DNA of 64,000 nt, taken from NCBI GenBank assembly GCA_016795485.1, contig JAEUHM010000027.1:124001-188000 (forward strand). The letters are read 5' to 3'. The notes under the pieces were generated by a model, which saw only the letters and a list, made by a program, of their open reading frames with translations, was not told where the DNA came from and searched no databases. This stretch comes from Verrucomicrobiaceae bacterium. GTDB taxonomy: Bacteria; Verrucomicrobiota; Verrucomicrobiia; Verrucomicrobiales; Verrucomicrobiaceae. The first letter of the stretch is position 1. The number at the start of each line of letters is the position of its first letter. Shown here piece after piece: positions 1 to 64,000 of the stretch. Made by a program: the position numbers and the translations under genes.

Positions 1-155
1 AAATCATCCCCTTCTTCCGAACCGGCAAATCACCCGTCACACCGGCAGAGACCCTCGAGATCTATGCCTTCATGGAAGCAGCCGACGAAAGCAAACGCCA
101 AGGCGGTGCCGAAGTCACCCTCGACTCGGTGATGCAGAAAGCGCGTGGCAAGTGA
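1..155 (+). CDS. Gfo/Idh/MocA family oxidoreductase, C-terminal fragment
   Basis: Only the last 50 codons lie in the window; the reading frame begins at base 3 and stops with TGA at 153-155. The visible peptide contains PFFRTGKSPVTPAETLEIYA, then FMEAADESKRQGG and a short tail. This is the typical end of bacterial NAD(P)-dependent Gfo/Idh/MocA oxidoreductases of Verrucomicrobia and Planctomycetes, where FFRTGKxPV precedes an ETLEI(Y/F)AFMEAADESK helix. The catalytic and Rossmann parts are outside the window, so the substrate cannot be judged. A second member of the family lies at 22746-24053. Confidence 0.8.
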   Translation, partial: IIPFFRTGKSPVTPAETLEIYAFMEAADESKRQGGAEVTLDSVMQKARGK

Positions 156-257
156 ATCAGACGTGGCCGACAACAAGCAATCGTAAATCAGTTACCGTTG
201 ATTCGATTGGTCGTCGAATAGGTTGGAAGTTTGACCTATTTTGCCGACTTCCCTCAA

Positions 258-1583
258 TCAATACACCAAGCTACGGAACCCCTTAACTCGGTGGAAGGTA
301 ATCAAATTGCCGTTGTGTGCAGAATGCGCCTTTTCATCACCACTGCGACTTACGATGCAAAGATCTTCGCCGTCGATGCACATGGACGCATAGTGGCGCG
401 ATTCCCTCGGTGTGTCGCCTTTTGCCACGAGACCGGCGAAACACCAGTCGATCATATTCTTGGAGAAATGAAGCACGAGACGCTGCCTTTCATTGTCTGG
501 TAAGCCCCAGCGAGACTTCGGCATGCGGTCTGGACGAATCGTGGAATCTGTGGACTGCGAGCTGAGAAGCCAGTATCGCTTAGTCGCCTCATCCCACAGC
601 ACGTGGAAGCGCATCTGGCCACCTGGACACGGGGCGTAGAGCATTGGCGTGCCAGCGGGTGATCTAACCAGCGAAGTGGTCATGCTTCCATCATCGTTCT
701 CTTTCACTTGGGCGATGGCGGCATAGTTGGTCATGCCAGTATTGGCCCGCATCCAGAGATGGAATGTTTTGCCAGCAGCATCAAACCAGACGTGATCTGG
801 GTCAGTGAACTGAACCACATTTGTTTCACACCAGCCGAGCGGCGCGATTCCGCGTCCTCTCGGTGGAGCTAAGAAGGTCACATTCTTTCGGTCCATCGGA
901 TGAAACGGGAGTCCAAAGGCGTTCGGTAGCCGCGACTCTGCAACGTCCTCGAATACCAACTCGCTTGCAAAGGTCCAGCTCTCCCGCTTTGTGAGATTGC
1001 TGTCCGCCTTGGCCCGCATGAGCACCGGCGCTAGATCCGCCACCTGCCAACCCTGAATGCCGCGCCTCGGTGCGTGTTTTTCCATCACGAGATACACATT
1101 CCCTTTCGCAAAGTGCACATTGCACGCGCTTTGATGCCAGATGCCGTTATCATTCAAGAACGAACGCTCGCTCCACGTCACTCCGTCATCATCAGAGCGG
1201 ATCACCGCTACCTGCTTGTCACGGCCAACAACATAGAGCGACTTCCCCGCCACAAACGGCCTCGCGAAACTCAGATCGAAGTTCGGACGACGTGTCCACG
1301 ATTTACCGCCGTCGTCACTCGTGAGGATTCGTGATTCATGGAACGGCTTGTTCTCAGACGGCGCTGGCTTTCCTGCCGAGGAAACCTCATGTGTCACCAC
1401 CAGCCGCCCCGAACGAAGGCGGCAGATCCCCGGTGTGTAGCCAAAGATTCTCGCCGGGTCCGGAGATTCCCAGATCGTGATGTGATCCTGAGCCAACGGG
1501 CGGATCTGCCCCAGAGCTGCGGGAGCCGCGAAAAGTAAACAAGTGATCTCGATAGCGAATCGAACTGGTTTGGGAATCGTCAT
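258..1583 (-). CDS. secreted sialidase-like (BNR/Asp-box) protein
   Basis: A 441-residue protein. The ATG at 1583 is chosen because it gives a normal signal peptide (positively charged start, hydrophobic stretch to about residue 24, AxG-type cleavage); upstream codons in this frame run antisense-like into the neighbouring gene. Two Asp-box motifs are visible, SDDGGKSW (residues 89-96) and SDDDGVTW (130-137), the hallmark turns of six-bladed sialidase-type propellers. It may hydrolyse or bind glycans outside the cytoplasm, but catalytic arginines cannot be assigned by eye, so enzyme activity is inferred only. It is the last gene of a co-directional run, 46 bp after the FGE-like/sialidase fusion. 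Confidence 0.75.
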   Translation of the reverse strand: MTIPKPVRFAIEITCLLFAAPAALGQIRPLAQDHITIWESPDPARIFGYTPGICRLRSGRLVVTHEVSSAGKPAPSENKPFHESRILTSDDGGKSWTRRPNFDLSFARPFVAGKSLYVVGRDKQVAVIRSDDDGVTWSERSFLNDNGIWHQSACNVHFAKGNVYLVMEKHAPRRGIQGWQVADLAPVLMRAKADSNLTKRESWTFASELVFEDVAESRLPNAFGLPFHPMDRKNVTFLAPPRGRGIAPLGWCETNVVQFTDPDHVWFDAAGKTFHLWMRANTGMTNYAAIAQVKENDDGSMTTSLVRSPAGTPMLYAPCPGGQMRFHVLWDEATKRYWLLSSQSTDSTIRPDRMPKSRWGLPDNERQRLVLHFSKNMIDWCFAGLVAKGDTPRESRHYASMCIDGEDLCIVSRSGDEKAHSAHNGNLITFHRVKGFRSLVY

Positions 1584-1629
1584 AGACGTGCAATATCTTG
1601 GGCCTTCTGACTTCGATTTCCAACCAAAG

Positions 1630-3648
1630 CTACGGCCTAGTCGGCAGCGACTTGAGCCAGGCGAGGTTGAAGACGTAGTGGTTGCGGCTGCTGATGAGCT
1701 GGATGCATCCATCACGAGTCTGGATGGCGGCGAGGTAGCCGTTGTGCTCGGCGCGGTTATCGCTGAGCGGGAACATGTTGCGGTCGATGCCATTCACCGT
1801 ACGCTGCGGGCCGCCGGGCGTGATCAGACGCTTGTGAGGCCATGTTTTGCCATCGTCGAACGACACTGCGGCGAAGAGACCCGCGCCATTGAACTCGCCG
1901 TTTTTACTTTGGAAGGTCATACCCTTCGGATTTCGCGCATTCGCGGAAAGGTCAGTAAATGAACAAAAGAGCAGCGAACCTTCACGCAGACGGATGAGCG
2001 CCTGCCGCTGCACGCTGCTGATGGCGGGAAACTCGGTCGCTTCATGCGTCCAGATCTTCCCACCATCGCTAGAGAAGCTCGCGGGCGTTTTGAAGTTAAA
2101 GGCTTTCTGTTCCGATTCGCTGTTGAGACGGCCAAAGCTCATCAAACGGCCGTCGTTCAACTCGACGATGGGTGCATGAATGCCTGCATGACGTGCAGCG
2201 CTGCCATTTCGATGCGCGAGCTTCTTGTCAGTGATGGTTTCCGAGGTCCAGGTCTTGCCGCCATCGGTGCTTTTGGTAAGGCTGGTGGTGGTCACGTCCT
2301 GCGTCATCAAAATGGTGCCATCCCGAGTGCGGAGAAGCTGATTGCCAATCTCGCTCCAGGGCTGGATGATCTGTGGCTTGCTCCACGTGACGCCGTTGTC
2401 GGTGCTGTGACGAACAAGGTTCTCACGCAGGCCGCGCACGAGGTGGAAGAGTGTCTTGTCACCATCCCACCAGAGTTTAGGGGCGTGATCATTCACGTCA
2501 GCGCCATCCCAAAACAGCGAGGCACTCTCCCACTCGGTCGCGCCTAGTCGCAAGCGGCTCACGAGGTTGTTCAGCTCAGTGCCGGCCTCATCGACGCAGG
2601 AATACCACACCGCGAGCAAGTCACCATTTGGGCATTCGGCGATGGCGGGGCTGTGATTGTGACCGGAGAACGTCGGACCAAACGAGTTCGGCTCCACTTT
2701 GACGAAGGGCTTAGGTCCCTCAAAGAACGGCATGTCCGGTGACGATGGTTGGAGCTTGGGCAAGGATTGTGAAACATTCTGCGCGTGAAGTGGAGGCGTG
2801 GGCAGAGGAAGCTTTTCACCCTTCGGCCAGTCGCCGAGCACCACGCGGAAGCCGATGCGCTCATTCACCGCCTCCGGTACCCACGACATTCGATTCGCCG
2901 AGCGCAGTAACCGTGTCTGCATCGAGTGACTGCCGCCGCGAATCACGCGCAGATCGCCATCGACACGCCCGAGCGGATCTCGCGGCTCTGCGGCCTCATA
3001 AGGTCCATACCAATCGGCGCACCACTCGGCGACGTTGCCGTGCATGTCGAAAAGCCCCCACGCATTTGCCGGAGTGCGTCCGACTTTGAGCGAAAGCTTC
3101 GTGCCCTTCGGCTTATATTCCGGCGGCATCGTTTCAGCCGGGAAAAAGCGATCTCGCACACCGACATCGCTCGGCCACGAGTGAAAACCAGCCGGAAGCG
3201 CCTCACCCGTGTGAAACAACGTCGTGGTGCCCGCCCGGCACGCAAACTCCCACTCCGCCTCCGTCGGCAGGCGATACGTTTTGCCCTCCTTCTTCGACAA
3301 CCACTCGCAAAACGCCACTGCGTCGTTCCAGCTCACCTCCGTGACCGCATCTTCGTCGTGTTGGCCGCGATGTTTTGGATCAAACTGCCGATACTGACCC
3401 ACCGTAACCTCCGTGGCGCTGATCTGAAACGCCTGTGCAATGGTCACGCGATGCGCGGGCTTCTCATCCCAGTCCGCATCATCAAACTTCTCCGCGTGCT
3501 TCTTTACATTGTAATCCGCCGCCGGTCCGTCTTGGCCCATCATGAAGCTACCCGGCGAAATCGGCACCAGTTTCATGCCGATGGAGTTGGTGATGGGCTC
3601 TGCTGCAAGCAGCGGGCTGAGGGCGAGGAGGAAAACGAAAGCACGCAT
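1630..3648 (-). CDS. FGE-like (SUMF1) domain fused to a sialidase-like domain
   Basis: A 672-residue secreted fusion. The start at 3648 gives a signal peptide (MRAFVFLLALSPLLAAEP). Residues about 20-270 form a formylglycine-generating-enzyme-type fold: NSIGMKLVPISPGSFMMG, then TEVTVGQYRQF, RLPTEAEWEFACRAG, NAWGLFDMHGNVAEWCADWY and RVIRGGSHSM. Residues about 300-672 are a sialidase-like propeller with STDNGVTW, STDGGKTW, SSDGGKIW and SFDDGKTW Asp boxes. In true sulfatase-activating FGE the region after RGGS carries the active cysteine; here it reads MQTRLLRSANR without cysteine, so sulfatase activation is unlikely and the domain is probably structural or binding. It sits 16 bp after the broken hydrolase gene and 46 bp before the sialidase-like gene. 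Confidence 0.82.
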   Translation of the reverse strand: MRAFVFLLALSPLLAAEPITNSIGMKLVPISPGSFMMGQDGPAADYNVKKHAEKFDDADWDEKPAHRVTIAQAFQISATEVTVGQYRQFDPKHRGQHDEDAVTEVSWNDAVAFCEWLSKKEGKTYRLPTEAEWEFACRAGTTTLFHTGEALPAGFHSWPSDVGVRDRFFPAETMPPEYKPKGTKLSLKVGRTPANAWGLFDMHGNVAEWCADWYGPYEAAEPRDPLGRVDGDLRVIRGGSHSMQTRLLRSANRMSWVPEAVNERIGFRVVLGDWPKGEKLPLPTPPLHAQNVSQSLPKLQPSSPDMPFFEGPKPFVKVEPNSFGPTFSGHNHSPAIAECPNGDLLAVWYSCVDEAGTELNNLVSRLRLGATEWESASLFWDGADVNDHAPKLWWDGDKTLFHLVRGLRENLVRHSTDNGVTWSKPQIIQPWSEIGNQLLRTRDGTILMTQDVTTTSLTKSTDGGKTWTSETITDKKLAHRNGSAARHAGIHAPIVELNDGRLMSFGRLNSESEQKAFNFKTPASFSSDGGKIWTHEATEFPAISSVQRQALIRLREGSLLFCSFTDLSANARNPKGMTFQSKNGEFNGAGLFAAVSFDDGKTWPHKRLITPGGPQRTVNGIDRNMFPLSDNRAEHNGYLAAIQTRDGCIQLISSRNHYVFNLAWLKSLPTRP

Positions 3649-3664
3649 GAGTGAGCGTGAACGC

Positions 3665-4638
3665 TCACTTCCGCTGCCACTTGTCGTCTTTCTCCAGCAC
3701 AGAGCGGGCGGTTTCGCCATTGAGCCAGGCTTTGGCCTCGGCGTCGCCTTTGAGGAAGGTGTCCCAAAAGGCGGTGCTGAGGGCGAGGATGGCGCGGTGA
3801 TGATTGGGGTTGCGCGTTCCACGCTCACCGGGCAGAGCGCGGTCACCAAAGGCGCTGTGCTCGGCATCTTTGAGCACGAGTTCATATTTGTCGCCAGGTG
3901 GAAGAGCGGGATACACGCCGAGACGTGAATCAAGATCGCCTCCGATGGTCATGCTGCCGATACGGGCGACATCCTTCGTGCCGGTCATGAGCAGCCAGGG
4001 CAGCTTCTCACACTACCAAAGGCACGCTCCACGCTGCCTGCGGCAGGCACGCTGGGGCTCATCATGATGGCGGCCTTGATGCGTGGATCGGTAAAGCGCG
4101 CTCCACCCACAGCAAGGCTCTGTCCGCTAACGGCTTGCGTGGTTACCGCACCAAATGAATGCCCGGACATGCCCAGGCGAGTCATATCCAACTGACCGTG
4201 CAAAGCATGACCTTCTAAGGCATTCCAGCTTGTGAGTTGATCCAGAACTGCGGGGATGTCGGCCACGCGCAGTAGAAAGTTTGGCAAGCTCGCGGCTTGT
4301 TTCATCGCTGAAGGGATCTGTGCTAGCCCCTTGCCTTGCCACACGGATTCATCGCTGCCGGGATGCTGCACAAACACCACTGCATAGCCACGCGCTGACC
4401 AATACTTCCCGAGATAGGGGTTGTTCTGACATGAGCCGCCGAGACCGTGGCTGAAAAGCACGACGGGCGCGGGTTTGACCGCGACAGGGAGATAGACCCG
4501 AATCGGAAGGACGCGATCGCGTTTGGAATCCGTCACTGCCAAATCAAGCGGCTCTGGTGTCGCTGGCACGGAGAGTTTCAGCGGATCGTAGGCGAATAGC
4601 GATGTGGTGAGGAGGGTGGCAACGAGCAACAACTTCAT
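3665..4638 (-). pseudogene. secreted alpha/beta hydrolase (dienelactone/PAF-acetylhydrolase-like), split by a frameshift
   Basis: Two adjoining minus-strand frames together make one hydrolase. The 5' part (3985-4638) has a signal peptide, the oxyanion-loop motif VVLFSHGLGGS and the nucleophile elbow MSGHSFGAVTT. The 3' part (3665-about 4010) begins [13 protein letters not shown] and carries the likely catalytic-histidine segment DAEHSAFGD. The join is near 4003-4010: adding one A to the AA there (minus strand) would give an uninterrupted [17 protein letters not shown]. As read, the serine and histidine are on separate polypeptides, so the gene is either inactivated or affected by a sequencing error. 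Full length would be about 324 residues, normal for the family. It lies 44 bp downstream of the deacetylase gene. Confidence 0.78.
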
Positions 4639-4682
4639 GATCTGGGATACCGATGAAACTCCTCAAACCTGAATGAGTCGCT

Positions 4683-5435
4683 TCATTTCGAGGCCGGAGC
4701 TGCGGCCAAATACTCGCTCGGGGTCATGAACGAGACGTTCTTTGACTTCAGGAAGTCGATGATGCGCTTAAAGCCAGTCCAGCGCTCGTCGTTCCACTGC
4801 TCGGGGTGACCCTGAAGCACGAGCACGTCCTTCTGCGCGGCGTGCTTCTCGTAGAAGGCGATGAACTTGTCGGCATCCGGCACAAAGGTCGGGTTCTCAA
4901 GTGCCATCACACGAGGAATGCTGAGCCGCGTGAAGAACTTTGGCTTGGCGGGCCCGTAGAGCCAGATTTTGATCTCGGGGACGCCTTCCATCGCCTCGTC
5001 AGTGGCATCGGTGGTGCCGCTCCAGTGCGGGCCAAAGGCAGGGAGCGTGAAGCCAAGCTTCTCTTTGGCCAAGGCTTCTCCCTTTGCGAGAATGGCGCGT
5101 TGTTCCGATGCAGTTCCGCTCTCAAACTCCCCGGTGTCTTTTGGTCCACGCATCTTGTAACCGTGCATCCAGAGTTCGATCTGCCCGGCGGCTTGCACAT
5201 CCTTCAGCCATTGAAAATAGAGTGCGTTATCCTTTTCCAACGACTCGGTGATGACGCCGAAGGATGCCTTGATTCGTTTCTCAACGAGATAGTCGTGCGT
5301 CTTCTGCCAGCGATCCGACACGGGTTTGGTGCCAACACGACGTGCGATTACATCGTCGAGCTTTAGCAGAATGATCTGCTGAGCGTGGGCGGATATCGTG
5401 AACAGCAAACTGAAGATCATTACAAAGCGATTCAT
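4683..5435 (-). CDS. secreted polysaccharide deacetylase-like protein
   Basis: A 250-residue protein with a signal peptide ending at AHAQQ. It starts like NodB-type deacetylases (IILLKLDDV, the first metal-binding segment, with DD), followed by KRIKASFGVITESL, the ELWMHGYKM segment carrying a candidate metal histidine, and a later VLQGHPEQW histidine segment. These correspond to the divergent polysaccharide deacetylases common in Verrucomicrobia and Planctomycetes, which may act on N-acetylated glycans in the periplasm. The gene starts a co-directional run with the hydrolase and sialidase-like genes, suggesting glycan use. It is divergent from the toroid protein gene, with 77 bp between the starts. 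Confidence 0.75.
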   Translation of the reverse strand: MNRFVMIFSLLFTISAHAQQIILLKLDDVIARRVGTKPVSDRWQKTHDYLVEKRIKASFGVITESLEKDNALYFQWLKDVQAAGQIELWMHGYKMRGPKDTGEFESGTASEQRAILAKGEALAKEKLGFTLPAFGPHWSGTTDATDEAMEGVPEIKIWLYGPAKPKFFTRLSIPRVMALENPTFVPDADKFIAFYEKHAAQKDVLVLQGHPEQWNDERWTGFKRIIDFLKSKNVSFMTPSEYLAAAPASK

Positions 5436-5512
5436 TGGGTCACTCGACGGTTATCAGACCAGTTTGTCAATCTCAGGCGCAAGATCATCGCAACGGCAGC
5501 GTCTTCACTGCT

Positions 5513-6481
5513 ATGAACCTGCGTTGGTATGTCACTTTGGCCCTCGCTGCGGGTGGCGTCCACGCGGACGAGGTCATGCTGCGGAACGCCGTGAGCAAAG
5601 GTCTCTCCTATCTTGCCAAAGAAGGCGAAGTGTGGATGGAAGAGCGTGAGTGCATCAGTTGTCACCATCTGCCCGAGCTGATCTGGAGTCATCGGGAAGC
5701 AAGGGCGCGTGGATTTTCACTGAATGAAACAAAGTTCAACGAGTGGCTGGCCTGGGCCAACGAGCGGGCCAACCAAAAGCAGCACGGACTGGAGCAAGCT
5801 TCCATGATGTTGCTAGCAATGCCGGATAAGGCCGCACCCGATCATATCGAACGCATTTTGAGCGAACAGAAGAATGATGGATCATGGAAGCCAGGCGGAC
5901 AGTACCTCAGCATGCAAAAGCGTGGAGAGGCCGATGCCAATGCGAATGCGATTCGGCTCCACCTGCTGGCCCTTGGCGCTGCTAGAACTTCGAGCTCTGA
6001 TGTTGATGTTGTCACTAGCAAAGCGAAGAAGCAGCTAACTCAAGCAAGCACACCCACGGCGACTGAATCTCAGGTGTTTCGGCTACAGTTTGCGCGCCTA
6101 GCAGGTGACAAGAAGGATGATGTTGCCTTAACCACTGCGTTAATCCGACAACAACGAGGCGATGGTGGCTGGAGTTCGGTGATTGGCGAGAACATGAGTG
6201 ATGCACTGGCGACCGGGCAGGTCATCTGGGCACTCCACACCAGCCAAGATGCCAAAGTCAGGAATGCGGTTACAAAGGCGGTTGCTTGGTTGCTCCGCAC
6301 TCAGAGACCCGATGGCTCCTGGGAGATGGATTACGCACACATCAGCAAGATCGACCGTAGCGCGCCAGAGAAGTCCAAATCAATCAAGGAGGTTAATGAT
6401 ATCTACGTCTACTGGGGAACTGGATGGGCCACCATCGGCCTGCTTCAGGGATTGCCACTGGCACAGCCGATGACCGATTGA
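5513..6481 (+). CDS. secreted prenyltransferase/squalene-cyclase-fold protein with a CxxCH haem motif
   Basis: A 322-residue protein. The ATG at 5513 is followed by a short signal peptide (MNLRWYVTLALAAGGVHADE). An early CISCHH segment near residue 48 is a CxxCH c-type haem-binding motif, and three or more alpha/alpha-toroid repeats follow: QKNDGSWKPGGQ, QQRGDGGWSS and QRPDGSWEMDY. QxxDGSW repeats are typical of squalene-hopene cyclase and prenyltransferase folds, but no cyclase DxDD motif is evident. The combination suggests a periplasmic haem-bound toroid protein of unknown substrate. The last 37 bp overlap the end of the convergent PAP2-phosphatase gene. Confidence 0.75.
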   Translation: MNLRWYVTLALAAGGVHADEVMLRNAVSKGLSYLAKEGEVWMEERECISCHHLPELIWSHREARARGFSLNETKFNEWLAWANERANQKQHGLEQASMMLLAMPDKAAPDHIERILSEQKNDGSWKPGGQYLSMQKRGEADANANAIRLHLLALGAARTSSSDVDVVTSKAKKQLTQASTPTATESQVFRLQFARLAGDKKDDVALTTALIRQQRGDGGWSSVIGENMSDALATGQVIWALHTSQDAKVRNAVTKAVAWLLRTQRPDGSWEMDYAHISKIDRSAPEKSKSIKEVNDIYVYWGTGWATIGLLQGLPLAQPMTD

Positions 6482-7722
6482 GGCTCCAAAGTGCAGATGC
6501 GTTGTTTTGCCTCGTCCAGAGTAGAAGCCTTCCCCATCTCCTCAAGCCAGTGCGCCGCAATCAGTGCGGAGCGTTGTAGGCCGAGTTGGCAGTGAAGATA
6601 CACTCGATTCCCGGCGGCACGCTCAGCGCGGATGATGTGCAGAGCTTGCTGAATGTGCTCTTGCTTGAGCGGAACGAGGTCAAGTAGGGGAAGATTGTGA
6701 TAGCGGGCACGCTCGCGAAACGCAACGGGTGCGTTGGACTCGGCTGTTAGGTCGAGCACAGCGAGATTGCCACCGCGGGTGAGTTGTTCTGCCTCTGTGG
6801 GAGTGACTTTGCGGCCAAAGAGGAGTCCATCTGCCACTTCATGCCAACCAGGCACACGCTTGAGCCAATGCCTCTGATACCACTTTGTCACGAGGAGCAC
6901 GGGCAGGAGGCACCACTCGGCACTGGGCGAGAGGGTTCCGTTTTCCTTCCCAAGCAATCGCGAACGCCCAGTGAAATAGGCCATAGCCATGATTCCGCAA
7001 GCCACGGCAGGCCAGACGAAGCCCCACCACATGAAACTGAGGCCTACAAACGTCAAAGCACCTGCTCCATAGCGCATGGCAAGTTTGGTTGAAGGATTGC
7101 GAGTGCCAGGCTGGCGGGGATCGGGGATCAAAGCAGCCACAGCCCAGCCCATGACGAATCCACCGGCAACATCCACCAGATGATGTTGCCACACGAGCAA
7201 CGTGGACAATCCGATGAGAATGAACCATATCTTTACGGCTCTGCGGGTCCATCCGGTGAGATGTGCGCCATAGAAAACCCACACCAGTGATCGCAAGCTG
7301 ATGTGCAACGAAGGAGCGAGGTTGTAGGGCTGGTCGTTAAAATACAGCGCCTTGAATAAAGGTGCAGTCCAACCGGATGGTTCGGGGCGCGGCAGCCCTA
7401 ACTTGAGAGGAAACAGCCAGAAGAACAGTCCGCTCAGCACCGTGACAGTGATCAAGCGTTTAGTGAGGAGGTTCAGCTCAACGCGGCTGCTGCACAGAAA
7501 GAATGCGCCACAGAAGAAGAGATCCAGCGACCAATAGGGAACAACGAGCTCTTTGATAAACGGAATGTGCCGCTCCCACTCGAACATAAGTGTGGGCACG
7601 TCGTTACGTTGAGCTGCCAGCCAGTTGCAGGTGCTGTAGACCGCTACAAAGATTCCCCCAGCAAGCGCTAGCCTCCATGCGGCAGGCCAGAAAAGACCCG
7701 GTTCTCGCCTTCGGTCAATCAT
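6445..7722 (-). CDS. ynbD: PAP2 membrane phosphatase fused to a dual-specificity phosphatase (YnbD-like)
   Basis: A 425-residue inner-membrane protein. Residues about 1-220 have several membrane spans and a PAP2-like active region: PLKLGLPRPEPSG, then LAPSLHISLRSL, then HHLVDVAGGF. The C-terminal part (about residues 310-425) is a cysteine phosphatase domain with the P-loop VYLHCQLGLQRS, matching HCxxGxxR, and an upstream general-acid region LPLLDLVP. This PAP2-plus-dual-specificity arrangement and length match E. coli YnbD (about 430 residues). It is the last gene of a five-gene operon for phospholipid headgroup chemistry; its ATG overlaps the preceding stop by 4 bp. A role in dephosphorylating a phosphatidylglycerophosphate-like or phosphoinositide-like product is inference. 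Confidence 0.85.
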   Translation of the reverse strand: MIDRRREPGLFWPAAWRLALAGGIFVAVYSTCNWLAAQRNDVPTLMFEWERHIPFIKELVVPYWSLDLFFCGAFFLCSSRVELNLLTKRLITVTVLSGLFFWLFPLKLGLPRPEPSGWTAPLFKALYFNDQPYNLAPSLHISLRSLVWVFYGAHLTGWTRRAVKIWFILIGLSTLLVWQHHLVDVAGGFVMGWAVAALIPDPRQPGTRNPSTKLAMRYGAGALTFVGLSFMWWGFVWPAVACGIMAMAYFTGRSRLLGKENGTLSPSAEWCLLPVLLVTKWYQRHWLKRVPGWHEVADGLLFGRKVTPTEAEQLTRGGNLAVLDLTAESNAPVAFRERARYHNLPLLDLVPLKQEHIQQALHIIRAERAAGNRVYLHCQLGLQRSALIAAHWLEEMGKASTLDEAKQRICTLEPQSVIGCASGNP

Positions 7723-9458
7723 GCCGAAGGCTTGCGTGCGAGACTCACGGTGAAGATGCCAAAGTCATCTATCCACTGCTTTTCTTTCTTGAAACCCGCA
7801 GCCTCGACCAGGGCGTCCATCTCACCCTGAGGACGTCGGCGCATGATCCAATACTCGCCATCACGATTCGTCAGTGTGCGTGCGATCATCTCCACCTGCG
7901 GGTGCCATGGTTGGCCAGTGTAAATGATGCAACCTCCCGGAAGAACCGCCGAATGAATGCCCCGCAACGAGCGCTGGATGCGTACGTTGTCAGGGAAGAG
8001 CTCATAAAGGCCGGAAACGACAGCGATACTTGGTTTCGGTTCCACAGAAGAAAGAGAGGCTTCGTCAAAGGCATCACCACGCTTGTGTTCAATGCGATCC
8101 GTGAGGCCCATTTGCTCGGCAGACTTCCGTCCAGTCGCTAAGGCGCTCTCACTCCAGTCGCGGCACAGCACCTTGAGGTCCTTGCCCACGGTTTCGTCCG
8201 CCATCGCGTCTAGGAGGTACCGTCCAGCCCCGCCAGCGACATCCATAAGCTGCAAAGGCATATCCTTTGCCCTAACATCGCTCAACGCATATCGCAGTGC
8301 CTGATTCATGCAGGCACGCCGCTGCCGGATGCCGCGCCAGCCAATCGCATTGATGTAAAAGTAGTCGATGATTTTGCCCACGATGAGATTGCCGCGTGCT
8401 TTGTTCTCATAGACGTAGTCGAGCGACTCACCAGAATCGAAGCCTGTAGCGTGCCCAATACGGATACCCTGACTAAGCTTGCCCAGCGTACCCAGGCTTG
8501 CCCGCTGGATGATGAACGAGAGGCTTTTCAACGACGGGGCGGGCAAAGGTTTCTTCAGTAAACCAAACTCCGCGTTGGTGGCTGGCGAACTCAAATCTGC
8601 CTCCAATCGCGGAGGCGTGAAGCTCGCAAAGCATCGCTCGGAGAAGCGTTTAATGGCGGAGCAAACTTCATCGCGACAGAGGTCGTGGAAAATGGCATGG
8701 CGCGCACCTTTGAGCGAGAGATGAACCTTCTGATCGCCGCCGTAGTTCTGATACAGAGCATCAATGGCACCACGCTTCACCACCTTGTCAGCACCAGCAG
8801 AGAAAAGTAGCAGCGGGCGATCCATCACTTCTGCATCACTGACAACACGCTTCCCGGTGTCGAAGAGTTCGACGAGAATCTTGGCCGAGATGTCTTTGGA
8901 GATCAAAGAATCAGCATCGTAGGCTGCTGCTGCGGCGTGATCGCGAGTCAACCAGGAGCCGCGCACATAGCTCTTGATGGTCGCATCGGACTTGAGCTTT
9001 TGCAGAGCGCGAATCGAGGTAAGCGCTCCCGGCACGATGAGATTTACATCCAGTGCAGGTGTAGCGAGTACCAGTCCCGCAATGCGCGGCGCGAAATCAT
9101 GCACCCAAGTGGCGGCGATCACTGCGCCCACACTGTGAGCCACCACGACGGTGGACTCGGGGATCAGGCCGTGCGCTCTCTGCAAGTGACGGAAGAAGGT
9201 GTCGAGGTCACGGACATACTCCATGAAGCCTAAAGCATGCCCCCGCCGTCCAGATGATTGCCCATGCCCACGGGCCTCCCATGCGTAGATAGCTGTGTCC
9301 GGCATGGCGAGCGATGGAACCACACTGTCCCAGCGGTCAGCGTGTTCGTGTCCGCGATGCAGCAACACGAGGGCGCGTTTGGCACCGGAGACGTTCCATG
9401 TTTTGTAGTGAAGTGACAGACCGTCGTCTGTCGTAAATTGGAGGCGTTCAGAGTTCAT
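7719..9458 (-). CDS. ynbC: bifunctional alpha/beta hydrolase / class I SAM-dependent methyltransferase (YnbC-like)
   Basis: A 579-residue protein. The start at 9458 overlaps the upstream stop by 4 bp (ATGA), the spacing used throughout this operon. Residues about 1-290 are a monoacylglycerol-lipase-like hydrolase: LLHRGHEHADRW, the nucleophile elbow VVAHSVGAV (serine in an AHSVG variant of GxSxG), an acid segment LLLFSAGADKVV, and a histidine segment KGARHAIFHD. Residues about 330-579 resemble a SAM methyltransferase with motif I LMDVAGGAGRYL. Length and domain order match E. coli YnbC (585 residues). It probably acts on an acyl-lipid, with the methyltransferase modifying the headgroup or acyl donor; this is inferred from context. 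Confidence 0.87.
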   Translation of the reverse strand: MNSERLQFTTDDGLSLHYKTWNVSGAKRALVLLHRGHEHADRWDSVVPSLAMPDTAIYAWEARGHGQSSGRRGHALGFMEYVRDLDTFFRHLQRAHGLIPESTVVVAHSVGAVIAATWVHDFAPRIAGLVLATPALDVNLIVPGALTSIRALQKLKSDATIKSYVRGSWLTRDHAAAAAYDADSLISKDISAKILVELFDTGKRVVSDAEVMDRPLLLFSAGADKVVKRGAIDALYQNYGGDQKVHLSLKGARHAIFHDLCRDEVCSAIKRFSERCFASFTPPRLEADLSSPATNAEFGLLKKPLPAPSLKSLSFIIQRASLGTLGKLSQGIRIGHATGFDSGESLDYVYENKARGNLIVGKIIDYFYINAIGWRGIRQRRACMNQALRYALSDVRAKDMPLQLMDVAGGAGRYLLDAMADETVGKDLKVLCRDWSESALATGRKSAEQMGLTDRIEHKRGDAFDEASLSSVEPKPSIAVVSGLYELFPDNVRIQRSLRGIHSAVLPGGCIIYTGQPWHPQVEMIARTLTNRDGEYWIMRRRPQGEMDALVEAAGFKKEKQWIDDFGIFTVSLARKPSA

Positions 9459-10123
9459 GATTGAGATGAGGTTTGGCGCAAACCAGTCGCCAAGTGGGCG
9501 ATCCGCCGCCAACTGGTAATCACAATGCCTGCATTGATGAAAACGATGGTCCAAAGCACCAGCGGGCAGCTCCGATTCATCAAACCACAGGCTAACATGC
9601 CGAGGCAGCCAATCGTCACCGCCGCCATGCGATGAGGCTTGGCCATGGGGCCGCAGAAGTCGTGCTTGTGCAGCAGGGAAGCGCCCATGGCGCGAATGTA
9701 GGCTGTGAAAACCGCGCCACAGGCCGCAGCCCAGCCGAGCGCGATGGTCAAAGGGGTGCCTCCTGCATACCCAAACGGCACCAGGATGAATGCATCCGCC
9801 AGCCGGTCCGGGATTTCATTGAACATCTCACCTGTGGGAGATTTGAGCCCGCCTTCCACCGCCAGCAGGCCGTCCATGAGATTGCAGAACAGTCGCAACT
9901 GAACGCCAGTGGCCGCCAACAGCCAAAACCACGGCGAGTTGCCGGATTGCGATGCATACCAAGCTGAAGCACCCCCGACCGCTGCACACACGAGGCTCAA
10001 CAGGGACACGGTATTGGGTTTCAGTCCCATGTTAAGCATCGCCCGTGAGAAGAAACGTGCCCATCCCGTGCCACGGGACTTGAGAGGACGGCGTAAAGTC
10101 GGATCAGAGTCAGCCATGGTCAA
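9455..10123 (-). CDS. ynbA: CDP-alcohol phosphatidyltransferase family protein (YnbA-like)
   Basis: A 222-residue integral membrane enzyme of the CDP-alcohol phosphotransferase family, which moves a phosphatidyl group from CDP-diacylglycerol to an alcohol. The family signature DG(x)2AR(x)8G(x)3D(x)3D is seen in altered form: LMDGLLAVEGG, then GEMFNEIPDRLADAF, so the usual AR is replaced but both aspartate ends (MDG and PDRLADA) remain. N-terminal LNMGLKPNTVSLLSLVCAAVGG is the standard start of these proteins. The 4-bp overlaps with genes on both sides show it is translated with the CdsA-like and hydrolase/methyltransferase partners. The alcohol acceptor is unknown. Confidence 0.87.
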   Translation of the reverse strand: MTMADSDPTLRRPLKSRGTGWARFFSRAMLNMGLKPNTVSLLSLVCAAVGGASAWYASQSGNSPWFWLLAATGVQLRLFCNLMDGLLAVEGGLKSPTGEMFNEIPDRLADAFILVPFGYAGGTPLTIALGWAAACGAVFTAYIRAMGASLLHKHDFCGPMAKPHRMAAVTIGCLGMLACGLMNRSCPLVLWTIVFINAGIVITSWRRIAHLATGLRQTSSQS

Positions 10124-11070
10124 TTAGGAGTGAAGAAGTAACGCAGAATGTGGAAATAAACCGGTGCGGAAAAGCAAAGCGAGTCAATGCGGTCCATTAT
10201 GCCACCGTGACCTTCGATCAGCGTGCCCCAGTCCTTGATACCGCGGGCTCGCTTGATGGCTGACATCACCAGACCGCCGAAGAAGCCCATCACACAGAGA
10301 ACCAGGGCCACCAGTGCGGCCTGCCACGGTGCAAACGGGGTTAGACGGAACATCGCAGCGCCAACGGCAGAAGCGGTCAAAACCCCGCCAACAAAACCCT
10401 CCACGGTCTTCTTTGGACTGAGCTTCGGGACAATTGGGCGCTTGCCACAGAGTTTGCCCCACACGTATTGGAACACGTCAGAACCCTGAGTAACGGCCAC
10501 CAGAAACAGAACGAGCCCAGCCGGTCCCATGCGCAAAGGTTCGACGTTCAAGGTCATCAGCATCGGAATGTGGCTAATGAAATAAACACACACCATGAGC
10601 CCCCAATGCGTGCGGGCACTTCGCTCCAAGAAGTCTGTCACATCGCCACCAAGTGTTGCCAACATGGGAATGAGCACAAACGCATAAACAGGAACCATGA
10701 CGCTAAACATCCCATACCACTCCGAATGAACGAGCCAGTATTGATAGGGTAGCACGATGAAAAACGAGGTGAACAGCACCATGTGATCCGCTGTGCGGGT
10801 GGGAGTGACCGTCAAATACTCCCGGAGTGCTAGAAACGAAATCAACGAGAAGATGATTGTAGCCCCGAGCTTACCAACCGATAGCGCCGTGAATAAAACG
10901 ATGACCATCAGCCACCAACTGTTGGTGCGCGCAATGAGATTCTTTACAGTCGCATTTCCTTCTTCCGTCTTTGCGCGACGTTTCAGAATGAACCCGATAA
11001 CACTAGAGACAATCAACACGCCGAAGACGGCGATGAGCACATGGTGAGTGACGGGAGAGGACCAGTTCAT
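10120..11070 (-). CDS. ynbB: phosphatidate cytidylyltransferase family protein (CdsA/YnbB-like)
   Basis: A 316-residue protein with about eight membrane spans. The C-terminal CdsA signature is clear: LSPKKTVEGFVGG, followed by KRARGIKDWGTLIEGHGGIMDRIDS (metal-binding D of KDWG and the closing D of MDRID). CdsA-type enzymes make CDP-diacylglycerol from phosphatidate and CTP. A housekeeping cdsA is expected elsewhere, so this is probably a pathway-dedicated copy, as YnbB is in E. coli (298 residues). It overlaps the acyltransferase stop and the CDP-alcohol transferase start by 4 bp each, so the acyltransferase could supply phosphatidate, this enzyme activate it and the next enzyme transfer it. 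Confidence 0.88.
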   Translation of the reverse strand: MNWSSPVTHHVLIAVFGVLIVSSVIGFILKRRAKTEEGNATVKNLIARTNSWWLMVIVLFTALSVGKLGATIIFSLISFLALREYLTVTPTRTADHMVLFTSFFIVLPYQYWLVHSEWYGMFSVMVPVYAFVLIPMLATLGGDVTDFLERSARTHWGLMVCVYFISHIPMLMTLNVEPLRMGPAGLVLFLVAVTQGSDVFQYVWGKLCGKRPIVPKLSPKKTVEGFVGGVLTASAVGAAMFRLTPFAPWQAALVALVLCVMGFFGGLVMSAIKRARGIKDWGTLIEGHGGIMDRIDSLCFSAPVYFHILRYFFTPN

Positions 11071-11684
11071 GGATGATTTCTTGGCGCAAGGTTCAAAACG
11101 GCCTCTTTGGCCCGGGCAAGAAAGTCTTGCTTCCGTTCGCCATCATCGAGCTTTATCGGTGGACCAAACACGACACTACTGATGAGAGGTACAGGCAAAA
11201 GATGACCTTTAGGTAGGATGCGGTTCAGATTCTGCAAATAGACAGGCACCAACTCAGCTTCAGGGACTTTTTCAGCGAGGTGATACAAGCCTGACTTGAA
11301 GGAACCGATACACCCGTCTTTGGAGCGAGTGCCTTCTGGGAAAAGAATTAACGAATGCCCCTCGCGCATGGCCCCAGCCATTTGCTCCACAGGATTGTCC
11401 TGCCGGGTAATGCCTTCCCGAGCAATCAAGAGCCCATTGAAGACGTTGATCACCGATCGCGTGAAGTTTGTGCGACCCCAGTAGTCACGTGCCGCAACTG
11501 GCCGTGTTCGGTCACGCGCTGAACGTGGCAATGCAGCCCAAAGAGTGGCAAAATCTAGATGGCTGCCGTGATTGGCAAAGTAGACCCGCAACGAACTGCT
11601 CGCAGCATCGCAATCCACCCACACAGGATTCACACCAGTGATTAGTCGGGTCATCAAAACAGCAGTTTCGCGGAGCATCGTCAC
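11067..11684 (-). CDS. 1-acylglycerol-3-phosphate acyltransferase (PlsC) family protein
   Basis: A 205-residue member of the PlsC/LPLAT family. The catalytic HX4D-type motif is present as NHGSHLDFATLW and the acceptor-binding motif as LILFPEGTRSKDG, both with normal spacing. It lacks a long N-terminal membrane anchor, although MTMLRETAVLMTRLITGVNP is amphipathic. It heads the ynb-like operon and shares the 4-bp overlap with the CdsA-like gene, which suggests it makes the phosphatidate used by that enzyme. E. coli ynbABCD has no such member, so this is an extended version of the cluster. The 190 bp upstream holds no recognised gene; the operon promoter is expected there but is not clear to the eye. 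Confidence 0.87.
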   Translation of the reverse strand: MTMLRETAVLMTRLITGVNPVWVDCDAASSSLRVYFANHGSHLDFATLWAALPRSARDRTRPVAARDYWGRTNFTRSVINVFNGLLIAREGITRQDNPVEQMAGAMREGHSLILFPEGTRSKDGCIGSFKSGLYHLAEKVPEAELVPVYLQNLNRILPKGHLLPVPLISSVVFGPPIKLDDGERKQDFLARAKEAVLNLAPRNHP

Positions 11685-11876
11685 AATACGTCATTATGAT
11701 GGTTCAATCCCGGTCCAAGTGCGACGAGAAAATCGGACGAAGACTGACAATCGCCAAACGAACTGCCCAAGTGGCCGCTCCATGGGTAAAGGTCGTGCGA
11801 TGGATGCGAACAGACATTGATAAACCTCATCTCTTCGTTAGCGCACACGGCAGCCGACCAATACCCAGTTCTGCTT

Positions 11877-13751
11877 TCATGGTTTGCGCCAGAGTGAAGT
11901 GGTCTTTGTTACCCCGGTGGCCGCGTCTATCAGGACAAGAATCGGCTCCGGAACTTTGTCTGGAAGGGGCGTTCGCTCGCCGATCAAGGCAATCACGTCA
12001 CTACCAGGTAGAATCTGAGTCAGTCGGCCAATCGGTGTAGGAGAAGTCCATGAAGAAGCGCCTTCAATCGTCAACTGTGTTAGCACTTGAGGGGAGAAAA
12101 GTTCCGGCCCTTGCCGATGAAGCAAAAATAGGTTCCCACGAGCCTCCGCCTGAAGAATCGGTCCGCCCGGAGCCCTGCGAATGAAGTTCGCTTGCCGGTA
12201 ATGAGCACCAGGGATTGCATTGGCGACACGAATGCGACTCCGTTCCGCCGAGATTTCTGCCTCCCCGCTCAAAAGCACTGTCGTGGTGTCCTTTTCATTC
12301 GCCGCGAAATCACGTGACAAAAATGAGCCGGGCTTGAACTCACGAGTTGCACTATCTTTTGGAGCAACAGCAAGCCACTGCTTTTCACCGACCAATCCGC
12401 CAGAGCACAAGCTCCCTTCGATTCTGCCATGCGCCTGCTCTTCAAGCCAACCTGCCCTTGGTGGAGGTGCACAGGCGGTGGCTTTGAGAGTTTCTGGCGA
12501 AAATGCAAACGCTCGTGTCCAATCAGGTGACACGGCCAGGAAGTGATCGGCAAAGTGAGGCTTGGCGGACGCAAGAAACAGCGCAAGCGCCGGATTGGCC
12601 CGGCTCAAATCGTCCTCCCGGCTAACTTTTTTGGTACGCATGTTTACCGCGAAGACGCTTAAAGCTTGAACCCAAACCACATCGCCATCCGAGCCGAGTA
12701 TCTTCGTCATCGGCGTGAGTGCGTTCGCCTGTTGCTGCCGAATCAACGTAAACACTTCTTGCTTGGATGGGTCTGCAATTGAGATAGCAAGAAGATCAAT
12801 ACGGTAACGATCTTTGCCTGGAGCTCTGTGCAGACTAGGGAGGTAACTCTCTGTCGTGGTGATAAGTTGCAAAACATGAGAAGACGTTCTCGCCGCCAAA
12901 CCGAGAGGGACTCCTGTTGATTCAATCGCAACGAGTTTCCACGCAGTCATGGCACCGCCAACCAGCAAGAGAAGCAGTGATGCCACAATGCCCTTCGAAG
13001 CAGACATGGCCCCCAAACTGCCGGACGTCGCCCCTTTGGCAGAAGTGTGACTCATCCGATGAAGAATGAGTCTCCAGGCATCAAGTTCTGAAGGTTTCTT
13101 TTCACCTGCGGCTCGGGTAACATCGAACTGGAAAAAGTGCCAGAGCATCTGCAGAAACTCAGCTTCATCCTTGTAAGTTTTTACGGCAGGATTGTCGCCA
13201 TAATCTGAACGAGAGAACACGCCGTCTCGCCAGCAGATGTTGGTGCCGCCTTCTTTGTGGCTGCTCCCGAAAGTTCCGCCAAGCTTCATCCGTGCGATGA
13301 TCTCCTGCTGCACCGCGGCCACAGAGCTGAGATTGTCGTCTGCAGTGAGCACTCGACGGCAAAGTTCTTGGTATTGCTGAGCCAGGTTGTTCTTGGGCGA
13401 TGATCCTGGAACGGAGGTAAAATCACGAGTCCACAACTGAAACCAACCATCGGAGCTTTTGCGGAAATATTCTTCGTGAGCCAGTTGTCCGGGGGGCCAA
13501 TTGGCAGACACTCGCAGGACGTATCGGTTGCTAGACTTCAAGGCGGCGACGAACCTGAGATGGAAATCGTAGCGAACCCCGTTGACGGAAGCCACGGCGG
13601 ACAGGCAGAGCTGTTCATCACTCATAGCAGCCGCGAACAGAACCATAATGTCGCGTTCCAGAGCATTTTTCAGTTCCATGGGGGTGCGTTGATCTTCAAT
13701 GTGGATCTCCCTAGTCCAGCCGTGGTCAGATTCGTGGGTAATGACGTTCAT
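11877..13751 (-). CDS. membrane-anchored protein of unknown function, N-terminal cytoplasmic and C-terminal beta-rich domains
   Basis: A 624-residue protein not assigned to a family. The ATG at 13751 was chosen over an in-frame GTG three codons earlier; neither has a strong ribosome site. Residues about 1-250 are soluble and contain repeated Trp-rich segments (WFQLWTRDF, WHFFQF). One strong membrane segment follows (GIVASLLLLLVGGAMTAWKLV, about 270-290). The remainder is a probable extracytoplasmic propeller-like domain with phrases such as DRYRIDLLAISIADPSK and FLAVSPDWTRAFAFSPE. It is the third gene of a minus-strand run with two small membrane or secreted proteins, separated by about 30 bp each, so they probably work together. 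Function cannot be stated. Confidence 0.6.
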   Translation of the reverse strand: MNVITHESDHGWTREIHIEDQRTPMELKNALERDIMVLFAAAMSDEQLCLSAVASVNGVRYDFHLRFVAALKSSNRYVLRVSANWPPGQLAHEEYFRKSSDGWFQLWTRDFTSVPGSSPKNNLAQQYQELCRRVLTADDNLSSVAAVQQEIIARMKLGGTFGSSHKEGGTNICWRDGVFSRSDYGDNPAVKTYKDEAEFLQMLWHFFQFDVTRAAGEKKPSELDAWRLILHRMSHTSAKGATSGSLGAMSASKGIVASLLLLLVGGAMTAWKLVAIESTGVPLGLAARTSSHVLQLITTTESYLPSLHRAPGKDRYRIDLLAISIADPSKQEVFTLIRQQQANALTPMTKILGSDGDVVWVQALSVFAVNMRTKKVSREDDLSRANPALALFLASAKPHFADHFLAVSPDWTRAFAFSPETLKATACAPPPRAGWLEEQAHGRIEGSLCSGGLVGEKQWLAVAPKDSATREFKPGSFLSRDFAANEKDTTTVLLSGEAEISAERSRIRVANAIPGAHYRQANFIRRAPGGPILQAEARGNLFLLHRQGPELFSPQVLTQLTIEGASSWTSPTPIGRLTQILPGSDVIALIGERTPLPDKVPEPILVLIDAATGVTKTTSLWRKP

Positions 13752-13783
13752 CTGGTGCACAATTTCAAAGCCAGCGGCAAACT

Positions 13784-14185
13784 CTAGCCAGTCGCTTGGT
13801 CCAGAATCGCCCTTGTTAGCAGACCATTCTCAATCTTCGCATTCCAGCCACCGTTGGGTTGCCTTACAGCGATTAGCGAATACCATTTTGATGTTTCGCC
13901 CGCATTCCGAGTCGCGGATAGCTCAACAAAACACGCGTTTGGTGTCTCAACACCAGCCCCCCAGCGAGAAGGCTCCCGACACATTAGCTCGAAAGCGAGA
14001 TTCACCACTGGAACGCCGGGACATTGATGCGGTTCAAAACCCCAATGCAGCCGTGCCCCCGGATGAACAGACACCCACGTAAGCAGCATCCCATGTCGTC
14101 TACGCTCTTTGACCGCGCCCAAGACGAGGACCAGGGCGACAACTCCGATGATGGCTAGGATTTGTTCCATGAACTTCACAAACAA
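13784..14185 (-). CDS. small membrane-anchored protein of unknown function
   Basis: A 133-residue protein with a single N-terminal membrane segment (ILAIIGVVALVLVLGAV) followed by a soluble domain of about 105 residues that I do not recognise. An AAGGA stretch lies about 7 bases before the TTG at 14185, which favours that start; an ATG five codons later (14170) would remove only MFVKF and is the alternative. It lies between the 624-residue membrane protein and a secreted 326-residue protein on the same strand, with short gaps of about 32 bp, so an operon is likely. Confidence 0.55.
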   Translation of the reverse strand: MFVKFMEQILAIIGVVALVLVLGAVKERRRHGMLLTWVSVHPGARLHWGFEPHQCPGVPVVNLAFELMCREPSRWGAGVETPNACFVELSATRNAGETSKWYSLIAVRQPNGGWNAKIENGLLTRAILDQATG

Positions 14186-14217
14186 TGATCCATCCTTTAG
14201 TTCTCGATCAAGTAAGA

Positions 14218-15198
14218 CTAAAACTTTGGCAGACCTTTCAAGGCTTCATTCACCAGTCGACTGGCTTCCGCCTCGATCCCCGATTGATCCGTCTGAGTAG
14301 TAACTGGAGACGCCGAAGCCGGCGCACTTGCCCAGTCTAGGCCCTGGGTGAAGATCTTTGTATTGCTTCCCTTGCCAGAGGGCTGGATCATGATGGTCAG
14401 TTCAGCGCCATTCAGCTTACGGCGTATGATGGCATTGGCACTGCCCATTAGACTCCCTGGCGCATCCTGCCAACCAGCACTTTTAAGCTTAGCGGCAAAA
14501 TCTTTTGAAACAGCACTGACAGATGATGCAGAGCGGAAGGTGATGTGCTGAACAGCCTGCTTGTATTCGACATCCTGCGCTCCAGTGGGGAGTGGCAGCT
14601 TCGATACAGGCAGCTTGGGAGCCCTCTGAGTCGCTGCTTCTGTGAGTTCCTTCTCGGCAGCTAACGCGGGCTTTGGCTCACTCACTGGAGCAAATGCGCC
14701 TTTAGGCAGGGGAGCCAAGAACGTAAGTTCAACGTCCCAAGTCTGGCCAAAGAAGTCACCTTCGCCATTGGTGGTAAGCACTCCAGAGACGTTAGCTTCA
14801 GTAACTTTCATGTCCTTGATACTGATGCGTCCCACTGAAGAAAACGGAGACTTTTGGTGCGAGCTATGAGCCACTTCATAACCAAACACATCGCCATTTT
14901 GATGGGCGCTGATCACGAGCGCACTTCCGAACTTTCTAAAACTGGCATCCCAATCAGGTTTCTTCGATCCGGTGGCGACTTTCTCTGTAAAGATGAGCTT
15001 AATCGCAGGCTTATCGCTAAACGGCTCGGCTGTCAGGACCATCAAGTGTTGGATGTTTCCATCCTTCCCATTGCCGAGAAACTTCCCGCTCACGGTTCCC
15101 TTTTCAGTGAGTGCGTGCGCCTGAGGAACAAACATCATTAGCGTGGCTGTAGCCACGAAGTTGAGAGACGTGAAGGTGCTTTTGAGTGACATTTTCAT
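14218..15198 (-). CDS. secreted protein of unknown function
   Basis: A 326-residue protein with a signal peptide (about residues 1-29, ending PQAHAL). The N-terminal half looks like a beta-rich domain with motifs such as GKFLGNGKDGNIQHLMVL and EGDFFGQTWDVELTFLAPL. A low-complexity linker follows (about 165-200, Ala/Pro/Lys rich). The C-terminal region reads FRSASSVSAVSKDFAAKLKSAGWQD, then KLNGAELTIMIQPSG, which resembles small domains used to compare or bind surface lipoproteins. I cannot name the family. It begins the 15198-to-11877 minus-strand run and is divergent from the frameshifted membrane gene at 15327, with about 128 bp for promoters. Confidence 0.6.
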   Translation of the reverse strand: MKMSLKSTFTSLNFVATATLMMFVPQAHALTEKGTVSGKFLGNGKDGNIQHLMVLTAEPFSDKPAIKLIFTEKVATGSKKPDWDASFRKFGSALVISAHQNGDVFGYEVAHSSHQKSPFSSVGRISIKDMKVTEANVSGVLTTNGEGDFFGQTWDVELTFLAPLPKGAFAPVSEPKPALAAEKELTEAATQRAPKLPVSKLPLPTGAQDVEYKQAVQHITFRSASSVSAVSKDFAAKLKSAGWQDAPGSLMGSANAIIRRKLNGAELTIMIQPSGKGSNTKIFTQGLDWASAPASASPVTTQTDQSGIEAEASRLVNEALKGLPKF

Positions 15199-15326
15199 GA
15201 TGAACTGAGTTTCGGTGAAGTGGAGTGACAGCCTCAGTCTCGATCATACTCAGCAAGATGGTATCGGACCAATGGAGTAGGCCAAAGGTCGGATACGCAG
15301 TAGCCAGGAATAGTGTAGGCTGAGGC

Positions 15327-16551
15327 ATGAGATCGATCCTTCAGGCCAATCCTGGGCTCACAGTGGCCTTGGCACTTTGCATAGGACCACCGCTCATCTT
15401 GTCGGCAATTAGAATCGCACTTGGAAAGACAGCCGGGAATGGTCTGCGGTTTGTTGCCAGCCTCGTCATGCCCATTGCATTGATCTTTCTGGTTGGCCAA
15501 CTCACCGTGGCGCAAAAGCCACGGGATCAAATAAGTCGGAGCGTGCCCAAGCTTGAGATGGCGCATGTTCTTGGTCCAACCAAGGCGCCTATATCGATCC
15601 GGGACGCAAAAGATGCCTACCCCGGGTATTCTGGATCAGGCGGTCCGATCACAAGCAGCGGTGACTGTCGATGGGCAAACCGCTTTGCTTGCTGAGTTCG
15701 CTTCTGAGGCTCACGTTCGCTCGGCTGCTGCGGCCTATCATCGAGCTTTCGGTTTGAACCAAACCTCGGGAGATGAAGTCAATGGCTGGCGAGCCAAACG
15801 AGAGCTCCAACAAGACTTTATCGAAATGCTCGCCACTGATCGAGACCTCATCGTGTGGAGCGGCCTGACCGCCGCGTCAGCGGCACAATGTCGGGCCGCT
15901 AGTAACCTTCCGACAGAAGTCGTTCCCGTTCGATTACCTCTTATCCCAGAGCTTGAACCTCTGAGTAAGTTCTTTGAACCCCTATCGATCAAGTTGACAG
16001 GTATGGTCCTACTTCTCGGTGTGTACGCAGCTTGGTTCATCAGGGGAGTCCGTTCAGCAGGATCGGTAAAACCTGCGCCTGGCGTTTCAGAAGTTAACTC
16101 GCAGGAACTCCTAACGCGGCTATGCGCAATCAACCATCTCGATGTTCCCTTTGCCGTTAAACACGGTTCCATCCCGAACGAACTCATCGTCGATTGGCGT
16201 CACGCTGACGCAAAGTGGGCGGACATTGCGCGCCTCCACAGCGCTAGACGAACGTTCCGCATCCGTCTCTTGCTGGATGAAGACGCGAGCGTTGTCCATG
16301 CAACCGATTACACCGCAGAGTGCGATTGGTCGACTGGGGTGCAGGGGGCTAACTTTTCTTGGCGGAGCCAGCGAGGCGTCATCTTTTATCAAAGGGACGC
16401 ACATCGTGTGTTCGGCATTCAACTGAACGCGAATGGCAAGCCCAACCTGGATGTGTCCCACTCCTGGAAGTTCAACCTGGACGAAATGAAAGCACCGCTG
16501 ATTGGAATCGTCACTGGGGCAGGTTGGGAATGGAGGGCATCCATTTTTTGA
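15327..16551 (+). pseudogene. membrane protein of unknown function, interrupted by an apparent 1-bp frameshift
   Basis: Two overlapping plus-strand frames probably belong to one gene. Frame one (15327-15695) codes two N-terminal membrane segments and then IRDAKDAYPG before turning to unlikely sequence. The next frame (open from 15553 to 16551) carries on as ILDQAVRSQAAVTVDGQTALL, a soluble region, a third membrane segment (KLTGMVLLLGVYAAWFI) and a beta-rich end. Removing one base from the CCCCGGG run at 15620-15626 gives a continuous DAYPGILDQA. The joined length would be about 407 residues. Total length 1225 is one base more than a multiple of three, as expected for a single extra base. Two separate overlapping genes remain possible. 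Confidence 0.55.
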
Positions 16552-16625
16552 CCCACAACATGCGACTTATATTCTACACCAATCTCCAGATGTCATTGCG
16601 CACTATGCACGATACGCTGCAACTC

Positions 16626-17558
16626 ATGTCATTCCCACAAGCCTTCAATCGGTCCGCGTCTATTTGTGCGAGCAGACTATTCCTCGCCCTGCTCCTCGCT
16701 ATGCTTGCGTCAACTAACGCTCAGGAACCCAATAAACTACTCGATCAGGGGAGTCGGCGCGCGGTTGCAGATTTCGCGGCAGATATGCAGGCCATTAAGG
16801 ATTGGGTAACCCAGAATACCGTCAGTGCCGACGGAAGTGAAGTCAGCGAGCTATCAATCCGACGGGGTTTGATCGGACGATTGGAGTCGGTTCGCACTTC
16901 TGGGCTGCCATCAGACCTAGCGAAAGCTTACACCGCCTACACCAATGCGGAAAAGCAGCATGCTCAGGTTTACGCTGAGATGCCGAAGAGCGAGGCCGGA
17001 GCAGCTTGGCTGGAGACGATGCGGAAAGACGAGAAGCGCCGAAGTGCCTTTGATCAAGCGCTCGGCAAAAGAATGGAAGCACAGGACGCACTTATCGGAT
17101 TGGCAGTGGATTATGAAATCAGCCGCCAAGTCGATATTTTCAATGCAGCTCAGATCTTTGATCGTTGGGTAGTGGTCCTGAGCTCCCACAAAGATTTTGC
17201 AAAAGCAAGGGCCTCTGCACTGACCATTTCTAAGTCATCCAAGATTCCTTTTTCCATGAATGGACTGATCTATGATAAACAAGGTTTGCGCCTGCCTGAC
17301 AACCATGAAGACGAGGTTCTTGCGGGTACCTACATCCTACGGCGTCACAACACTTCTCAAGTAGGCAAAGAGGTTGTAGAGAATCACATCTCTATCGAAA
17401 ACTCTGCCGAATACGGTTTTGAACCAGGCAACTTGATTGTCGTCGGCAAAATCGCTGAAAGTGCCGACGAGGCTCAACGCGAAGTAGCGAGATTCAAGCC
17501 ATTCGCCCCAGACGCCTATGCCGCTAAAGCAGAGATCTACATGGGCTGCATGCACTGA
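16626..17558 (+). CDS. secreted protein of unknown function
   Basis: A 310-residue protein when started at the ATG at 16626, giving a signal peptide (SRLFLALLLAMLASTNAQ). Other in-frame ATGs at 16560, 16590 and 16605 are possible; no clear ribosome site separates them. The middle is helical (QAIKDWVTQN through ALGKRMEAQDAL) and the C-terminal 120 residues contain DEVLAGTYILRRHNTSQ and AESADEAQREVARFKPFA, the last resembling a SPOR-like or sporulation-type end but not convincingly. It directly follows the frameshifted membrane gene on the same strand. No family was recognised. Confidence 0.55.
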   Translation: MSFPQAFNRSASICASRLFLALLLAMLASTNAQEPNKLLDQGSRRAVADFAADMQAIKDWVTQNTVSADGSEVSELSIRRGLIGRLESVRTSGLPSDLAKAYTAYTNAEKQHAQVYAEMPKSEAGAAWLETMRKDEKRRSAFDQALGKRMEAQDALIGLAVDYEISRQVDIFNAAQIFDRWVVVLSSHKDFAKARASALTISKSSKIPFSMNGLIYDKQGLRLPDNHEDEVLAGTYILRRHNTSQVGKEVVENHISIENSAEYGFEPGNLIVVGKIAESADEAQREVARFKPFAPDAYAAKAEIYMGCMH

Positions 17559-17719
17559 CTCTGAGACGACATGCACTCTACTTGTAGGCAACGAAGTTCA
17601 TCAATTCATCATTGCTGCGTTCGCGCGTTGGAATGGCCAATGCATTGACCCGGTCAGGGACCAACTAATGTTCAGCGAAGAACCTTCAAGGTGCCGCGTT
17701 CCTCCTTCTGCTCCGTTTC

Positions 17720-18745
17720 ATGAAACACTATCTGCTTTTCTTCATTTTCTCTGCCGCACTCCATGCCGCAGATTCGTACACAGAACACGTCGGAAAGGAG
17801 GGCAACGGCGCTTTTGAAGTCGGGCCGGAGTATCGGATCGATCCTGATTTGACCGACAAAGGCAACGCGAAGGGCCAAAAGTTTGAGTTCACGATGAAGC
17901 TGGCGGACAGCAAGGTTTTTGACGGTAAGGACAAGACGTTAGAGCCAGAGAAAAAGAAGGTGAACGCGGATCGCAAGATCACCGTGTATGTGCCTGCGTC
18001 TTACACAGACGGCACGAAGGCTCCACTGCTCGTCATTCACGATGGACCAGGCCAGTTGAAGCTCATCAGCAACGCGCTCGACAACTTGACCATCTCAAAG
18101 GACCCAAAGCGCAAGCTACCGGCTTTCGTTTGCATCGCCGTACAAAATGGCGGCAACGACGGCAAGAACAGCGAGCGCGGCCTGGAGTATGACACGATGT
18201 CCGACCGCCTCGCGCGATTCATTCACGACGAGGTGCTGCCCGCCGTGCTCGAGAATGCCGCGATCCGCGCCGCGTATCCGAAGTTCGCGCTTACGGAGAA
18301 TCCGTGGGGCCGCGCAGTGATGGGTTGCAGCTCCGGTGGGGCCGCCGCGCTAACGATGGGCTGGTTTCGACCCGATTGGTTCCGCCGCATCATCGCTTAC
18401 TCCGGAACCTTCGTAGACCAGCAGGACGATGACGCGCCCGACGAGGCGAAGTTTCCGCTCGGCGCGTGGGAATATCACTCCGGCATGAGATTGATCGAAA
18501 CGAGCGAACGGAAGCCGTTGCGCATCTTCACCCACGTCTCCGAAAATGACAATCGTGCCAACGATCCCGAAGAAACCTATCACAACTGGGTCATGGCCGG
18601 CCTCCGCACGAACGTGGCGCTCGACAAGAAGGGCTACGACCACCGCTTTGTGTTCAGCAAAAAGAGCGCCCACTGCGACAAACGCGTCTTTGAGCACACG
18701 CTAGCGGACACGCTCGTGTGGCTTTGGCGGGGATGGGCAGGGTGA
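17720..18745 (+). CDS. secreted esterase (enterochelin esterase / esterase D-like)
   Basis: A 341-residue protein with a signal peptide (MKHYLLFFIFSAALHAADS). The middle and end match the putative esterase family: ITVYVPASYTDGTKAPLLVIHDGPG, AVQNGGNDGKNSERGLEYDTM, HDEVLPAVLENAAIR and the nucleophile elbow AVMGCSSGGAAAL. A late acid segment (FTHVSENDNRAND) and a final SKKSAHCDKRVF histidine complete the triad pattern. It lies alone between the unknown secreted gene and the DUF1552 gene on the opposite strand. Natural substrate is not known; carbohydrate ester or siderophore ester hydrolysis are family possibilities. Confidence 0.85.
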   Translation: MKHYLLFFIFSAALHAADSYTEHVGKEGNGAFEVGPEYRIDPDLTDKGNAKGQKFEFTMKLADSKVFDGKDKTLEPEKKKVNADRKITVYVPASYTDGTKAPLLVIHDGPGQLKLISNALDNLTISKDPKRKLPAFVCIAVQNGGNDGKNSERGLEYDTMSDRLARFIHDEVLPAVLENAAIRAAYPKFALTENPWGRAVMGCSSGGAAALTMGWFRPDWFRRIIAYSGTFVDQQDDDAPDEAKFPLGAWEYHSGMRLIETSERKPLRIFTHVSENDNRANDPEETYHNWVMAGLRTNVALDKKGYDHRFVFSKKSAHCDKRVFEHTLADTLVWLWRGWAG

Positions 18746-18828
18746 AGGTAGGTTCAGCTTCTAAACAGACTTCAACTTCGTCGGCACTATTCTCTGTCCC
18801 CGGACGCTGCTTTCCTTGCTTGGGTGAT

Positions 18829-20145
18829 CTACGCGAGCACAAGTGCTCCGCCCTCACAGAGTTCTTTTTTGCCGAAGGTCTTTAGTTGGTGGCCCATAGC
18901 GTTGGAGATGGACATCCAGAGACGGTTGTGGGCTACTTTATCAAACTGAAGCGAACGGCCCATCTTGAATCCACAACCACCGCCCACGAGGACATACGGA
19001 ATGTTGTCTAGCGTATGGCTGTTGCCTTTGCCGAGTTCATTGGTCCACACGAGCAGCGTATTGTCCAGCATGTTGCCTTCCCCTGAAGGCTCGGGGGTTT
19101 CACGCAAGCGTTTTGCAAGGTAGGCAAACTCTCCCGCGAACCACGTGTTGATCTTCATCAGCTTGTCATAGCTGTCTTTTTTGTCGTCTGGGTCGTGGGA
19201 GAGTGAGTGGTGGCCCTCTTCCACGCCAAGCCAGCGCATCTGAGCCATGCCAACAGAACGCATGTATTGCAGAGTGGCCACTCGAGCCATGTCGTTCGCC
19301 AGCGCGTTGACCAACAGGTCGATCTGGATGCGGCTGATCTGCGGTGTATTGTCATTTACGAGTTCAATGCTGGGATCAACCTTTGGCACCGGGTGCGCTA
19401 GCTTGCCTTGTTTGTCAGCATCGGCCAAATCCTGCTCCAGACTGCGAACAAGTGTCATGTGTTGGTCCAGCAATGCCTTATCCCTGGCACTCAGCATGGA
19501 CGATACCTTTTTGAGATCGTTCCGCACATCATCCAAGATACTCACAAGGCTCTCTTTGTCCTTCATCTGGCCGTAAAGTTTCTTCAGCACCTGGTGAGGA
19601 TCATCAATAGGTGCAATCGGTTGATTAGCACCAGCATAGCTCATGCGAGTCCAGGGATCAGCACGATCGGGAACGGCGACACCAAACTCAAGCGAACCAA
19701 ATCGCGTTTTGGTTTCTGCTTTGGCCTGGAGGTAGTTCTTGATCTCCTGGTCAATCGAGATGTTGCTGGCCCATCCAGCAGGATTGCCTCCACCGCCCAT
19801 GATATTGCCCTTGAGCAACTCATCACAAGTGAGCAAGCAACTCATACCACGCATGTGACTGTCGCCATCACCGCGCACTCGATTGGCGATGCCATTGAGC
19901 ACGAGCGTTTGCTTTTTGAACGGCTCCAATGGCTTCAGGATAGGTCCGAACTCAAACTCGGAACCCGCTTTCTCAGGCCAAAAATCTTTGGGTAGAGTTC
20001 CATTGGGCGAGAACATGATGATCAATCGTTGACGCCGATGCGGAACAGGTGCGCCAGTGATGCTGGGAAGGCCAGAAAGGAAGGGCATGGCCGAGGCTGA
20101 GATGCCAAGGTCGCGGAGAAACTGACGGCGATTGAGGTGTTTCAT
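18829..20145 (-). CDS. DUF1552 protein with Tat signal
   Basis: A 438-residue protein beginning MKHLNRRQFLRDLGISASAM, a twin-arginine signal (RRQFLRDL). The body matches DUF1552: IMFSPNGTLPKDFWPEKAG, GSLEFGVAVPD, LRSVGMAQ-type region, LVWTNELGKGNSHTLDNI and VLVGGGCGFKMGRSLQ. Such proteins occur beside large DUF1592/DUF1588 cytochrome proteins in Planctomycetes and Verrucomicrobia, as here: the DUF1592 gene ends 22 bp upstream. The pair is thought to work in periplasmic degradation or redox chemistry of unknown substrates; that function is not established. Confidence 0.9.
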   Translation of the reverse strand: MKHLNRRQFLRDLGISASAMPFLSGLPSITGAPVPHRRQRLIIMFSPNGTLPKDFWPEKAGSEFEFGPILKPLEPFKKQTLVLNGIANRVRGDGDSHMRGMSCLLTCDELLKGNIMGGGGNPAGWASNISIDQEIKNYLQAKAETKTRFGSLEFGVAVPDRADPWTRMSYAGANQPIAPIDDPHQVLKKLYGQMKDKESLVSILDDVRNDLKKVSSMLSARDKALLDQHMTLVRSLEQDLADADKQGKLAHPVPKVDPSIELVNDNTPQISRIQIDLLVNALANDMARVATLQYMRSVGMAQMRWLGVEEGHHSLSHDPDDKKDSYDKLMKINTWFAGEFAYLAKRLRETPEPSGEGNMLDNTLLVWTNELGKGNSHTLDNIPYVLVGGGCGFKMGRSLQFDKVAHNRLWMSISNAMGHQLKTFGKKELCEGGALVLA

Positions 20146-20167
20146 AAGTGTTAGGTGCAGTTGAGGT

Positions 20168-22588
20168 TCATTCCTTCACTTGAGTCGATACGACAGCGAT
20201 CTCGACGATGAGTTTTCGGATATTGCACTGGTTTGCAGCAAAGCTCTTCTGCAGTTCATCAAGCGTCTTGGGGCCATAAGCCGTGACAGATTGCTTCACA
20301 AGATGATTGAACAGATGTCGAATAAACGCCCGATGGCCACTTGGGTTGCTGGCAACATAGTTGGCGATGTCACGTGGCCCGGTGAGCTTAACTCGCTTCC
20401 CTTCGTCGTTCGAAAACTCACCCACTGGGTCTACCGGTTTGTTGTTGTCCTTCGTACGCCAACGGCCAACTGCATCGAAGTTCTCCAAACTGAAACCGAG
20501 TGGATTGATCATGCTGTGGCAGTGCATACAAGCGTCACTGCGGGTCAGTTCCGTGATTTTCTCCCGCATGGTGAGCTTGGGATTGAAATGGCTGTCCTCA
20601 AATACCACCGCCTTTACGGGTGGCTTGAGCGACATGCCCACAATATTGCGGGAAAGGAACACGCCGCGATGAATGGGTGACGACTGCTTGCTGTAGGCCA
20701 TTGCTGCGAGCAAATAAGGGTGGGTGACGATACCGGAACGCTGTTTCGGATCAAAGGCCACTCGCTGGAACTCCTCGCCAGTCACGGGCTTTCCGTAGTA
20801 CTTGCCTAAACGTTCGTTGAGGAGGAGGTAATCGGCTTGCAGAAGCTCGCGGTAGTCGGACTTGTCACTCCACACCACACCGTCGATAAAACGAAGCAAC
20901 GACTCGCGAAGATCGGCGATCATCTCGTCATTGAAATCAGGAAAGACTTTGGGGTCCTTGGCAGTGGACTCAGCGCGTTCAAAGTCTAACCAGTGGTGAA
21001 AGAAACCACGTACTTTCTCCCTTGCTCGGTCGTCGGCTAGCATTCGAACAGCTTGTGCACGCACTTGGTCACGGGTGTGTAATGATTTTGCCGCAGCGGC
21101 ATCCGTCAGTTCTTTGTCAGGAATGGAATCCCAAAGCGTGAGGGCCATTTTGGAGGCTACATCGTAGTCATCGGAGGTGTGAGTGCGTCCGTGCAGATCA
21201 GGATAGAGGAACAGCGGCGACTTTAGGACATGAAGCACCACCCGTTTGACAGCTAGTTCGGGCGTCTTGGCGTTCACAAAATGAGCATCTACCCAATCAG
21301 TGCGCTGCTCGGGGGTGAGGGGCCGTCTAAAGGCAGTCGCTGCAAACTCAGCAGCAAACTCTCGAATGGCGGCAGGCCGATCCAGCTTGGTAAATGGACC
21401 GGGAGTGCCGTCTCGTCGATTCCGAGCACGCTCCACATCCACTGGCTTGAGGCGCGTCAAGGCCTCAATGTTATCTATGACCCACTCAGCCGTAGAAATC
21501 GCTGCGTCTGTGACTGCTTGATCCCAATCTTTGGAAATCGTCGTTCCGCGCTCATATCCAGCACTCCGGTCATCTGCCGGAAAAGGAGTAGCCGCCACAT
21601 AGCGTTCAGGTGACCGAACAGTGCTCAAAACCCGCTGAGGAATAAGCTCCAACGTGCCATAGGGAGGCTTCCACCAGAGTTCGATGGACGATGTCTTCTC
21701 TTTGAACTTGAAGTGTTCGAGAACCAGCCTGTAGGAGCGACCTCCCAACAAAAAAATGCTTTTGCGTTCCTCACGCACCTGCGGCCCGGCACTCACCCAT
21801 GCATCGATCAATGCATTGGACTCGTCGGTGTCGTTAATCCAAAGGCGGGCACCGTTTTCAGTTTTGATGATGAACTCGTAAACGCCCGTGTCAGGAGCTA
21901 ATACTGATCCGTCCCAGCGATTGTTGAACTGTTCGGCTTCCATGGAAGTCGGATCGGGACTTCCCTCTCCAAAATGTGCAGAGACGTGCGGTTCCACACG
22001 CTCCAGCACCTTATTTGTGGGCTTCTTCTTGATGCCTGTCTTGGCCACTTCCACGGGCTTCTCTCCCGGCTTGGGAATACCTACACCACGGTAGGTGACC
22101 CTGAGTCCAGGCTCGCTTTTCTCAGGCGGCCGTGGTTTAGGCGCTGGCTTATTGGGCTCAGGTGGTAGGGGCAACGGAAAGCGAGCGATAACGTCCATCA
22201 CCGAGTTTCTGAACTGTGGCGTCGTCAGTCGACTGAGTTCAATCGCTGGCGGATTCAGGCGCTCCTGGGCTGCCGGAGAGTAGAACGCGTCGTAAATGTA
22301 AGCGGTGACGTCCTTTGCGTCCTGCCCCACACAGGTGCCCTCTTTATCTTCGGGCATGTTCTTCTCAATATACCTCGTCAGGGCTTGTATCGAGCGTTCG
22401 CCAACAAGCGGTTCGTCGTACTTGCCATCCACACCCTGCCCGTCATTGCCGTGACACTCAGCACACATCTCCATATAAATGCGCTTCCCAGGATGAGCTT
22501 TCTCTTGTGCGAATGCGTGAGGGATCGCCACTGCTGAAGCAAACAGTAACAGGCAATAAGCAACGACAGATGGGGTGGGGGGAACCAT
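20168..22588 (-). CDS. large secreted cytochrome c / PA14 / DUF1592-DUF1588-DUF1585-type protein
   Basis: An 806-residue exported protein. After a signal peptide (to about residue 27) comes a cytochrome-c-like segment with CAECHGNDGQGVDG, so one haem. A PA14-like carbohydrate-binding region follows (about 155-340: FNNRWDGSVLAPDTGVYEFI, then ENGARLWINDT). The C-terminal half carries the DUF1587/1592/1588/1585 series, with FRRPLTPEQRTDW, RVVLHVLKSPLFLYPD, KQRSGIVTHPYLLA, SDACMHCHSMINPLGFSLEN and HLVKQSVTAYG. A second CxxCH (CMHCH) in the DUF1588 part is typical. It is always paired with DUF1552, as found 22 bp downstream. Confidence 0.9.
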   Translation of the reverse strand: MVPPTPSVVAYCLLLFASAVAIPHAFAQEKAHPGKRIYMEMCAECHGNDGQGVDGKYDEPLVGERSIQALTRYIEKNMPEDKEGTCVGQDAKDVTAYIYDAFYSPAAQERLNPPAIELSRLTTPQFRNSVMDVIARFPLPLPPEPNKPAPKPRPPEKSEPGLRVTYRGVGIPKPGEKPVEVAKTGIKKKPTNKVLERVEPHVSAHFGEGSPDPTSMEAEQFNNRWDGSVLAPDTGVYEFIIKTENGARLWINDTDESNALIDAWVSAGPQVREERKSIFLLGGRSYRLVLEHFKFKEKTSSIELWWKPPYGTLELIPQRVLSTVRSPERYVAATPFPADDRSAGYERGTTISKDWDQAVTDAAISTAEWVIDNIEALTRLKPVDVERARNRRDGTPGPFTKLDRPAAIREFAAEFAATAFRRPLTPEQRTDWVDAHFVNAKTPELAVKRVVLHVLKSPLFLYPDLHGRTHTSDDYDVASKMALTLWDSIPDKELTDAAAAKSLHTRDQVRAQAVRMLADDRAREKVRGFFHHWLDFERAESTAKDPKVFPDFNDEMIADLRESLLRFIDGVVWSDKSDYRELLQADYLLLNERLGKYYGKPVTGEEFQRVAFDPKQRSGIVTHPYLLAAMAYSKQSSPIHRGVFLSRNIVGMSLKPPVKAVVFEDSHFNPKLTMREKITELTRSDACMHCHSMINPLGFSLENFDAVGRWRTKDNNKPVDPVGEFSNDEGKRVKLTGPRDIANYVASNPSGHRAFIRHLFNHLVKQSVTAYGPKTLDELQKSFAANQCNIRKLIVEIAVVSTQVKE

Positions 22589-22745
22589 CGGTAAATCAAT
22601 TGGGGGTCAAAATGGAATACGAGAAAAACCCAGCCCTGGTAGCCCTCTTTCAACAAGAAGCTCTCAACTTACCCGAAACACGCACTTTCTGGACTCCACG
22701 CCGATATTGACGAGCTAGCGAGGCCGTAGTGCAATAGTACTCATC

Positions 22746-24053
22746 ATGCACCGCCGCACTTTTTCCGTTTCAGCTCTTGCCACACTTGCTGCTCCCTACA
22801 TACGAGCCCAGAGCGGTAGTAAGGTCTATCGCACAGCACTTATTGGTTCAGGCTGGTGGGGCATGAATCTGCTCCGTGAAGGTCTGGATTCTAAGCGGAT
22901 TAAGTGTATCGCACTCGCCGATCCCGATCAGCGTGCCCGTGAGTCTGCTGCAGATGACATAGACGGTCTGACGGGCGCAAAGCCTGCCGTTTACAATGAC
23001 TACCGCGAGATGCTGGAGAAGGAAAAACCAGAGTTGGTCATTATCGCAACGCCCGATCACTGGCACGCACTGACGAGCATTGCCGCCATGAAAGCCGGAG
23101 CACATGTACTGGTGGAGAAGCCCACAGCCCACACCGTTGGCGAGTCTAAGGCCATGGTGCGTGTGGCCAGGGAAACGGGGCGCATCGTGCAAGTTGGACT
23201 ACATCGCCGACTGGGTCCGCATCATGTGGCGGCACACAAGTTCCTCAAGGACGGAAACGTCGGAGAAATCGGCATGGTCCGCTGCTTTGTGCATGGTGGG
23301 AACACAAATAAACCCGAGACGCCGGGCAAAAATGTCGAGCCGCCCAAAGGACTGGACTGGGACTTGTGGCTCGGCCCTGCTCCATCGCGTCCGTTTACCT
23401 CAAGATTGCACCCAGGGGCCTGGCGAAACTGGCTGGACTTTGGCAACGGGCAATTGGGCGACTGGGGCGTCCACTGGCTCGACCAAGTGCTGATGTGGAG
23501 CGAGCAAAAGTACCCAAAGTCCGTTTACTCGTCTGGTGGGCGCGTCATCGCTGGACCTGTGATTTTGAACGACAAAGAACAAACTTCTGACGCCCCCGAC
23601 TCACAAGTAGCAGTCTATGCCTTTGATGGGTTCAACGTCACTTGGGAGAACAGGAAGTTTGCCGATAACAATGCCGAAAAGCACAAAATCGGAGCCTACT
23701 TCTATGGCACCAAGGGCACCCTGCACATTGGCTGGCGAGATGGATGGACCTTTTATCCAGCCAACTCAAAAGACCAAATCGTCCACGAGGATTCCCAACT
23801 CCAAGAGCCCGACGGCCACAATTTGACCCTGCTTTGGAGCGACTTCATCACCGCGCTCGACAACAACAAGCAACCGACATGCGATATCGAGAGCGCGCAC
23901 CGCTCATCGGTCCTTCCTATGCTCGGAATGATCTCCTATAAGCTCGGACGCAGCATTTCCTGGGATAGTGCGTCAGAAACGATCCCAAATGATGCAGACG
24001 CCTCGAAACTGCTGACACGGGCCTACCGCGGCCCTTGGGAATATCCAGTGTAA
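22746..24053 (+). CDS. Gfo/Idh/MocA family oxidoreductase with export signal
   Basis: A 435-residue oxidoreductase. The start MHRRTFSVSALATLAAPYIRAQ is a short twin-arginine-type export signal. The Rossmann part has TALIGSGWWGMNLLREGL, ALADPDQ, VIIATPDHWHALTSIAAMKAGAHVLVEKP (the conserved EKP), and VGLHRR with the catalytic region GPAPSRPFTSRLHPGAWRNWLDFGNGQLGDWGVHWLDQ. The C-terminal domain ends with a HRSSVLPMLGMISYKLGRSI segment. Secreted versions are frequent in Verrucomicrobia and Planctomycetes. It is divergent from the DUF1592 gene and is followed 52 bp later by the SGNH hydrolase gene. Confidence 0.92.
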   Translation: MHRRTFSVSALATLAAPYIRAQSGSKVYRTALIGSGWWGMNLLREGLDSKRIKCIALADPDQRARESAADDIDGLTGAKPAVYNDYREMLEKEKPELVIIATPDHWHALTSIAAMKAGAHVLVEKPTAHTVGESKAMVRVARETGRIVQVGLHRRLGPHHVAAHKFLKDGNVGEIGMVRCFVHGGNTNKPETPGKNVEPPKGLDWDLWLGPAPSRPFTSRLHPGAWRNWLDFGNGQLGDWGVHWLDQVLMWSEQKYPKSVYSSGGRVIAGPVILNDKEQTSDAPDSQVAVYAFDGFNVTWENRKFADNNAEKHKIGAYFYGTKGTLHIGWRDGWTFYPANSKDQIVHEDSQLQEPDGHNLTLLWSDFITALDNNKQPTCDIESAHRSSVLPMLGMISYKLGRSISWDSASETIPNDADASKLLTRAYRGPWEYPV

Positions 24054-24105
24054 TCTCGAATAGCAGCCACTTGAGATTCGTCAAAATGGGTGTATGCATT
24101 TTCCC

Positions 24106-25041
24106 ATGAAAACGTTTCTGCGCGCCCCCCTCATCGCGCTGCTTCTACAGCCACTGGTTGCCTATTCTGCGCAACAATGCCTTGTGATTGGTGACAGCCT
24201 CACCAAAGAGTACGAAGTTGAGTTTCCCATCCTCTACCCTGACAATCGGGACGCCTGGGACTCACGCAACTGGATCGAAATCTTACACCAAGAGCGCAAC
24301 TCGTGGTTCGACCTCGGAAGCTGGTCGTTCTACTACGACTACCGCATCGTTGGGCACAAATACAATTGGGCCTTCCCCGGTGCCACCACCACGGAGATTC
24401 GCGGAGAGTTGCGCAGTTCCTCCTGGCAGAACAAACTTTGGCAAAACGAGCTCAAGAATCAGATCAAAAACACGGTCGAACGCGTGGTGATCTTTGCCGG
24501 AGGCAATGACGTCGACAACTGGTATGGCGACGTCTACAACGGCAAGTCAGCCACCAACTACATCAAGACAACCCGGGACAACTTGATCAACATCGTTGAC
24601 TTCGTACGTTCGGTGAAGCCATCCTTGCAGATCGTCTTGGTATCGGTGCCCCACGTTGGCTGCTGCCCGGATATCCAACGCCAGTATCCCACCAATGCCA
24701 CCAAAACAGCACGAGTCACCGCAGCCATGGACTCGCTTAACAAGCAATTGAGCGACCTAGCCAAGTCTCGTGGAGTCGCTTTCGCGGATGGAGTCTATAC
24801 GTTCACCAAAAGCCTCATCAGCACGCGTTTTTACATCGGTGGCACTGAGATTTATCGCACCGCAGACGACAATGCCCGCCCCCGCTACGCCTTCAGTGGA
24901 GATGGCTTTCACCCCAACACCCCGACTCAGGCTCGTGTTGCCCAAATAATCCTAGACACATTCAGGGCTCGCTGGCCCACCTCCAAAATCACCGCGCTCC
25001 CTGACAGCGAAGTGCTGCGGGACGTTCTAAAGCTTCAGTGA
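24106..25041 (+). CDS. secreted SGNH/GDSL hydrolase
   Basis: A 311-residue protein when started at 24106, giving a signal peptide ending AYSAQQ. The SGNH blocks are present: CLVIGDSLTKE (block I serine), an NWAFPGATTTEI glycine-block region, VVIFAGGNDVDNW (block III asparagine) and GDGFHPNTPTQARVAQ (block V Asp and His). It is likely an esterase acting on polysaccharide acyl groups or related ester bonds; the substrate is inferred from the family. The stop is only 4 bp from the stop of the convergent acetyltransferase gene, an interesting pairing of a putative O-acetyl esterase and O-acetyl donor enzyme. Confidence 0.87.
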   Translation: MKTFLRAPLIALLLQPLVAYSAQQCLVIGDSLTKEYEVEFPILYPDNRDAWDSRNWIEILHQERNSWFDLGSWSFYYDYRIVGHKYNWAFPGATTTEIRGELRSSSWQNKLWQNELKNQIKNTVERVVIFAGGNDVDNWYGDVYNGKSATNYIKTTRDNLINIVDFVRSVKPSLQIVLVSVPHVGCCPDIQRQYPTNATKTARVTAAMDSLNKQLSDLAKSRGVAFADGVYTFTKSLISTRFYIGGTEIYRTADDNARPRYAFSGDGFHPNTPTQARVAQIILDTFRARWPTSKITALPDSEVLRDVLKLQ

Positions 25042-25045
25042 CGAA

Positions 25046-25618
25046 TCAGTAGTCGGTCTTATTGATTATCTCTGCCGAACCTTCCTCAGAGATGACTTTG
25101 GCGGGAATGCCCACCGCCACTGCGTTGTCAGGAATGCTTTTGGTGACGACTGCGTTAGCTCCCACCGCAACGTGGTTGCCAAGGGTGATACCACCAAAAA
25201 TCTTGGCCCCCGGGCCAATGTAGACGTTGTCGCCTAGGGTTGGGCAACCTTGGTTTTCACCTCGTTGCTTCAGGCCCAAAGTCACGCCTTGGGAAATATT
25301 GCAGTTCCTGCCGATCTTCACCTTCCCATGAACCACAATGCCACCGAAGTGACCAATGTAAAAGCCTGGACCAATGTCTGTGCCGGGCGCTATCGAGATA
25401 CCGAGCTTGTAGCGGTAATGACGCAGTACGAGCCATGCCAACGGATACAGCAAAGGACGCAAAGGATGCGTCCTGAGCCAAGAACTCGTACGAAACCAAA
25501 AACAAAACTTGTATCCTTCACCCAACACTAGCTCTCGCAACAGCTTGGACACAGACTTGTCACCTGTGACGCGATACAGGTCTGACCAGATGAGGTATTT
25601 GTATTCGGAGAAGGTCAT
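25046..25618 (-). CDS. serine O-acetyltransferase-like (left-handed beta-helix) acyltransferase
   Basis: A 190-residue protein with a short N-terminal region and a hexapeptide-repeat left-handed helix (IGPGFYIGHFGGIVVHGKVKIG, then IGPGAKIFGGITLG, VAVGANAVVTKSI, DNAVAVGIPAKVI). The HFGGIVVHG and NISQGVTLG segments are the CysE-type active region. It lacks the long helical N-terminal domain of housekeeping CysE, so it is more like WcaB-type or EPS-gene-cluster acetyltransferases. Its ATG overlaps the stop of the deacetylase-like gene by 4 bp, placing it in a four-gene polysaccharide cluster with two GT2 enzymes. Acetylation of a sugar polymer is inferred. Confidence 0.87.
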   Translation of the reverse strand: MTFSEYKYLIWSDLYRVTGDKSVSKLLRELVLGEGYKFCFWFRTSSWLRTHPLRPLLYPLAWLVLRHYRYKLGISIAPGTDIGPGFYIGHFGGIVVHGKVKIGRNCNISQGVTLGLKQRGENQGCPTLGDNVYIGPGAKIFGGITLGNHVAVGANAVVTKSIPDNAVAVGIPAKVISEEGSAEIINKTDY

Positions 25619-26652
25619 TTCCGCGTGAGGGGAGGTGCGTAACCAGTGTGCAACAGTTCAGGCACAAAGTCACGCGCGCCGTTCTCTGCCGCATGAATGA
25701 GATTGACCATCTCACGGGCAGTGACCCAATGAATCTTTTGTGGTTGCCGCTCCAAGAACTCGCGAAACTTCTTCATCGGCTCGCCGAGCAGCATGTCGCT
25801 ATTCCAAGGCGTAGCTCCGTGTGAATGGAGCTTGATGAATGCCCACTTCTCCATGCCTTGTACGCGTGGAGCGTGCTTCAACCAAAGCGCCCAGCGGTCA
25901 GGAGTCGGTGGGTTGGCTTTGGTAAGGTCGCTGTTCTCCAAACTCGGCAACAAGCCCCACTTTCTCTTGCTCCAGCGCATGACAGTGACGCCCTGAATGA
26001 GCAACAGGCGATCTCTCTCTCCAGTGGAGCCAACTTTCGCATCAGACCCCTCATGGAGAGGTTTTTCGGCTACGTAGTGGATGCTGTTGACCCGCTTGGG
26101 CTGTGTTAAGCTTGGGGCCGAAGGAAAAGTGAGATCTGCTATGCATCCCAGTTCCTTCAGGATCGCAATCTCGTCATCGACTCCACAGTGCTTGCCCTCG
26201 GGATGGCAGTTAGCCAATGCCCAATCGCCATGGACGAAGCAAAACTCTCCGTTAGGCCCAAGGAAGTCGTGATTTCGTAGCTGCTCGATCCCAAGGCGCA
26301 TCTTGTCGCGAAAAGTCTCACTCGTGTCATCTTTGTGGTGCAGGTGAACTTCCGTTTCTGAGCCGGTCATTGCGCACAAATCACGCAGCATGGATACAAC
26401 TTCTGCATCATACTGCTCAATCGGGAAGAAATGAGTGTGCCGCGGGTGCAGACCACCCTGATTCACCCAGGGCTTGATGCTCTCAGGATACTCTTTGAGC
26501 CACCGCTTCATTCTTTCCACTCCACCAGCGCGGTCCGTTTTGTGGAATGGTTCAAAGTGGTCTGCAATGGCAATGAAAACGTGCTCCACCGACTCTGGAG
26601 CATGTTTCTTTGAGCCCAATAACGGCAATAACCACCGAGAAGCACCCCTCAT
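25615..26652 (-). CDS. polysaccharide deacetylase-like protein of a glycan cluster
   Basis: A 345-residue protein if started at 26652, where ATGA overlaps the preceding GT2 stop by 4 bp; the frame stays open 20 codons further upstream, but that part is antisense-like. The sequence contains FIAIADHFEPFH, QGGLHPRHTHFFPIEQYD, TEVHLHHKDDTSETFR, FCFVHGDWALANCHPEGKHCGVDDEI and FIKLHSHGATPW. These His/Asp-rich motifs resemble divergent NodB-like deacetylases found in EPS clusters. Metal ligands are plausible at the HxRHTHF and HLHH sites but unproven. It is followed in the operon by the acetyltransferase. Confidence 0.72.
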   Translation of the reverse strand: MRGASRWLLPLLGSKKHAPESVEHVFIAIADHFEPFHKTDRAGGVERMKRWLKEYPESIKPWVNQGGLHPRHTHFFPIEQYDAEVVSMLRDLCAMTGSETEVHLHHKDDTSETFRDKMRLGIEQLRNHDFLGPNGEFCFVHGDWALANCHPEGKHCGVDDEIAILKELGCIADLTFPSAPSLTQPKRVNSIHYVAEKPLHEGSDAKVGSTGERDRLLLIQGVTVMRWSKRKWGLLPSLENSDLTKANPPTPDRWALWLKHAPRVQGMEKWAFIKLHSHGATPWNSDMLLGEPMKKFREFLERQPQKIHWVTAREMVNLIHAAENGARDFVPELLHTGYAPPLTRK

Positions 26653-27740
26653 TTCCAAGCTCCTCCTTCTGCTCGATTCAGCCAATAGAAAAAGCCGCGC
26701 ACAATGCACCACTGGAGGAACACAAATCCGGATGGAAGAGATACGGCTTTAACAAGACTTGGTTTCCATCGTCCAAGCATTGCCAAGCCAAAAAATGTAC
26801 CCCACAGCACCCAGGCCACCAATGGCTGAAGTGCGAATGTTGCCACGATCATCAGTGCGAGCGCCACAGGCCCCGTGAGGCGTAAATACTTGTGACAGAT
26901 CAGCTTCCACCAAAGTCGATGCCCCCAAGGAAGCATCCATTCTGGGTAACGCGCCATCATCTGAAAGTTGCCAGCTAAAGTCCGCACTTTTCTGTTTAGC
27001 TCTTTGGCACCATCCAACTGCTGGGGATCATACGCGAGAGCTTCAGGGTCGAACCGAACGCGATCTCCCCTCTTGGCGATCTCCATGGGCACCACCACAT
27101 CGTCCAGGATGGTATCATCCGGCATTGGGACAAAAGACGTGCGGCGCACGGCGTAAACGGCCCCCGTGCAACCGACACTGCTGTCTAAGTCAGATTCAAC
27201 ACGGCGAATGAACTTTTCTAGCTTCCAGTAAGCGTCTACTCCCCTGCCCTGAGCCGTCCCTGCAGTCTCGATTTCGAGAGCGCCACTGACTGCACCGGTG
27301 GATGAATCAGAAAACCAGCGAGCTAGGTTACGAATAGTGGAATGTTCGAAACGCTGCCGTGCATCACACAAGACAACGATCTCGGAAGAAGCTGCCGCGA
27401 CCCCCGCATTGACTCCTGCGGGCTTTCCCTTCGAGACGGGTTGCTCGATGACCTTTGCACCTCTTGCGCGCGCAAGGTTCGCCGTCTCATCGGTGCATCC
27501 ATCACACACCAAAATGATCTCCTGGATCGGGTGTTCTGATGCTTGAAGATTGGCGATTCTAGACTCGATGCGGTTCGACTCATTCTTAGCCACCAGCACG
27601 ACGGACACTGGGGTGTCGTTGGCTAACGGTGGCTTGACATTTGGGCGCGGAAGCAGCGCCAACAGAAGCGGATAGCCGGGATACGCCATGAATAGCACGA
27701 ATGCCGCGATCAGCAGCACGATGATCCAGACTGTCGCCAT
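26649..27740 (-). CDS. membrane glycosyltransferase family 2 (chitin/cellulose-synthase-like)
   Basis: A 363-residue enzyme starting at 27740, which gives an N-terminal membrane span (TVWIIVLLIAAFVLFMAYPG). The GT-A domain has VSVVLVAKNESNRIESRI, ILVCDGCTDETANLA, QPVSKGKPAGVNAGVAAASS, IVVLCDARQRF (in place of DxD) and DDTILDDVVVPMEI (acceptor-site ED-type region), followed by NFQMMARYPEW. Three C-terminal membrane segments then follow. This is a processive-type GT2 layout, so the product could be a polymer or lipid-linked sugar. It is 4 bp after the second GT2 gene and 4 bp overlapping the next gene. Confidence 0.85.
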   Translation of the reverse strand: MATVWIIVLLIAAFVLFMAYPGYPLLLALLPRPNVKPPLANDTPVSVVLVAKNESNRIESRIANLQASEHPIQEIILVCDGCTDETANLARARGAKVIEQPVSKGKPAGVNAGVAAASSEIVVLCDARQRFEHSTIRNLARWFSDSSTGAVSGALEIETAGTAQGRGVDAYWKLEKFIRRVESDLDSSVGCTGAVYAVRRTSFVPMPDDTILDDVVVPMEIAKRGDRVRFDPEALAYDPQQLDGAKELNRKVRTLAGNFQMMARYPEWMLPWGHRLWWKLICHKYLRLTGPVALALMIVATFALQPLVAWVLWGTFFGLAMLGRWKPSLVKAVSLPSGFVFLQWCIVRGFFYWLNRAEGGAWK

Positions 27741-27744
27741 AGAA

Positions 27745-28872
27745 CTATTTTTCAGCCTTCCGAAGAACGTGGACACCGAGCAAGCCCAGCGATGCGAGAG
27801 CAGGAACACAGAGGAAGTGGAGGAAGACGATCAAAGTATTGGCTTCGTGCAACCCAGCGAACTCGTTGGAAGCCCATTTGATCACAAGCCAAAGAACCAC
27901 ACCGCAAAGGGCAAGAAGCAATGCCAACAGCGTAAAGAACAAATTGCCCTCGTGCATATTGATGAGCCGTCTAGTAATGGCTAGCGGCGGGTCATTGCTC
28001 CGGAGCATCAACATGCAGCCAAAAACATACAATTGCACTCCGACAAGAGCTCCCAACAGCAGCAGCAATTGACTGTGGACGTCAAAAATATTCATGGCGG
28101 CTAGCTTAAGCGGCCCAGTCGCTGCTCCGATTCCTTGTAGCAGCGTGAAGATGAGCAACATGAGCAATCCAAGCCGTTCTGGGAGAGATGGACGCTCTGA
28201 TAAGATGAAGAGAAGGTGTCGCATACCGTCTCTCCAGGTTCGGAGATGGGGAGCTCGCTCCAACGGGGATGGCTTGAGCCCACTCGGGATCTCGACCGTG
28301 CGTGCGCTGTTCTTGAGAGCCTTGATCAGCAACTCACTCGCAAACTCCATGCCTGAGGCCCGCACACCCCACTGATCAAAGGATGATTTTTTCAGGCAGC
28401 GGAAGCCACTGTTGCAGTCGGAGAGCTTGCCATTGAAGAGAAGATTAATCAGTCCGGTCAGAACCGGCGTCCCGAGGTATCGATGAAGGGTCGGCATGGC
28501 GCCCGGCTCGATCTTTCCAGTCATGCGGGATGCGATTCCCATGTCAGCATCCGCTTTGACCGTTGCCTCATAGAGCGCTGGGGCATCTGCATACAAGTAG
28601 GTGCCATCTGCATCCGCGAACATGACATACTCACCACGCGCCGCAGCGATCCCACCTCGGAGTGCCGCTCCATAGCCACGCTCTGGCACGGGAACCACAC
28701 GAGCACCTAGGCTTGTTGCGATCTCAGCCGAACGATCCGTACTTCCATTGTCGCCGACCACAATCTCCCATTCGAGATCGGGTTGACTCGAAAGCGCAGA
28801 TTTTACGGCCTCAATGCAGGGGCCGATGAACCGCTCTTCGTTAAGGCACGGGAAGACGAAGGTAAGATGCAT
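27745..28872 (-). CDS. dolichyl-phosphate-mannose-synthase-like glycosyltransferase family 2
   Basis: A 375-residue protein. The N-terminal GT-A domain is clear: LTFVFPCLNEERFIGPCI, IVVGDNGSTDRSAEIA, VPERGYGAALRGGIAAARGEYV, and MFADADGTY (DADG, metal-binding) with a later NSGFRCLKK. The C-terminal 150 residues contain about four hydrophobic spans (LPERLGLLMLLIFTLLQGIG onwards), as in polyprenyl-phosphate sugar transferases such as DPM1/GtrB families. It likely makes a polyprenyl-linked sugar or transfers to a carrier lipid. It is the first gene of the four-gene glycan cluster; a possible promoter is in the 150 bp upstream but is not obvious. Confidence 0.88.
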   Translation of the reverse strand: MHLTFVFPCLNEERFIGPCIEAVKSALSSQPDLEWEIVVGDNGSTDRSAEIATSLGARVVPVPERGYGAALRGGIAAARGEYVMFADADGTYLYADAPALYEATVKADADMGIASRMTGKIEPGAMPTLHRYLGTPVLTGLINLLFNGKLSDCNSGFRCLKKSSFDQWGVRASGMEFASELLIKALKNSARTVEIPSGLKPSPLERAPHLRTWRDGMRHLLFILSERPSLPERLGLLMLLIFTLLQGIGAATGPLKLAAMNIFDVHSQLLLLLGALVGVQLYVFGCMLMLRSNDPPLAITRRLINMHEGNLFFTLLALLLALCGVVLWLVIKWASNEFAGLHEANTLIVFLHFLCVPALASLGLLGVHVLRKAEK

Positions 28873-29024
28873 GTCGGGGCGGGATTCTGGAGCAACTCCC
28901 CGCCCTTGGCACGTGAAAACATGGTCAGGACGCCTCTAACCGCATCATTTTCAGGGCGCTAGGAGGCAAGTAAGGCTGCTAATCTGCCAGAAAACTGTGT
29001 TTCTCAGGCATTATTCTCGGACAT

Positions 29025-29051
29025 GAAAAAGCCCCGCACTAGGCGGGGCTT
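29025..29051 (-). terminator. rho-independent terminator of the beta-helix gene
   Basis: An inverted repeat of nine pairs, AAGCCCCGC and GCGGGGCTT with a 5-base loop, is followed on the minus strand by a TTTTT run. It lies about 60 bp downstream of the minus-strand beta-helix gene stop at 29111, so it most likely ends that transcript. The hairpin is GC-rich and well formed; this is one of the clearest terminators in the window. Confidence 0.9.
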
Positions 29052-29110
29052 CTGGGTTCTCACTTTTGGCAGTTTTTAGTGTCGTGATTTACAAAAATGA
29101 GAGGATCAAA

Positions 29111-30715
29111 TCAAAATTCATCAGCGCCGCGATCAAGACGCGCATTTTTGAGACGAACAAGGCCAAAGAAGTCCCGCTGAGCGCTTGTAACGGCGTATTG
29201 GGCCGAAGGAGTACCAGTGTTGATAGCCGATGAGCCGCGAGCGATGCAAAATTGAGAGGCTGTGGCCGTGATAGAGGGCGTGCCGCCGACAAATTTCGGA
29301 TTTGAGAATGTGCTGCCTACATCGCCAGCCACTTTCCCGGAACGCTGCCAGGCCGAGATCCCGTCAAAGCCCTTGATCGAGCCGCCTGTGAACATGACGA
29401 AGCCAGCGTCAGCAGCGCTACCACCCACGGTGTAGTAGAGGTTGTAGGCAAAGACGTTGCTGCTGTCGAACTCCTTCTGTGCCGCTGTGGCCGTGTCGCT
29501 ACCTGGGTAGTGCACAATCATCTGCTTGGTACTTGGGTTGGCCCAGATGATGTTGTTGAGGAACTTGTTGTTCTTCACATAGAACTGGAACTGGATCTGC
29601 CCAGCCCAGACGTTCTGGACGTCGTTCATGTAGATCGTGTTATTGGCGATGGTGCAGTTCTCCGTGCTACCACGGTTCTCATCATAGCCGCCCATGATGA
29701 TGCCAGCACCGTCGTTGTGCCGGATGATGTTGTTGCGCACAGTGATGTAGTCGGTGACGCCGTCTTCAGCCTCACTGGCCACTTCCACGCCGAAGTTGCT
29801 GCCCCAGACTTCATTCCGCTCGATAACGACTTTAGTACCACCGTCGACATAGATGCCAGCTGCAGCGCGCGCACCACCACCGGAGGTGAAGTTGCCGCCA
29901 TAAGCTGGGTTGGTCGATGAATCCGTTGCCCAGACCTTGTTGCCCGCAATGAGTCCGTTGCGTGCACGATCTTTGGAAGCTGTAGGGCACGTTCCCTCAT
30001 AGCCGATAGCATCAATAGCGATATTGTTGACGTGGTGGACAACGTTATTGCAAATCTGGAAGTTGTTCACGTTGCCATTGACTACAATCGCCTCACTTGC
30101 ACCAAGGCGCAGATCATTTAGCTGATTTTGGCAGATAATGATGCCCTCGATCGCTGTGTTCGAGTTTCCGTACACAGCAATGCCGTGAGCGTTGGCATCA
30201 TAGTTGTAAGTCTCTGGGTTGTTCTGCTCAATATGATGAATGTAGTTTCCGACCAGCATGATGCCGGTGCATCCACCCGTCACCATGATGCCTGCTGGGA
30301 CGGCGGCGTCACTGCTGGTGCGGTAATTGCAGATTTCAATGCCCTCAATAGTGACATAGTTCTTGTCGGTGATGCGAATGCCGGCCGTCAGATATTGTGC
30401 AGCAGATAAGGTGGCCAAATCTATGACTGGCCGTTCATCTTCATAGTTGCGGAAGACAATCCGGTTGGTGGCAGTGCCCGACACGTTGATTTGGACACGC
30501 TCGACATAAGTTCCACCTCTGATGTAAACCACATCACCAGCCTTGGCAGTGTTTGCAGCTTTCTGAATGGTCTTCCACGGTGCATTGAGTGTACCTGCGG
30601 CTGAATCATTGCCCGTCGGAGAGACGAAACGATCAGCGGCAAACAGCGTGCACTGGCCCAAAATAGTGAAGGCGCAGAACAATGCGGTGAAGGCGGAGTA
30701 GAGTTTGGATTTCAT
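29111..30715 (-). CDS. secreted right-handed parallel beta-helix protein
   Basis: A 534-residue protein with a signal peptide ending TLFAAD. Directly after it, FVSPTGNDSAAGTLNAPWKT is the start of the bacterial pectate-lyase-like/DUF1565 beta-helix family (xVSPxGxDxxxGTxxxPWxT). Repeats of the form IAGNKVW, GIVIMGG-like NTIYMNDVQN, IVRNNIIRHNDGAGI and NNIIWANPS give the right-handed coil. No catalytic residues of pectate or polysaccharide lyases can be assigned from the sequence, so a binding or lyase role is open. A near-consensus promoter lies just upstream and a strong terminator downstream, so it is a single-gene transcript. Confidence 0.87.
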   Translation of the reverse strand: MKSKLYSAFTALFCAFTILGQCTLFAADRFVSPTGNDSAAGTLNAPWKTIQKAANTAKAGDVVYIRGGTYVERVQINVSGTATNRIVFRNYEDERPVIDLATLSAAQYLTAGIRITDKNYVTIEGIEICNYRTSSDAAVPAGIMVTGGCTGIMLVGNYIHHIEQNNPETYNYDANAHGIAVYGNSNTAIEGIIICQNQLNDLRLGASEAIVVNGNVNNFQICNNVVHHVNNIAIDAIGYEGTCPTASKDRARNGLIAGNKVWATDSSTNPAYGGNFTSGGGARAAAGIYVDGGTKVVIERNEVWGSNFGVEVASEAEDGVTDYITVRNNIIRHNDGAGIIMGGYDENRGSTENCTIANNTIYMNDVQNVWAGQIQFQFYVKNNKFLNNIIWANPSTKQMIVHYPGSDTATAAQKEFDSSNVFAYNLYYTVGGSAADAGFVMFTGGSIKGFDGISAWQRSGKVAGDVGSTFSNPKFVGGTPSITATASQFCIARGSSAINTGTPSAQYAVTSAQRDFFGLVRLKNARLDRGADEF

Positions 30716-31126
30716 AGCGAGGGATGGGGCTATAATGGAAATTATAGTTTTACTCGCTTTTTCTGTCTACTGTAAATTGTATCTATGTCGTGTTTTTCGC
30801 GTTTTCTAGGTTCTAATCGCCTTTGTTTTCTCACTAATGATCATTGAACTTTAACGATGTTTAATAATAAGCGGTTCCGGCTCGCTCAAATCTGCCAATA
30901 GTTCGCAAATTGGAACTTTCGCTTCTCAAGTTGGTTCAATTGCTCATTCTGTAGGGACTCCAGCACCGGTCATGCAAACTAGTTGGCGTCTTCTCAAGCC
31001 ATGTACTTGGAGAAGTGAGGCCATTAGCTGAGTGGCTAGCTCAGATTCAGAAGATGGAACTCGAACCAAAGGCATCTTGATTAAATAGTTGCTTAAATAT
31101 TATTTTTCTTATATTTATATTTAATC
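30716..31126. other. AT-rich intergenic region between divergent genes
   Basis: This 411-bp stretch separates the divergent beta-helix gene and the ICMT-like gene. It contains the beta-helix promoter at its left end. The right 60 bp are strongly AT-rich (TTAAATAGTTGCTTAAATAT then ATATTTATATTTAATC just before the ATG at 31127) and probably carry the promoter of the plus-strand gene, although no clean -35/-10 pair is visible. No coding region or RNA gene was recognised. Confidence 0.5.
30741..30769 (-). promoter_or_regulatory. sigma70-like promoter of the beta-helix gene
   Basis: On the minus strand, TAGACA (30764-30769) and TATAAT (30741-30746) are separated by 17 bases. The -10 box is a perfect match and the -35 has one mismatch to TTGACA. 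Transcription would start near 30734, about 19 bases before the ATG at 30715, leaving a very short leader. Confidence 0.75.
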
Positions 31127-31771
31127 ATGGAACACGCGCTCCCTTCCTCCACACTCGAAACCTCCTCTTCCAACAAGCTCCGCTATTGGCTCTGGGCCTC
31201 CAACATCGTTATGGGGCTGCTCTACTTCCGTTTCGCTTACACCAGCTTCAAGTTCCTAGCGGCAACACCACAGCTGAGTACGATCATCAACTTCGCGTTC
31301 TGCACTTTAGCTGGGATCTTTCTCCTGATCCGGAGAGCCCCAAAAAGTGAGAGCCGGGTTCTCATCGAGTGGTTCAGCGCGGTGGGCGGCACGTTTGCAG
31401 TCCTGCTCTTCCGTCCGGTCGCCGGATATGATCATGTGGTGCTCACCACCGTCCAGATTGCTGGCGTATGTTTCTCCCTCACAGGTCTAATGTCGCTTGG
31501 CCGCAGTTTCGGAATCGTCCCCGCAAATCGCGGTATCCAAAGCCATGGCCTCTATCGGTTCATCCGCCACCCCATGTACGCTGGATACGTGGTCACATTT
31601 GCTTGCTTCGTCGCGCAGAATCCCAGCCCGTCCAACCTCCTCCTCTACACGTCATTCATCGCCTTCAAAGTGCTCAGAATCACCATGGAGGAGGCCCATC
31701 TCAGCCAGGACCCAAAATATGTCGAGATGAAGTCCAGAGTCCGCTGGCGTCTGATTCCATTTGTCTGGTAA
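31127..31771 (+). CDS. membrane methyltransferase of the isoprenylcysteine carboxyl methyltransferase (ICMT/PEMT-like) family
   Basis: A 214-residue protein with about five hydrophobic segments. The C-terminal core carries the family signature QSHGLYRFIRHPMYAGYVV followed by a late EEAHLSQDP segment, as in bacterial ICMT-like and phospholipid methyltransferase proteins, where these residues bind SAM. The natural methyl acceptor in bacteria of this family is usually unknown. It stands just before hrpA on the same strand (40 bp gap) but is probably transcribed from its own AT-rich promoter region. Confidence 0.85.
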   Translation: MEHALPSSTLETSSSNKLRYWLWASNIVMGLLYFRFAYTSFKFLAATPQLSTIINFAFCTLAGIFLLIRRAPKSESRVLIEWFSAVGGTFAVLLFRPVAGYDHVVLTTVQIAGVCFSLTGLMSLGRSFGIVPANRGIQSHGLYRFIRHPMYAGYVVTFACFVAQNPSPSNLLLYTSFIAFKVLRITMEEAHLSQDPKYVEMKSRVRWRLIPFVW

Positions 31772-31810
31772 TCAAAGTCAAACTGGCAGCCGTCCCATGC
31801 TGAGGCATAA

Positions 31811-34800
31811 ATGCGGCCCATTTTGACCCCTAGATACCCAGATCTGCCCATCACCGCTCGGCGAGAGGACATCCTCGCCGCCATACGTGCTCACCCGGTT
31901 GTGATTCTTGCCGGGGAGACTGGTTCTGGCAAAACAACACAGCTTCCAAAGATGTGTCTGGAGGCCCTACCAGACCTCCGCGGCCAAATCGGTTGCACCC
32001 AGCCACGTCGGGTAGCCGCCATGAGCGTATCAAGGAGAGTCGCGGAGGAACTAGGAGTCGCTTGGGGCCGCGAGGTCGGCTGCAAGATGCGTTTCAACGA
32101 CGACACAAGCCGCGAGACGAAAATCAAGTTCATGACGGATGGTATCCTCCTGGCTGAAATCCAGGGCGACCCCATGCTACGCTCTTACTCGGCACTCATC
32201 ATCGACGAGGCGCATGAGCGATCTCTCAACATCGACTTCTTGCTCGGCTACCTGCAAACCTTGGTTAAACGTAGGCCCGACCTCAAGCTCATCGTCACCT
32301 CCGCCACCATCGACACGCAGGCCTTCTCAAAGGCATTTGGCAACGCACCCATTCTTGAAGTCTCCGGCCGAACCTACCCGGTGGACGTCAGATACCAGCC
32401 ACCGTCTGGCAGTGACGAAGACTATGATGTCGTCGAAAACGCAGCTTCGGTCGTCGAAGACCTCCTCATTGAGACCGATGACGGAGACATTCTGGTCTTC
32501 CTGCCGACGGAAAAGGAAATCCGCGATACCGTGGACCTTATTGGTGGACGCGCCGGGTCGTCTATCGAAGTGCTCCCGCTTTTCGGACGGCTTTCCGCAG
32601 CCGATCAGCAGCGGGTATTTCAATCCAGCAGAAAACGTCGAGTCGTTGTCTCCACCAACGTTGCTGAAACTTCCGTCACCATCCCGCGCATTCGTTTTGT
32701 GATCGACAGCGGCTTAGCTCGCATCTCTCGATACAACCCACGCACCCGCACCAAACGCCTACCGATTGAAGCAGTGGCTCAATCCTCCGCCAATCAGCGG
32801 GCAGGGCGCGCGGGACGCGTCCGAGAGGGCATTTGCATTCGCCTCTATGAAGAAGACGACTTCAAGAAGCGCCCGCTCTTCAGCCAACCGGAGATTCAGC
32901 GTGCGAACCTAGCTGAAGTCATCCTGCGGATGAAAGCCTTCCGTCTCGGCGACATCGAGGAGTTTCCGTTTATCGATCCGCCCACACACGCAGCCATTCG
33001 TGCTGGTTATGAGTTGCTGCATGAACTCGGATCACTGGACGACACCCACGAACTCACCACCCTGGGCAAGGAACTCGCGCGCCTCCCAGTCGATCCCACT
33101 CTAGGCCGCATGTTGCTCCAGGCACAGAAGGAAGGCTGCGTGGAAGACATGCTCATCCTCGCATCCGGACTTAGCGTTCCAGACCCACGTGAGCGTCCTG
33201 AGACCGCACGTGAACAAGCCGCTGCAGCGCACAAAAAGTTCCACGCACCCGAATCAGATTTCATCTCCTTCCTCAAGATATGGCGGGCAGCACCACCGCC
33301 AGACAGCAGTGCCAATGCCTTGCGCAAGTTTTGCAAAAGCAACTTTCTCTCCTTCGTGAGGATGAAGGAGTGGCGCGATCTTTGGCGACAGCTCTCAGAG
33401 CAGTTTCGAGATCAACCACCGCTCCCCTCTCCCTCTGATGAGACCAAAGCCAAGCGTGAGACACTCACGACCGATGCGCGCATTCACCGCTGCATCCTAG
33501 CAGGCCACCTTGGCCACATCGCCCTTAGAACGGGCCGCAATCAATACAAGGCCGCAGGCAACAAAGAAGTCATCCTCTTCCCAGGCTCCAACTTCTACGA
33601 CCGCCGCCAAAAAGGAGAGGAAGATAAACTCAAGCAACCCGACTGGATCGTTGCCGCAGAGATCGTGCAAACTTCGCAACTCTTTGCTAGGACCGCAGCA
33701 CGCATTGATCCCGAGTGGGTTGCTGAGATCGGCTCCCACTTGGTAGAGAAGCGCTACAGCGATCCCCATTGGTCGGCCAAAGCCGCTCGGGTCCTCGTTA
33801 CCGAGAAGAGCATCGTCCATGGACTAGAGGTTAAGCGCACTCAGATTGATCATGGCAAAATCAATCCCCACGAGGCCACGCTCATCTTCATTCGTGGAGC
33901 GCTGCTTGAAGGCGAGCTAAGTCTCCCTCACCGCTTCTTTCAGAACAACCAGCGCATCCGCCAGAAGATCGAAACCGCACTCACACGCGTACGCAGCAGC
34001 CGCGCCTATGCGGTGGAAGAGCATCTCTTCATGTTCTACGCCGAGAGGTTAAAGAACTGCTCCAGCGTCCATGATCTCAACCGCATCGTCACCGAGCGCG
34101 TCAAGACAGAGCCAAACTATCTCTGTGCCACCGAGGAGGATCTCACCCGCGGAGACGACATCAGCACCGACCTTCAAATGTTTCCTGACAAGGTCGCACT
34201 GGGAAACACCGTCTTGCCTGTCGACTACGCCTACAAGCCAGGCGAAGACCACGACGGCGTCACTGTAGAAGTCCCCCTCCCCGTAGCCGAGCAACTCAGC
34301 AGCTCCCAGGTCCAGTGGCTCGTGCCAGGTCACCGCGAGGAGATGTGCACCGTATTGCTCCGCGCCCTACCGCGCCCCACACGCAGGCTCTTGATGCCCA
34401 TCGAGCACAAAGCCCGCGAGATCGCCTCACGCTTTCAGCCAACTCACGGCGACTTCTTTAGTGCGCTCGCCCTCCACATCACCCAAAACTACGGCGTGGA
34501 AGTCAAAGCCACAGACTGGCCGCCAGACGCCCTTCCCCCGCATCTCCAGCCAAGACTCAAAGTCATCGACGGTCGCAAAAACACAGTCATTGAGAGCCGC
34601 GATCTCTCCAGCGTCAAAAAATCCGTCCAGAAAGCCGCGCCCAAGACCGATGCTTGGGAACGGGCCGTAAAGGCCATCCAACGCCATGCACTCCGCACAT
34701 GGTCGTTCGGCGACTTGCCCACCAGCATCGTCGTGGAGGAGATCGCTGGCGTACCCGTCCACGGTTACCCAGGGCTCAAACTCACCGAGGGAGACGTCAG

Positions 34801-35509
34801 CGTCATATTATTCAAAACAGCCGCCGAAGTCGCCTTGCACAGCCAGCCAGCTATTCGGCGCTTAGCCGAGCTCGCCATCAGCAAAGACTTGGCGTGGCTG
34901 GACAAAGAACTCAAGCACCTCACCACCAGCAAGACCGCGCCATCGCCCGCACTTTCCCCATGGGAAAAGGCCACCACCAAAGCAGAGCCAGTGCCCGGCA
35001 CCCACGCACGCGACAACCTCCTCAGCCACCTCCTCCGACTCGATCCACTCCTTCCCCTCACGCAGAGACGCTTCGAGGACCTATGCGAGAACGTTCGCAA
35101 ACAGCTACCCCTCCAGATTCAGAAGCTCAAAGACCTCCTAAAGCAGATCGACGAAGCCAAACTCAAGCTCCTCAGCGCCAAACATCGCTACCCAGGATTC
35201 GACGACGACCTTGCGCGCCTCTTACCCAACCAACTACTGCAAACCACAGGCTACAGCCAGCTCGTTCATCTACCGCGATACCTCAAAGCCATGCAAATCC
35301 GCGCCGAGCGCGCCTCCTTCAATCCCGGTAAGGACAAAGACAAAGCCGCCCAACTTGCCGACTACGCCTACTGGAAGGACTACGTGGCAGAGAAAGACCA
35401 CGAAACCTTCCGCTGGCTGCTAGAAGAGTTCCGAGTCAGCCTCTTCGCCCCCGAACTAGGCACCGCCCAGCCCGTATCCATCAAGCGACTGGAATCCATG
35501 ATGAAGTGA
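31811..35509 (+). CDS. hrpA: ATP-dependent RNA helicase HrpA
   Basis: A 1232-residue DEAH-box helicase, close to the length of E. coli HrpA (1300). Helicase motifs are intact: GETGSGKTTQ (Walker A, residues 35-44), TQPRRVAA (Ia), DEAH (II), TSATI (III), STNVAETSVTIP (V) and QRAGRAGRVREG (VI). Winged-helix, ratchet and OB-fold regions follow (LGKELARLPVDPTLGRMLL), then the HrpA-specific C-terminal domain with KEVILFPGSNFYDRR and YCA-type motifs. It unwinds RNA during mRNA processing and ribosome rescue in other bacteria. The coding strand here is strongly C-rich in the second half. Confidence 0.95.
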   Translation: MRPILTPRYPDLPITARREDILAAIRAHPVVILAGETGSGKTTQLPKMCLEALPDLRGQIGCTQPRRVAAMSVSRRVAEELGVAWGREVGCKMRFNDDTSRETKIKFMTDGILLAEIQGDPMLRSYSALIIDEAHERSLNIDFLLGYLQTLVKRRPDLKLIVTSATIDTQAFSKAFGNAPILEVSGRTYPVDVRYQPPSGSDEDYDVVENAASVVEDLLIETDDGDILVFLPTEKEIRDTVDLIGGRAGSSIEVLPLFGRLSAADQQRVFQSSRKRRVVVSTNVAETSVTIPRIRFVIDSGLARISRYNPRTRTKRLPIEAVAQSSANQRAGRAGRVREGICIRLYEEDDFKKRPLFSQPEIQRANLAEVILRMKAFRLGDIEEFPFIDPPTHAAIRAGYELLHELGSLDDTHELTTLGKELARLPVDPTLGRMLLQAQKEGCVEDMLILASGLSVPDPRERPETAREQAAAAHKKFHAPESDFISFLKIWRAAPPPDSSANALRKFCKSNFLSFVRMKEWRDLWRQLSEQFRDQPPLPSPSDETKAKRETLTTDARIHRCILAGHLGHIALRTGRNQYKAAGNKEVILFPGSNFYDRRQKGEEDKLKQPDWIVAAEIVQTSQLFARTAARIDPEWVAEIGSHLVEKRYSDPHWSAKAARVLVTEKSIVHGLEVKRTQIDHGKINPHEATLIFIRGALLEGELSLPHRFFQNNQRIRQKIETALTRVRSSRAYAVEEHLFMFYAERLKNCSSVHDLNRIVTERVKTEPNYLCATEEDLTRGDDISTDLQMFPDKVALGNTVLPVDYAYKPGEDHDGVTVEVPLPVAEQLSSSQVQWLVPGHREEMCTVLLRALPRPTRRLLMPIEHKAREIASRFQPTHGDFFSALALHITQNYGVEVKATDWPPDALPPHLQPRLKVIDGRKNTVIESRDLSSVKKSVQKAAPKTDAWERAVKAIQRHALRTWSFGDLPTSIVVEEIAGVPVHGYPGLKLTEGDVSVILFKTAAEVALHSQPAIRRLAELAISKDLAWLDKELKHLTTSKTAPSPALSPWEKATTKAEPVPGTHARDNLLSHLLRLDPLLPLTQRRFEDLCENVRKQLPLQIQKLKDLLKQIDEAKLKLLSAKHRYPGFDDDLARLLPNQLLQTTGYSQLVHLPRYLKAMQIRAERASFNPGKDKDKAAQLADYAYWKDYVAEKDHETFRWLLEEFRVSLFAPELGTAQPVSIKRLESMMK

Positions 35510-35675
35510 AGCCTTAGGCTCGCCCACGCACCTCTGACACACTAACGGACATGCGGAAGCAAATCAGCGCTTCTCTTTTCTCCTACGCCGTGGTAGGAAG
35601 GCAACGATGTCACTAGCGGCTCGAGTGCGGGCCATGCTGGTTTGGCTCCGTTCAACTCACTACTTCTCTTTCTCC

Positions 35676-38600
35676 ATGAGTATTTCTACTATTCGGTCCT
35701 TTGTCGTGTTCGGGCTTTTAGGGTTTACCTCCTTTGCGAACGCACAGCTCCAGTTGGTCACGGACATTCACCAGGGCACCAACCCAGGCCAATCATCCCC
35801 AGACCAGTTCACGCAACTGGGAGCAATAACTCTATTTGCTGCGACATCCGGTGCTGAAGGACGTGAACTCTGGAAGACAGATGGAACAGAAGCCGGGACG
35901 GTGTTGGTGAAGGACATTCGGTCTGGATCACAGAGTTCGTCGCCTCGGTTCCTGGCCACGATTGGCTCCACGCTCTATTTTTCCGCCAATGACGGAAATA
36001 CAGGTGCTGAGCTGTGGAAGACCGATGGCACCGAAGCCGGCACAGTGATGGTGAAAGACATCATGCCCGGCATCGGAGATGGCTGCGGTGTGGAGGCTGC
36101 TGTGATGGGCACGACACTGATCTTTGCTGGCAGGAACTCTGAGGGCAACACGGAGGTGTGGAAGAGTGATGGCACCTCTGGAGGCACCGAACTGGTAAGG
36201 GATATCCGCTCCAATGGAGTCAATCCAGGGTCGGGACCGTCGAGCTTCCTGACGGTGTCTCCTTCTTTGGTGCTGTTCATCGCCGAGGGCGACTCCACAG
36301 GTCGTGAACTTTACAAGACGGATGGAACACTCGCAGGCACCGTTTTGGTGAAGGACATCCTGACGGGCAGTTCATCGAGCACCATTCAGGGCATGACCTT
36401 GCTGGGGAGCACTGTCTTTTTTGGTGCGCGTGATTCCGCCAGCGGCTACGAGCTGTGGAAGAGCGATGGCACCAACGCTGGTACAGTTCTCGTCAGGGAC
36501 ATCATCGTTGGCGCTGCCACGGGTGCGCTCGCCTCTCCTGGGCGTATTGCCGCCATGGGTGGCCACATTTACTTCACCGCTAACAGTTCCACTGGCAACC
36601 CTGAGCTGTTCAAGTCAGACGGCACGTCAGCCGGTACTGTGTTGCTTAAAGAGATCAACGCGAGCACGGCTCAGTTTACTGGCGGCTCCAACCCGACTTC
36701 CCTGACGGTAGTAGGCTCTACGCTGTATTTCATGGCTACGGATGGCAATTTTGGCGTGGAGCTTTGGAAGAGCGATGGCACCAACGCTGGCACAGTGCAG
36801 GTGAAAGACATTCAGCCAGGCACCGGCTCAGGCGGTGCAGTACCAGGAGCAGGCACGCCCCCCACTGCGCTTTCTGTTGTCGGCAGCACCATCTACTTTT
36901 ACGCAACGGACGGCACCAACGGTGGTGAACTGTGGAAGTCAGACGGCACATCGGGAGGCACCGTCATGGTAAAGGATTACACCCTTGGAGCAGGATCGTC
37001 TCAGATCACGAACATGAGAGCAGCCGGTTCCTCGGTCTTCTTCTCTGCCATCCAACCTGACGGCGGCACAGAACCCGTGATAAGTAACGGCATGGCAGCA
37101 GGCACAGGACTGCTTTCTGAAATCGGTGATGGAACCGCAGATAGCAGCCCTTCCCATCTCGTCGATGCAGGTGGCCGTCTCTTCTTCTCCGCAGTCAGCA
37201 ACACCCAAGGCAGGGAGTTGTGGGTGAGTGACTCCGGCGGCGCTCACCTTGTGGTAGACCTTACCACAGGCACAGAGGCGGATACCATCCGCGGCATCGC
37301 CAACGTCCTGGGCACCCCCTTCTTTGGTGCGGAGGCAGATGTTAGTGGTGGAAACTACGCCCTTTTCACCAGTGACGGCACCGCCCTTGGCACACGGCGC
37401 GTGGGTGTTGGCTTCCCCGGTCCTTTCTTTGACGACTCCTGGGGCGGAAACTACCAAACGGTCGGCAATCGACTCTACTACATCGGCGAAACAACCGCGC
37501 TCGGTCAGGAACTCTGGGTCACCGATGGCACACCTTTCGGCACTTATTTGGTCAAAGAACTGGGGGCTGGATCTCAGGACGCCAGCATTGGGGAGATGGA
37601 GAGCGTGGGCAATAACCTATACCTTGTCGTCGAAGACGATGTCTATGGCAGGGAGCTATGGAAGTCCACCGGCACCGCTGCCAGCACTGTGCTGGTGAAG
37701 GACATCGTCCCGGACTCAAACTCAGATCCCTATGGCCTAACACCGATTGGCAGCTTCCTCTACTTCGGTGCCGATGGTGCCACGGGGAGCGAGATCTATC
37801 GCACCACAGGCACCGCAGCCAGCACTCGGCAGGTGGGCGAGATCAATGAAGGCGGCAGTTCATTCCCCAATGACCTCACCCCTCTGCCAGACGGCACCAT
37901 TCTATTCTCCGCCTTTAGTTTCATTCCTCCAAGCAACACCGTGTCACGCGGGACGGAGCTCTGGAAGTATGCCCCTGGCTCCACCGTGCCCGTGTTGGTA
38001 AAGGACATCGCGGCGGGCACAGCCTCATCGCTCCCCTCCGGTCAGTTTCGGCGCGGCAATGACAAGTATGCGTTCGCCGTCATGGGTGGCTATGCCTACT
38101 TCAGTGCTGAAACTCCCAGCTCTGGAAGGGAACTATGGCGCAGTGACGGCTCCGATGCAGGCACCACGATGGTCAAAGACATCATGCCGGGTGCAGATGA
38201 CAGCAACCCGATGCACATGGTCGTGGCAGACGGCGCGCTCTATTTCTCAGTAAACTCCAATGGCTCCAGCCAGATCTGGATGTCCGACGGCACAGATGCG
38301 GGCACCGTCCAGGTAGACAATCAGCTCTCCTCCATCTCATCCCTCACCCTCTCGGGCGATGATCTCTACGTGGTGGGCACCCGCTCAGACGTAGGCCTTG
38401 AGCTCTTCAAACTCGCCGGAGTGCGCACTTCCCCCTTCACCATCTCGCAGCATCCCATGGATCAAAACATCACTCCAGGTTCCGCGTTGGATCTCTCCAT
38501 CGCACTCACCGCACCCGTGGGCACCCTTACCCAGTGGCGCAGAAACGGCATCGCCATCCCAGGAGCCACCAGCCTGACCTACCGTGTCGCTAAGGCATCC

Positions 38601-40670
38601 GAGGCAAATGAAGGCACCTATGATGTGCTCATTCGCAGTGGCGACTATGAGACCCTAACCGATCCCGCTGACGTACTCGTGGGAGATCCGCCCACGGTCA
38701 CCATCACCAGTCAGCCGCAGGAGATCCTTTGCCTCACCGGAGCCACAGCCGTGTTTCAGGTAGCCTTCTCCAGCCAGACGTCTGCGGTGGTTCAGTGGTT
38801 TAGAGGCAGCACCTTACTGCCAGGCGAGACCAACCCCACCCTCACCCTTACTGGCGTCACCCTTTCCGATGCCGGCCAATATCAAGCCAAGATCACCAAC
38901 AGCCGCGGCACCGTCTCGTCCAAAGCCGCGCAACTCGCCGTCGTTGAGTCAGCCACCACCCTCGTCCCAGCCAAGATCAATAGTAAAGCCAGTGCCAAAC
39001 TCAGGTTCGCTGGCACCGGACTGAAGTTCCTTTGGCAGGATGGGAGCAATCCGCTCAGCAATGGCGGCGGCATCGGTGGAGTCACCACCTCCGCCCTCAC
39101 CTTCAGCAAAGTCACCAACAACGAGGTCGGCAACTACAACTGCCGCGTCATGCTCGGCTCCCAAGCAGTTGTTAGCGGACTCTACAACCTCCAGATCGCC
39201 AGCGCTCCCATCATGGTCGTTATCGTCCCCCAGCTAGATGCCGTCATCAGCCAAAACCTGAACATCTCCGTGGCCAGTCTCCTCTTTCAGAACAACTTCA
39301 TCACCACCCCGTGGAATGTACCCACCAGCTTCACCGTCAGCGGACTGCTCAAGGGACTCAAATACGATCCCGTCACCATGAGCATTGTCGGCAGACCCAT
39401 CGATGGCATCGGCTTGAACACCCTCACCATCACCGCATTCAACGTGGCAGGCCCATCCTCGTCAGTCACCGTCAACCTCGCCATCGCGGCCTTCCCCACC
39501 ACCGTGCCAGGAGAGTTTCGCGCCGTCTCCACCCGCGACACCGCCGTCAACGCCAATCTTGGCAACGCCGTCCAGTTCAACATCAGCGCGATAGGCGTCA
39601 TTACAGGCAAAGTGTTCCATGGGAAGACCAGCTACGGCTTCACCGGTGCAGTCGATACCCTCCCTAACACCACCACCTCCACCGCCACCATCTCTGTCCC
39701 ACGCAAAAACAAGTCAGCCCTCCAGCTAACATTGAACATCGACCACACGGGCGGACAAGCCACCGGCAGCATCAATGACGGAGCCGCCAGCAGCACCTTC
39801 ACCGCTCACCGCGCCAACTGGTCCAGCTCATCACTTGCCACCTCCTTTGTCGGAGCCAACACCGCCGTCTTCCAGATCAGCAGCGGCCTACTGGGCGACA
39901 ACGCCTATCCCCAGGGCGACATCATTCTCACTGCCACCGTCACCAGCCTTGGCGTCATGAACGGAGTCACCCACTTCCCAGATGGCACTCGCACCACCTT
40001 CTCCATCTTGTTAGGCAATGATGGGTCATGCTCCACCTACATCAGCGCTTGGCTAGACACCGGCAGCCTCCTTGGAGACGGCACCCTCACCAGCGGCACA
40101 CGCCTCCTAGACGGCACCCTCACCTTCTTTAAAGCCAACCAGCCAGCCAGCAGCACCACGCGCAGTTTCAAATCAGGCTTCCCCCTGCACAACCGCACCC
40201 TCATCGGCGGCCCCTGGGTCAAACCCACGCCCACCAGCCTCCTGTTAGGCGTTAGCGATCCAGGAACACCCACCGCTCCAGAGAACACCGCCATCACCTT
40301 CACCTACGGCGGCATCGAGCACTCCTTCCTCGCCGTAGCCAACCAATACACCGAAGGCGTCCGCATCAAAGCACCCGCCAGCACCCTCGCCCCACCTCCC
40401 TCAGGGTCCAACCCAGGCAAACTCACCATCAGCCTCGATGCTAACACCGGAGAGTTCAGCGGCACCTTCAGCACCCTCGACCCCAATCCCGTCAACCTCA
40501 GTCAAAACCTCCCCCGCACCGCCAACTTCAAAGGCGTCTTCGTCCAGCGCATCAACAAAGCCCGCGGCTACTTCAATCTCCCCCTCCTCCCAGCCCCCCT
40601 CCCCGGCCAACCCAACGCCAACAAGACAGAAATCCCCAGCGGCCTGTTAGAACTCATCCCAGACATGTAA
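35676..40670 (+). CDS. giant secreted ELWxxDGT-repeat protein with Ig-like domains
   Basis: A 1664-residue surface protein; the ATG at 35676 gives a signal peptide ending FANAQ. Residues about 30-920 are built of roughly twenty ELWKTDGTEAGTVLVKDI-type repeats, the ELWxxDGT family found in Verrucomicrobia and other marine or soil bacteria. Residues about 930-1110 contain two Ig-like domains (QWRRNGIAIPGATS and VQWFRGSTLLPGETNP). A further cadherin-like domain and Verrucomicrobia-type C-terminal beta-domains (FKGVFVQRINKARGYFNLPL) end the protein. It is probably exported and attached to the outer surface. The 3' half of the gene is C-rich (ACC, CTC, GGC codons). Confidence 0.9.
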   Translation: MSISTIRSFVVFGLLGFTSFANAQLQLVTDIHQGTNPGQSSPDQFTQLGAITLFAATSGAEGRELWKTDGTEAGTVLVKDIRSGSQSSSPRFLATIGSTLYFSANDGNTGAELWKTDGTEAGTVMVKDIMPGIGDGCGVEAAVMGTTLIFAGRNSEGNTEVWKSDGTSGGTELVRDIRSNGVNPGSGPSSFLTVSPSLVLFIAEGDSTGRELYKTDGTLAGTVLVKDILTGSSSSTIQGMTLLGSTVFFGARDSASGYELWKSDGTNAGTVLVRDIIVGAATGALASPGRIAAMGGHIYFTANSSTGNPELFKSDGTSAGTVLLKEINASTAQFTGGSNPTSLTVVGSTLYFMATDGNFGVELWKSDGTNAGTVQVKDIQPGTGSGGAVPGAGTPPTALSVVGSTIYFYATDGTNGGELWKSDGTSGGTVMVKDYTLGAGSSQITNMRAAGSSVFFSAIQPDGGTEPVISNGMAAGTGLLSEIGDGTADSSPSHLVDAGGRLFFSAVSNTQGRELWVSDSGGAHLVVDLTTGTEADTIRGIANVLGTPFFGAEADVSGGNYALFTSDGTALGTRRVGVGFPGPFFDDSWGGNYQTVGNRLYYIGETTALGQELWVTDGTPFGTYLVKELGAGSQDASIGEMESVGNNLYLVVEDDVYGRELWKSTGTAASTVLVKDIVPDSNSDPYGLTPIGSFLYFGADGATGSEIYRTTGTAASTRQVGEINEGGSSFPNDLTPLPDGTILFSAFSFIPPSNTVSRGTELWKYAPGSTVPVLVKDIAAGTASSLPSGQFRRGNDKYAFAVMGGYAYFSAETPSSGRELWRSDGSDAGTTMVKDIMPGADDSNPMHMVVADGALYFSVNSNGSSQIWMSDGTDAGTVQVDNQLSSISSLTLSGDDLYVVGTRSDVGLELFKLAGVRTSPFTISQHPMDQNITPGSALDLSIALTAPVGTLTQWRRNGIAIPGATSLTYRVAKASEANEGTYDVLIRSGDYETLTDPADVLVGDPPTVTITSQPQEILCLTGATAVFQVAFSSQTSAVVQWFRGSTLLPGETNPTLTLTGVTLSDAGQYQAKITNSRGTVSSKAAQLAVVESATTLVPAKINSKASAKLRFAGTGLKFLWQDGSNPLSNGGGIGGVTTSALTFSKVTNNEVGNYNCRVMLGSQAVVSGLYNLQIASAPIMVVIVPQLDAVISQNLNISVASLLFQNNFITTPWNVPTSFTVSGLLKGLKYDPVTMSIVGRPIDGIGLNTLTITAFNVAGPSSSVTVNLAIAAFPTTVPGEFRAVSTRDTAVNANLGNAVQFNISAIGVITGKVFHGKTSYGFTGAVDTLPNTTTSTATISVPRKNKSALQLTLNIDHTGGQATGSINDGAASSTFTAHRANWSSSSLATSFVGANTAVFQISSGLLGDNAYPQGDIILTATVTSLGVMNGVTHFPDGTRTTFSILLGNDGSCSTYISAWLDTGSLLGDGTLTSGTRLLDGTLTFFKANQPASSTTRSFKSGFPLHNRTLIGGPWVKPTPTSLLLGVSDPGTPTAPENTAITFTYGGIEHSFLAVANQYTEGVRIKAPASTLAPPPSGSNPGKLTISLDANTGEFSGTFSTLDPNPVNLSQNLPRTANFKGVFVQRINKARGYFNLPLLPAPLPGQPNANKTEIPSGLLELIPDM

Positions 40671-40748
40671 AAGCTACAGGCGATTTCATGAAAGCAGTAA
40701 AAAAGAAGCCATTCTTCTGCCATCCACGACCCAAGCCTTCAGCCGTCC

Positions 40749-40785
40749 CTGTAGCCTGGGGCTGTGACCCAGGAGACGTGCGACT
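40749..40785 (+). repeat. dispersed intergenic element CTGTAGCC...GGAGACGTGnGACT, copy 1
   Basis: The pattern CTGTAGCC, about 8 bases, GTGACCC(A/C)(G)GGAGACGTG(C/A)GACT is seen here and again at 46926-46962. Within the shared ends the two copies are almost identical although the genes around them are unrelated. Part of it (CCTGTAGCTCC) recurs near 40838. Confidence 0.65.
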
Positions 40786-40879
40786 CGTCACGTGCCAAAA
40801 ACCAAGCCGCACCCTAGCGGACAAAAGAGTCCGCGCTCCTGTAGCTCCACCACAGACATCGCTTTGAGAACTTCGGAGC

Positions 40880-40897
40880 GCGGGCACTCTTGCCCGC
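40880..40897. repeat. REP-like palindrome GCGGGCA-CTCT-TGCCCGC, copy 1
   Basis: A perfect 7-bp inverted repeat with a 4-base loop. The sequence AGCGCGGGCACTCTTGCCCGC is matched by ACGCGGGCACTCTTGCCCGC at 46698-46715, so this is a dispersed palindrome rather than a one-off hairpin. No T-tract follows, which argues against a simple terminator. Confidence 0.7.
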
Positions 40898-41069
40898 CTC
40901 CCACAACTCCATCCGCATCTGATTGCTTCCAAAGATCCAGGTGCTGGTAAAGGCTTTTGCAGTCTCAAAGTCGCTAAGTCATCCACGGGTACATGATCTG
41001 GCGTACCCACTGTTTCCTACCAGCGTTGGATTTTACTTGCCATTTTTGGAGCGCCTGAGCGACACTTTG

Positions 41070-42491
41070 ATGGTGAAAACGCGCCCAGAACAAGATGTAT
41101 CTCGTTCACAGCAAGCAGAGCTGTTTGTGATTCCTTTGGGCGATGAACGGCAGATACTGTATGCGCCTCTTCAACGAGTCGCAGTCATCGCTGACGTTGG
41201 GTTGGTAGAAGCGGTGAAACAGGCGAGGGCAGGCCGAGGTGAGGGCATTCGCCCTCAAGACGGCGATCTGATAAATGCTTTTCGTGAGTTAAGGCTGGTT
41301 GGGTATGCAGACGAGGTCATGCCAATCACCGAGTTCCAAGGCACACCCATGCCGACCGCCCTCACCTTGTTCCTCACTACGGCTTGTAATCTGCGATGCA
41401 CTTACTGCTACGCATCCGCAGGAGACACCCCGGTCAAAGGCATGCCCTTTGAGGTGGCTAAGCGAGGAATCGACTTCATCTGTGCCAATGCAAAGAAGAC
41501 TGGCTCCCCTAAGATCGGGCTGGCATTTCATGGTGGAGGCGAGCCTACGGTCAACTGGCGGACTCTTACCTCTGCACACGCATACGCATCGGAACGTGCC
41601 CATGCACTAGGCCTGGAACTAGAGTCTGCTTTGGCAACGAATGGAGTGCTTTCAGAAGCACAGCTCACTTGGGCGATCTCCAATCTTACAGGTGCCAGTG
41701 TATCCTTTGATGGATTGCCAGCGACTCATGACCGCCATCGTCCGTTGGCAACCGGAGGCGGGTCTAGTGAGCGCGTTATGGAGACCCTCCGCCGCATGGA
41801 CGAGGCAGGGTTTCCTTATGCGGTGCGCGTCACCGTCACAGCAGACCAGATTCATCGCTTGGTCGACTCCATCGGTTTCATCACGGAGCGGTTCAAACCG
41901 GAGTCCCTCCAGGTGGAGCCAGTTTATCAGTTGGGTCGAGGGCTAGGTACCGAGTCAGCTGAAACCAAAGCGTTCATTGAGGCTTTCCGTGCCGCCAAGG
42001 CACGGGCAAGGCAAAATGGGGCTGATTTATTGTTCTCCGGTGCGCGGTTGGATGCCCTGACCAATCACTTCTGCGGCATCAGCCAGGATGGTTTTGCGCT
42101 TACGCCTGATGGCAACGTCTCTGCATGTTATGAAACATTCAGCGAGTCCCAGCCCCTGTCCCCAACGTTTCACTATGGTAAACCCGCCACTGCTGGAAGC
42201 GGGTACGACTTCGACATGCAGCGCCTTGAGCATCTTAGGCATCAGGCAGTGCAGCACAGGCCTTACTGCTCTGGATGTTTTGCAAAGTGGCATTGTGCAG
42301 GCGACTGTTTCCACAAGGCCATCTCACAATCCGGGGGCACTGAGTTCAAAGGCTCGGCGCGCTGTGATGTCATACGCGAGCTGACCAAAGACCAGATTCT
42401 GGATGAGATTACAGCCGCTGGTGGCGTTTATTGGCAGGCCGACCGCCACGGGTATGCCCACGCACCCAAACCCATAGACAGCCTCTTATGA
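41070..42491 (+). CDS. radical SAM/SPASM peptide-maturase-type enzyme
   Basis: A 473-residue enzyme if started at the ATG at 41070; the frame is open further upstream. Residues about 15-80 form an N-terminal region common in peptide-modifying radical SAM proteins (LFVIPLGDERQILYAPLQRV). The radical SAM cluster motif CNLRCTYC is at residues 106-113 (CxxxCxxC), with FHGGGEPTVNW (GGE motif) at 153-163. The C-terminal SPASM region has cysteines at 335 (FCGISQDG), 353 (SACYE), 400, 403, 409, 413 and 432, enough for two auxiliary clusters. It is translationally coupled to the next gene (ATGA, 4-bp overlap), so the product of that gene is the first candidate for its substrate. Confidence 0.88.
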   Translation: MVKTRPEQDVSRSQQAELFVIPLGDERQILYAPLQRVAVIADVGLVEAVKQARAGRGEGIRPQDGDLINAFRELRLVGYADEVMPITEFQGTPMPTALTLFLTTACNLRCTYCYASAGDTPVKGMPFEVAKRGIDFICANAKKTGSPKIGLAFHGGGEPTVNWRTLTSAHAYASERAHALGLELESALATNGVLSEAQLTWAISNLTGASVSFDGLPATHDRHRPLATGGGSSERVMETLRRMDEAGFPYAVRVTVTADQIHRLVDSIGFITERFKPESLQVEPVYQLGRGLGTESAETKAFIEAFRAAKARARQNGADLLFSGARLDALTNHFCGISQDGFALTPDGNVSACYETFSESQPLSPTFHYGKPATAGSGYDFDMQRLEHLRHQAVQHRPYCSGCFAKWHCAGDCFHKAISQSGGTEFKGSARCDVIRELTKDQILDEITAAGGVYWQADRHGYAHAPKPIDSLL

Positions 42492-44203
42492 GTGATCAAC
42501 CCGAGTATCATTTGGCAGAAGTCCAGCCCGGTGGGAGCACTGGTAAGGTAGAGTCAGCTTCCCTTTCTGACGTTGTCGAACGGGCAACAGGCAGCCGCCG
42601 GGACGTGTTCAAGATTGGACTGGCAGGTAGCAGCTTACTAGGAGCACTCGGCCTTACTGGGTGCAGTCAGCGGATTGCGCATCAGTCGTTTGCGAGCCGA
42701 ATCGACTCGCTGGTATTCAGCCCAGATGGCACCACCCTCGCCGCCGTTGGGGACAACAATGTCGTCAAAATGTGGCGCATCAAGGAATCAGAGTTGCTCT
42801 GGAGCCAGCCTATCGCCACCAACGTAAACACTTGGAGCCATGCCGCTCACTCACTTGAGTTCATCCCCTCTGGGAAGCACCTACTCGCCTGTGTCAAAGG
42901 CGCTGTTTTTCTCCTTAGCACGGATGGTCGCCAAACGTCAAAGAAATGGGACACTTTCGGCAACTCGCCCATCAGCTCTTTGATCACCCTTAATGGACGT
43001 CAGCGGTTCGCGGCCGTGTTACGTCAGGAACACTCTCCCCAGAATCCTGCACTGACTCTATTGGACGTGGTAGAAGGAGAAGGCGGTACGACTCTTCAAC
43101 CCGTTGTCATCGTCAACTCGGCTGAAGACAGTACGGGCGCGCTCCACCTCACGCATGACGCCAAGTTTGTTATCAGTGTAACAACCAGTGATTACATACG
43201 GGTCTGCGATCCTGCCCGCACCATCGCTTACACACGGTCATTCGGTTCTCAACTTCTGGCAGTAGCTCGCCAAACTCAATGCGTTTGCTTTGCAAGTAAC
43301 AGCCCGTCCTCTGGTCCCATCGGCATCTCAAAGTTGTCGATCCATTACTTTGGCAGGAGCGTTTCCGAGCGCATACACAAGTCTGACCTTGCTACGGACG
43401 GAGCGAGTTCGCTCTGCGTTTCTCCGGACGGACGCAGTGCTATTAGTTCTCACTCGACAAAGGAGAACAGCAGGGCCGGTTGCTTGATAATGTGGGACAT
43501 AGAACGTGGTACAAGCGTTGTTTTTGGCTATACAAACCACCCTCCAGCTGTTTCGCTCCTTGTGGACCCCACAGGCAAGCAGGTTGCAGCTACTTTGCCA
43601 TTGAACGCCAACCGAGGTCCTAGGTTACAGATCTATTCACTTCAGACTCTGAAGCCAACGGTGGAGATAGTTGGTGAGGGACAAATGACTCGCCACATCT
43701 TTAGCCCCGACGGTTCAGTCATGGCCACCTGCCATCGTGCTGAGTATGGCAGCGGGGAAACCATTAAACTCTGGAGCACAGCAGACGGCAAGTATCTCGG
43801 CTACCTCCCAGACCCAGCGGTTCCACCACCTGACCGGCCCCCATCACAATCATCATCAGGCGGCTCATACGGCGGCAGGCGTTGTGTGTGCATTCCCGTC
43901 AGGTCAGATCGAAATGAGAAAACCGCAGTGACAGATGTGGATGAAGCAGACGTGCTTCAGAAGCTTGCCACCCTTCCCATCCATCACTGGAGATACAAAG
44001 AAGAGGACGCCGCCGTGACCCATCTCGGCCCCATGGCACAAGACTTTTCCAGCACCTTTGGACTTGGCGATAGCGACAAGCACATCCACCCAGCGGATGC
44101 ACTTGGAGTTGCACTTGCCGCAGTCAAGCAACTTACCCGTATCACCAGCCAACAAGCCCAAGAGATCGCCGAACTAAGACGACTCGTGAAGCACCAAGAA
44201 TAG
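42488..44203 (+). CDS. Tat lipoprotein with WD40-like repeats and a C-terminal peptidase S74 domain
   Basis: A 571-residue protein. GSRRDVFK (residues 35-42) is a twin-arginine motif and LTGC (cysteine 59) a lipobox, so it is an exported lipoprotein. Residues about 68-440 are WD40/quinoprotein-type repeats (LVFSPDGTTLAAVGDNNVVKMW, then CVSPDGRSAIS, HIFSPDGSVMATC). The C-terminal 100 residues match the intramolecular chaperone/peptidase S74 of phage tail spikes: SDRNEK, VDEADVLQKLATLPIHHW, THLGPMAQDFSSTFGLGD and DALGVALAAVKQL, ending in a coiled coil. Just before the S74 serine (S473) lies a glycine/serine stretch and RRCVCIPVR (cysteines 466 and 468). Its start overlaps the radical SAM gene by 4 bp. 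Confidence 0.82.
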   Translation: MSDQPEYHLAEVQPGGSTGKVESASLSDVVERATGSRRDVFKIGLAGSSLLGALGLTGCSQRIAHQSFASRIDSLVFSPDGTTLAAVGDNNVVKMWRIKESELLWSQPIATNVNTWSHAAHSLEFIPSGKHLLACVKGAVFLLSTDGRQTSKKWDTFGNSPISSLITLNGRQRFAAVLRQEHSPQNPALTLLDVVEGEGGTTLQPVVIVNSAEDSTGALHLTHDAKFVISVTTSDYIRVCDPARTIAYTRSFGSQLLAVARQTQCVCFASNSPSSGPIGISKLSIHYFGRSVSERIHKSDLATDGASSLCVSPDGRSAISSHSTKENSRAGCLIMWDIERGTSVVFGYTNHPPAVSLLVDPTGKQVAATLPLNANRGPRLQIYSLQTLKPTVEIVGEGQMTRHIFSPDGSVMATCHRAEYGSGETIKLWSTADGKYLGYLPDPAVPPPDRPPSQSSSGGSYGGRRCVCIPVRSDRNEKTAVTDVDEADVLQKLATLPIHHWRYKEEDAAVTHLGPMAQDFSSTFGLGDSDKHIHPADALGVALAAVKQLTRITSQQAQEIAELRRLVKHQE

Positions 44204-44209
44204 CTACCC

Positions 44210-44440
44210 TCATCGTCTCAGCATTAGGATCACCTCGTCCAGTTTCTGGATCACCAACTGCATCTGATTCTGGTCATAGTTTACATCAGCGTTCATCGTC
44301 AGCGTGGTCACCGCGTTGGTATTGGCAGAGCTACCTGCCACAGCATCGTCGATGAGTGCCTTTAAGCTGTTCAGTTGCTCCCGCATCTGTGCGCTGGATG
44401 CAGATGAGTTCGCCGCAGGTAGATTGGGATCGAAGGGCAT
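44210..44440 (-). CDS. small conserved-looking protein of unknown function
   Basis: A 76-residue protein started at the ATG at 44440, giving MPFDPNLPAANSSASSAQMR. An earlier in-frame start at 44518 would add 26 residues of unlikely sequence. The rest is a helix-turn pattern (REQLNSLKALIDDAVAGSS, then MQLVIQKLDEVILMLRR). No membrane segment or known motif is visible. It follows the FN3-like gene on the minus strand with an unusual inverted repeat in the gap, and its stop is only 7 bp from the convergent lipoprotein stop. Confidence 0.6.
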   Translation of the reverse strand: MPFDPNLPAANSSASSAQMREQLNSLKALIDDAVAGSSANTNAVTTLTMNADVNYDQNQMQLVIQKLDEVILMLRR

Positions 44441-44484
44441 GGTGGGGAAGTGAGTTAGCGGTTGTTTGCAATGGTTGAGCGATG

Positions 44485-44538
44485 GTTGAGCAGTTGTTTG
44501 GCGGCAACTTGAGAACAACGGCTAAACCACTGCTCAAC
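44485..44538. repeat. 18-bp imperfect inverted repeat upstream of the 76-residue protein
   Basis: GTTGAGCAGTTGTTTGGC (44485-44502) and GCTAAACCACTGCTCAAC (44521-44538) form an 18-bp stem with two mismatches around an 18-base loop. Several more GTTGAG or CTCAAC hexamers lie on both sides. It is in the leader region of the minus-strand 76-residue gene and could fold in the mRNA or act as a protein-binding site. Confidence 0.7.
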
Positions 44539-44570
44539 GGCGCAACTGCGACCCTCAACCAGCGCTCAGC

Positions 44571-45599
44571 TCAAGTCACATTAACCTGCACTTCCGGGCT
44601 AGCAGGTCCATCTCCACCCTCGTTGTAGGGGATGGCCTTTACGAGTACAATAGCTCCAGCAGTGAAGCCTGGCAGTGTTTTCTCCAGGCCCTCAGCCGTG
44701 CCAGAGTTGATGAAGTCATCGTCCACCACTGGGCCGGTGGTGCGCTTGGTCATCAGGCGTGTGCCCGTCATGCGCGTGGCATAGGTCCACTCCAGGTGAA
44801 TCTTACCACTACCTGCCGCCGTGCCCGTCAGTCCGGCGATTCCTTCTGGCGCGCTCGGGTTGGCGGGAATCGTGAGACCAAAATCTTCCCAACGTGGGTC
44901 ATCTTCAGCGATCAGCGTGCCCAGTTCCTCGATCAGGCCACGGATGCGTTTGCGCAAGGTTTTGAAGGCAGCGTCACGTCCATTGACCTTAGTGGCTTGG
45001 GCCGTCTTCGCGTTGCCCCAGGCGGCACGCGCATCCGAGAGTTGACCGTAAGCCGCCGTGCAAGCGGCTGCCGTGGCACCCAGGTCTGCACTTTCACGTG
45101 CGGGATTGAGTGTGAAGTAAGACGAGAGCGAGTCCAGAAGCGACAAACGCTTGTCCTGCTCAGCAGGCACTGCCGTGCTCTGGTCTGGGAAGCCCGTAGC
45201 CTCCCATGCAGGGCCCCAGAACTTGCCCAGTTGGTTCACCAGACGCAGGCGGCAGTTAGCCAGCACCTCCGTGATGGAGGCATCCACCACCTTCAGCGCG
45301 TCACTCGTGCTGCCCACCGCTGCTTTGGCCGCGCCCAGGTCCAGTTGCCCGTTCTTCAGTGCCAGCATCGCAGCGCGCATCACCGCCTCCGTGTTTTGTT
45401 TGATGCCGATGATTAGCTCATGCGTGTGGCAGCCGTCCGCCATGCGATCTGCGAGTGCGCGGGCTATATCAGGATTCTCAGGTGTTGGGTTAGAGGCCAT
45501 GGCTTTACGATTGATTCTACGTTTGCGTGTGGGAAGCAGCACAGACGGCCCAGGGGCATCCCACACCCCCTGGTCCCAGACGCCCTCATCCCAGTTCAT
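44571..45599 (-). CDS. protein of unknown function with C-terminal fibronectin III-like domain
   Basis: A 342-residue protein beginning MNWDEGVWDQGVWDAPGP, with no signal peptide. The middle is helical (DIARALADRMADGCHTHEL through LLDSLSSYF and AAFKTLRKRIRGLIEELG). The last 90 residues look like a fibronectin III or similar beta-sandwich (IAGLTGTAAGSGKIHLEWTYAT, then VLVKAIPYNEGGDGPASPEV). I do not recognise a named family. It belongs to a minus-strand cassette with the HTH protein upstream and the 76-residue protein downstream. A phage-structural or spore-coat role is only a guess. Confidence 0.65.
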   Translation of the reverse strand: MNWDEGVWDQGVWDAPGPSVLLPTRKRRINRKAMASNPTPENPDIARALADRMADGCHTHELIIGIKQNTEAVMRAAMLALKNGQLDLGAAKAAVGSTSDALKVVDASITEVLANCRLRLVNQLGKFWGPAWEATGFPDQSTAVPAEQDKRLSLLDSLSSYFTLNPARESADLGATAAACTAAYGQLSDARAAWGNAKTAQATKVNGRDAAFKTLRKRIRGLIEELGTLIAEDDPRWEDFGLTIPANPSAPEGIAGLTGTAAGSGKIHLEWTYATRMTGTRLMTKRTTGPVVDDDFINSGTAEGLEKTLPGFTAGAIVLVKAIPYNEGGDGPASPEVQVNVT

Positions 45600-45601
45600 A
45601 A

Positions 45602-46165
45602 CTGGGCATTAGGCGCAAAAATCTTCGTCGGGCAGGTCCCCCCTCTCGGGAAGCTGCATCGCCCGTCCTACAAAGGCCCCAGCTCACTCCGGGACTCGAA
45701 TCGGACGACCGGAAAAGGGAACAGGAAAGTCGGGATGCCTTTCCAGCTCGTCCGACAGCACTTCCGGAGACTCCGGCAGTCCTTCCAGCTCGTCCGACGA
45801 CACTTCCGGAGACTCCGGCAGTCCTTCCAGCTCGTCCGACAACACCCCCGGAGACTCCGACAGTCCTTCCAGCTCGTCCGGCAACACCCCCGGAGACTCC
45901 GGCAGTCCTTCCAGCTCGTCCGGCAACACCCCCGGAGACTCCGACAGTCCTTTCAGCTCGTCCGACAGCACCTCCTGAGACTCCGGAGGTCCTTGCCGAT
46001 GATCCGACGAGGCATACCGAGACTCCGGAACCGTTTTCCGACGACCAGAAAACCGTCTCGGAGCAACCCCTCCCCCAGGCCCTAAAACCGCCTCCGCCCC
46101 AGGAGGAAACGGTCCCTGTTTTTGGTAAGCCGACGGTCATCATGGAGACTACCGTGCACCCAGAC
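45602..46165. other. gap with ambiguous coding potential around a 42-bp tandem repeat
   Basis: Between the FN3-like gene and the HTH gene, several frames are open at once. Minus frame 45684-45971 reads 14-residue acidic units L(S/P)DELEGL(P/S)ESP(G/E)V and uses codons like the neighbouring genes. Minus frame 45586-46230 reads Gly/Val/Arg units. Plus frame 45420-46085 reads FQLVRQHPRRLRQS units, and another plus frame (45602-46237) reads Pro-rich PARPTTPPETPTVL units but has no ATG, GTG or TTG near its start. No frame has a clear ribosome site. I do not commit to a gene; the acidic minus frame is the best candidate. Confidence 0.5.
45743..45994. repeat. 42-bp tandem repeat, six copies
   Basis: Units start at 45743, 45785, 45827, 45869, 45911 and 45953. 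The core is CCAGCTCGTCCGACAACACC followed by CCCGGAGACTCCGACAGTCCTT, with point differences between copies; the sixth copy is the most diverged. Because 42 is divisible by three, every frame keeps its phase over the array and stop codons are absent in several frames. There are no spacers of different sequence, so it is not a CRISPR array. Confidence 0.92.
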
Positions 46166-46492
46166 TTAAGTTTGACCATGCCGGAGTACCGGCATAGCCC
46201 CCTCCAGGAGCTTCTCCGCCAGCGCCACAAGTTTTGAGTGCTTGATGCAGATCCCCTCCGCTACTCGATCGATCGTATCCTGCATGGGGTAAGACTTCAG
46301 CTCCAGCAAGTCTGCAATCGTCTGCCGCGGCACGTGAGAAGCCGCAGCCAAGCCACAGATGGAGAGATTCTTTTTCTCCATCAGCCAGTTAAGCACCACC
46401 ACCTGAGCCGCACAAATATCGCGCCTCCCATCCATCCGGACCTTCTCCAAAGCCAAACGCAAAGACAGGCAGAAATGCGGCTTCCTTTTCAT
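46166..46492 (-). CDS. small helix-turn-helix DNA-binding protein
   Basis: A 108-residue protein started at the ATG at 46492 (MKRKPHFCLSLRLALEKVRM); the frame is open 18 codons more upstream. The middle has a XRE/Cro-like helix-turn-helix: VLNWLMEKKNLSICGLAAASHVPRQT, with the recognition helix around VPRQTIADLLELKSY, followed by DTIDRVAEGICIKHSKL. It may regulate the FN3-like cassette downstream on the same strand. It begins a run of minus-strand genes with the tandem-repeat gap in between. Phage repressor or toxin-antitoxin origins are possible but not supported by neighbours. Confidence 0.72.
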   Translation of the reverse strand: MKRKPHFCLSLRLALEKVRMDGRRDICAAQVVVLNWLMEKKNLSICGLAAASHVPRQTIADLLELKSYPMQDTIDRVAEGICIKHSKLVALAEKLLEGAMPVLRHGQT

Positions 46493-46697
46493 GGCGAGCA
46501 AAAACAGTTGTAAGCCCATTGTATCCAACTCGCCTAGCAGAGCCAAGAAGAAACTCAGGCTTCTGGATGTCGGACTCAGAGCTCAGAGGGTTGGCTAACA
46601 CCCAAATGGCAACAGAATGCTGACGACAAAATGACGGAAAGGTTTTCGAAGCAAACCTACAACCCCGTCCCAGACAGTGCGCTTGGCAAAAAGGAAC

Positions 46698-46715
46698 GCG
46701 GGCACTCTTGCCCGC
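46698..46715. repeat. REP-like palindrome GCGGGCA-CTCT-TGCCCGC, copy 2
   Basis: An 18-bp element with 7-bp perfect arms identical to that at 40880-40897, in a different intergenic gap. The identical loop (CTCT) and flanking GGA/AAC bases show the two are copies of one dispersed element. Confidence 0.7.
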
Positions 46716-46771
46716 TTCCCAAGATACCATTCCCGCCCCACCAAGCCTAACAAAACAAACCGGGAAAGAAT

Positions 46772-46908
46772 GGCAGCAGAATGGTGGCAGTAGAATGCTT
46801 GGAAAGGATTCGTGGCGAGACAAAGAAAGTAGCTTCGGCTTCAGCCGAATCATGGACACCTCCCGCCCGCCAGTAGCATTCAGATTCTACTGCCGTCATT
46901 CTACTGCC
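46772..46908. repeat. imperfect inverted repeat of paired GGCAGNAGAATG units
   Basis: Left arm: GGCAGCAGAATG (46772-46783) and GGCAGTAGAATG (46786-46797). Right arm: ATTCTACTGCC at 46884-46894 and 46898-46908. The arms are reverse complements with a few mismatches and enclose about 86 bp. Arms of this length with unrelated DNA between them resemble a miniature mobile element or a paired REP (REPIN-like) unit. Confidence 0.75.
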
Positions 46909-46925
46909 TACCCAACCAAGCCCCC

Positions 46926-46962
46926 CTGTAGCCCGCGCCAGTGACCCCGGAGACGTGAGACT
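46926..46962 (+). repeat. dispersed intergenic element CTGTAGCC...GGAGACGTGnGACT, copy 2
   Basis: Second copy of the element at 40749-40785, ending just inside the open frame that runs into the TPR gene. It carries CTGTAGCCCGCGCCAGTGAC, then CCCGGAGACGTGAGACT. The shared pieces are long enough that chance is unlikely. Confidence 0.65.
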
Positions 46963-47044
46963 TCCTCTCACCCAGATCGCCTATCGGCGCTTCGTTGGCG
47001 CGGTCGTTGCATTCTTTGGATCTCCGCGCACAGTACGGTCGTTC

Positions 47045-49582
47045 ATGGCAGAAGACCCCCCATCCTCGTTCATTGTCGGCACCGTCGGCGGCACGTTGTG
47101 GGACGTGGTGAAGAACGTGCTCGGCTCCTATGGCTTTGAAGTCACCGAGTCCTTGCGCCCAGCCTTTGTGGAGATGCTCACGGCGGGGCAGTCTCCTCCC
47201 AATCACCATCTCCGCCGGGCGAATCATCGTGCCTTGTGCCGGGCCTTAGCCACGGTGGGCACCAATCTCGCCCGCAGGGATGGTTTGCAGACGGGACTTT
47301 GGCGTTCTCTCATCCAGCACTGGCAGACACACCGCACGCTGCAGGGCTGGAAGGCACGGGCACGGTTTGAGCGCGAGAAAGGGTCAGGCGCTTGGCTGGG
47401 CGATCTCCTCCGCATCGTCGAGGCAGAGCCCTTTCAGCAGTGGCATGACCAGCATCTCTACGGCACTGCCAGTCTGGAGGATCTATTCATTGCTCGGCCA
47501 GACCATCCACGCGCGATCCCTTTTCAGGCAGAGTTTCTTCATTGGTTGCAGCACGACAGCCGCCTTACAGCTCAACACCAGCCTTTGGGTGATCACAATC
47601 AGCCCCAGGAGTTCGCCAGCATCATCCAGCATCAAACCGAAGGCCTCTGGGTGCTCACCGGCCTGGAGTTCCAGGAGCAGCTCAAGAAAGACACCACTTT
47701 CTTCCGCTCTGCCTGCCTGTGGATGCTCGTGCATCGCCCCGGCAGCCATCCCCAGCCAGAGGCTCTAGCAGAGCAGGCCGCGCATGATTGCCTTAGATTC
47801 TACAAAGAGAGCCTGCCCCAGCTACTTCAGCCCGTGCAGCAGGCTATCGAGTCCTGGAGCCTCCGTATCCTGCACGCCATCACGGAGGTGGGCAGCGGCG
47901 TCAGTAACATCCAGGCAGAACTGGCCAGCCTGCATGGTGAGGTCGTCGTGCTCAAGCAGCAGAACCAGATCCTTATTCAGCAGAATCAGTTCATTCTCCA
48001 GTTCCTAGAGCGCGCGATTGGCACCCAGGTCTTCTTTCAAGTCAGCACGCAGACCGCCGTCCAGGTGGTCATTCAGCAGAGCGCCCAGCAGAGCGGCCTG
48101 CCAGAGGAGCGTGTGCAGGCCCACCTCCAGGAGGCCGTCCAGGCCGTGCAGCAGAACCCAGAGGCCGACCCGCTGGATCTCGCTGCCGCCGCCACCCTAG
48201 CTGGCGATTACCCAAACGCAGCCGAGTACGCGGGAGACGCCACCTTCCAGGAGGGGCTACGGCCCGAGAGCCAGCAACGCAGTTGGTATCTCATCCGCGC
48301 GGCGCTCTTGGAGGCCAATGCCCTCCTCCAGGCGCAGAAAATGGAAGAGGCTGCCGCCGCCCTTCAAGAAACCGCTGCTCGTATCTCCGCCGAGCACCAG
48401 CCTCTCCTCCGCGCCCACGTTCTGCAACACGCGGGCAAGCTCCTCACCGATGCCGGTCACTACCGCGAGGCGGAGACAGCCCTCCAGGAGTCCCTTCTGC
48501 TTTACCACGACCACCTCGGCCCTCTCACCCAGCCCACCACCGAGGCCGCCTACCTCCTGGGCGGTCTCTACTGGCATGAGGGCCGCTACCACGAAGCCGA
48601 GATCAATCTCCGTCAAGCCCTCTCCTTCACCGAGCAGAGGGAGGGAGATTCCCACTCCACCGCCCGCTGCCTCACTGGTCTGGCATTTGTCCAGCAAGAC
48701 CAAGGCCTTCTGGAGGAGGCAGAGTCGTTTTTCCGCCGTGCGCTCGAAGTCAGCGAGCAGGTCCACCCGCCTGGTCATCAAAACATTTCCGCTGCCTGCG
48801 GCAACCTTGGTTCTGTCCTGCTCAAACAAGGCCACCCGCAGGAGGCTGAGCCGCTTCTTCGTCGTTCGCTGGAAATTCTAAAGCAAGCCCCGCCCGCTAG
48901 CCATTCCGATATCGGCATCTCCTTTGGGAACCTAGGCACTCTCCTGCAAGCTCAAGGCCGCTTGGACGAGGCTGAGCCGCTGCTCCGCCGTGCGCTGGAG
49001 ATCGTTGAGCAAGCCTTACCCGCAGGCCACCCCCACATCGCCACCGCCTGGGGGAACCTGGGCCGCGTCCTGCAAGCCCAAGGCCGCATGGAGAAGGCAG
49101 AGCCGTTGTTGCGCCGGGCTCTTGAAATCTATGAGCAAGCTCTGCACGCAGGCCATCCCGACATCGCCACCGCCTGCGGGAACCTAGGCGGCGTTCTGCA
49201 AGACCAAGGTCGCCTGGAGGAGGCCGAGCCGATGCTCCGCCGTGCGCTAGAGATTTTTGAGGAATCCCTGCCTGCAAGCCATCCCGACATCGCCACCGCC
49301 TGCGGGAAACTGGGCAGTGTTCTGCAAGACCAAGGCCGTCTGGAGGAAGCTGAAGAACTTCGCTGCCGGGCATTGGCTTTAACTTTTGAGTGGGAGGCGA
49401 CGAACTCCACGCAAAGTCCTCATAGGTCCCTCCGAGTCACCAAATACCTCGCTCTGCTTACCGAGATGGAAGTCCCAGAGCAGGAGCGGCGGGACCGACT
49501 GGAGGTTTTGGCGCGGGAGACGGGGTTTGAGGCTCGGGCTGTGGAGGAGTTGCTGGCGGAGTTTTTCCAGGCCGACTCCTGA
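47045..49582 (+). CDS. tetratricopeptide repeat protein (kinesin-light-chain-like repeats)
   Basis: An 845-residue protein; the ATG at 47045 is preferred because earlier codons run through a dispersed repeat. Residues about 1-290 are a soluble domain without recognised motifs. Residues about 300-400 are Gln-rich and coiled-coil-like (VVVLKQQNQILIQQNQFILQFLE). From about 430 to 780 there are TPRs, the last eight being 42-residue kinesin-light-chain-type units (GNLGxVLQxQGRLxEAEPLLRRALEI(Y/F)EQALPAxHPDIATA). It may scaffold protein interactions or regulation. No enzymatic domain such as NACHT or CHAT is visible. Confidence 0.82.
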   Translation: MAEDPPSSFIVGTVGGTLWDVVKNVLGSYGFEVTESLRPAFVEMLTAGQSPPNHHLRRANHRALCRALATVGTNLARRDGLQTGLWRSLIQHWQTHRTLQGWKARARFEREKGSGAWLGDLLRIVEAEPFQQWHDQHLYGTASLEDLFIARPDHPRAIPFQAEFLHWLQHDSRLTAQHQPLGDHNQPQEFASIIQHQTEGLWVLTGLEFQEQLKKDTTFFRSACLWMLVHRPGSHPQPEALAEQAAHDCLRFYKESLPQLLQPVQQAIESWSLRILHAITEVGSGVSNIQAELASLHGEVVVLKQQNQILIQQNQFILQFLERAIGTQVFFQVSTQTAVQVVIQQSAQQSGLPEERVQAHLQEAVQAVQQNPEADPLDLAAAATLAGDYPNAAEYAGDATFQEGLRPESQQRSWYLIRAALLEANALLQAQKMEEAAAALQETAARISAEHQPLLRAHVLQHAGKLLTDAGHYREAETALQESLLLYHDHLGPLTQPTTEAAYLLGGLYWHEGRYHEAEINLRQALSFTEQREGDSHSTARCLTGLAFVQQDQGLLEEAESFFRRALEVSEQVHPPGHQNISAACGNLGSVLLKQGHPQEAEPLLRRSLEILKQAPPASHSDIGISFGNLGTLLQAQGRLDEAEPLLRRALEIVEQALPAGHPHIATAWGNLGRVLQAQGRMEKAEPLLRRALEIYEQALHAGHPDIATACGNLGGVLQDQGRLEEAEPMLRRALEIFEESLPASHPDIATACGKLGSVLQDQGRLEEAEELRCRALALTFEWEATNSTQSPHRSLRVTKYLALLTEMEVPEQERRDRLEVLARETGFEARAVEELLAEFFQADS

Positions 49583-49649
49583 GCGTGACTTCACTGCCAT
49601 GGGACTCTGCTTTCACCATAAGCCTATCACGAATGATGAAGGTTTTTTT

Positions 49650-49661
49650 GGCAGGAGAATG
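49650..49661 (+). repeat. GGCAGGAGAATG dispersed repeat copy
   Basis: A 12-bp GGCARNAGAATG copy in the 218-bp gap after the TPR gene, preceded by GAATGATGAAGGTTTTTTT. It belongs with the copies at 40.7 and 46.6-46.9 kb. Nothing else was recognised in this gap. Confidence 0.5.
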
Positions 49662-49800
49662 GATAAACGCGCTCTTTTGCAATTCAGACGAAGCGTCATT
49701 CACGACCTAAGCCCCACGCCTGCCGCCTCGAAGAGACGGCTTACAGCATGTTGCGCAGAGCGCGGGGTGGGCAATGTAGCTTTGGCGGGGGCGGCGTTCT

Positions 49801-50403
49801 TCACTTCCGCTGCCCTTGGGGCTGGAAGTCGCGGGTGGTTTCGTAGAGGCTGGGGGTGAGGAGGGCTTGGTCTTTGAGAAATTGGCCGTCGTAGCGGCGG
49901 TGGAGGTCGTCTTGGGTCCACATTTCTTTGTCAGGCCCGGCACTGCGGATGTCGATGCGTTGGCGGTCGGTGGCGTGGAAGAAGAGGGGGGTGCCCCAGC
50001 GGTCGATGACTTGGCCTTGGGGGTTGAAGCAAGGGGCGTCTGCGGGGAGGAAGACGAGGCGGGCTTTGTTTTTGCCCCTGAGCGCGGCGGCGATCTCTTC
50101 ATTGGCCCCAAGTGGCACTGGGTTGTCGCCTTTGACGAGGAGGGAGAAGTTGTCGAGCGCGCGAAAGAGGTCGGTGAGGTCCTGCTGGGGTGGCTGGGCG
50201 GTGGTGCCGTAGTTTTTGAGGATGGTCTGGCCGATGGTTGGCTGCTGATGGGTGTCGGAACTGGCGGTGGGCTTGGCCGTGGGGGTGGGAGCACGTCCTG
50301 AGCCGTTGCGAGTGACGAACTGCACGAGGAATGCGGTGGCGAGTGCGATGAGGAGAAGCACGATGGGCCAACCGGGGTAGGACATGCGGTGGGAGGTGCT
50401 CAT
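49801..50403 (-). CDS. GspG/pseudopilin-like membrane-anchored protein
   Basis: A 200-residue protein started at 50403 with an N-terminal membrane segment (GWPIVLLLIALATAFLVQFV). The C-terminal region DRWGTPLFFHATDRQRIDIR then SAGPDKEMWTQDDL resembles the calcium-binding C-terminal part of type II secretion major pseudopilins, which carry DxWGxP(Y/F) and D(I/V)xSxGxD. The classical prepilin cleavage motif G(F/M)(T/S)LxE is absent, so it is an anchored relative rather than a processed pilin. It is the downstream-most gene of the pilus cluster. Confidence 0.65.
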   Translation of the reverse strand: MSTSHRMSYPGWPIVLLLIALATAFLVQFVTRNGSGRAPTPTAKPTASSDTHQQPTIGQTILKNYGTTAQPPQQDLTDLFRALDNFSLLVKGDNPVPLGANEEIAAALRGKNKARLVFLPADAPCFNPQGQVIDRWGTPLFFHATDRQRIDIRSAGPDKEMWTQDDLHRRYDGQFLKDQALLTPSLYETTRDFQPQGQRK

Positions 50404-50496
50404 GGGGGGGACGTGGTGGCGGGGAGATGTGAAGACGGGGATGGCGATGGCGCGCAATCCAACATCTAAAACCCAATATCAGCAACGACGGCTGGA

Positions 50497-53400
50497 TCAG
50501 GTGACGGTGCCTACGTATTGCAGATTGGCGGACTCTAAGCAGGCTGGGATGACGCGGCGGAAGTCCTCAAGGGAGACGGGCTTGGTGAGGAACTCGTTCA
50601 TGCCGGCTTCCATGCAGGATTCTTTGACGCCTGAGAGGGCGTGGCCGGTCATGGCAACGATGGCGGGCTGCTGCTTGAGGAGGAAGTTGCCCCGGATCTC
50701 GCGTGCGGCTTCTACGCCGCCTTTGACTGGCATTTGGAGGTCCATGAAGATGATGTCGTAGGCACCGCGGTTGACCATCTCGACGCCTTCTTGTCCGTTG
50801 TTGGCGATGTCGATCTTCTTGTAGCCGAGTCGCTGAAGGAAGAGGGTGACGATCTTGTGGTTGAGGGGTTGGTCGTCAACGAGGAGGATGCTGGCGGGAT
50901 GTTGTGCAGCAAAGCTGTCTGGTGCGGCGGCGACTTTCTTTGACGAGACGGGAGCCATGCCGACGGGCACGGGGCCGCTGGGTGGCTTGGGCTGAGGTGA
51001 TGGAGAGGGACTGGGTTGCCCGTAGGCCTGCTGATGTTGCTGATGCATCTGCGGTGCAGGCGATGGCGGCACTGAGTTGTAAGTAATGGGTGATGGGGGC
51101 GGATAACCGCCTGCTGGTGGCCCTGAAGCGTAACCGGGAGGTGCCACGGCTTGCTGGAACGCTGCCATAGGGTGTGGCTGCATTTGCATGGGATGCCCTG
51201 GCGGCATCATCTGCGGTGCGCCGTATGGCTGCATCTGTTGCTGTGGGTAGTAGGGCTGCTGCTGCGGATACCAAGCCTGCTGCTGACCGTAGGCCTGCTG
51301 GGGTGGCATTTGCTGCATAGGCTGCTGCGAATAACCCGGTGGCGGACCGTAGCTGGGCATCTGCTGGGGTGCAGGTGCTTGTGTAGCACTGGCAAAGCTT
51401 GGCTCGGCGGCTTGCTGGGGTGCTGGTGGGCTGAAGAATGAGGAGGGTGCATCCACAGGGCCACCCGGAGCCTGTGCAGTGAAGGGTGAGTGCACAGGGG
51501 CTGCTGCGGCCAGTGCAAATGTGGATGGATACTCTGGCGCTGATGGTGTGGGGGCCGCGCTGAAGGGGCTAGGCGGCTCTGATGGCGCGAATGAATGGTG
51601 AGCAGGTGCGGTGGTGAACGACGGCTCTTCCTCCATAGGGGCCTTGCGCTCTGGCAGGGCACCGGTGGCGATGCCGGAGAGGGCGCGCAGAAGCTCGAGT
51701 CGACGCACGGGTTTAGTCACACGTACATGTTTACCGTTGGCAGGGAGCTTGACGGATTCCTTGGCTTTCCCCCCAGTGAGTGGAGTGAGGAGGACGACAG
51801 GGATAGAGCGCTGAGCTGCGGCATCGAGGACGATCTGAGCGCGATCAGGATCTGCATTGGCGAGGTCGAGCACAACGGTCTGTGAGTGCCAAACGGCTTG
51901 CTGAAGAGGCTCTACCTCGCGCTCCCGTGGCAGGGTGTGTGCCTGGATTCCCCAGGACTGGCAATGACCGCGAAGAAGCTCAAACTGTGTGCTGTGGCCG
52001 ATGACCAGGGTGACTTCTCTGCTGCGGAGAGTCTCAGAGAGCGCGTGCTCACTGGCGAGAACGTCATCCCCTTCTGGAGAAGGACGAAGTGGCATCTCAA
52101 TGTGGAAGTCAGAGCCTTTGCCTTCCTCTGAGGTGACCTTGATCTCACCTTCCATGAGGGCGGCGAGCTTGCGCGAGATGGCAAGTCCAAGGCCCGTGCC
52201 ACCATATTTGCGAGTGGTGGATGCATCTGCCTGGGTAAAGGCTTCAAAGATGCTGGCGAGTTTTTGTTTGGGAATGCCTATGCCGGTGTCCTTAACACTG
52301 AGATGCAAGTAAGGAACATCTCCTGTGGGGGCCTTTCTCCACACCTGACGTGCGAGCATCAGGATCTCGCCTTGATCGGTAAACTTGATGGCATTGCCAA
52401 CGAGATTGACGAGGATCTGCTTGAGGCGCTGGAAGTCGCCCATGAAGAAGCGTGGGACGCCGGGCTCGATGTGGTAGTTGAGCTCCAGGCCCTTCTCTGC
52501 GGCGCGGTAGGCAAAGACGTCCAATGTCTCGGCAAAGAGTTGGTCGGTATCGACGGTGATGCTCTCGATCTCCATCTTTGCAGACTCGAGCTTGGAGAAG
52601 TCGAGAATGTCATTGATGAGGTGAAGCAGGCTCTGACCCGAGGAGCGGATCATGCGGACGAGTTCCTCTTGCTCATCATTGAGCTCGCACTCGAGCAGCA
52701 GAGAAGTGGTGCCGATGATGCCGTTCATGGGCGTCCGGATCTCGTGACTCATGTTAGCGAGGAAATCGGACTTGGCCGCGGTGGCAGCCTCGGCCTGCAT
52801 CTTGGACATTTCAGCCTCGCGAATGACGGCTTGATGGTTCTCCTCGTGTTTATGAAGCTGCTCAAGGGTGGAGTTTACGTCCTCTTGGAGAGTGGTGAAG
52901 TCATCCAGGCCGTGAACTGGAATGCGATGAGTGAAGCGCTTGGTGCGGAGTGCGCTGAAGCCTTCCCTGAGGCTTTTTACTCTGCGTTGGATGCTGATGC
53001 CGAGGCAGGTGAAGCCAAGCAGACAACCAGCCATTCCTGAGATGGCCGCGATCGAAGGCATGAGGAGGTCTTGCACGCGGGAGACGTGGATGACTTGAAG
53101 CAACGGCTGGCGAACCATGATGGCACCCGCAATGCGTCCGTCATCGCCGGTGAGGGGAGCAGAGGCAGACGCCCATGTGGAGGGTCCAAAAGCGCGTATC
53201 TCATCGCCCTCAAGACCTGCATCATAAGCTGTGGCAGCACCGCCAAAGACGCGGAGTGGTGTGACCTGCAATACGGCAATGTCTGGCTCTGGGGGCAACT
53301 GATCTTCTTGGTGCTTGGAGAGGGGCACCGATTGCGAAATGGATACGCCACCGCCCACTGCTGGGTCTGGTCGCGCGATGGAGAACACCACCGGCAGACC

Positions 53401-53694
53401 GATGACGTGTGGCGGTGCCTCAAGAGACTGAAAACGCACTGTCAGCAAGCTGACGGTGTCTTTGTCCAGGCCATGACTGCCCTTTAGGAGGCGCTCAGCT
53501 CCGCCCCGGCGCTCCATCTCCATTTTCAGAGAGACGGCGAGAGAGGAGAGGTAAGAGTTTTGAGCGACTCTGCCTGTTAAGAGTGAACGCCACATAAACC
53601 CTGCCGATACCGCAGCCACGGCCAGCACCACCGCCAAAGTTCCTACGAAGAGGAACTTCAGGGCGAGTGGAACGTGGGCCTTGGGTAGCGACAC
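50497..53694 (-). CDS. hybrid sensor histidine kinase with pseudo-receiver and C-terminal receiver
   Basis: A 1065-residue membrane kinase. A first membrane span (about 10-34) and second (about 210-235) enclose a sensor region of about 170 residues. A HAMP-like and coiled-coil stretch leads to HisKA with NMSHEIRTPMNG (histidine 317), then the ATPase boxes VNLVGNAIKFTDQGE, VKDTGIGIP and GGTGLGLAISRKL. Residues about 558-680 form a receiver-like domain (VVLDLANADPD, then VTKPVRRLEL), and about 690-930 an unusual Pro/Gln/Met-rich linker. The C-terminal receiver (about 935-1060) has ILLVDDQPLNHK and FMDLQMPVKGG with aspartate 985. It lies between the pseudopilin-like gene and a response regulator gene. 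Confidence 0.9.
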   Translation of the reverse strand: MSLPKAHVPLALKFLFVGTLAVVLAVAAVSAGFMWRSLLTGRVAQNSYLSSLAVSLKMEMERRGGAERLLKGSHGLDKDTVSLLTVRFQSLEAPPHVIGLPVVFSIARPDPAVGGGVSISQSVPLSKHQEDQLPPEPDIAVLQVTPLRVFGGAATAYDAGLEGDEIRAFGPSTWASASAPLTGDDGRIAGAIMVRQPLLQVIHVSRVQDLLMPSIAAISGMAGCLLGFTCLGISIQRRVKSLREGFSALRTKRFTHRIPVHGLDDFTTLQEDVNSTLEQLHKHEENHQAVIREAEMSKMQAEAATAAKSDFLANMSHEIRTPMNGIIGTTSLLLECELNDEQEELVRMIRSSGQSLLHLINDILDFSKLESAKMEIESITVDTDQLFAETLDVFAYRAAEKGLELNYHIEPGVPRFFMGDFQRLKQILVNLVGNAIKFTDQGEILMLARQVWRKAPTGDVPYLHLSVKDTGIGIPKQKLASIFEAFTQADASTTRKYGGTGLGLAISRKLAALMEGEIKVTSEEGKGSDFHIEMPLRPSPEGDDVLASEHALSETLRSREVTLVIGHSTQFELLRGHCQSWGIQAHTLPREREVEPLQQAVWHSQTVVLDLANADPDRAQIVLDAAAQRSIPVVLLTPLTGGKAKESVKLPANGKHVRVTKPVRRLELLRALSGIATGALPERKAPMEEEPSFTTAPAHHSFAPSEPPSPFSAAPTPSAPEYPSTFALAAAAPVHSPFTAQAPGGPVDAPSSFFSPPAPQQAAEPSFASATQAPAPQQMPSYGPPPGYSQQPMQQMPPQQAYGQQQAWYPQQQPYYPQQQMQPYGAPQMMPPGHPMQMQPHPMAAFQQAVAPPGYASGPPAGGYPPPSPITYNSVPPSPAPQMHQQHQQAYGQPSPSPSPQPKPPSGPVPVGMAPVSSKKVAAAPDSFAAQHPASILLVDDQPLNHKIVTLFLQRLGYKKIDIANNGQEGVEMVNRGAYDIIFMDLQMPVKGGVEAAREIRGNFLLKQQPAIVAMTGHALSGVKESCMEAGMNEFLTKPVSLEDFRRVIPACLESANLQYVGTVT

Positions 53695-53715
53695 AGCAGA
53701 GAGGACTCAGTAAAG

Positions 53716-54180
53716 TTAGGCGTGGCACATGAGCACGCGGCGGACGACGGATACGAGCGACTCAGCGGTGTAAGGTTTGGGCAACATCCCAGCGAATCCG
53801 ATGTGCTGGCACATCTCCTCAGCTCCATCGCCGAAGAACCCGCTACAGGCGACTACTGGCAACTGTGGGTGTTTTTCATGCAGCGTATCAAAGGTCTCTA
53901 GCCCTGACATGCCGCCTGGCATTGTTAGGTCAAGGAGGACTAACTCTGGCAGTCTGGGTGACTGGATGCTGATCAGAGCTTCCTCACCGGAGCGCGCCAC
54001 GACAATGTTGAGGTCTAACGTGGACAAAATAGCGCGACCAAGAGTGAGAAGAGCTGGATCGTCATCAACGATCATGACGGTGGCACGACTGGCGGCGTCT
54101 TGAGAGCCGTAACCGCGAGGACTTTGACCCACAGGCGATGTAGGAGAGTGTGGGCTATAGTGTTCGGTAGCGGAGTACAT
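53716..54180 (-). CDS. single-domain response regulator (receiver only)
   Basis: A 154-residue protein. After a Ser/Pro-rich N-terminal 30 residues comes a complete receiver: VMIVDDDPALLTLG (acid pocket), LPELVLLDLTMPGGMSG (phosphoacceptor Asp) and GMLPKPYTAESLVS (conserved Lys). There is no output domain, as in CheY-like regulators. It is encoded next to the hybrid kinase and the PilB-like ATPase, with short gaps, so a kinase-regulator control of the pilus machine is likely. Confidence 0.9.
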   Translation of the reverse strand: MYSATEHYSPHSPTSPVGQSPRGYGSQDAASRATVMIVDDDPALLTLGRAILSTLDLNIVVARSGEEALISIQSPRLPELVLLDLTMPGGMSGLETFDTLHEKHPQLPVVACSGFFGDGAEEMCQHIGFAGMLPKPYTAESLVSVVRRVLMCHA

Positions 54181-54200
54181 GGCGGTTGGATGGGGTTGAG

Positions 54201-56363
54201 TTACAGGGCGGTGTAGGAGAGGCAGCGGATCTCATCGAGTGTGGTGTGTCCGCCCAAGACTTGAGTGAGGCCTTCTTGGTAAAGGGAGAGGAAGCCGTTC
54301 TTGAAGGCAACGGCCCGCATGGAGGAGAGGGGAGCGCCTTCTTCGATGAGATCGCGCAGTTCTGTGGAGACTTCACAGAGCTCCATGAGCGCCACGCGTC
54401 CGGTGTAGCCAGTGCCGTGGCATTCGTCACAGCCGACTTTGCGGTAGATGGGCTGATTGATGGGGCCGGTGAACAACCCTTGGCGACCAAGGATGTCGAT
54501 CAGCTCCTGATCTGGGGCCTCTGGACGTTTGCAATAGCCGCACAGACGGCGCACGAGGCGCTGAGCTTGCGATAGGGCAAGTGAGTCTGCCACGAGATAC
54601 TTTTCCACGCCCATAGAGAGTAGACGTGAGACTGCACGCAGGGAGTCGTTAGCGTGCAGGGTGGTAAGCACCAAGTGACCGGTGAGCGAGGCATTGATGG
54701 CAGCGGTGGCCGTTTCGGCATCACGAGACTCACCAATAAGGATGATGTCTGGGTCAGCACGAAGCAGGGCTCTCAATCCCGCAGAGAAGTCCAGCTTGTG
54801 AGCGTTGTTGGTCTGGGTCTGGTTGATGCCCTCGATCTCGTATTCGATGGGGTCCTCAATCGTCTGGATGTTAACGTCGTCGTTGTTCACGCTGTTGAGC
54901 AGCGCGTAGAGCGTGGTCGTTTTACCGGAACCAGTGGGGCCGGTCACGAGAACGAGACCTTGGTCGCGCTGCATGGTGCGGGACAGGATGTCCAACTGAC
55001 GCTGAGAAAGGTTGAAGTCAGAGAGCCGCCGCACGCCGTCCTGCTTGTCCAGAAAGCGCATGATGATTTTCTGGAACTCGCGGCGGGTGGGCACTGCTGC
55101 GACACGGACGTCTACGCGGCGTCTACCAACGGCCATGGCAAAGCGTCCGTCCTGCGCCTCTTGGCGAGATTGGCCCATGCCAGCGTAGTTTTTGATGAGA
55201 GCAACGAAGCGATTCAGCAGCGCCTCAGGTGCGGTTAGCAGAGTCTTGAGGTTACCATCAATCCGTGCGCGGAAGCGGGCGAGGTTGTAAAACTTCTCAA
55301 TGTGAAGGTCAGAAGCACGGCATCGGATAGCAGTAAACAGAGCCCACTTGACGAGATCCTCGGCCTCGTGGTTGGGATTGGCCGGATTGATGCCAGCCAT
55401 GTCCTCTGGCTGGATGTCCACGAGGTTGGCCTCGACCGCCAGGGTAAGATTGGAGGTCTCGACTTGGCCTGCCGCAGAGGATTGACCTAACGCAGCCGCA
55501 GCGCGGTTGATAGCATCCCGGATGGCTCCGATGTCGGCCATGACGGGAATGATTTTGACTGCGTCATTGCCAAGGGACAGCCACTCGTCTTCAAAGGTAT
55601 AGCAATCGCCGCTCTCGCTCAGGAGGTAGACGACATGCTTACCCACGTACACTGGGTAAACGCTGTGGCGCTCTAACAGGGTGAGGGGGAAAAAGTCCTG
55701 TCTGGGCGCTTCCTTGGCATTAAAGATGAGCGTCCGACCTGCGGAAAAGAGATGCTGGAGTGCGATGCCGAGGTTGCGCTGAACGCCATTGAAGTCGGGG
55801 ATATCCAGGGTGCCTTTTTTGTCTTTGGCAGTGTTGTAGAACTGCTGCAGCACGTTCTTCTCCGCAGTCTCGTAGGGGTAGTTTTCCAGCAGCCAATTGA
55901 ATGTTCCTTCAAGGCCCAGATCGGAGAACTTCGGCGTGCGGAGTTGCTCCATGGCGTTCTCGTTGGCGATCGGGTTTGACCCAAATCTGTTCACGAGTTC
56001 ACGACGAGTCTTCTGGTACTGCTCTGCGGAGATGAGCACGCGGACGACGAAAGCTTGCGGAATGCCCCAGAAATCCGAAGCGCGCGGTGTGTAGTGAGCC
56101 ATAACCACCAGTGGACCGATGGTGGAGATGGGAAGCCAGGGCTCTGACACCCTGGGTACTCGGCCAAGCAAGCGAACGGCCTGTTCAGCTTCCGGGGAGC
56201 AGTTTTCACGCGAGAGCTTGAGGGGAATGATGCCATTCTGAAGCGCAAGGCCCTCAAGCGACAACAGTTCCGTTTCCCTGGGTGGATTAGTTGGGGCACC
56301 CGAATGGGTTACATCACCAAAGGATTGTGGAGACGGCTGGGGCTCTGAAAGGACTCGTGTCAT
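54201..56363 (-). CDS. type IV pilus/type II secretion assembly ATPase (PilB/GspE family)
   Basis: A 720-residue ATPase. The start at 56363 (MTRVLSEPQPSPQ) is chosen because the preceding gene ends at 56393. An N-terminal GspE N-domain-like region precedes the motor, which has GPTGSGKTTTLYALL (Walker A), LRADPDIILIGESRDAET (Walker B and Asp box region), and GHLVLTTLHANDSLRA (His box). A zinc-binding CGYCKRPEA ... CDECHGTGYTGR tetracysteine near the end is typical of PilB/GspE. It powers assembly of the pseudopilus formed by the four prepilins encoded upstream. No PilC, PilT or secretin gene is in this window. Confidence 0.92.
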   Translation of the reverse strand: MTRVLSEPQPSPQSFGDVTHSGAPTNPPRETELLSLEGLALQNGIIPLKLSRENCSPEAEQAVRLLGRVPRVSEPWLPISTIGPLVVMAHYTPRASDFWGIPQAFVVRVLISAEQYQKTRRELVNRFGSNPIANENAMEQLRTPKFSDLGLEGTFNWLLENYPYETAEKNVLQQFYNTAKDKKGTLDIPDFNGVQRNLGIALQHLFSAGRTLIFNAKEAPRQDFFPLTLLERHSVYPVYVGKHVVYLLSESGDCYTFEDEWLSLGNDAVKIIPVMADIGAIRDAINRAAAALGQSSAAGQVETSNLTLAVEANLVDIQPEDMAGINPANPNHEAEDLVKWALFTAIRCRASDLHIEKFYNLARFRARIDGNLKTLLTAPEALLNRFVALIKNYAGMGQSRQEAQDGRFAMAVGRRRVDVRVAAVPTRREFQKIIMRFLDKQDGVRRLSDFNLSQRQLDILSRTMQRDQGLVLVTGPTGSGKTTTLYALLNSVNNDDVNIQTIEDPIEYEIEGINQTQTNNAHKLDFSAGLRALLRADPDIILIGESRDAETATAAINASLTGHLVLTTLHANDSLRAVSRLLSMGVEKYLVADSLALSQAQRLVRRLCGYCKRPEAPDQELIDILGRQGLFTGPINQPIYRKVGCDECHGTGYTGRVALMELCEVSTELRDLIEEGAPLSSMRAVAFKNGFLSLYQEGLTQVLGGHTTLDEIRCLSYTAL

Positions 56364-56392
56364 GTGTTGTGTGGGCGTTGTGGGGCGTGGGG

Positions 56393-56917
56393 CTATCTGC
56401 CACTCCACTTGTACCCAGGTGGGAAAACGTAGGGGGTTCCGATGTCGGAACCGTCAAAGACGACTTTGGCACCGCTTCCGACTTGGCCGGGAGAGATGAG
56501 TTTGAATAGGCCACCAGTCCACTCCATGCGGTAGTCCCGCGTGCTAGATGACATGGGAGGTCTGTACGTTGGATCGAGGAAGGGAGAACCGGGAGCTGGG
56601 TTTGTGGGAGCTCGGTATTGAAGTTGTTGGAGGACCTTAAGTTCATCCCAACTCGCACCGCGTGAGGGCGTGAGGCTTTCCAGATTGTCCCTCGTGTTCG
56701 CCATCTGGTGCTTGTAGACGGCGTCATTGACCATCTTGAGTTTGTCTTTTGCCAGTTGTTCGGTCGCAATCTGGTGAGTCCCGCCGATTTGGCTTACGAC
56801 GATGCTTGCCATGACTCCGATGGTGGTGATGGTCACCACCATCTCGGTAAGCGAGAACCCCGCCAGCACTGAGTGCCTTCGGGGTTTGCTGTTAGGAGTG
56901 GCCGCAAGGTTCAACAT
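56393..56917 (-). CDS. type IV pilin-like / pseudopilin protein
   Basis: A 174-residue prepilin. A leader of about 20 residues ends in the processing motif AGFSLTEMVVTI, where cleavage would be after the glycine, followed by a hydrophobic helix (VTITTIGVMASIVVSQIGG). The soluble part has no paired cysteine or GspG calcium motif. The stop codon lies 29 bp before the PilB-like start, so the two are cotranscribed. Confidence 0.85.
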   Translation of the reverse strand: MLNLAATPNSKPRRHSVLAGFSLTEMVVTITTIGVMASIVVSQIGGTHQIATEQLAKDKLKMVNDAVYKHQMANTRDNLESLTPSRGASWDELKVLQQLQYRAPTNPAPGSPFLDPTYRPPMSSSTRDYRMEWTGGLFKLISPGQVGSGAKVVFDGSDIGTPYVFPPGYKWSGR

Positions 56918-56940
56918 GAGAGCAGCAATGGAAAGTGGGG

Positions 56941-57342
56941 TCAGTAGTAGATCTGGGAGTTGGAAGGATTCCGCAAAATGACTTTGGTGAGGGGATCAAT
57001 GGAGGTGGGGAAGTCGATGTCGTAGCCTGAAGGCAGGTAAGTCGTGAGTGTCGCTTCGGCGAATGCCATGTAGTTCCTCAGCAGGGCATACTTGTCGTTG
57101 TCAGTGGACCGGGCAGCCCAGTCTACCGCTGCCTGATAGCGGCCACGATGCTGAAGCAAGCCACCCATGGCCATGTTAAGTGCTTCAGCTCGTGCTACAG
57201 CGAGGTTTCGCTCGGCATCGGCACGCATCTGGGTGACTTGTGGGATGGCGATGAATGAAATGATGCCAATAATGGCTACCGTTGCCAACAACTCGACCAT
57301 TGAGAAGCCTGAGCGGGTCCGTGATAGGTGCGTAAGTTTCAT
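56941..57342 (-). CDS. type IV pilin-like / pseudopilin protein
   Basis: A 133-residue prepilin started at 57342 (MKLTHLSRTRSGFSMVELLA), with motif SGFSMVELLATVAIIGIISF. The first ATG further upstream would overlap the next gene and is less likely. The C-terminal part has no cysteines. It sits between two other prepilin genes, with about 24 bp to the following start. Confidence 0.85.
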   Translation of the reverse strand: MKLTHLSRTRSGFSMVELLATVAIIGIISFIAIPQVTQMRADAERNLAVARAEALNMAMGGLLQHRGRYQAAVDWAARSTDNDKYALLRNYMAFAEATLTTYLPSGYDIDFPTSIDPLTKVILRNPSNSQIYY

Positions 57343-57371
57343 ATTGCTGTTGGGTTGGCGTTTGAGGTGCG

Positions 57372-57827
57372 TCACTCGGCCACCATCTCTACTTTTGGAG
57401 ATGAGGTTGCGCCCCAGGTGTCGAGTTTCAGATAGCTCTTGATGCGAGTCAGAGCGTCCGACTTGATGCGGCCCGTGTTCACGGAAGCATCATCAAAATG
57501 TTCAAAGGTGCCGTCATCTAGGTAAGCCTGTACTAAGTTGAGTCGGCCCTTGGAGTGGCCGCGGCTATTGTAATCAGCCCTAACGGTCTCCAAGCTCAAA
57601 AACTGGCCGTTCTCCCCTGGAGAGCGCAGTTGAGAAGCAATCCAAGCATCTACGGCGTTTTGAAGTGCCCGCTGTTGTTGCCGGGCAACCATTCGCGAGG
57701 AGTCGCTTTGGAGGTTACTGAAGGTGTTGACCACCATCCCGGCCAGAAGGCCAATGATGGCCAAAGTCAGGACAAGCTCAGGCAAGGTAAAACCGAGTCT
57801 GCGAGTGCTGTTGGATCGCTGATTCAT
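57372..57827 (-). CDS. type IV pilin-like / pseudopilin protein
   Basis: A 151-residue prepilin from the ATG at 57827 (MNQRSNSTRRLGFTLPELVL). The motif LGFTLPELVLTLAIIGLLAG differs from the usual by proline before the conserved glutamate. Upstream codons of the open frame run across a hairpin and are not used. The soluble domain lacks cysteines. It is separated from the first prepilin gene by an unusual hairpin at 57863-57890. Confidence 0.82.
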   Translation of the reverse strand: MNQRSNSTRRLGFTLPELVLTLAIIGLLAGMVVNTFSNLQSDSSRMVARQQQRALQNAVDAWIASQLRSPGENGQFLSLETVRADYNSRGHSKGRLNLVQAYLDDGTFEHFDDASVNTGRIKSDALTRIKSYLKLDTWGATSSPKVEMVAE

Positions 57828-57862
57828 GGTGGTCAGGTCAAGGCGCGGGCTTTTTGCAAGTT

Positions 57863-57890
57863 CTCCGCCGGGGACGAATCCCCGGCGGAG
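57863..57890. promoter_or_regulatory. strong 12-bp hairpin with UUCG-type loop between pilin genes
   Basis: CTCCGCCGGGGA and TCCCCGGCGGAG form a perfect 12-bp stem; on the minus strand the loop is TTCG, a very stable RNA tetraloop. There is no T-tract directly after it on the minus strand, so it is better explained as an mRNA stabiliser, processing site or attenuator than as a full terminator. It lies just after the first prepilin gene (58411-57968). Confidence 0.75.
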
Positions 57891-57967
57891 AGGGTAGATC
57901 CTTTCTGGCATCCGCAGTTAGACTGCGTGAGTCAGGTCAGACTTTAGAGGCTATCGCCTCAGTCAGA

Positions 57968-58411
57968 TTAAGGAGCGGTGTTGCTTGCCACTGCTGCGGC
58001 ATTGTACTCCATGATCTGCTGAGCGTTGTCCCAGGTCAGGTAGGCCTCAAGATCGGTGCGCTCGTTGGTGCCGGTGGTAGGCACGGAAGGAACGACGAAG
58101 CGCTTGCCAGTGAAAGGACCGTCTTCGATCTCGATGCCAGCTGAGATAGCGTCGATCACTGCAGCCTTAGTTGCAGGAAGCGTATCTGTGGCGTTGTCAG
58201 CCCAACCAGCGTTAACAGCTGAGTTGATCGTGGATGCCAAGCTCTGAGCGTTGCGCTGAGCGGTGGCTTCCTGAGCGGAGCTGTTGATGTTACCGATGTT
58301 TGGGATGGCGATCGCTGCGATCACGCCGATAACGGCGATCACGACGAGCATTTCAATAAGGCTGAAGCCTTGCTTACCGAGTTTGCGGATGTTGAGCTTA
58401 ACGTTTTTCAT
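57968..58411 (-). CDS. major type IV pilin / pseudopilin
   Basis: A 147-residue protein with processing motif QGFSLIEMLVVIAVIGVIAA, giving a mature product of about 132 residues. The soluble region has no cysteine pair and ends DNAQQIMEYNAAAVASNTAP. A strong promoter just upstream and a stable hairpin just downstream suggest it is the most highly expressed of the four pilins and the major subunit. The other three prepilins, the PilB ATPase and the regulators follow on the same strand. Confidence 0.9.
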   Translation of the reverse strand: MKNVKLNIRKLGKQGFSLIEMLVVIAVIGVIAAIAIPNIGNINSSAQEATAQRNAQSLASTINSAVNAGWADNATDTLPATKAAVIDAISAGIEIEDGPFTGKRFVVPSVPTTGTNERTDLEAYLTWDNAQQIMEYNAAAVASNTAP

Positions 58412-58863
58412 TGTTGTATTGGGCTTATAGGTTGTTGTCTTGTTGTCCTCCAGGCAGCGAGCAAAGCCCGTTGCGTTGAAGTATGAAAATTATAGTAAAC
58501 CCAACAAAAAGAGTCAAAGCATTTTTATAATTTTTATCAAAAATATATTCTCTTGGAATGCTCTTGCGCTTTCGGCGGCTCTGTAGCCCTTTTAAAATGG
58601 GCAATCCAGGCACTTTGCGTTTCAAACAGCTAGGCGGTCAGCGGATGAGTCTTCCTGTATGATAAGTATAGAAAAAGATTGCTCCTGGAGGCTTCCAGGT
58701 CTCCCGTTTGCTATTTTCTGCCAATAAATCGCGAGCACCAAAGGTGTTTGCGGGCTGGTTGACTCAGTTCCTCATCGATTCCTCTAGCCAAAACGATTGG
58801 TCCGCTTGGTGATTCAAGCGTTCTACACCGATGAGCGACTATGGCGTCTAGCGCCCTTGGTGC
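58412..58863. other. intergenic region upstream of the pilin operon
   Basis: The 452-bp gap between the minus-strand pilin and ceramidase-like genes holds the promoter described above, an AT-rich run (58519-58550) just upstream of it that could act as an UP element, and a small palindrome CCTGGAGGCTTCCAGG (58684-58699) followed on the minus strand by AGCAATCTTTTT, perhaps a weak terminator of the ceramidase-like gene. No coding region was recognised. Confidence 0.55.
58490..58518 (-). promoter_or_regulatory. near-consensus sigma70 promoter of the pilin operon
   Basis: On the minus strand, TTGACT (58513-58518) and TATAAT (58490-58495) are separated by 17 bases, so the -10 is perfect and the -35 differs from TTGACA in one base. 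The transcript would start around 58483 and have a leader of roughly 70 bases before the ATG at 58411. Confidence 0.85.
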
Positions 58864-60198
58864 TTACTTTAAGCTTTGATGGAGTTTGTGTACGGTATCC
58901 ACGATACGCTCTTCCACGTCCTCTGCCCAGCCTGCCGCAGCTTCATATCCGCCCTCTTTTTGAATGCGGAGGCTAGGAATGTAGCCCGTGTAGTCATTGG
59001 AGTAGCCTGCGACCCAGATACCTGCTTCTCCTGCCAGTTCCTTTTTGAATCGCAGTGAGTAGTCCACCACCACTTCGCTTCCCAGTGTCACGAAAGTCAG
59101 ATCAGGACCGAGTTTGATGACCTGGACTGGGTAAGCGTGTTCTGGCCGACCGGCTTTGGCGTAGCTGAGGGTGATTTCTTCATAAGCCGCACGGATGGGG
59201 CCCCGAATGGCGATGGGGTTGACGGTCAATGCCATCTCCACGGCATTGGCTAGGCTTCTGCCATGATGCATCGAAAGCTCAAGGTCAGTCACGCCTGGCA
59301 CGACGTCACTCCGCCTGGGGTATGGGTTCTGGTCACCTCCACAACCCATGAGAAACAGGGCAGTGAAGTCTTTGCGATGTTCCTGGAGGTATTCTTGAGC
59401 AAAGCCCGCATAGTCGCCGCACCAATTATAAAAGCCCAATGAGGTGTTGTGGCAGGCATAGCCGAACATCACGGCTCGAAGTGCTCCGTCAGGTGTCTCC
59501 ACCCGCAAGGCAGGCACTTCATGGTCTACCGGACCGTTAGGATTTGGAACCTTATTGGCGTTTGGATGATCCGGCGGCAGCGTGTAGTCCTTTCTGCGGT
59601 TCATGGCGAAACCGCAACGGGCTTTGTTCCAAGTCAGACGAGCGGGTTTAAGGTCCGTGAGGGCGCTGCCAATCAGTGAGATTAAGTCAGATTGGAGCTT
59701 CTGTGTGTAGTCCCAGGCATCCTTGGCTCGCGGATTGTTTTCTTCCTCGGCAGTGAGCGGTGCAGAACGCAAGCTTGGCCCGCTGTGAGTGTGGGAGGCG
59801 TTCAGCACCAGTCGCTCTGGCTTGAGGCCGTAATCCTGCTGTGCTCGACGGGCGATCTCATGACGCAAGGCCTGAGGCACGCCAATCAGATCCAATGTGA
59901 CGAACACCAGTTTGCCTCCTGTAGAGTCTTCCAGCGCTAGTGCCTTTGCAAAAAGCTCCTGCACTTTGCCTTCAGCTGGCTTCTTCCGGGCGGCATAGCC
60001 AGCCATCCAGAGCAACTTCTGGGGAGTCACTTGCAGGGTCGCTGTTCCGGCCTTCCACTCTGCGGGTACCTGAGGAGCGACTGACTTTACCGGCCCAGGA
60101 GGTGCCAGCGGGGTTGCTCCAGGAGGCGCTGCGTTTGTAAAGCTGATGACGGAGAGTGCGGCAGCGAGAAAGCGGGACAATTGCTTGAGCATGAACAT
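58864..60198 (-). CDS. neutral/alkaline non-lysosomal ceramidase N-domain protein
   Basis: A 444-residue exported protein with a signal peptide (residues about 1-23). The ceramidase N-domain pattern is visible: WKAGTATLQVTPQKLLWMAG, VFVTLDLIGVPQALRHEI, LVLNASHTHSGPSLRS (zinc and substrate-binding HTHSGP) and FGYACHNTSLGFYNW, followed by FLMGCGGDQNPYPR. The family includes neutral ceramidases, but many bacterial members act on other amides; ceramide cleavage is not certain here. It is a single gene divergent from pelD, with about 70 bp between starts. Confidence 0.85.
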   Translation of the reverse strand: MFMLKQLSRFLAAALSVISFTNAAPPGATPLAPPGPVKSVAPQVPAEWKAGTATLQVTPQKLLWMAGYAARKKPAEGKVQELFAKALALEDSTGGKLVFVTLDLIGVPQALRHEIARRAQQDYGLKPERLVLNASHTHSGPSLRSAPLTAEEENNPRAKDAWDYTQKLQSDLISLIGSALTDLKPARLTWNKARCGFAMNRRKDYTLPPDHPNANKVPNPNGPVDHEVPALRVETPDGALRAVMFGYACHNTSLGFYNWCGDYAGFAQEYLQEHRKDFTALFLMGCGGDQNPYPRRSDVVPGVTDLELSMHHGRSLANAVEMALTVNPIAIRGPIRAAYEEITLSYAKAGRPEHAYPVQVIKLGPDLTFVTLGSEVVVDYSLRFKKELAGEAGIWVAGYSNDYTGYIPSLRIQKEGGYEAAAGWAEDVEERIVDTVHKLHQSLK

Positions 60199-60269
60199 GC
60201 TACGGGCCGAAAGTCATATCCTTTGCTTTTGGTGATTATTGTATTTTATTGTTTTTCCTCTATCCCTTC

Positions 60270-61541
60270 ATGACGAAAGCTTCTTCGACCACTCTTGCCT
60301 GCTCCCGCGACATCGTGGTCATTGGTCTCGTCCTCGGCTTGGTAAACATGGGGCTCTCACGGGGTGACTTTGGGTGGCTGGGGCTTAATCCCACGCCCTG
60401 GTTGCTGCTGCCGATCCTGATTGGGGGGCGGTACGGTCTGACTCAGGGGCTGGTGAGTGGCGTTTTTACCGCAGGACTGATTGTCGTCACCCGCGGGCTG
60501 TGGATTGAGCATCGGTCGCCCAAAATCATTGCTGGGGACCACCTCTATGAGATGGGCTCTCTACTATTATTAGGCTTTCTCGCCGGACAGTGGCGGCAGA
60601 TGCAGAGCAATCGGCACGAGGAACTCAAAGCTGAGAATGAAGTCCTGGGCGAGTCCCTCCTGCGTGTTCAGGCCGAGGTTGCTCTTGTGAGGGAGAGCCG
60701 CCAGGAAGCAGAGCGCCAACTTGCTTTGCACAACGTCGTCCTGACCAATCTCGACGACGACCTGCATCAGCTACTGACCTCCCCAGCGGGTGGTTTCCTC
60801 CCTGGACTGCTAGATTTGGTCCATCGCCATGGTGGAGTTACCTCTATGGCTGTTTATCAGGTGGAGGGCGACGAGTTGAAGCGCTTGGCAGGACTGCATC
60901 TGACGCCGCCGCTTGCGGAGAAGTTGGACTTGCGCCAGACCCCACTTGCTGCCCGCGCACTCGATGAGCGGGCCATCTCCGTTGTGCGCGATGCGATGAC
61001 CGCAAGTGCAGAGCAGCCATTCCTGGCGGCTTTGCCTTGGTCAGACGGCAAGGCAAGCGGCGTTCTGCTGATCCAGGACATGCCGTTGGATTCCTTAAGT
61101 TGGGAAAACCTCGCCAGGGTAGAGTTGATTGTGCACTGGGCGTTCGCACTCGCTCGGTGGGGGCGCAAGCTTGCTTCAGACAAGGGAAAACAGAGCCTTG
61201 TGCCCGTGGCTGACTTCATGTTGCTGGTGGGACAGGCACTTCAAGTGGAGCAGACTCATCGCGTGCCGTCAGTTGTCGTCCGTGCCGATCTACTGGACAA
61301 AGCCCAGGTCGCAGCGGCTGAACTCCCGCCAAGTCTACTACGTCTCCTTCCGAAGTCGGCAGTCGCTTGTCATGTGGACGCCAGTCTGATGGTGTTCCTG
61401 CCATTTGGAGGACAGGCAGAAGGCGATGCACTGGTGCGGACGCTGAAGGATGCCGATGTCAAGGTGCGCTGCTGTCATTATCTCACGGCGGGCACAACGG
61501 ATGTGCGGACTTTTTGGGGACGTGTCATGGAGGCAGCGTGA
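60270..61541 (+). CDS. pelD: PelD-like inner-membrane receptor of Pel exopolysaccharide synthesis
   Basis: A 423-residue protein. The N-terminal 110 residues carry about four membrane spans (DIVVIGLVLGLVN, PTPWLLLPILIGG, GVFTAGLIVV, MGSLLLLGFLAG), as in P. aeruginosa PelD. A coiled-coil (about 115-160) leads to a GAF-like domain (about 165-300) and a degenerate GGDEF-like domain (about 310-423, SLMVFLPFGGQAEGD). In PelD the c-di-GMP-binding RxxD motif precedes the degenerate GGDEF; here the place reads RLLP and no clear RxxD is seen. The order pelD-E-F-G identifies the gene more securely than any single motif. Confidence 0.75.
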   Translation: MTKASSTTLACSRDIVVIGLVLGLVNMGLSRGDFGWLGLNPTPWLLLPILIGGRYGLTQGLVSGVFTAGLIVVTRGLWIEHRSPKIIAGDHLYEMGSLLLLGFLAGQWRQMQSNRHEELKAENEVLGESLLRVQAEVALVRESRQEAERQLALHNVVLTNLDDDLHQLLTSPAGGFLPGLLDLVHRHGGVTSMAVYQVEGDELKRLAGLHLTPPLAEKLDLRQTPLAARALDERAISVVRDAMTASAEQPFLAALPWSDGKASGVLLIQDMPLDSLSWENLARVELIVHWAFALARWGRKLASDKGKQSLVPVADFMLLVGQALQVEQTHRVPSVVVRADLLDKAQVAAAELPPSLLRLLPKSAVACHVDASLMVFLPFGGQAEGDALVRTLKDADVKVRCCHYLTAGTTDVRTFWGRVMEAA

Positions 61542-61548
61542 TTTGACG

Positions 61549-62241
61549 ATGGATGTGACACTTCAGCATGGCGTTTTCGCCGCTGCATTGCTGCTACCCA
61601 TCGCTGTGGCCGTGGTGGTGATGGTTGTGCCGGGGAGGCGCAAGGAGGTCTCTGGCGTCAAAGTCGGCAACCCACTCGCTGATCTCCCAGTTGCGCCCAG
61701 GAATGAGGCTGAGGTCATGCCGCTGGTGCATCTTTGTCGTCAACTGACTGTGCAAGACATGGAAGGCTATATATTAGGGTTACGTCACCTTCCGGTGGAG
61801 CGCGCGGCTCCAGTGCTTGAGCGTCATGTGCGTGGCGATGATCCAGCGTTGCAACTTTACTCCCAGGCAGTGCTTCAAGATGGGAAAGACCAGTTGCTGC
61901 ATCGCTTCCAGCAATTGCTTCAGCTTCCTGTTACCGATTCCCGAGCAGCGACTTGGCTTCTTGAGGCGGGGCTTCGTCTGGCAAATCCCACGCTCAACAC
62001 CATCTCCGAGCGTGAAGTGTGGCTAGAGCGCCTTGTAGCTTTGGCAAAGGAAAGACTGGCAAGTGCACCGCCCACTCCGGCCCTGCTTTCGGCTGCTGTG
62101 AGTGTTTTCAATCAAGCGGGTATGCCTGAGCAAGGAGAAGTGCTGCTCAGGGCACTCCCCGCTGGCTCTCCCTTGCGGGAGACGCTGGAAAGGCAGACCC
62201 AGCACCTGCTTCACCAGAGGAGGCTGGCTTTGCGGGCCTGA
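61549..62241 (+). CDS. pelE: PelE-like membrane protein with TPR-like helices
   Basis: A 230-residue protein started at 61549, 7 bp after the pelD stop. The first 30 residues form a membrane span (GVFAAALLLPIAVAVVVMVV); the rest is a helical repeat region (TWLLEAGLRLANPTLNTISE, VFNQAGMPEQGEVLLRALPA). PelE in P. aeruginosa has membrane segments and TPRs and binds PelD. Position between pelD and pelF supports this assignment more than the sequence itself. It is shorter than P. aeruginosa PelE. Confidence 0.65.
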   Translation: MDVTLQHGVFAAALLLPIAVAVVVMVVPGRRKEVSGVKVGNPLADLPVAPRNEAEVMPLVHLCRQLTVQDMEGYILGLRHLPVERAAPVLERHVRGDDPALQLYSQAVLQDGKDQLLHRFQQLLQLPVTDSRAATWLLEAGLRLANPTLNTISEREVWLERLVALAKERLASAPPTPALLSAAVSVFNQAGMPEQGEVLLRALPAGSPLRETLERQTQHLLHQRRLALRA

Positions 62242-62248
62242 TTTCACC

Positions 62249-63793
62249 ATGTCGAAGTCGCAGGAGAACGTTGCCGACATCTGCCTCATCCTGGAAGGCA
62301 CCTACCCTTATGTTAGTGGCGGTGTGTCCACATGGGTCCATCAGATCTTGGAGATGTATCCGGAGTGGAAGTTCGCGTTGTTCTACCTGGGTGCTCAAAA
62401 GGACCCTTCCAACAAGCCCAAATACTCCCTGCCTTCCAATGTCGTTGGCCTCACCGAAGTCTACTTGTTTGATGATGACCCCTCAGACCACAGAAAGGGA
62501 AACCTCAGTCACGCACGGTGGGCTAAGTTCTTTGAAAACATCCGCCGCATGGGCGTGAGAGTCCCACGGGGCGATGCAGTAGACGTCGAGCTCTTCCAGC
62601 AGGCCTTTGATACCATCAGCCAGGAGACTTCGGTCGGGTTCGACTCTTTTTGGCGACACCATGAGACATGGGACATCTTGCGAGAAGTCTATGAGCGCTA
62701 TGCTGCAGACGACTCCTTCCTCGACTTCTTTTGGACACTGCGCTTCCTCCTACAGCCCATTTGGCGACTCTCCCGGGCGATGAGCAATGTGCCGCGCGCG
62801 CGCCTTTATCACACAGCTTGCACGGGTTATGCAGGACTCACAGCAGCCATCGCTGCGTCACACTACAAGCGCCCGCTCGTGCTCACCGAGCATGGCATTT
62901 ACCTCCGGGAGCGGATCGCAGACATCAGCCGGTCCAAATGGATCCCTGATCAGCACTACAAGCATCCCGGCCTGAGCGATCCACTCGGCACTCTTCGGCG
63001 TTTGTGGATCGGGTTCTTCGATGTGGCCGCACGCATGTGTTATCACAAGTCAGACACCATTGTGTCTCTCTTTGAGAAGAACGCCCAGGCTCAAGTCCGC
63101 TTCGGGGCAAATGACGAGCGCATCCGCATCATCCCCAACGGCATTGAGACCGAGCAGTTCACTCCGCTGGCCAGTGCACGTGAGGAGCGCAAGAAGCGGC
63201 AGCCCAGCAGCAAAGTCGTTGGCTTCCTCGGTCGTGTGGTGACCATCAAGGATATCAAAACACTGCTGCGTGCGGCGAGGAAAGTCATCTCAGCTCTGCC
63301 TGACGCCAGGTTCCTCGTTGCCGGACCCACCGAGGAAGAGCCAGACTACTACCGCGAGTGCCTGGATCTCCGTCAGCAACTTCACCTCCAGCGTGAGGTC
63401 GAGTTCGTTGGCTCGCAGAACCGCATGGACTTCTTGCCCAAGTTAGACCTTATGATTCTAACAAGCATCAGCGAGGGACTTCCCTTCGTCGTGTTGGAGT
63501 CGCTCGCCGCCGGTGTGCCAGTCGTTTCCACTGACGTGGGAGCCTGTTCAGAGATCATCCTCGGTTCCAGCATGGAGCAGCCACCGCTCGGTGCAGCAGG
63601 ATGCATCGCCCCAGTGGGTAACACTGAGGAGCTCGCTCAGGCCGTCATCCAAGTGCTCACAGACACTACTCTTCTTGCCAAAATGAGTGATGCCGGGCGC
63701 GCCCGCGTCACGCGCAACTACCACAGCAAGAGCATCCGTCTGGCCTACTCACGCCTCTACTCCGAACTCCTGGCCAAGACGGCCGCAACCTGA
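62249..63793 (+). CDS. pelF: PelF glycosyltransferase (GT4)
   Basis: A 514-residue cytosolic glycosyltransferase. Its N-terminus ICLILEGTYPYVSGGVSTWV is the PelF hallmark, followed by KFALFYLGAQKD and SLPSNVVGLTEVYLFDDDP. The GT-B C-terminal half has IIPNGIETEQFTPL, VGFLGRVVTIKDIKTLLRA, RFLVAGPTEEEPDYY, and the donor-site EX7E motif ISEGLPFVVLESLAAGVPVVS. PelF uses UDP-GlcNAc to polymerise the Pel polysaccharide. The start at 62249 is 7 bp after the pelE stop; frames further upstream run through pelE. Confidence 0.93.
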   Translation: MSKSQENVADICLILEGTYPYVSGGVSTWVHQILEMYPEWKFALFYLGAQKDPSNKPKYSLPSNVVGLTEVYLFDDDPSDHRKGNLSHARWAKFFENIRRMGVRVPRGDAVDVELFQQAFDTISQETSVGFDSFWRHHETWDILREVYERYAADDSFLDFFWTLRFLLQPIWRLSRAMSNVPRARLYHTACTGYAGLTAAIAASHYKRPLVLTEHGIYLRERIADISRSKWIPDQHYKHPGLSDPLGTLRRLWIGFFDVAARMCYHKSDTIVSLFEKNAQAQVRFGANDERIRIIPNGIETEQFTPLASAREERKKRQPSSKVVGFLGRVVTIKDIKTLLRAARKVISALPDARFLVAGPTEEEPDYYRECLDLRQQLHLQREVEFVGSQNRMDFLPKLDLMILTSISEGLPFVVLESLAAGVPVVSTDVGACSEIILGSSMEQPPLGAAGCIAPVGNTEELAQAVIQVLTDTTLLAKMSDAGRARVTRNYHSKSIRLAYSRLYSELLAKTAAT

Positions 63794-63801
63794 CCTCCTT
63801 C

Positions 63802-64000
63802 ATGGCCGGCATCGCCTTCCAACTCCGACGTCTCAGCCAGTCCACCACTTACGCGGGCAAGCTCGGGGCTTATGCCTCTGCCGCCGTCATCAGTGCTGGC
63901 CCCTGGATGATCTCCATCGTCGCGCTGATGCTCCTCACCTACCTGCTTCACCAGAAGCTCGACGGCGATACCATCCGCTTGTTCAACGCCTGCGTCACGC
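63802..64000 (+). CDS. pelG: PelG membrane protein, 5' part
   Basis: Only 66 codons are in the window. They read MAGIAFQLRRLSQSTTYAGK then LGAYASAAVISAGPWMISI and VALMLLTYLLHQKL, the characteristic PelG start, a multi-span membrane protein that works with PelD, PelE and PelF in Pel export. It starts 8 bp after pelF stops, so the four genes form one operon. The rest is outside the window. Confidence 0.92.
   Translation, partial: MAGIAFQLRRLSQSTTYAGKLGAYASAAVISAGPWMISIVALMLLTYLLHQKLDGDTIRLFNACVT

Follow-up and report, generated by a model that had tools for sequence, protein, structure and literature searches.

The window analysed here, a stretch of 64,000 nucleotides from a Verrucomicrobiaceae bacterium, contains a gene for a radical SAM enzyme directly followed by a gene for a protein that combines a twin-arginine (Tat) signal and a WD40 propeller with a cysteine motif and a phage-type autocleavage domain (peptidase S74). 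This raises the question whether the enzyme modifies the protein encoded next to it and, if so, at which site. A sequence-only reading had proposed that the enzyme acts on the cysteine-containing segment before or during S74 autocleavage. As this reading had stated, the two genes overlap by 4 bp, stop codon of the enzyme gene and start codon of the partner gene sharing the sequence ATGA at 42488-42491. The features are (coordinates in the window):

41070..42491, + strand, rSAM1-family radical SAM/SPASM peptide maturase, 473 aa (Radical_SAM Pfam, 3.8e-13)
41112..41288, + strand, predicted RRE/PqqD-like leader-binding N-terminal part, about residues 15-73 (secondary structure of the model)
41385..41408, + strand, CNLRCTYC, radical SAM cluster motif (translation, invariant cysteines)
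42072..42365, + strand, SPASM cysteines C335, C353, C400, C403, C409, C413 and C432
42488..44203, + strand, partner protein, 571 aa, with leader, Tat signal, lipobox, WD40 propeller, Cys box and S74
42488..42592, + strand, leader before the Tat motif, P-x-[FY]-x-L (PEYHL); P5 and L9 nearly invariant (alignment A2)
42593..42664, + strand, twin-arginine signal SRRDVFK ending in the lipobox LTGC59; R37 and R38 invariant (A2; inspection)
42677..43813, + strand, WD40 beta-propeller (Pfam; all-beta model, residues 72 to 440)
43850..43903, + strand, Ser/Gly linker and Cys box SSSGGSYGGRRCVCIPVR, proposed modification site (alignment)
43904..44200, + strand, peptidase S74/intramolecular chaperone autocleavage domain with S473-K478 dyad and C-terminal coiled coil (Pfam)

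That the enzyme is of the SPASM type was correctly read: in its translation CNLRCTYC (C106-x3-C110-x2-C113) is followed by seven SPASM cysteines in the spacing C335-x12-G-x4-C353, C400-x2-C403-x5-C409-x3-C413 and C432, and the ten cluster cysteines are invariant in an alignment across 27 homologues. The best match in NCBIfam is PapB (NF047865; 8e-39, 133.8 bits, family cut-off 340 bits) and the second best QhpD (TIGR03906; 7e-38, 130.4 bits, cut-off 453 bits); with scores far under both curated cut-offs, classing the enzyme as PapB or QhpD was rejected. In a profile search of PDB sequences the SCIFF maturase CteB (PDB 5WGG, 5WHY) ranks first (7e-49). The model of the enzyme (mean pLDDT 87) aligns with CteB over its whole length at about 19% identity (Z 32.5-32.7, 395 residues, model residues 14-450), the alignment beginning at model residue 14-15, which corresponds to residue 1 of the CteB chain. 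The order strand-strand-strand-helix-helix at the N-terminus of the full-length model fits an RRE/PqqD-like fold, and this part may be a leader-binding RRE domain.

CteB is a thioether-forming maturase (ranthipeptides), PapB is the freyrasin maturase, which acts on PapA, a small peptide containing C-x3-D motifs, and QhpD functions in the maturation of quinohemoprotein amine dehydrogenase. The thioethers made by PapB join Cys to Asp or Glu, and PapB copes with many spacings, with 0 to 6 residues separating Cys from Asp (PMC9413430); QhpD makes intra-protein thioethers, its substrate being a ribosomal protein and not a short peptide (PMC8172795). Thioether chemistry is preferred for the window enzyme because all three relatives make thioethers, the fold common to CteB and the enzyme being in itself no proof of it, and because PapB accepts so wide a range of spacings, the geometry of the Cys boxes does not settle the acceptor residues. 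The substrates of SCIFF maturases are also Cys-rich, but they are short peptides and not Tat-exported propeller proteins; the boxes of the window family are not C-x3-D as in PapA; and QhpD has a protein as substrate, as proposed for the window enzyme, whereas no CTQ-type substrate is seen here and the presumed substrate bears its own Tat signal.

The domains of the partner protein were also found as described, with SRR at residues 36-38 placing the twin arginines before a hydrophobic stretch, the lipobox LTGC59, WD repeats recognized by Pfam (2.5e-8) and by the model, and Peptidase_S74 (1.3e-10). The Tat signal is called from its motif, the NCBIfam Tat model (TIGR01409) giving no match to the window partner; a homologue, L021b, scores above the cut-off of this model. 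RRCVCIPVR indeed lies directly N-terminal to the S74 residue Ser473. Its CxC motif (C466 and C468, within GGSYGGRRCVCIPVR) holds as a feature of the tail but is not unique to it, as there is a second CVC (265-267) in the WD40 part. In the model of the partner pLDDT is below 50 over residues 446-519, the Cys box included, a confidence too low for any reading of the structure of the box. When residues 61-472 were shuffled, C.C[IVLM].V appeared anywhere in 0.3% of the trials; the real test of a chance origin of the motif is its conservation in other genomes.

By means of a genome scan and sampled searches of whole genomes, relatives sharing 31-57% identity with the enzyme were detected in 30 other genomes from the phylum of the window and from Acidobacteriota, Nitrospirota, Pseudomonadota, Chloroflexota and Gemmatimonadota, the window's genome being the sole representative of its genus in these searches. 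They are rare: in the window's phylum 5 of 388 genomes carry one at E 1e-40 (the window included), in the phylum of L006 9 of 247 at 1e-50, and in the order of the Accumulibacter genome one of 300. A phage origin of the enzyme was considered and rejected, there being no relative among 50,697 phage records.

A gene for a Cys-box partner lies within about 6 kb of the enzyme gene in 24 of the 30 other genomes, as it does in the window. The remaining six are four Beggiatoaceae (L005, L007, L008, L010), L009 and L061, the last with its partner on another contig of the same genome (L092). In L007 and L008 an exported-looking protein of 307-323 aa is encoded just upstream of the enzyme, in place of the Cys-box partner. 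In L009 (Gemmatimonadota; L009:7382-7972) a protein of 196 aa, rich in Arg and Pro and with many cysteines at its C-terminus, adjoins the enzyme and is followed by an HPr-kinase-like gene.

In 16 enzyme-bearing genomes the DNA pattern CxC[ND]xVCxC gave 10 matches, all 10 at the enzyme locus, and the reversed pattern, run as a control in the same genomes, gave none. A box-1 profile gave 20 matches in 25 enzyme-bearing genomes; 19 of these matches lie no more than 5.5 kb from the enzyme, and the one remaining, on a different contig, is a Tat-WD40 Cys-box protein. Since the genomes of both searches were picked for carrying the enzyme, the linkage holds within them and is no statement on absence elsewhere. 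A phylum-wide search with the pattern CxC[ND]xVCxC yielded matches in nine further genomes; these were rejected as family members and taken as chance because the 3-kb loci around them (L035-L043) contain no enzyme relative and few of the matches fall in a sizeable reading frame. The sequence-only reading would have fallen if homologues of the partner were not linked to such enzymes or if the Cys motif were not conserved; both points were examined, and it withstood them. Homologous pairs, with a substrate gene beside the enzyme gene, a conserved leader and a separate core motif as in RiPP systems, exist in at least five bacterial phyla, and therefore the enzyme probably modifies the Cys motif.

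The partners are usually built in the order leader, Tat signal, WD40 propeller and Cys boxes. The leader, about 35 residues long in the window, has the consensus PxFxLTRVxxxGxxxxPEIVPV, which is less alike in the more distant partners; its motif P-x-[FY]-x-L is common to relatives of quite different architecture, including Tat proteins of 108 aa from two genomes that belong to the same family as the window (L018, L019), and the arginines R37 and R38 are invariant in 14 homologues (A2). The C-terminal boxes are of two types, CGSPIPPGAVCTCNCVPG and CTC[ND]xVCTCxPV, the first box having the consensus ITYTLPCGSPIPPGAVCTCNCVPG. The window box aligns with the C-terminal GGGGSYQRCVCMAVRCRRT of L021 and with the CTCNRVCTCIPVP-type boxes of L054, L077 and L080. 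The residue after the cysteine is N or D in most boxes, which would suit PapB/QhpD chemistry, and Ile in the window. Box 1 is absent from the window genome (no match of the A3 profile in G000); with one CxC and no box 1, the site in the window may be reduced or decaying. Exceptions to the WD40 scaffold are an unrelated 422-aa protein (L093), the 108-aa proteins and a small Tat protein from Caballeronia (L094); the loci L023 and L059 encode small Cys-rich proteins with no evident Tat signal. Because the boxes are found together with leader and Tat signal on WD40, 422-aa non-WD40 and 108-aa proteins alike, they are regarded as a modular tag, and this tag is called the substrate site mainly because leader and tag persist while the scaffold changes. 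A lipobox-like cysteine is present in some partners only, so lipid anchoring is not general. No NCBIfam model was found to cover the Cys-box proteins, and a literature search of partial coverage returned no relevant paper joining radical SAM, RiPP and WD40 or Tat. On a plasmid of Chlorohelix (Chloroflexota; L093:3450-5973) two adjacent genes encode Tat proteins, one with and one without WD40 repeats, which have leader and Cys-box tail in common.

The Beggiatoaceae enzymes, which are 47-49% identical to that of the window and for which neither motif, profile nor flanking reading frames revealed a Cys-box partner, would agree with the view that the two genes merely share an operon, the enzyme having another target and the cysteine tail being incidental. 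This view is highly improbable in light of the 19 of 20 genome-wide box matches that adjoin the enzyme and of the constancy of leader and boxes on differing scaffolds. Another explanation is that the Cys boxes bind metal or an iron-sulfur cluster in an exported protein with a redox or metal-handling function, for which the enzyme builds or installs the cofactor with no peptide crosslink being made. CxC and CxCxC motifs in such density are typical ligands, proteins loaded with a cofactor are well served by Tat export and the sequence of box 1 is very constant; the closest solved structure, however, is that of thioether-forming CteB with its leader-binding domain, the leader before the Tat signal is kept despite the change of cargo, as expected for peptide maturases, and the cysteines differ greatly in number, the window having a single CxC and L055 many repeats. 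We thus hold a pure metal site to be unlikely and prefer the modification of the Cys boxes by the enzyme.

The third point to be weighed is the proposed coupling to S74. The S74 domain of the window partner (PF13884; residues 473-521, 41.9 bits versus a gathering score of 22) has S473 and K478 in the i,i+5 spacing and ends in a helix (535-570 in the model) assigned to the C-terminal coiled coil; a sequence search found no solved relative of this region. The same Ser-Lys spacing is found in MyRF (S587/K592), where the dyad is necessary, and in endoNF (S911/K916), for which it has been reported (PMC8326128), and from this spacing cleavage before Ser473 is predicted. In Pfam match, Ser-Lys spacing and coiled coil the domain resembles that of phage endosialidase, K5 lyase, T5 fibre and MyRF, but there it is preceded by a beta-helical spike or a DNA-binding domain and here by a Cys box on a WD40 lipoprotein. 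The arrangement CxC-[IV]-P-V-x-S74, which was to be looked for elsewhere, recurs in three Acidobacteriota (L054, L077 and L080, all CTCIPVP), where, as in the window, a single residue separates the CxCIPV motif (here CTCIPV) from the start of S74; in one of these genomes (G975, with L054) it is the only S74 match genome-wide. The S74 of the window is 44-45/80 identical to those of the three Acidobacteriota versus 33/80 to another S74 in the window's own genome. On the enzyme tree the S74 label needs two changes, and the starred branches are compatible with one origin; the fusion may thus have arisen twice, or once with transfer or loss.

The exact position of S74 in four genomes of two phyla, together with this likeness across phyla, speaks for a strict coupling, in which the enzyme would act before or during autocleavage and thereby release a modified peptide or protein. 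Yet most partners have no S74, so the modification cannot generally need it, and in other proteins cleavage by S74 requires trimerisation and the Ser-Lys dyad, not an upstream modification (PMC8326128). As a general rule the coupling did not hold up, and we consider its strict form quite improbable. Several homologues having no S74 end at or near the motif (CICIPVRQ in L057, CTCVPIV in L058 and L060, CNCIPTR in L003b, and CVCMAVRCRRT in a further one; L003a and L004 extend beyond it), so that autocleavage by S74 would recreate their C-terminus. S74 is therefore better seen as a removable addition.

The best explanation of these findings is that the window pair belongs to a RiPP-like system of wide distribution. 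We consider it likely that the enzyme modifies the Cys boxes of its partner proteins, and that the modification consists specifically of thioether links has about an even chance. The enzyme would bind the leader P-x-[FY]-x-L-x-R located ahead of the Tat signal and, before Tat export, alter the cysteines in the C-terminal boxes by radical chemistry, the likeliest product being thioether links to nearby residues in ranthipeptide or sactipeptide style. The modified carrier, in the window the WD40 propeller, would fold in the cytoplasm and leave via Tat, after which signal peptidase would remove signal and leader together, which would make a separate leader protease unnecessary; in the window this would be signal peptidase II at Cys59, and the protein would be anchored by lipid. 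In the window and the three Acidobacteriota S74 may trimerise the carrier and then cleave itself off before its serine, leaving a C-terminal CVCIPVR of the kind that several other members carry at or close to their natural end. The modified tip could be a structured, a protected or a metal- or redox-active surface tip.

Somewhat short of an even chance, and hence tentative, is the wider proposal of a general bacterial tagging system, in which a Cys-box tag on unrelated Tat scaffolds becomes a SPASM-crosslinked, possibly redox- or metal-active external tip, with signal peptidase as leader protease and S74 as a self-removing trimerisation cap in some lineages. To our knowledge, the substrates known for SPASM peptide maturases are mostly short peptides, QhpD being a known case with a larger protein; the substrate class here would be whole, folded, Tat-exported proteins. 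If true, a portable C-terminal tag apparently lacking an NCBIfam model occurs in at least five phyla and offers a testable link of radical crosslinking with protein export, and in some bacterial proteins a phage-type autocleavage domain is placed exactly beside the presumed modified site.

At seven loci (L024, L055, L056, L062, L066, L092, L093) Cys-box partners end in YW[HY]P[NT]. This tail is found at 7 of 7 loci that encode two further radical SAM enzymes besides the first (about 466 and 670 aa; for L092 one of these types was detected) versus 0 of 18 loci with the first enzyme only, some of the former also encoding a small PqqD-like protein. L059 has one extra enzyme and no such tail. Fisher's p of 2e-6, or 1e-5 with L059 counted as an exception, is only a guide because the loci compared are related and were grouped once the data had been seen. 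The association suggests that the extra radical SAM enzymes act on the tail end of these partners.

Two further observations concern the neighborhood of the gene pair. Just upstream (window 35607-40670) a secreted-looking protein of 1687 aa with many ELWKxDGTxxGT repeats and Ig domains is encoded. Downstream, at window 45586-46230, a tandem repeat (PDELEGLPESPGVL-like) is covered by overlapping low-complexity frames in both strands, and probably at most one of these frames is a real short gene.
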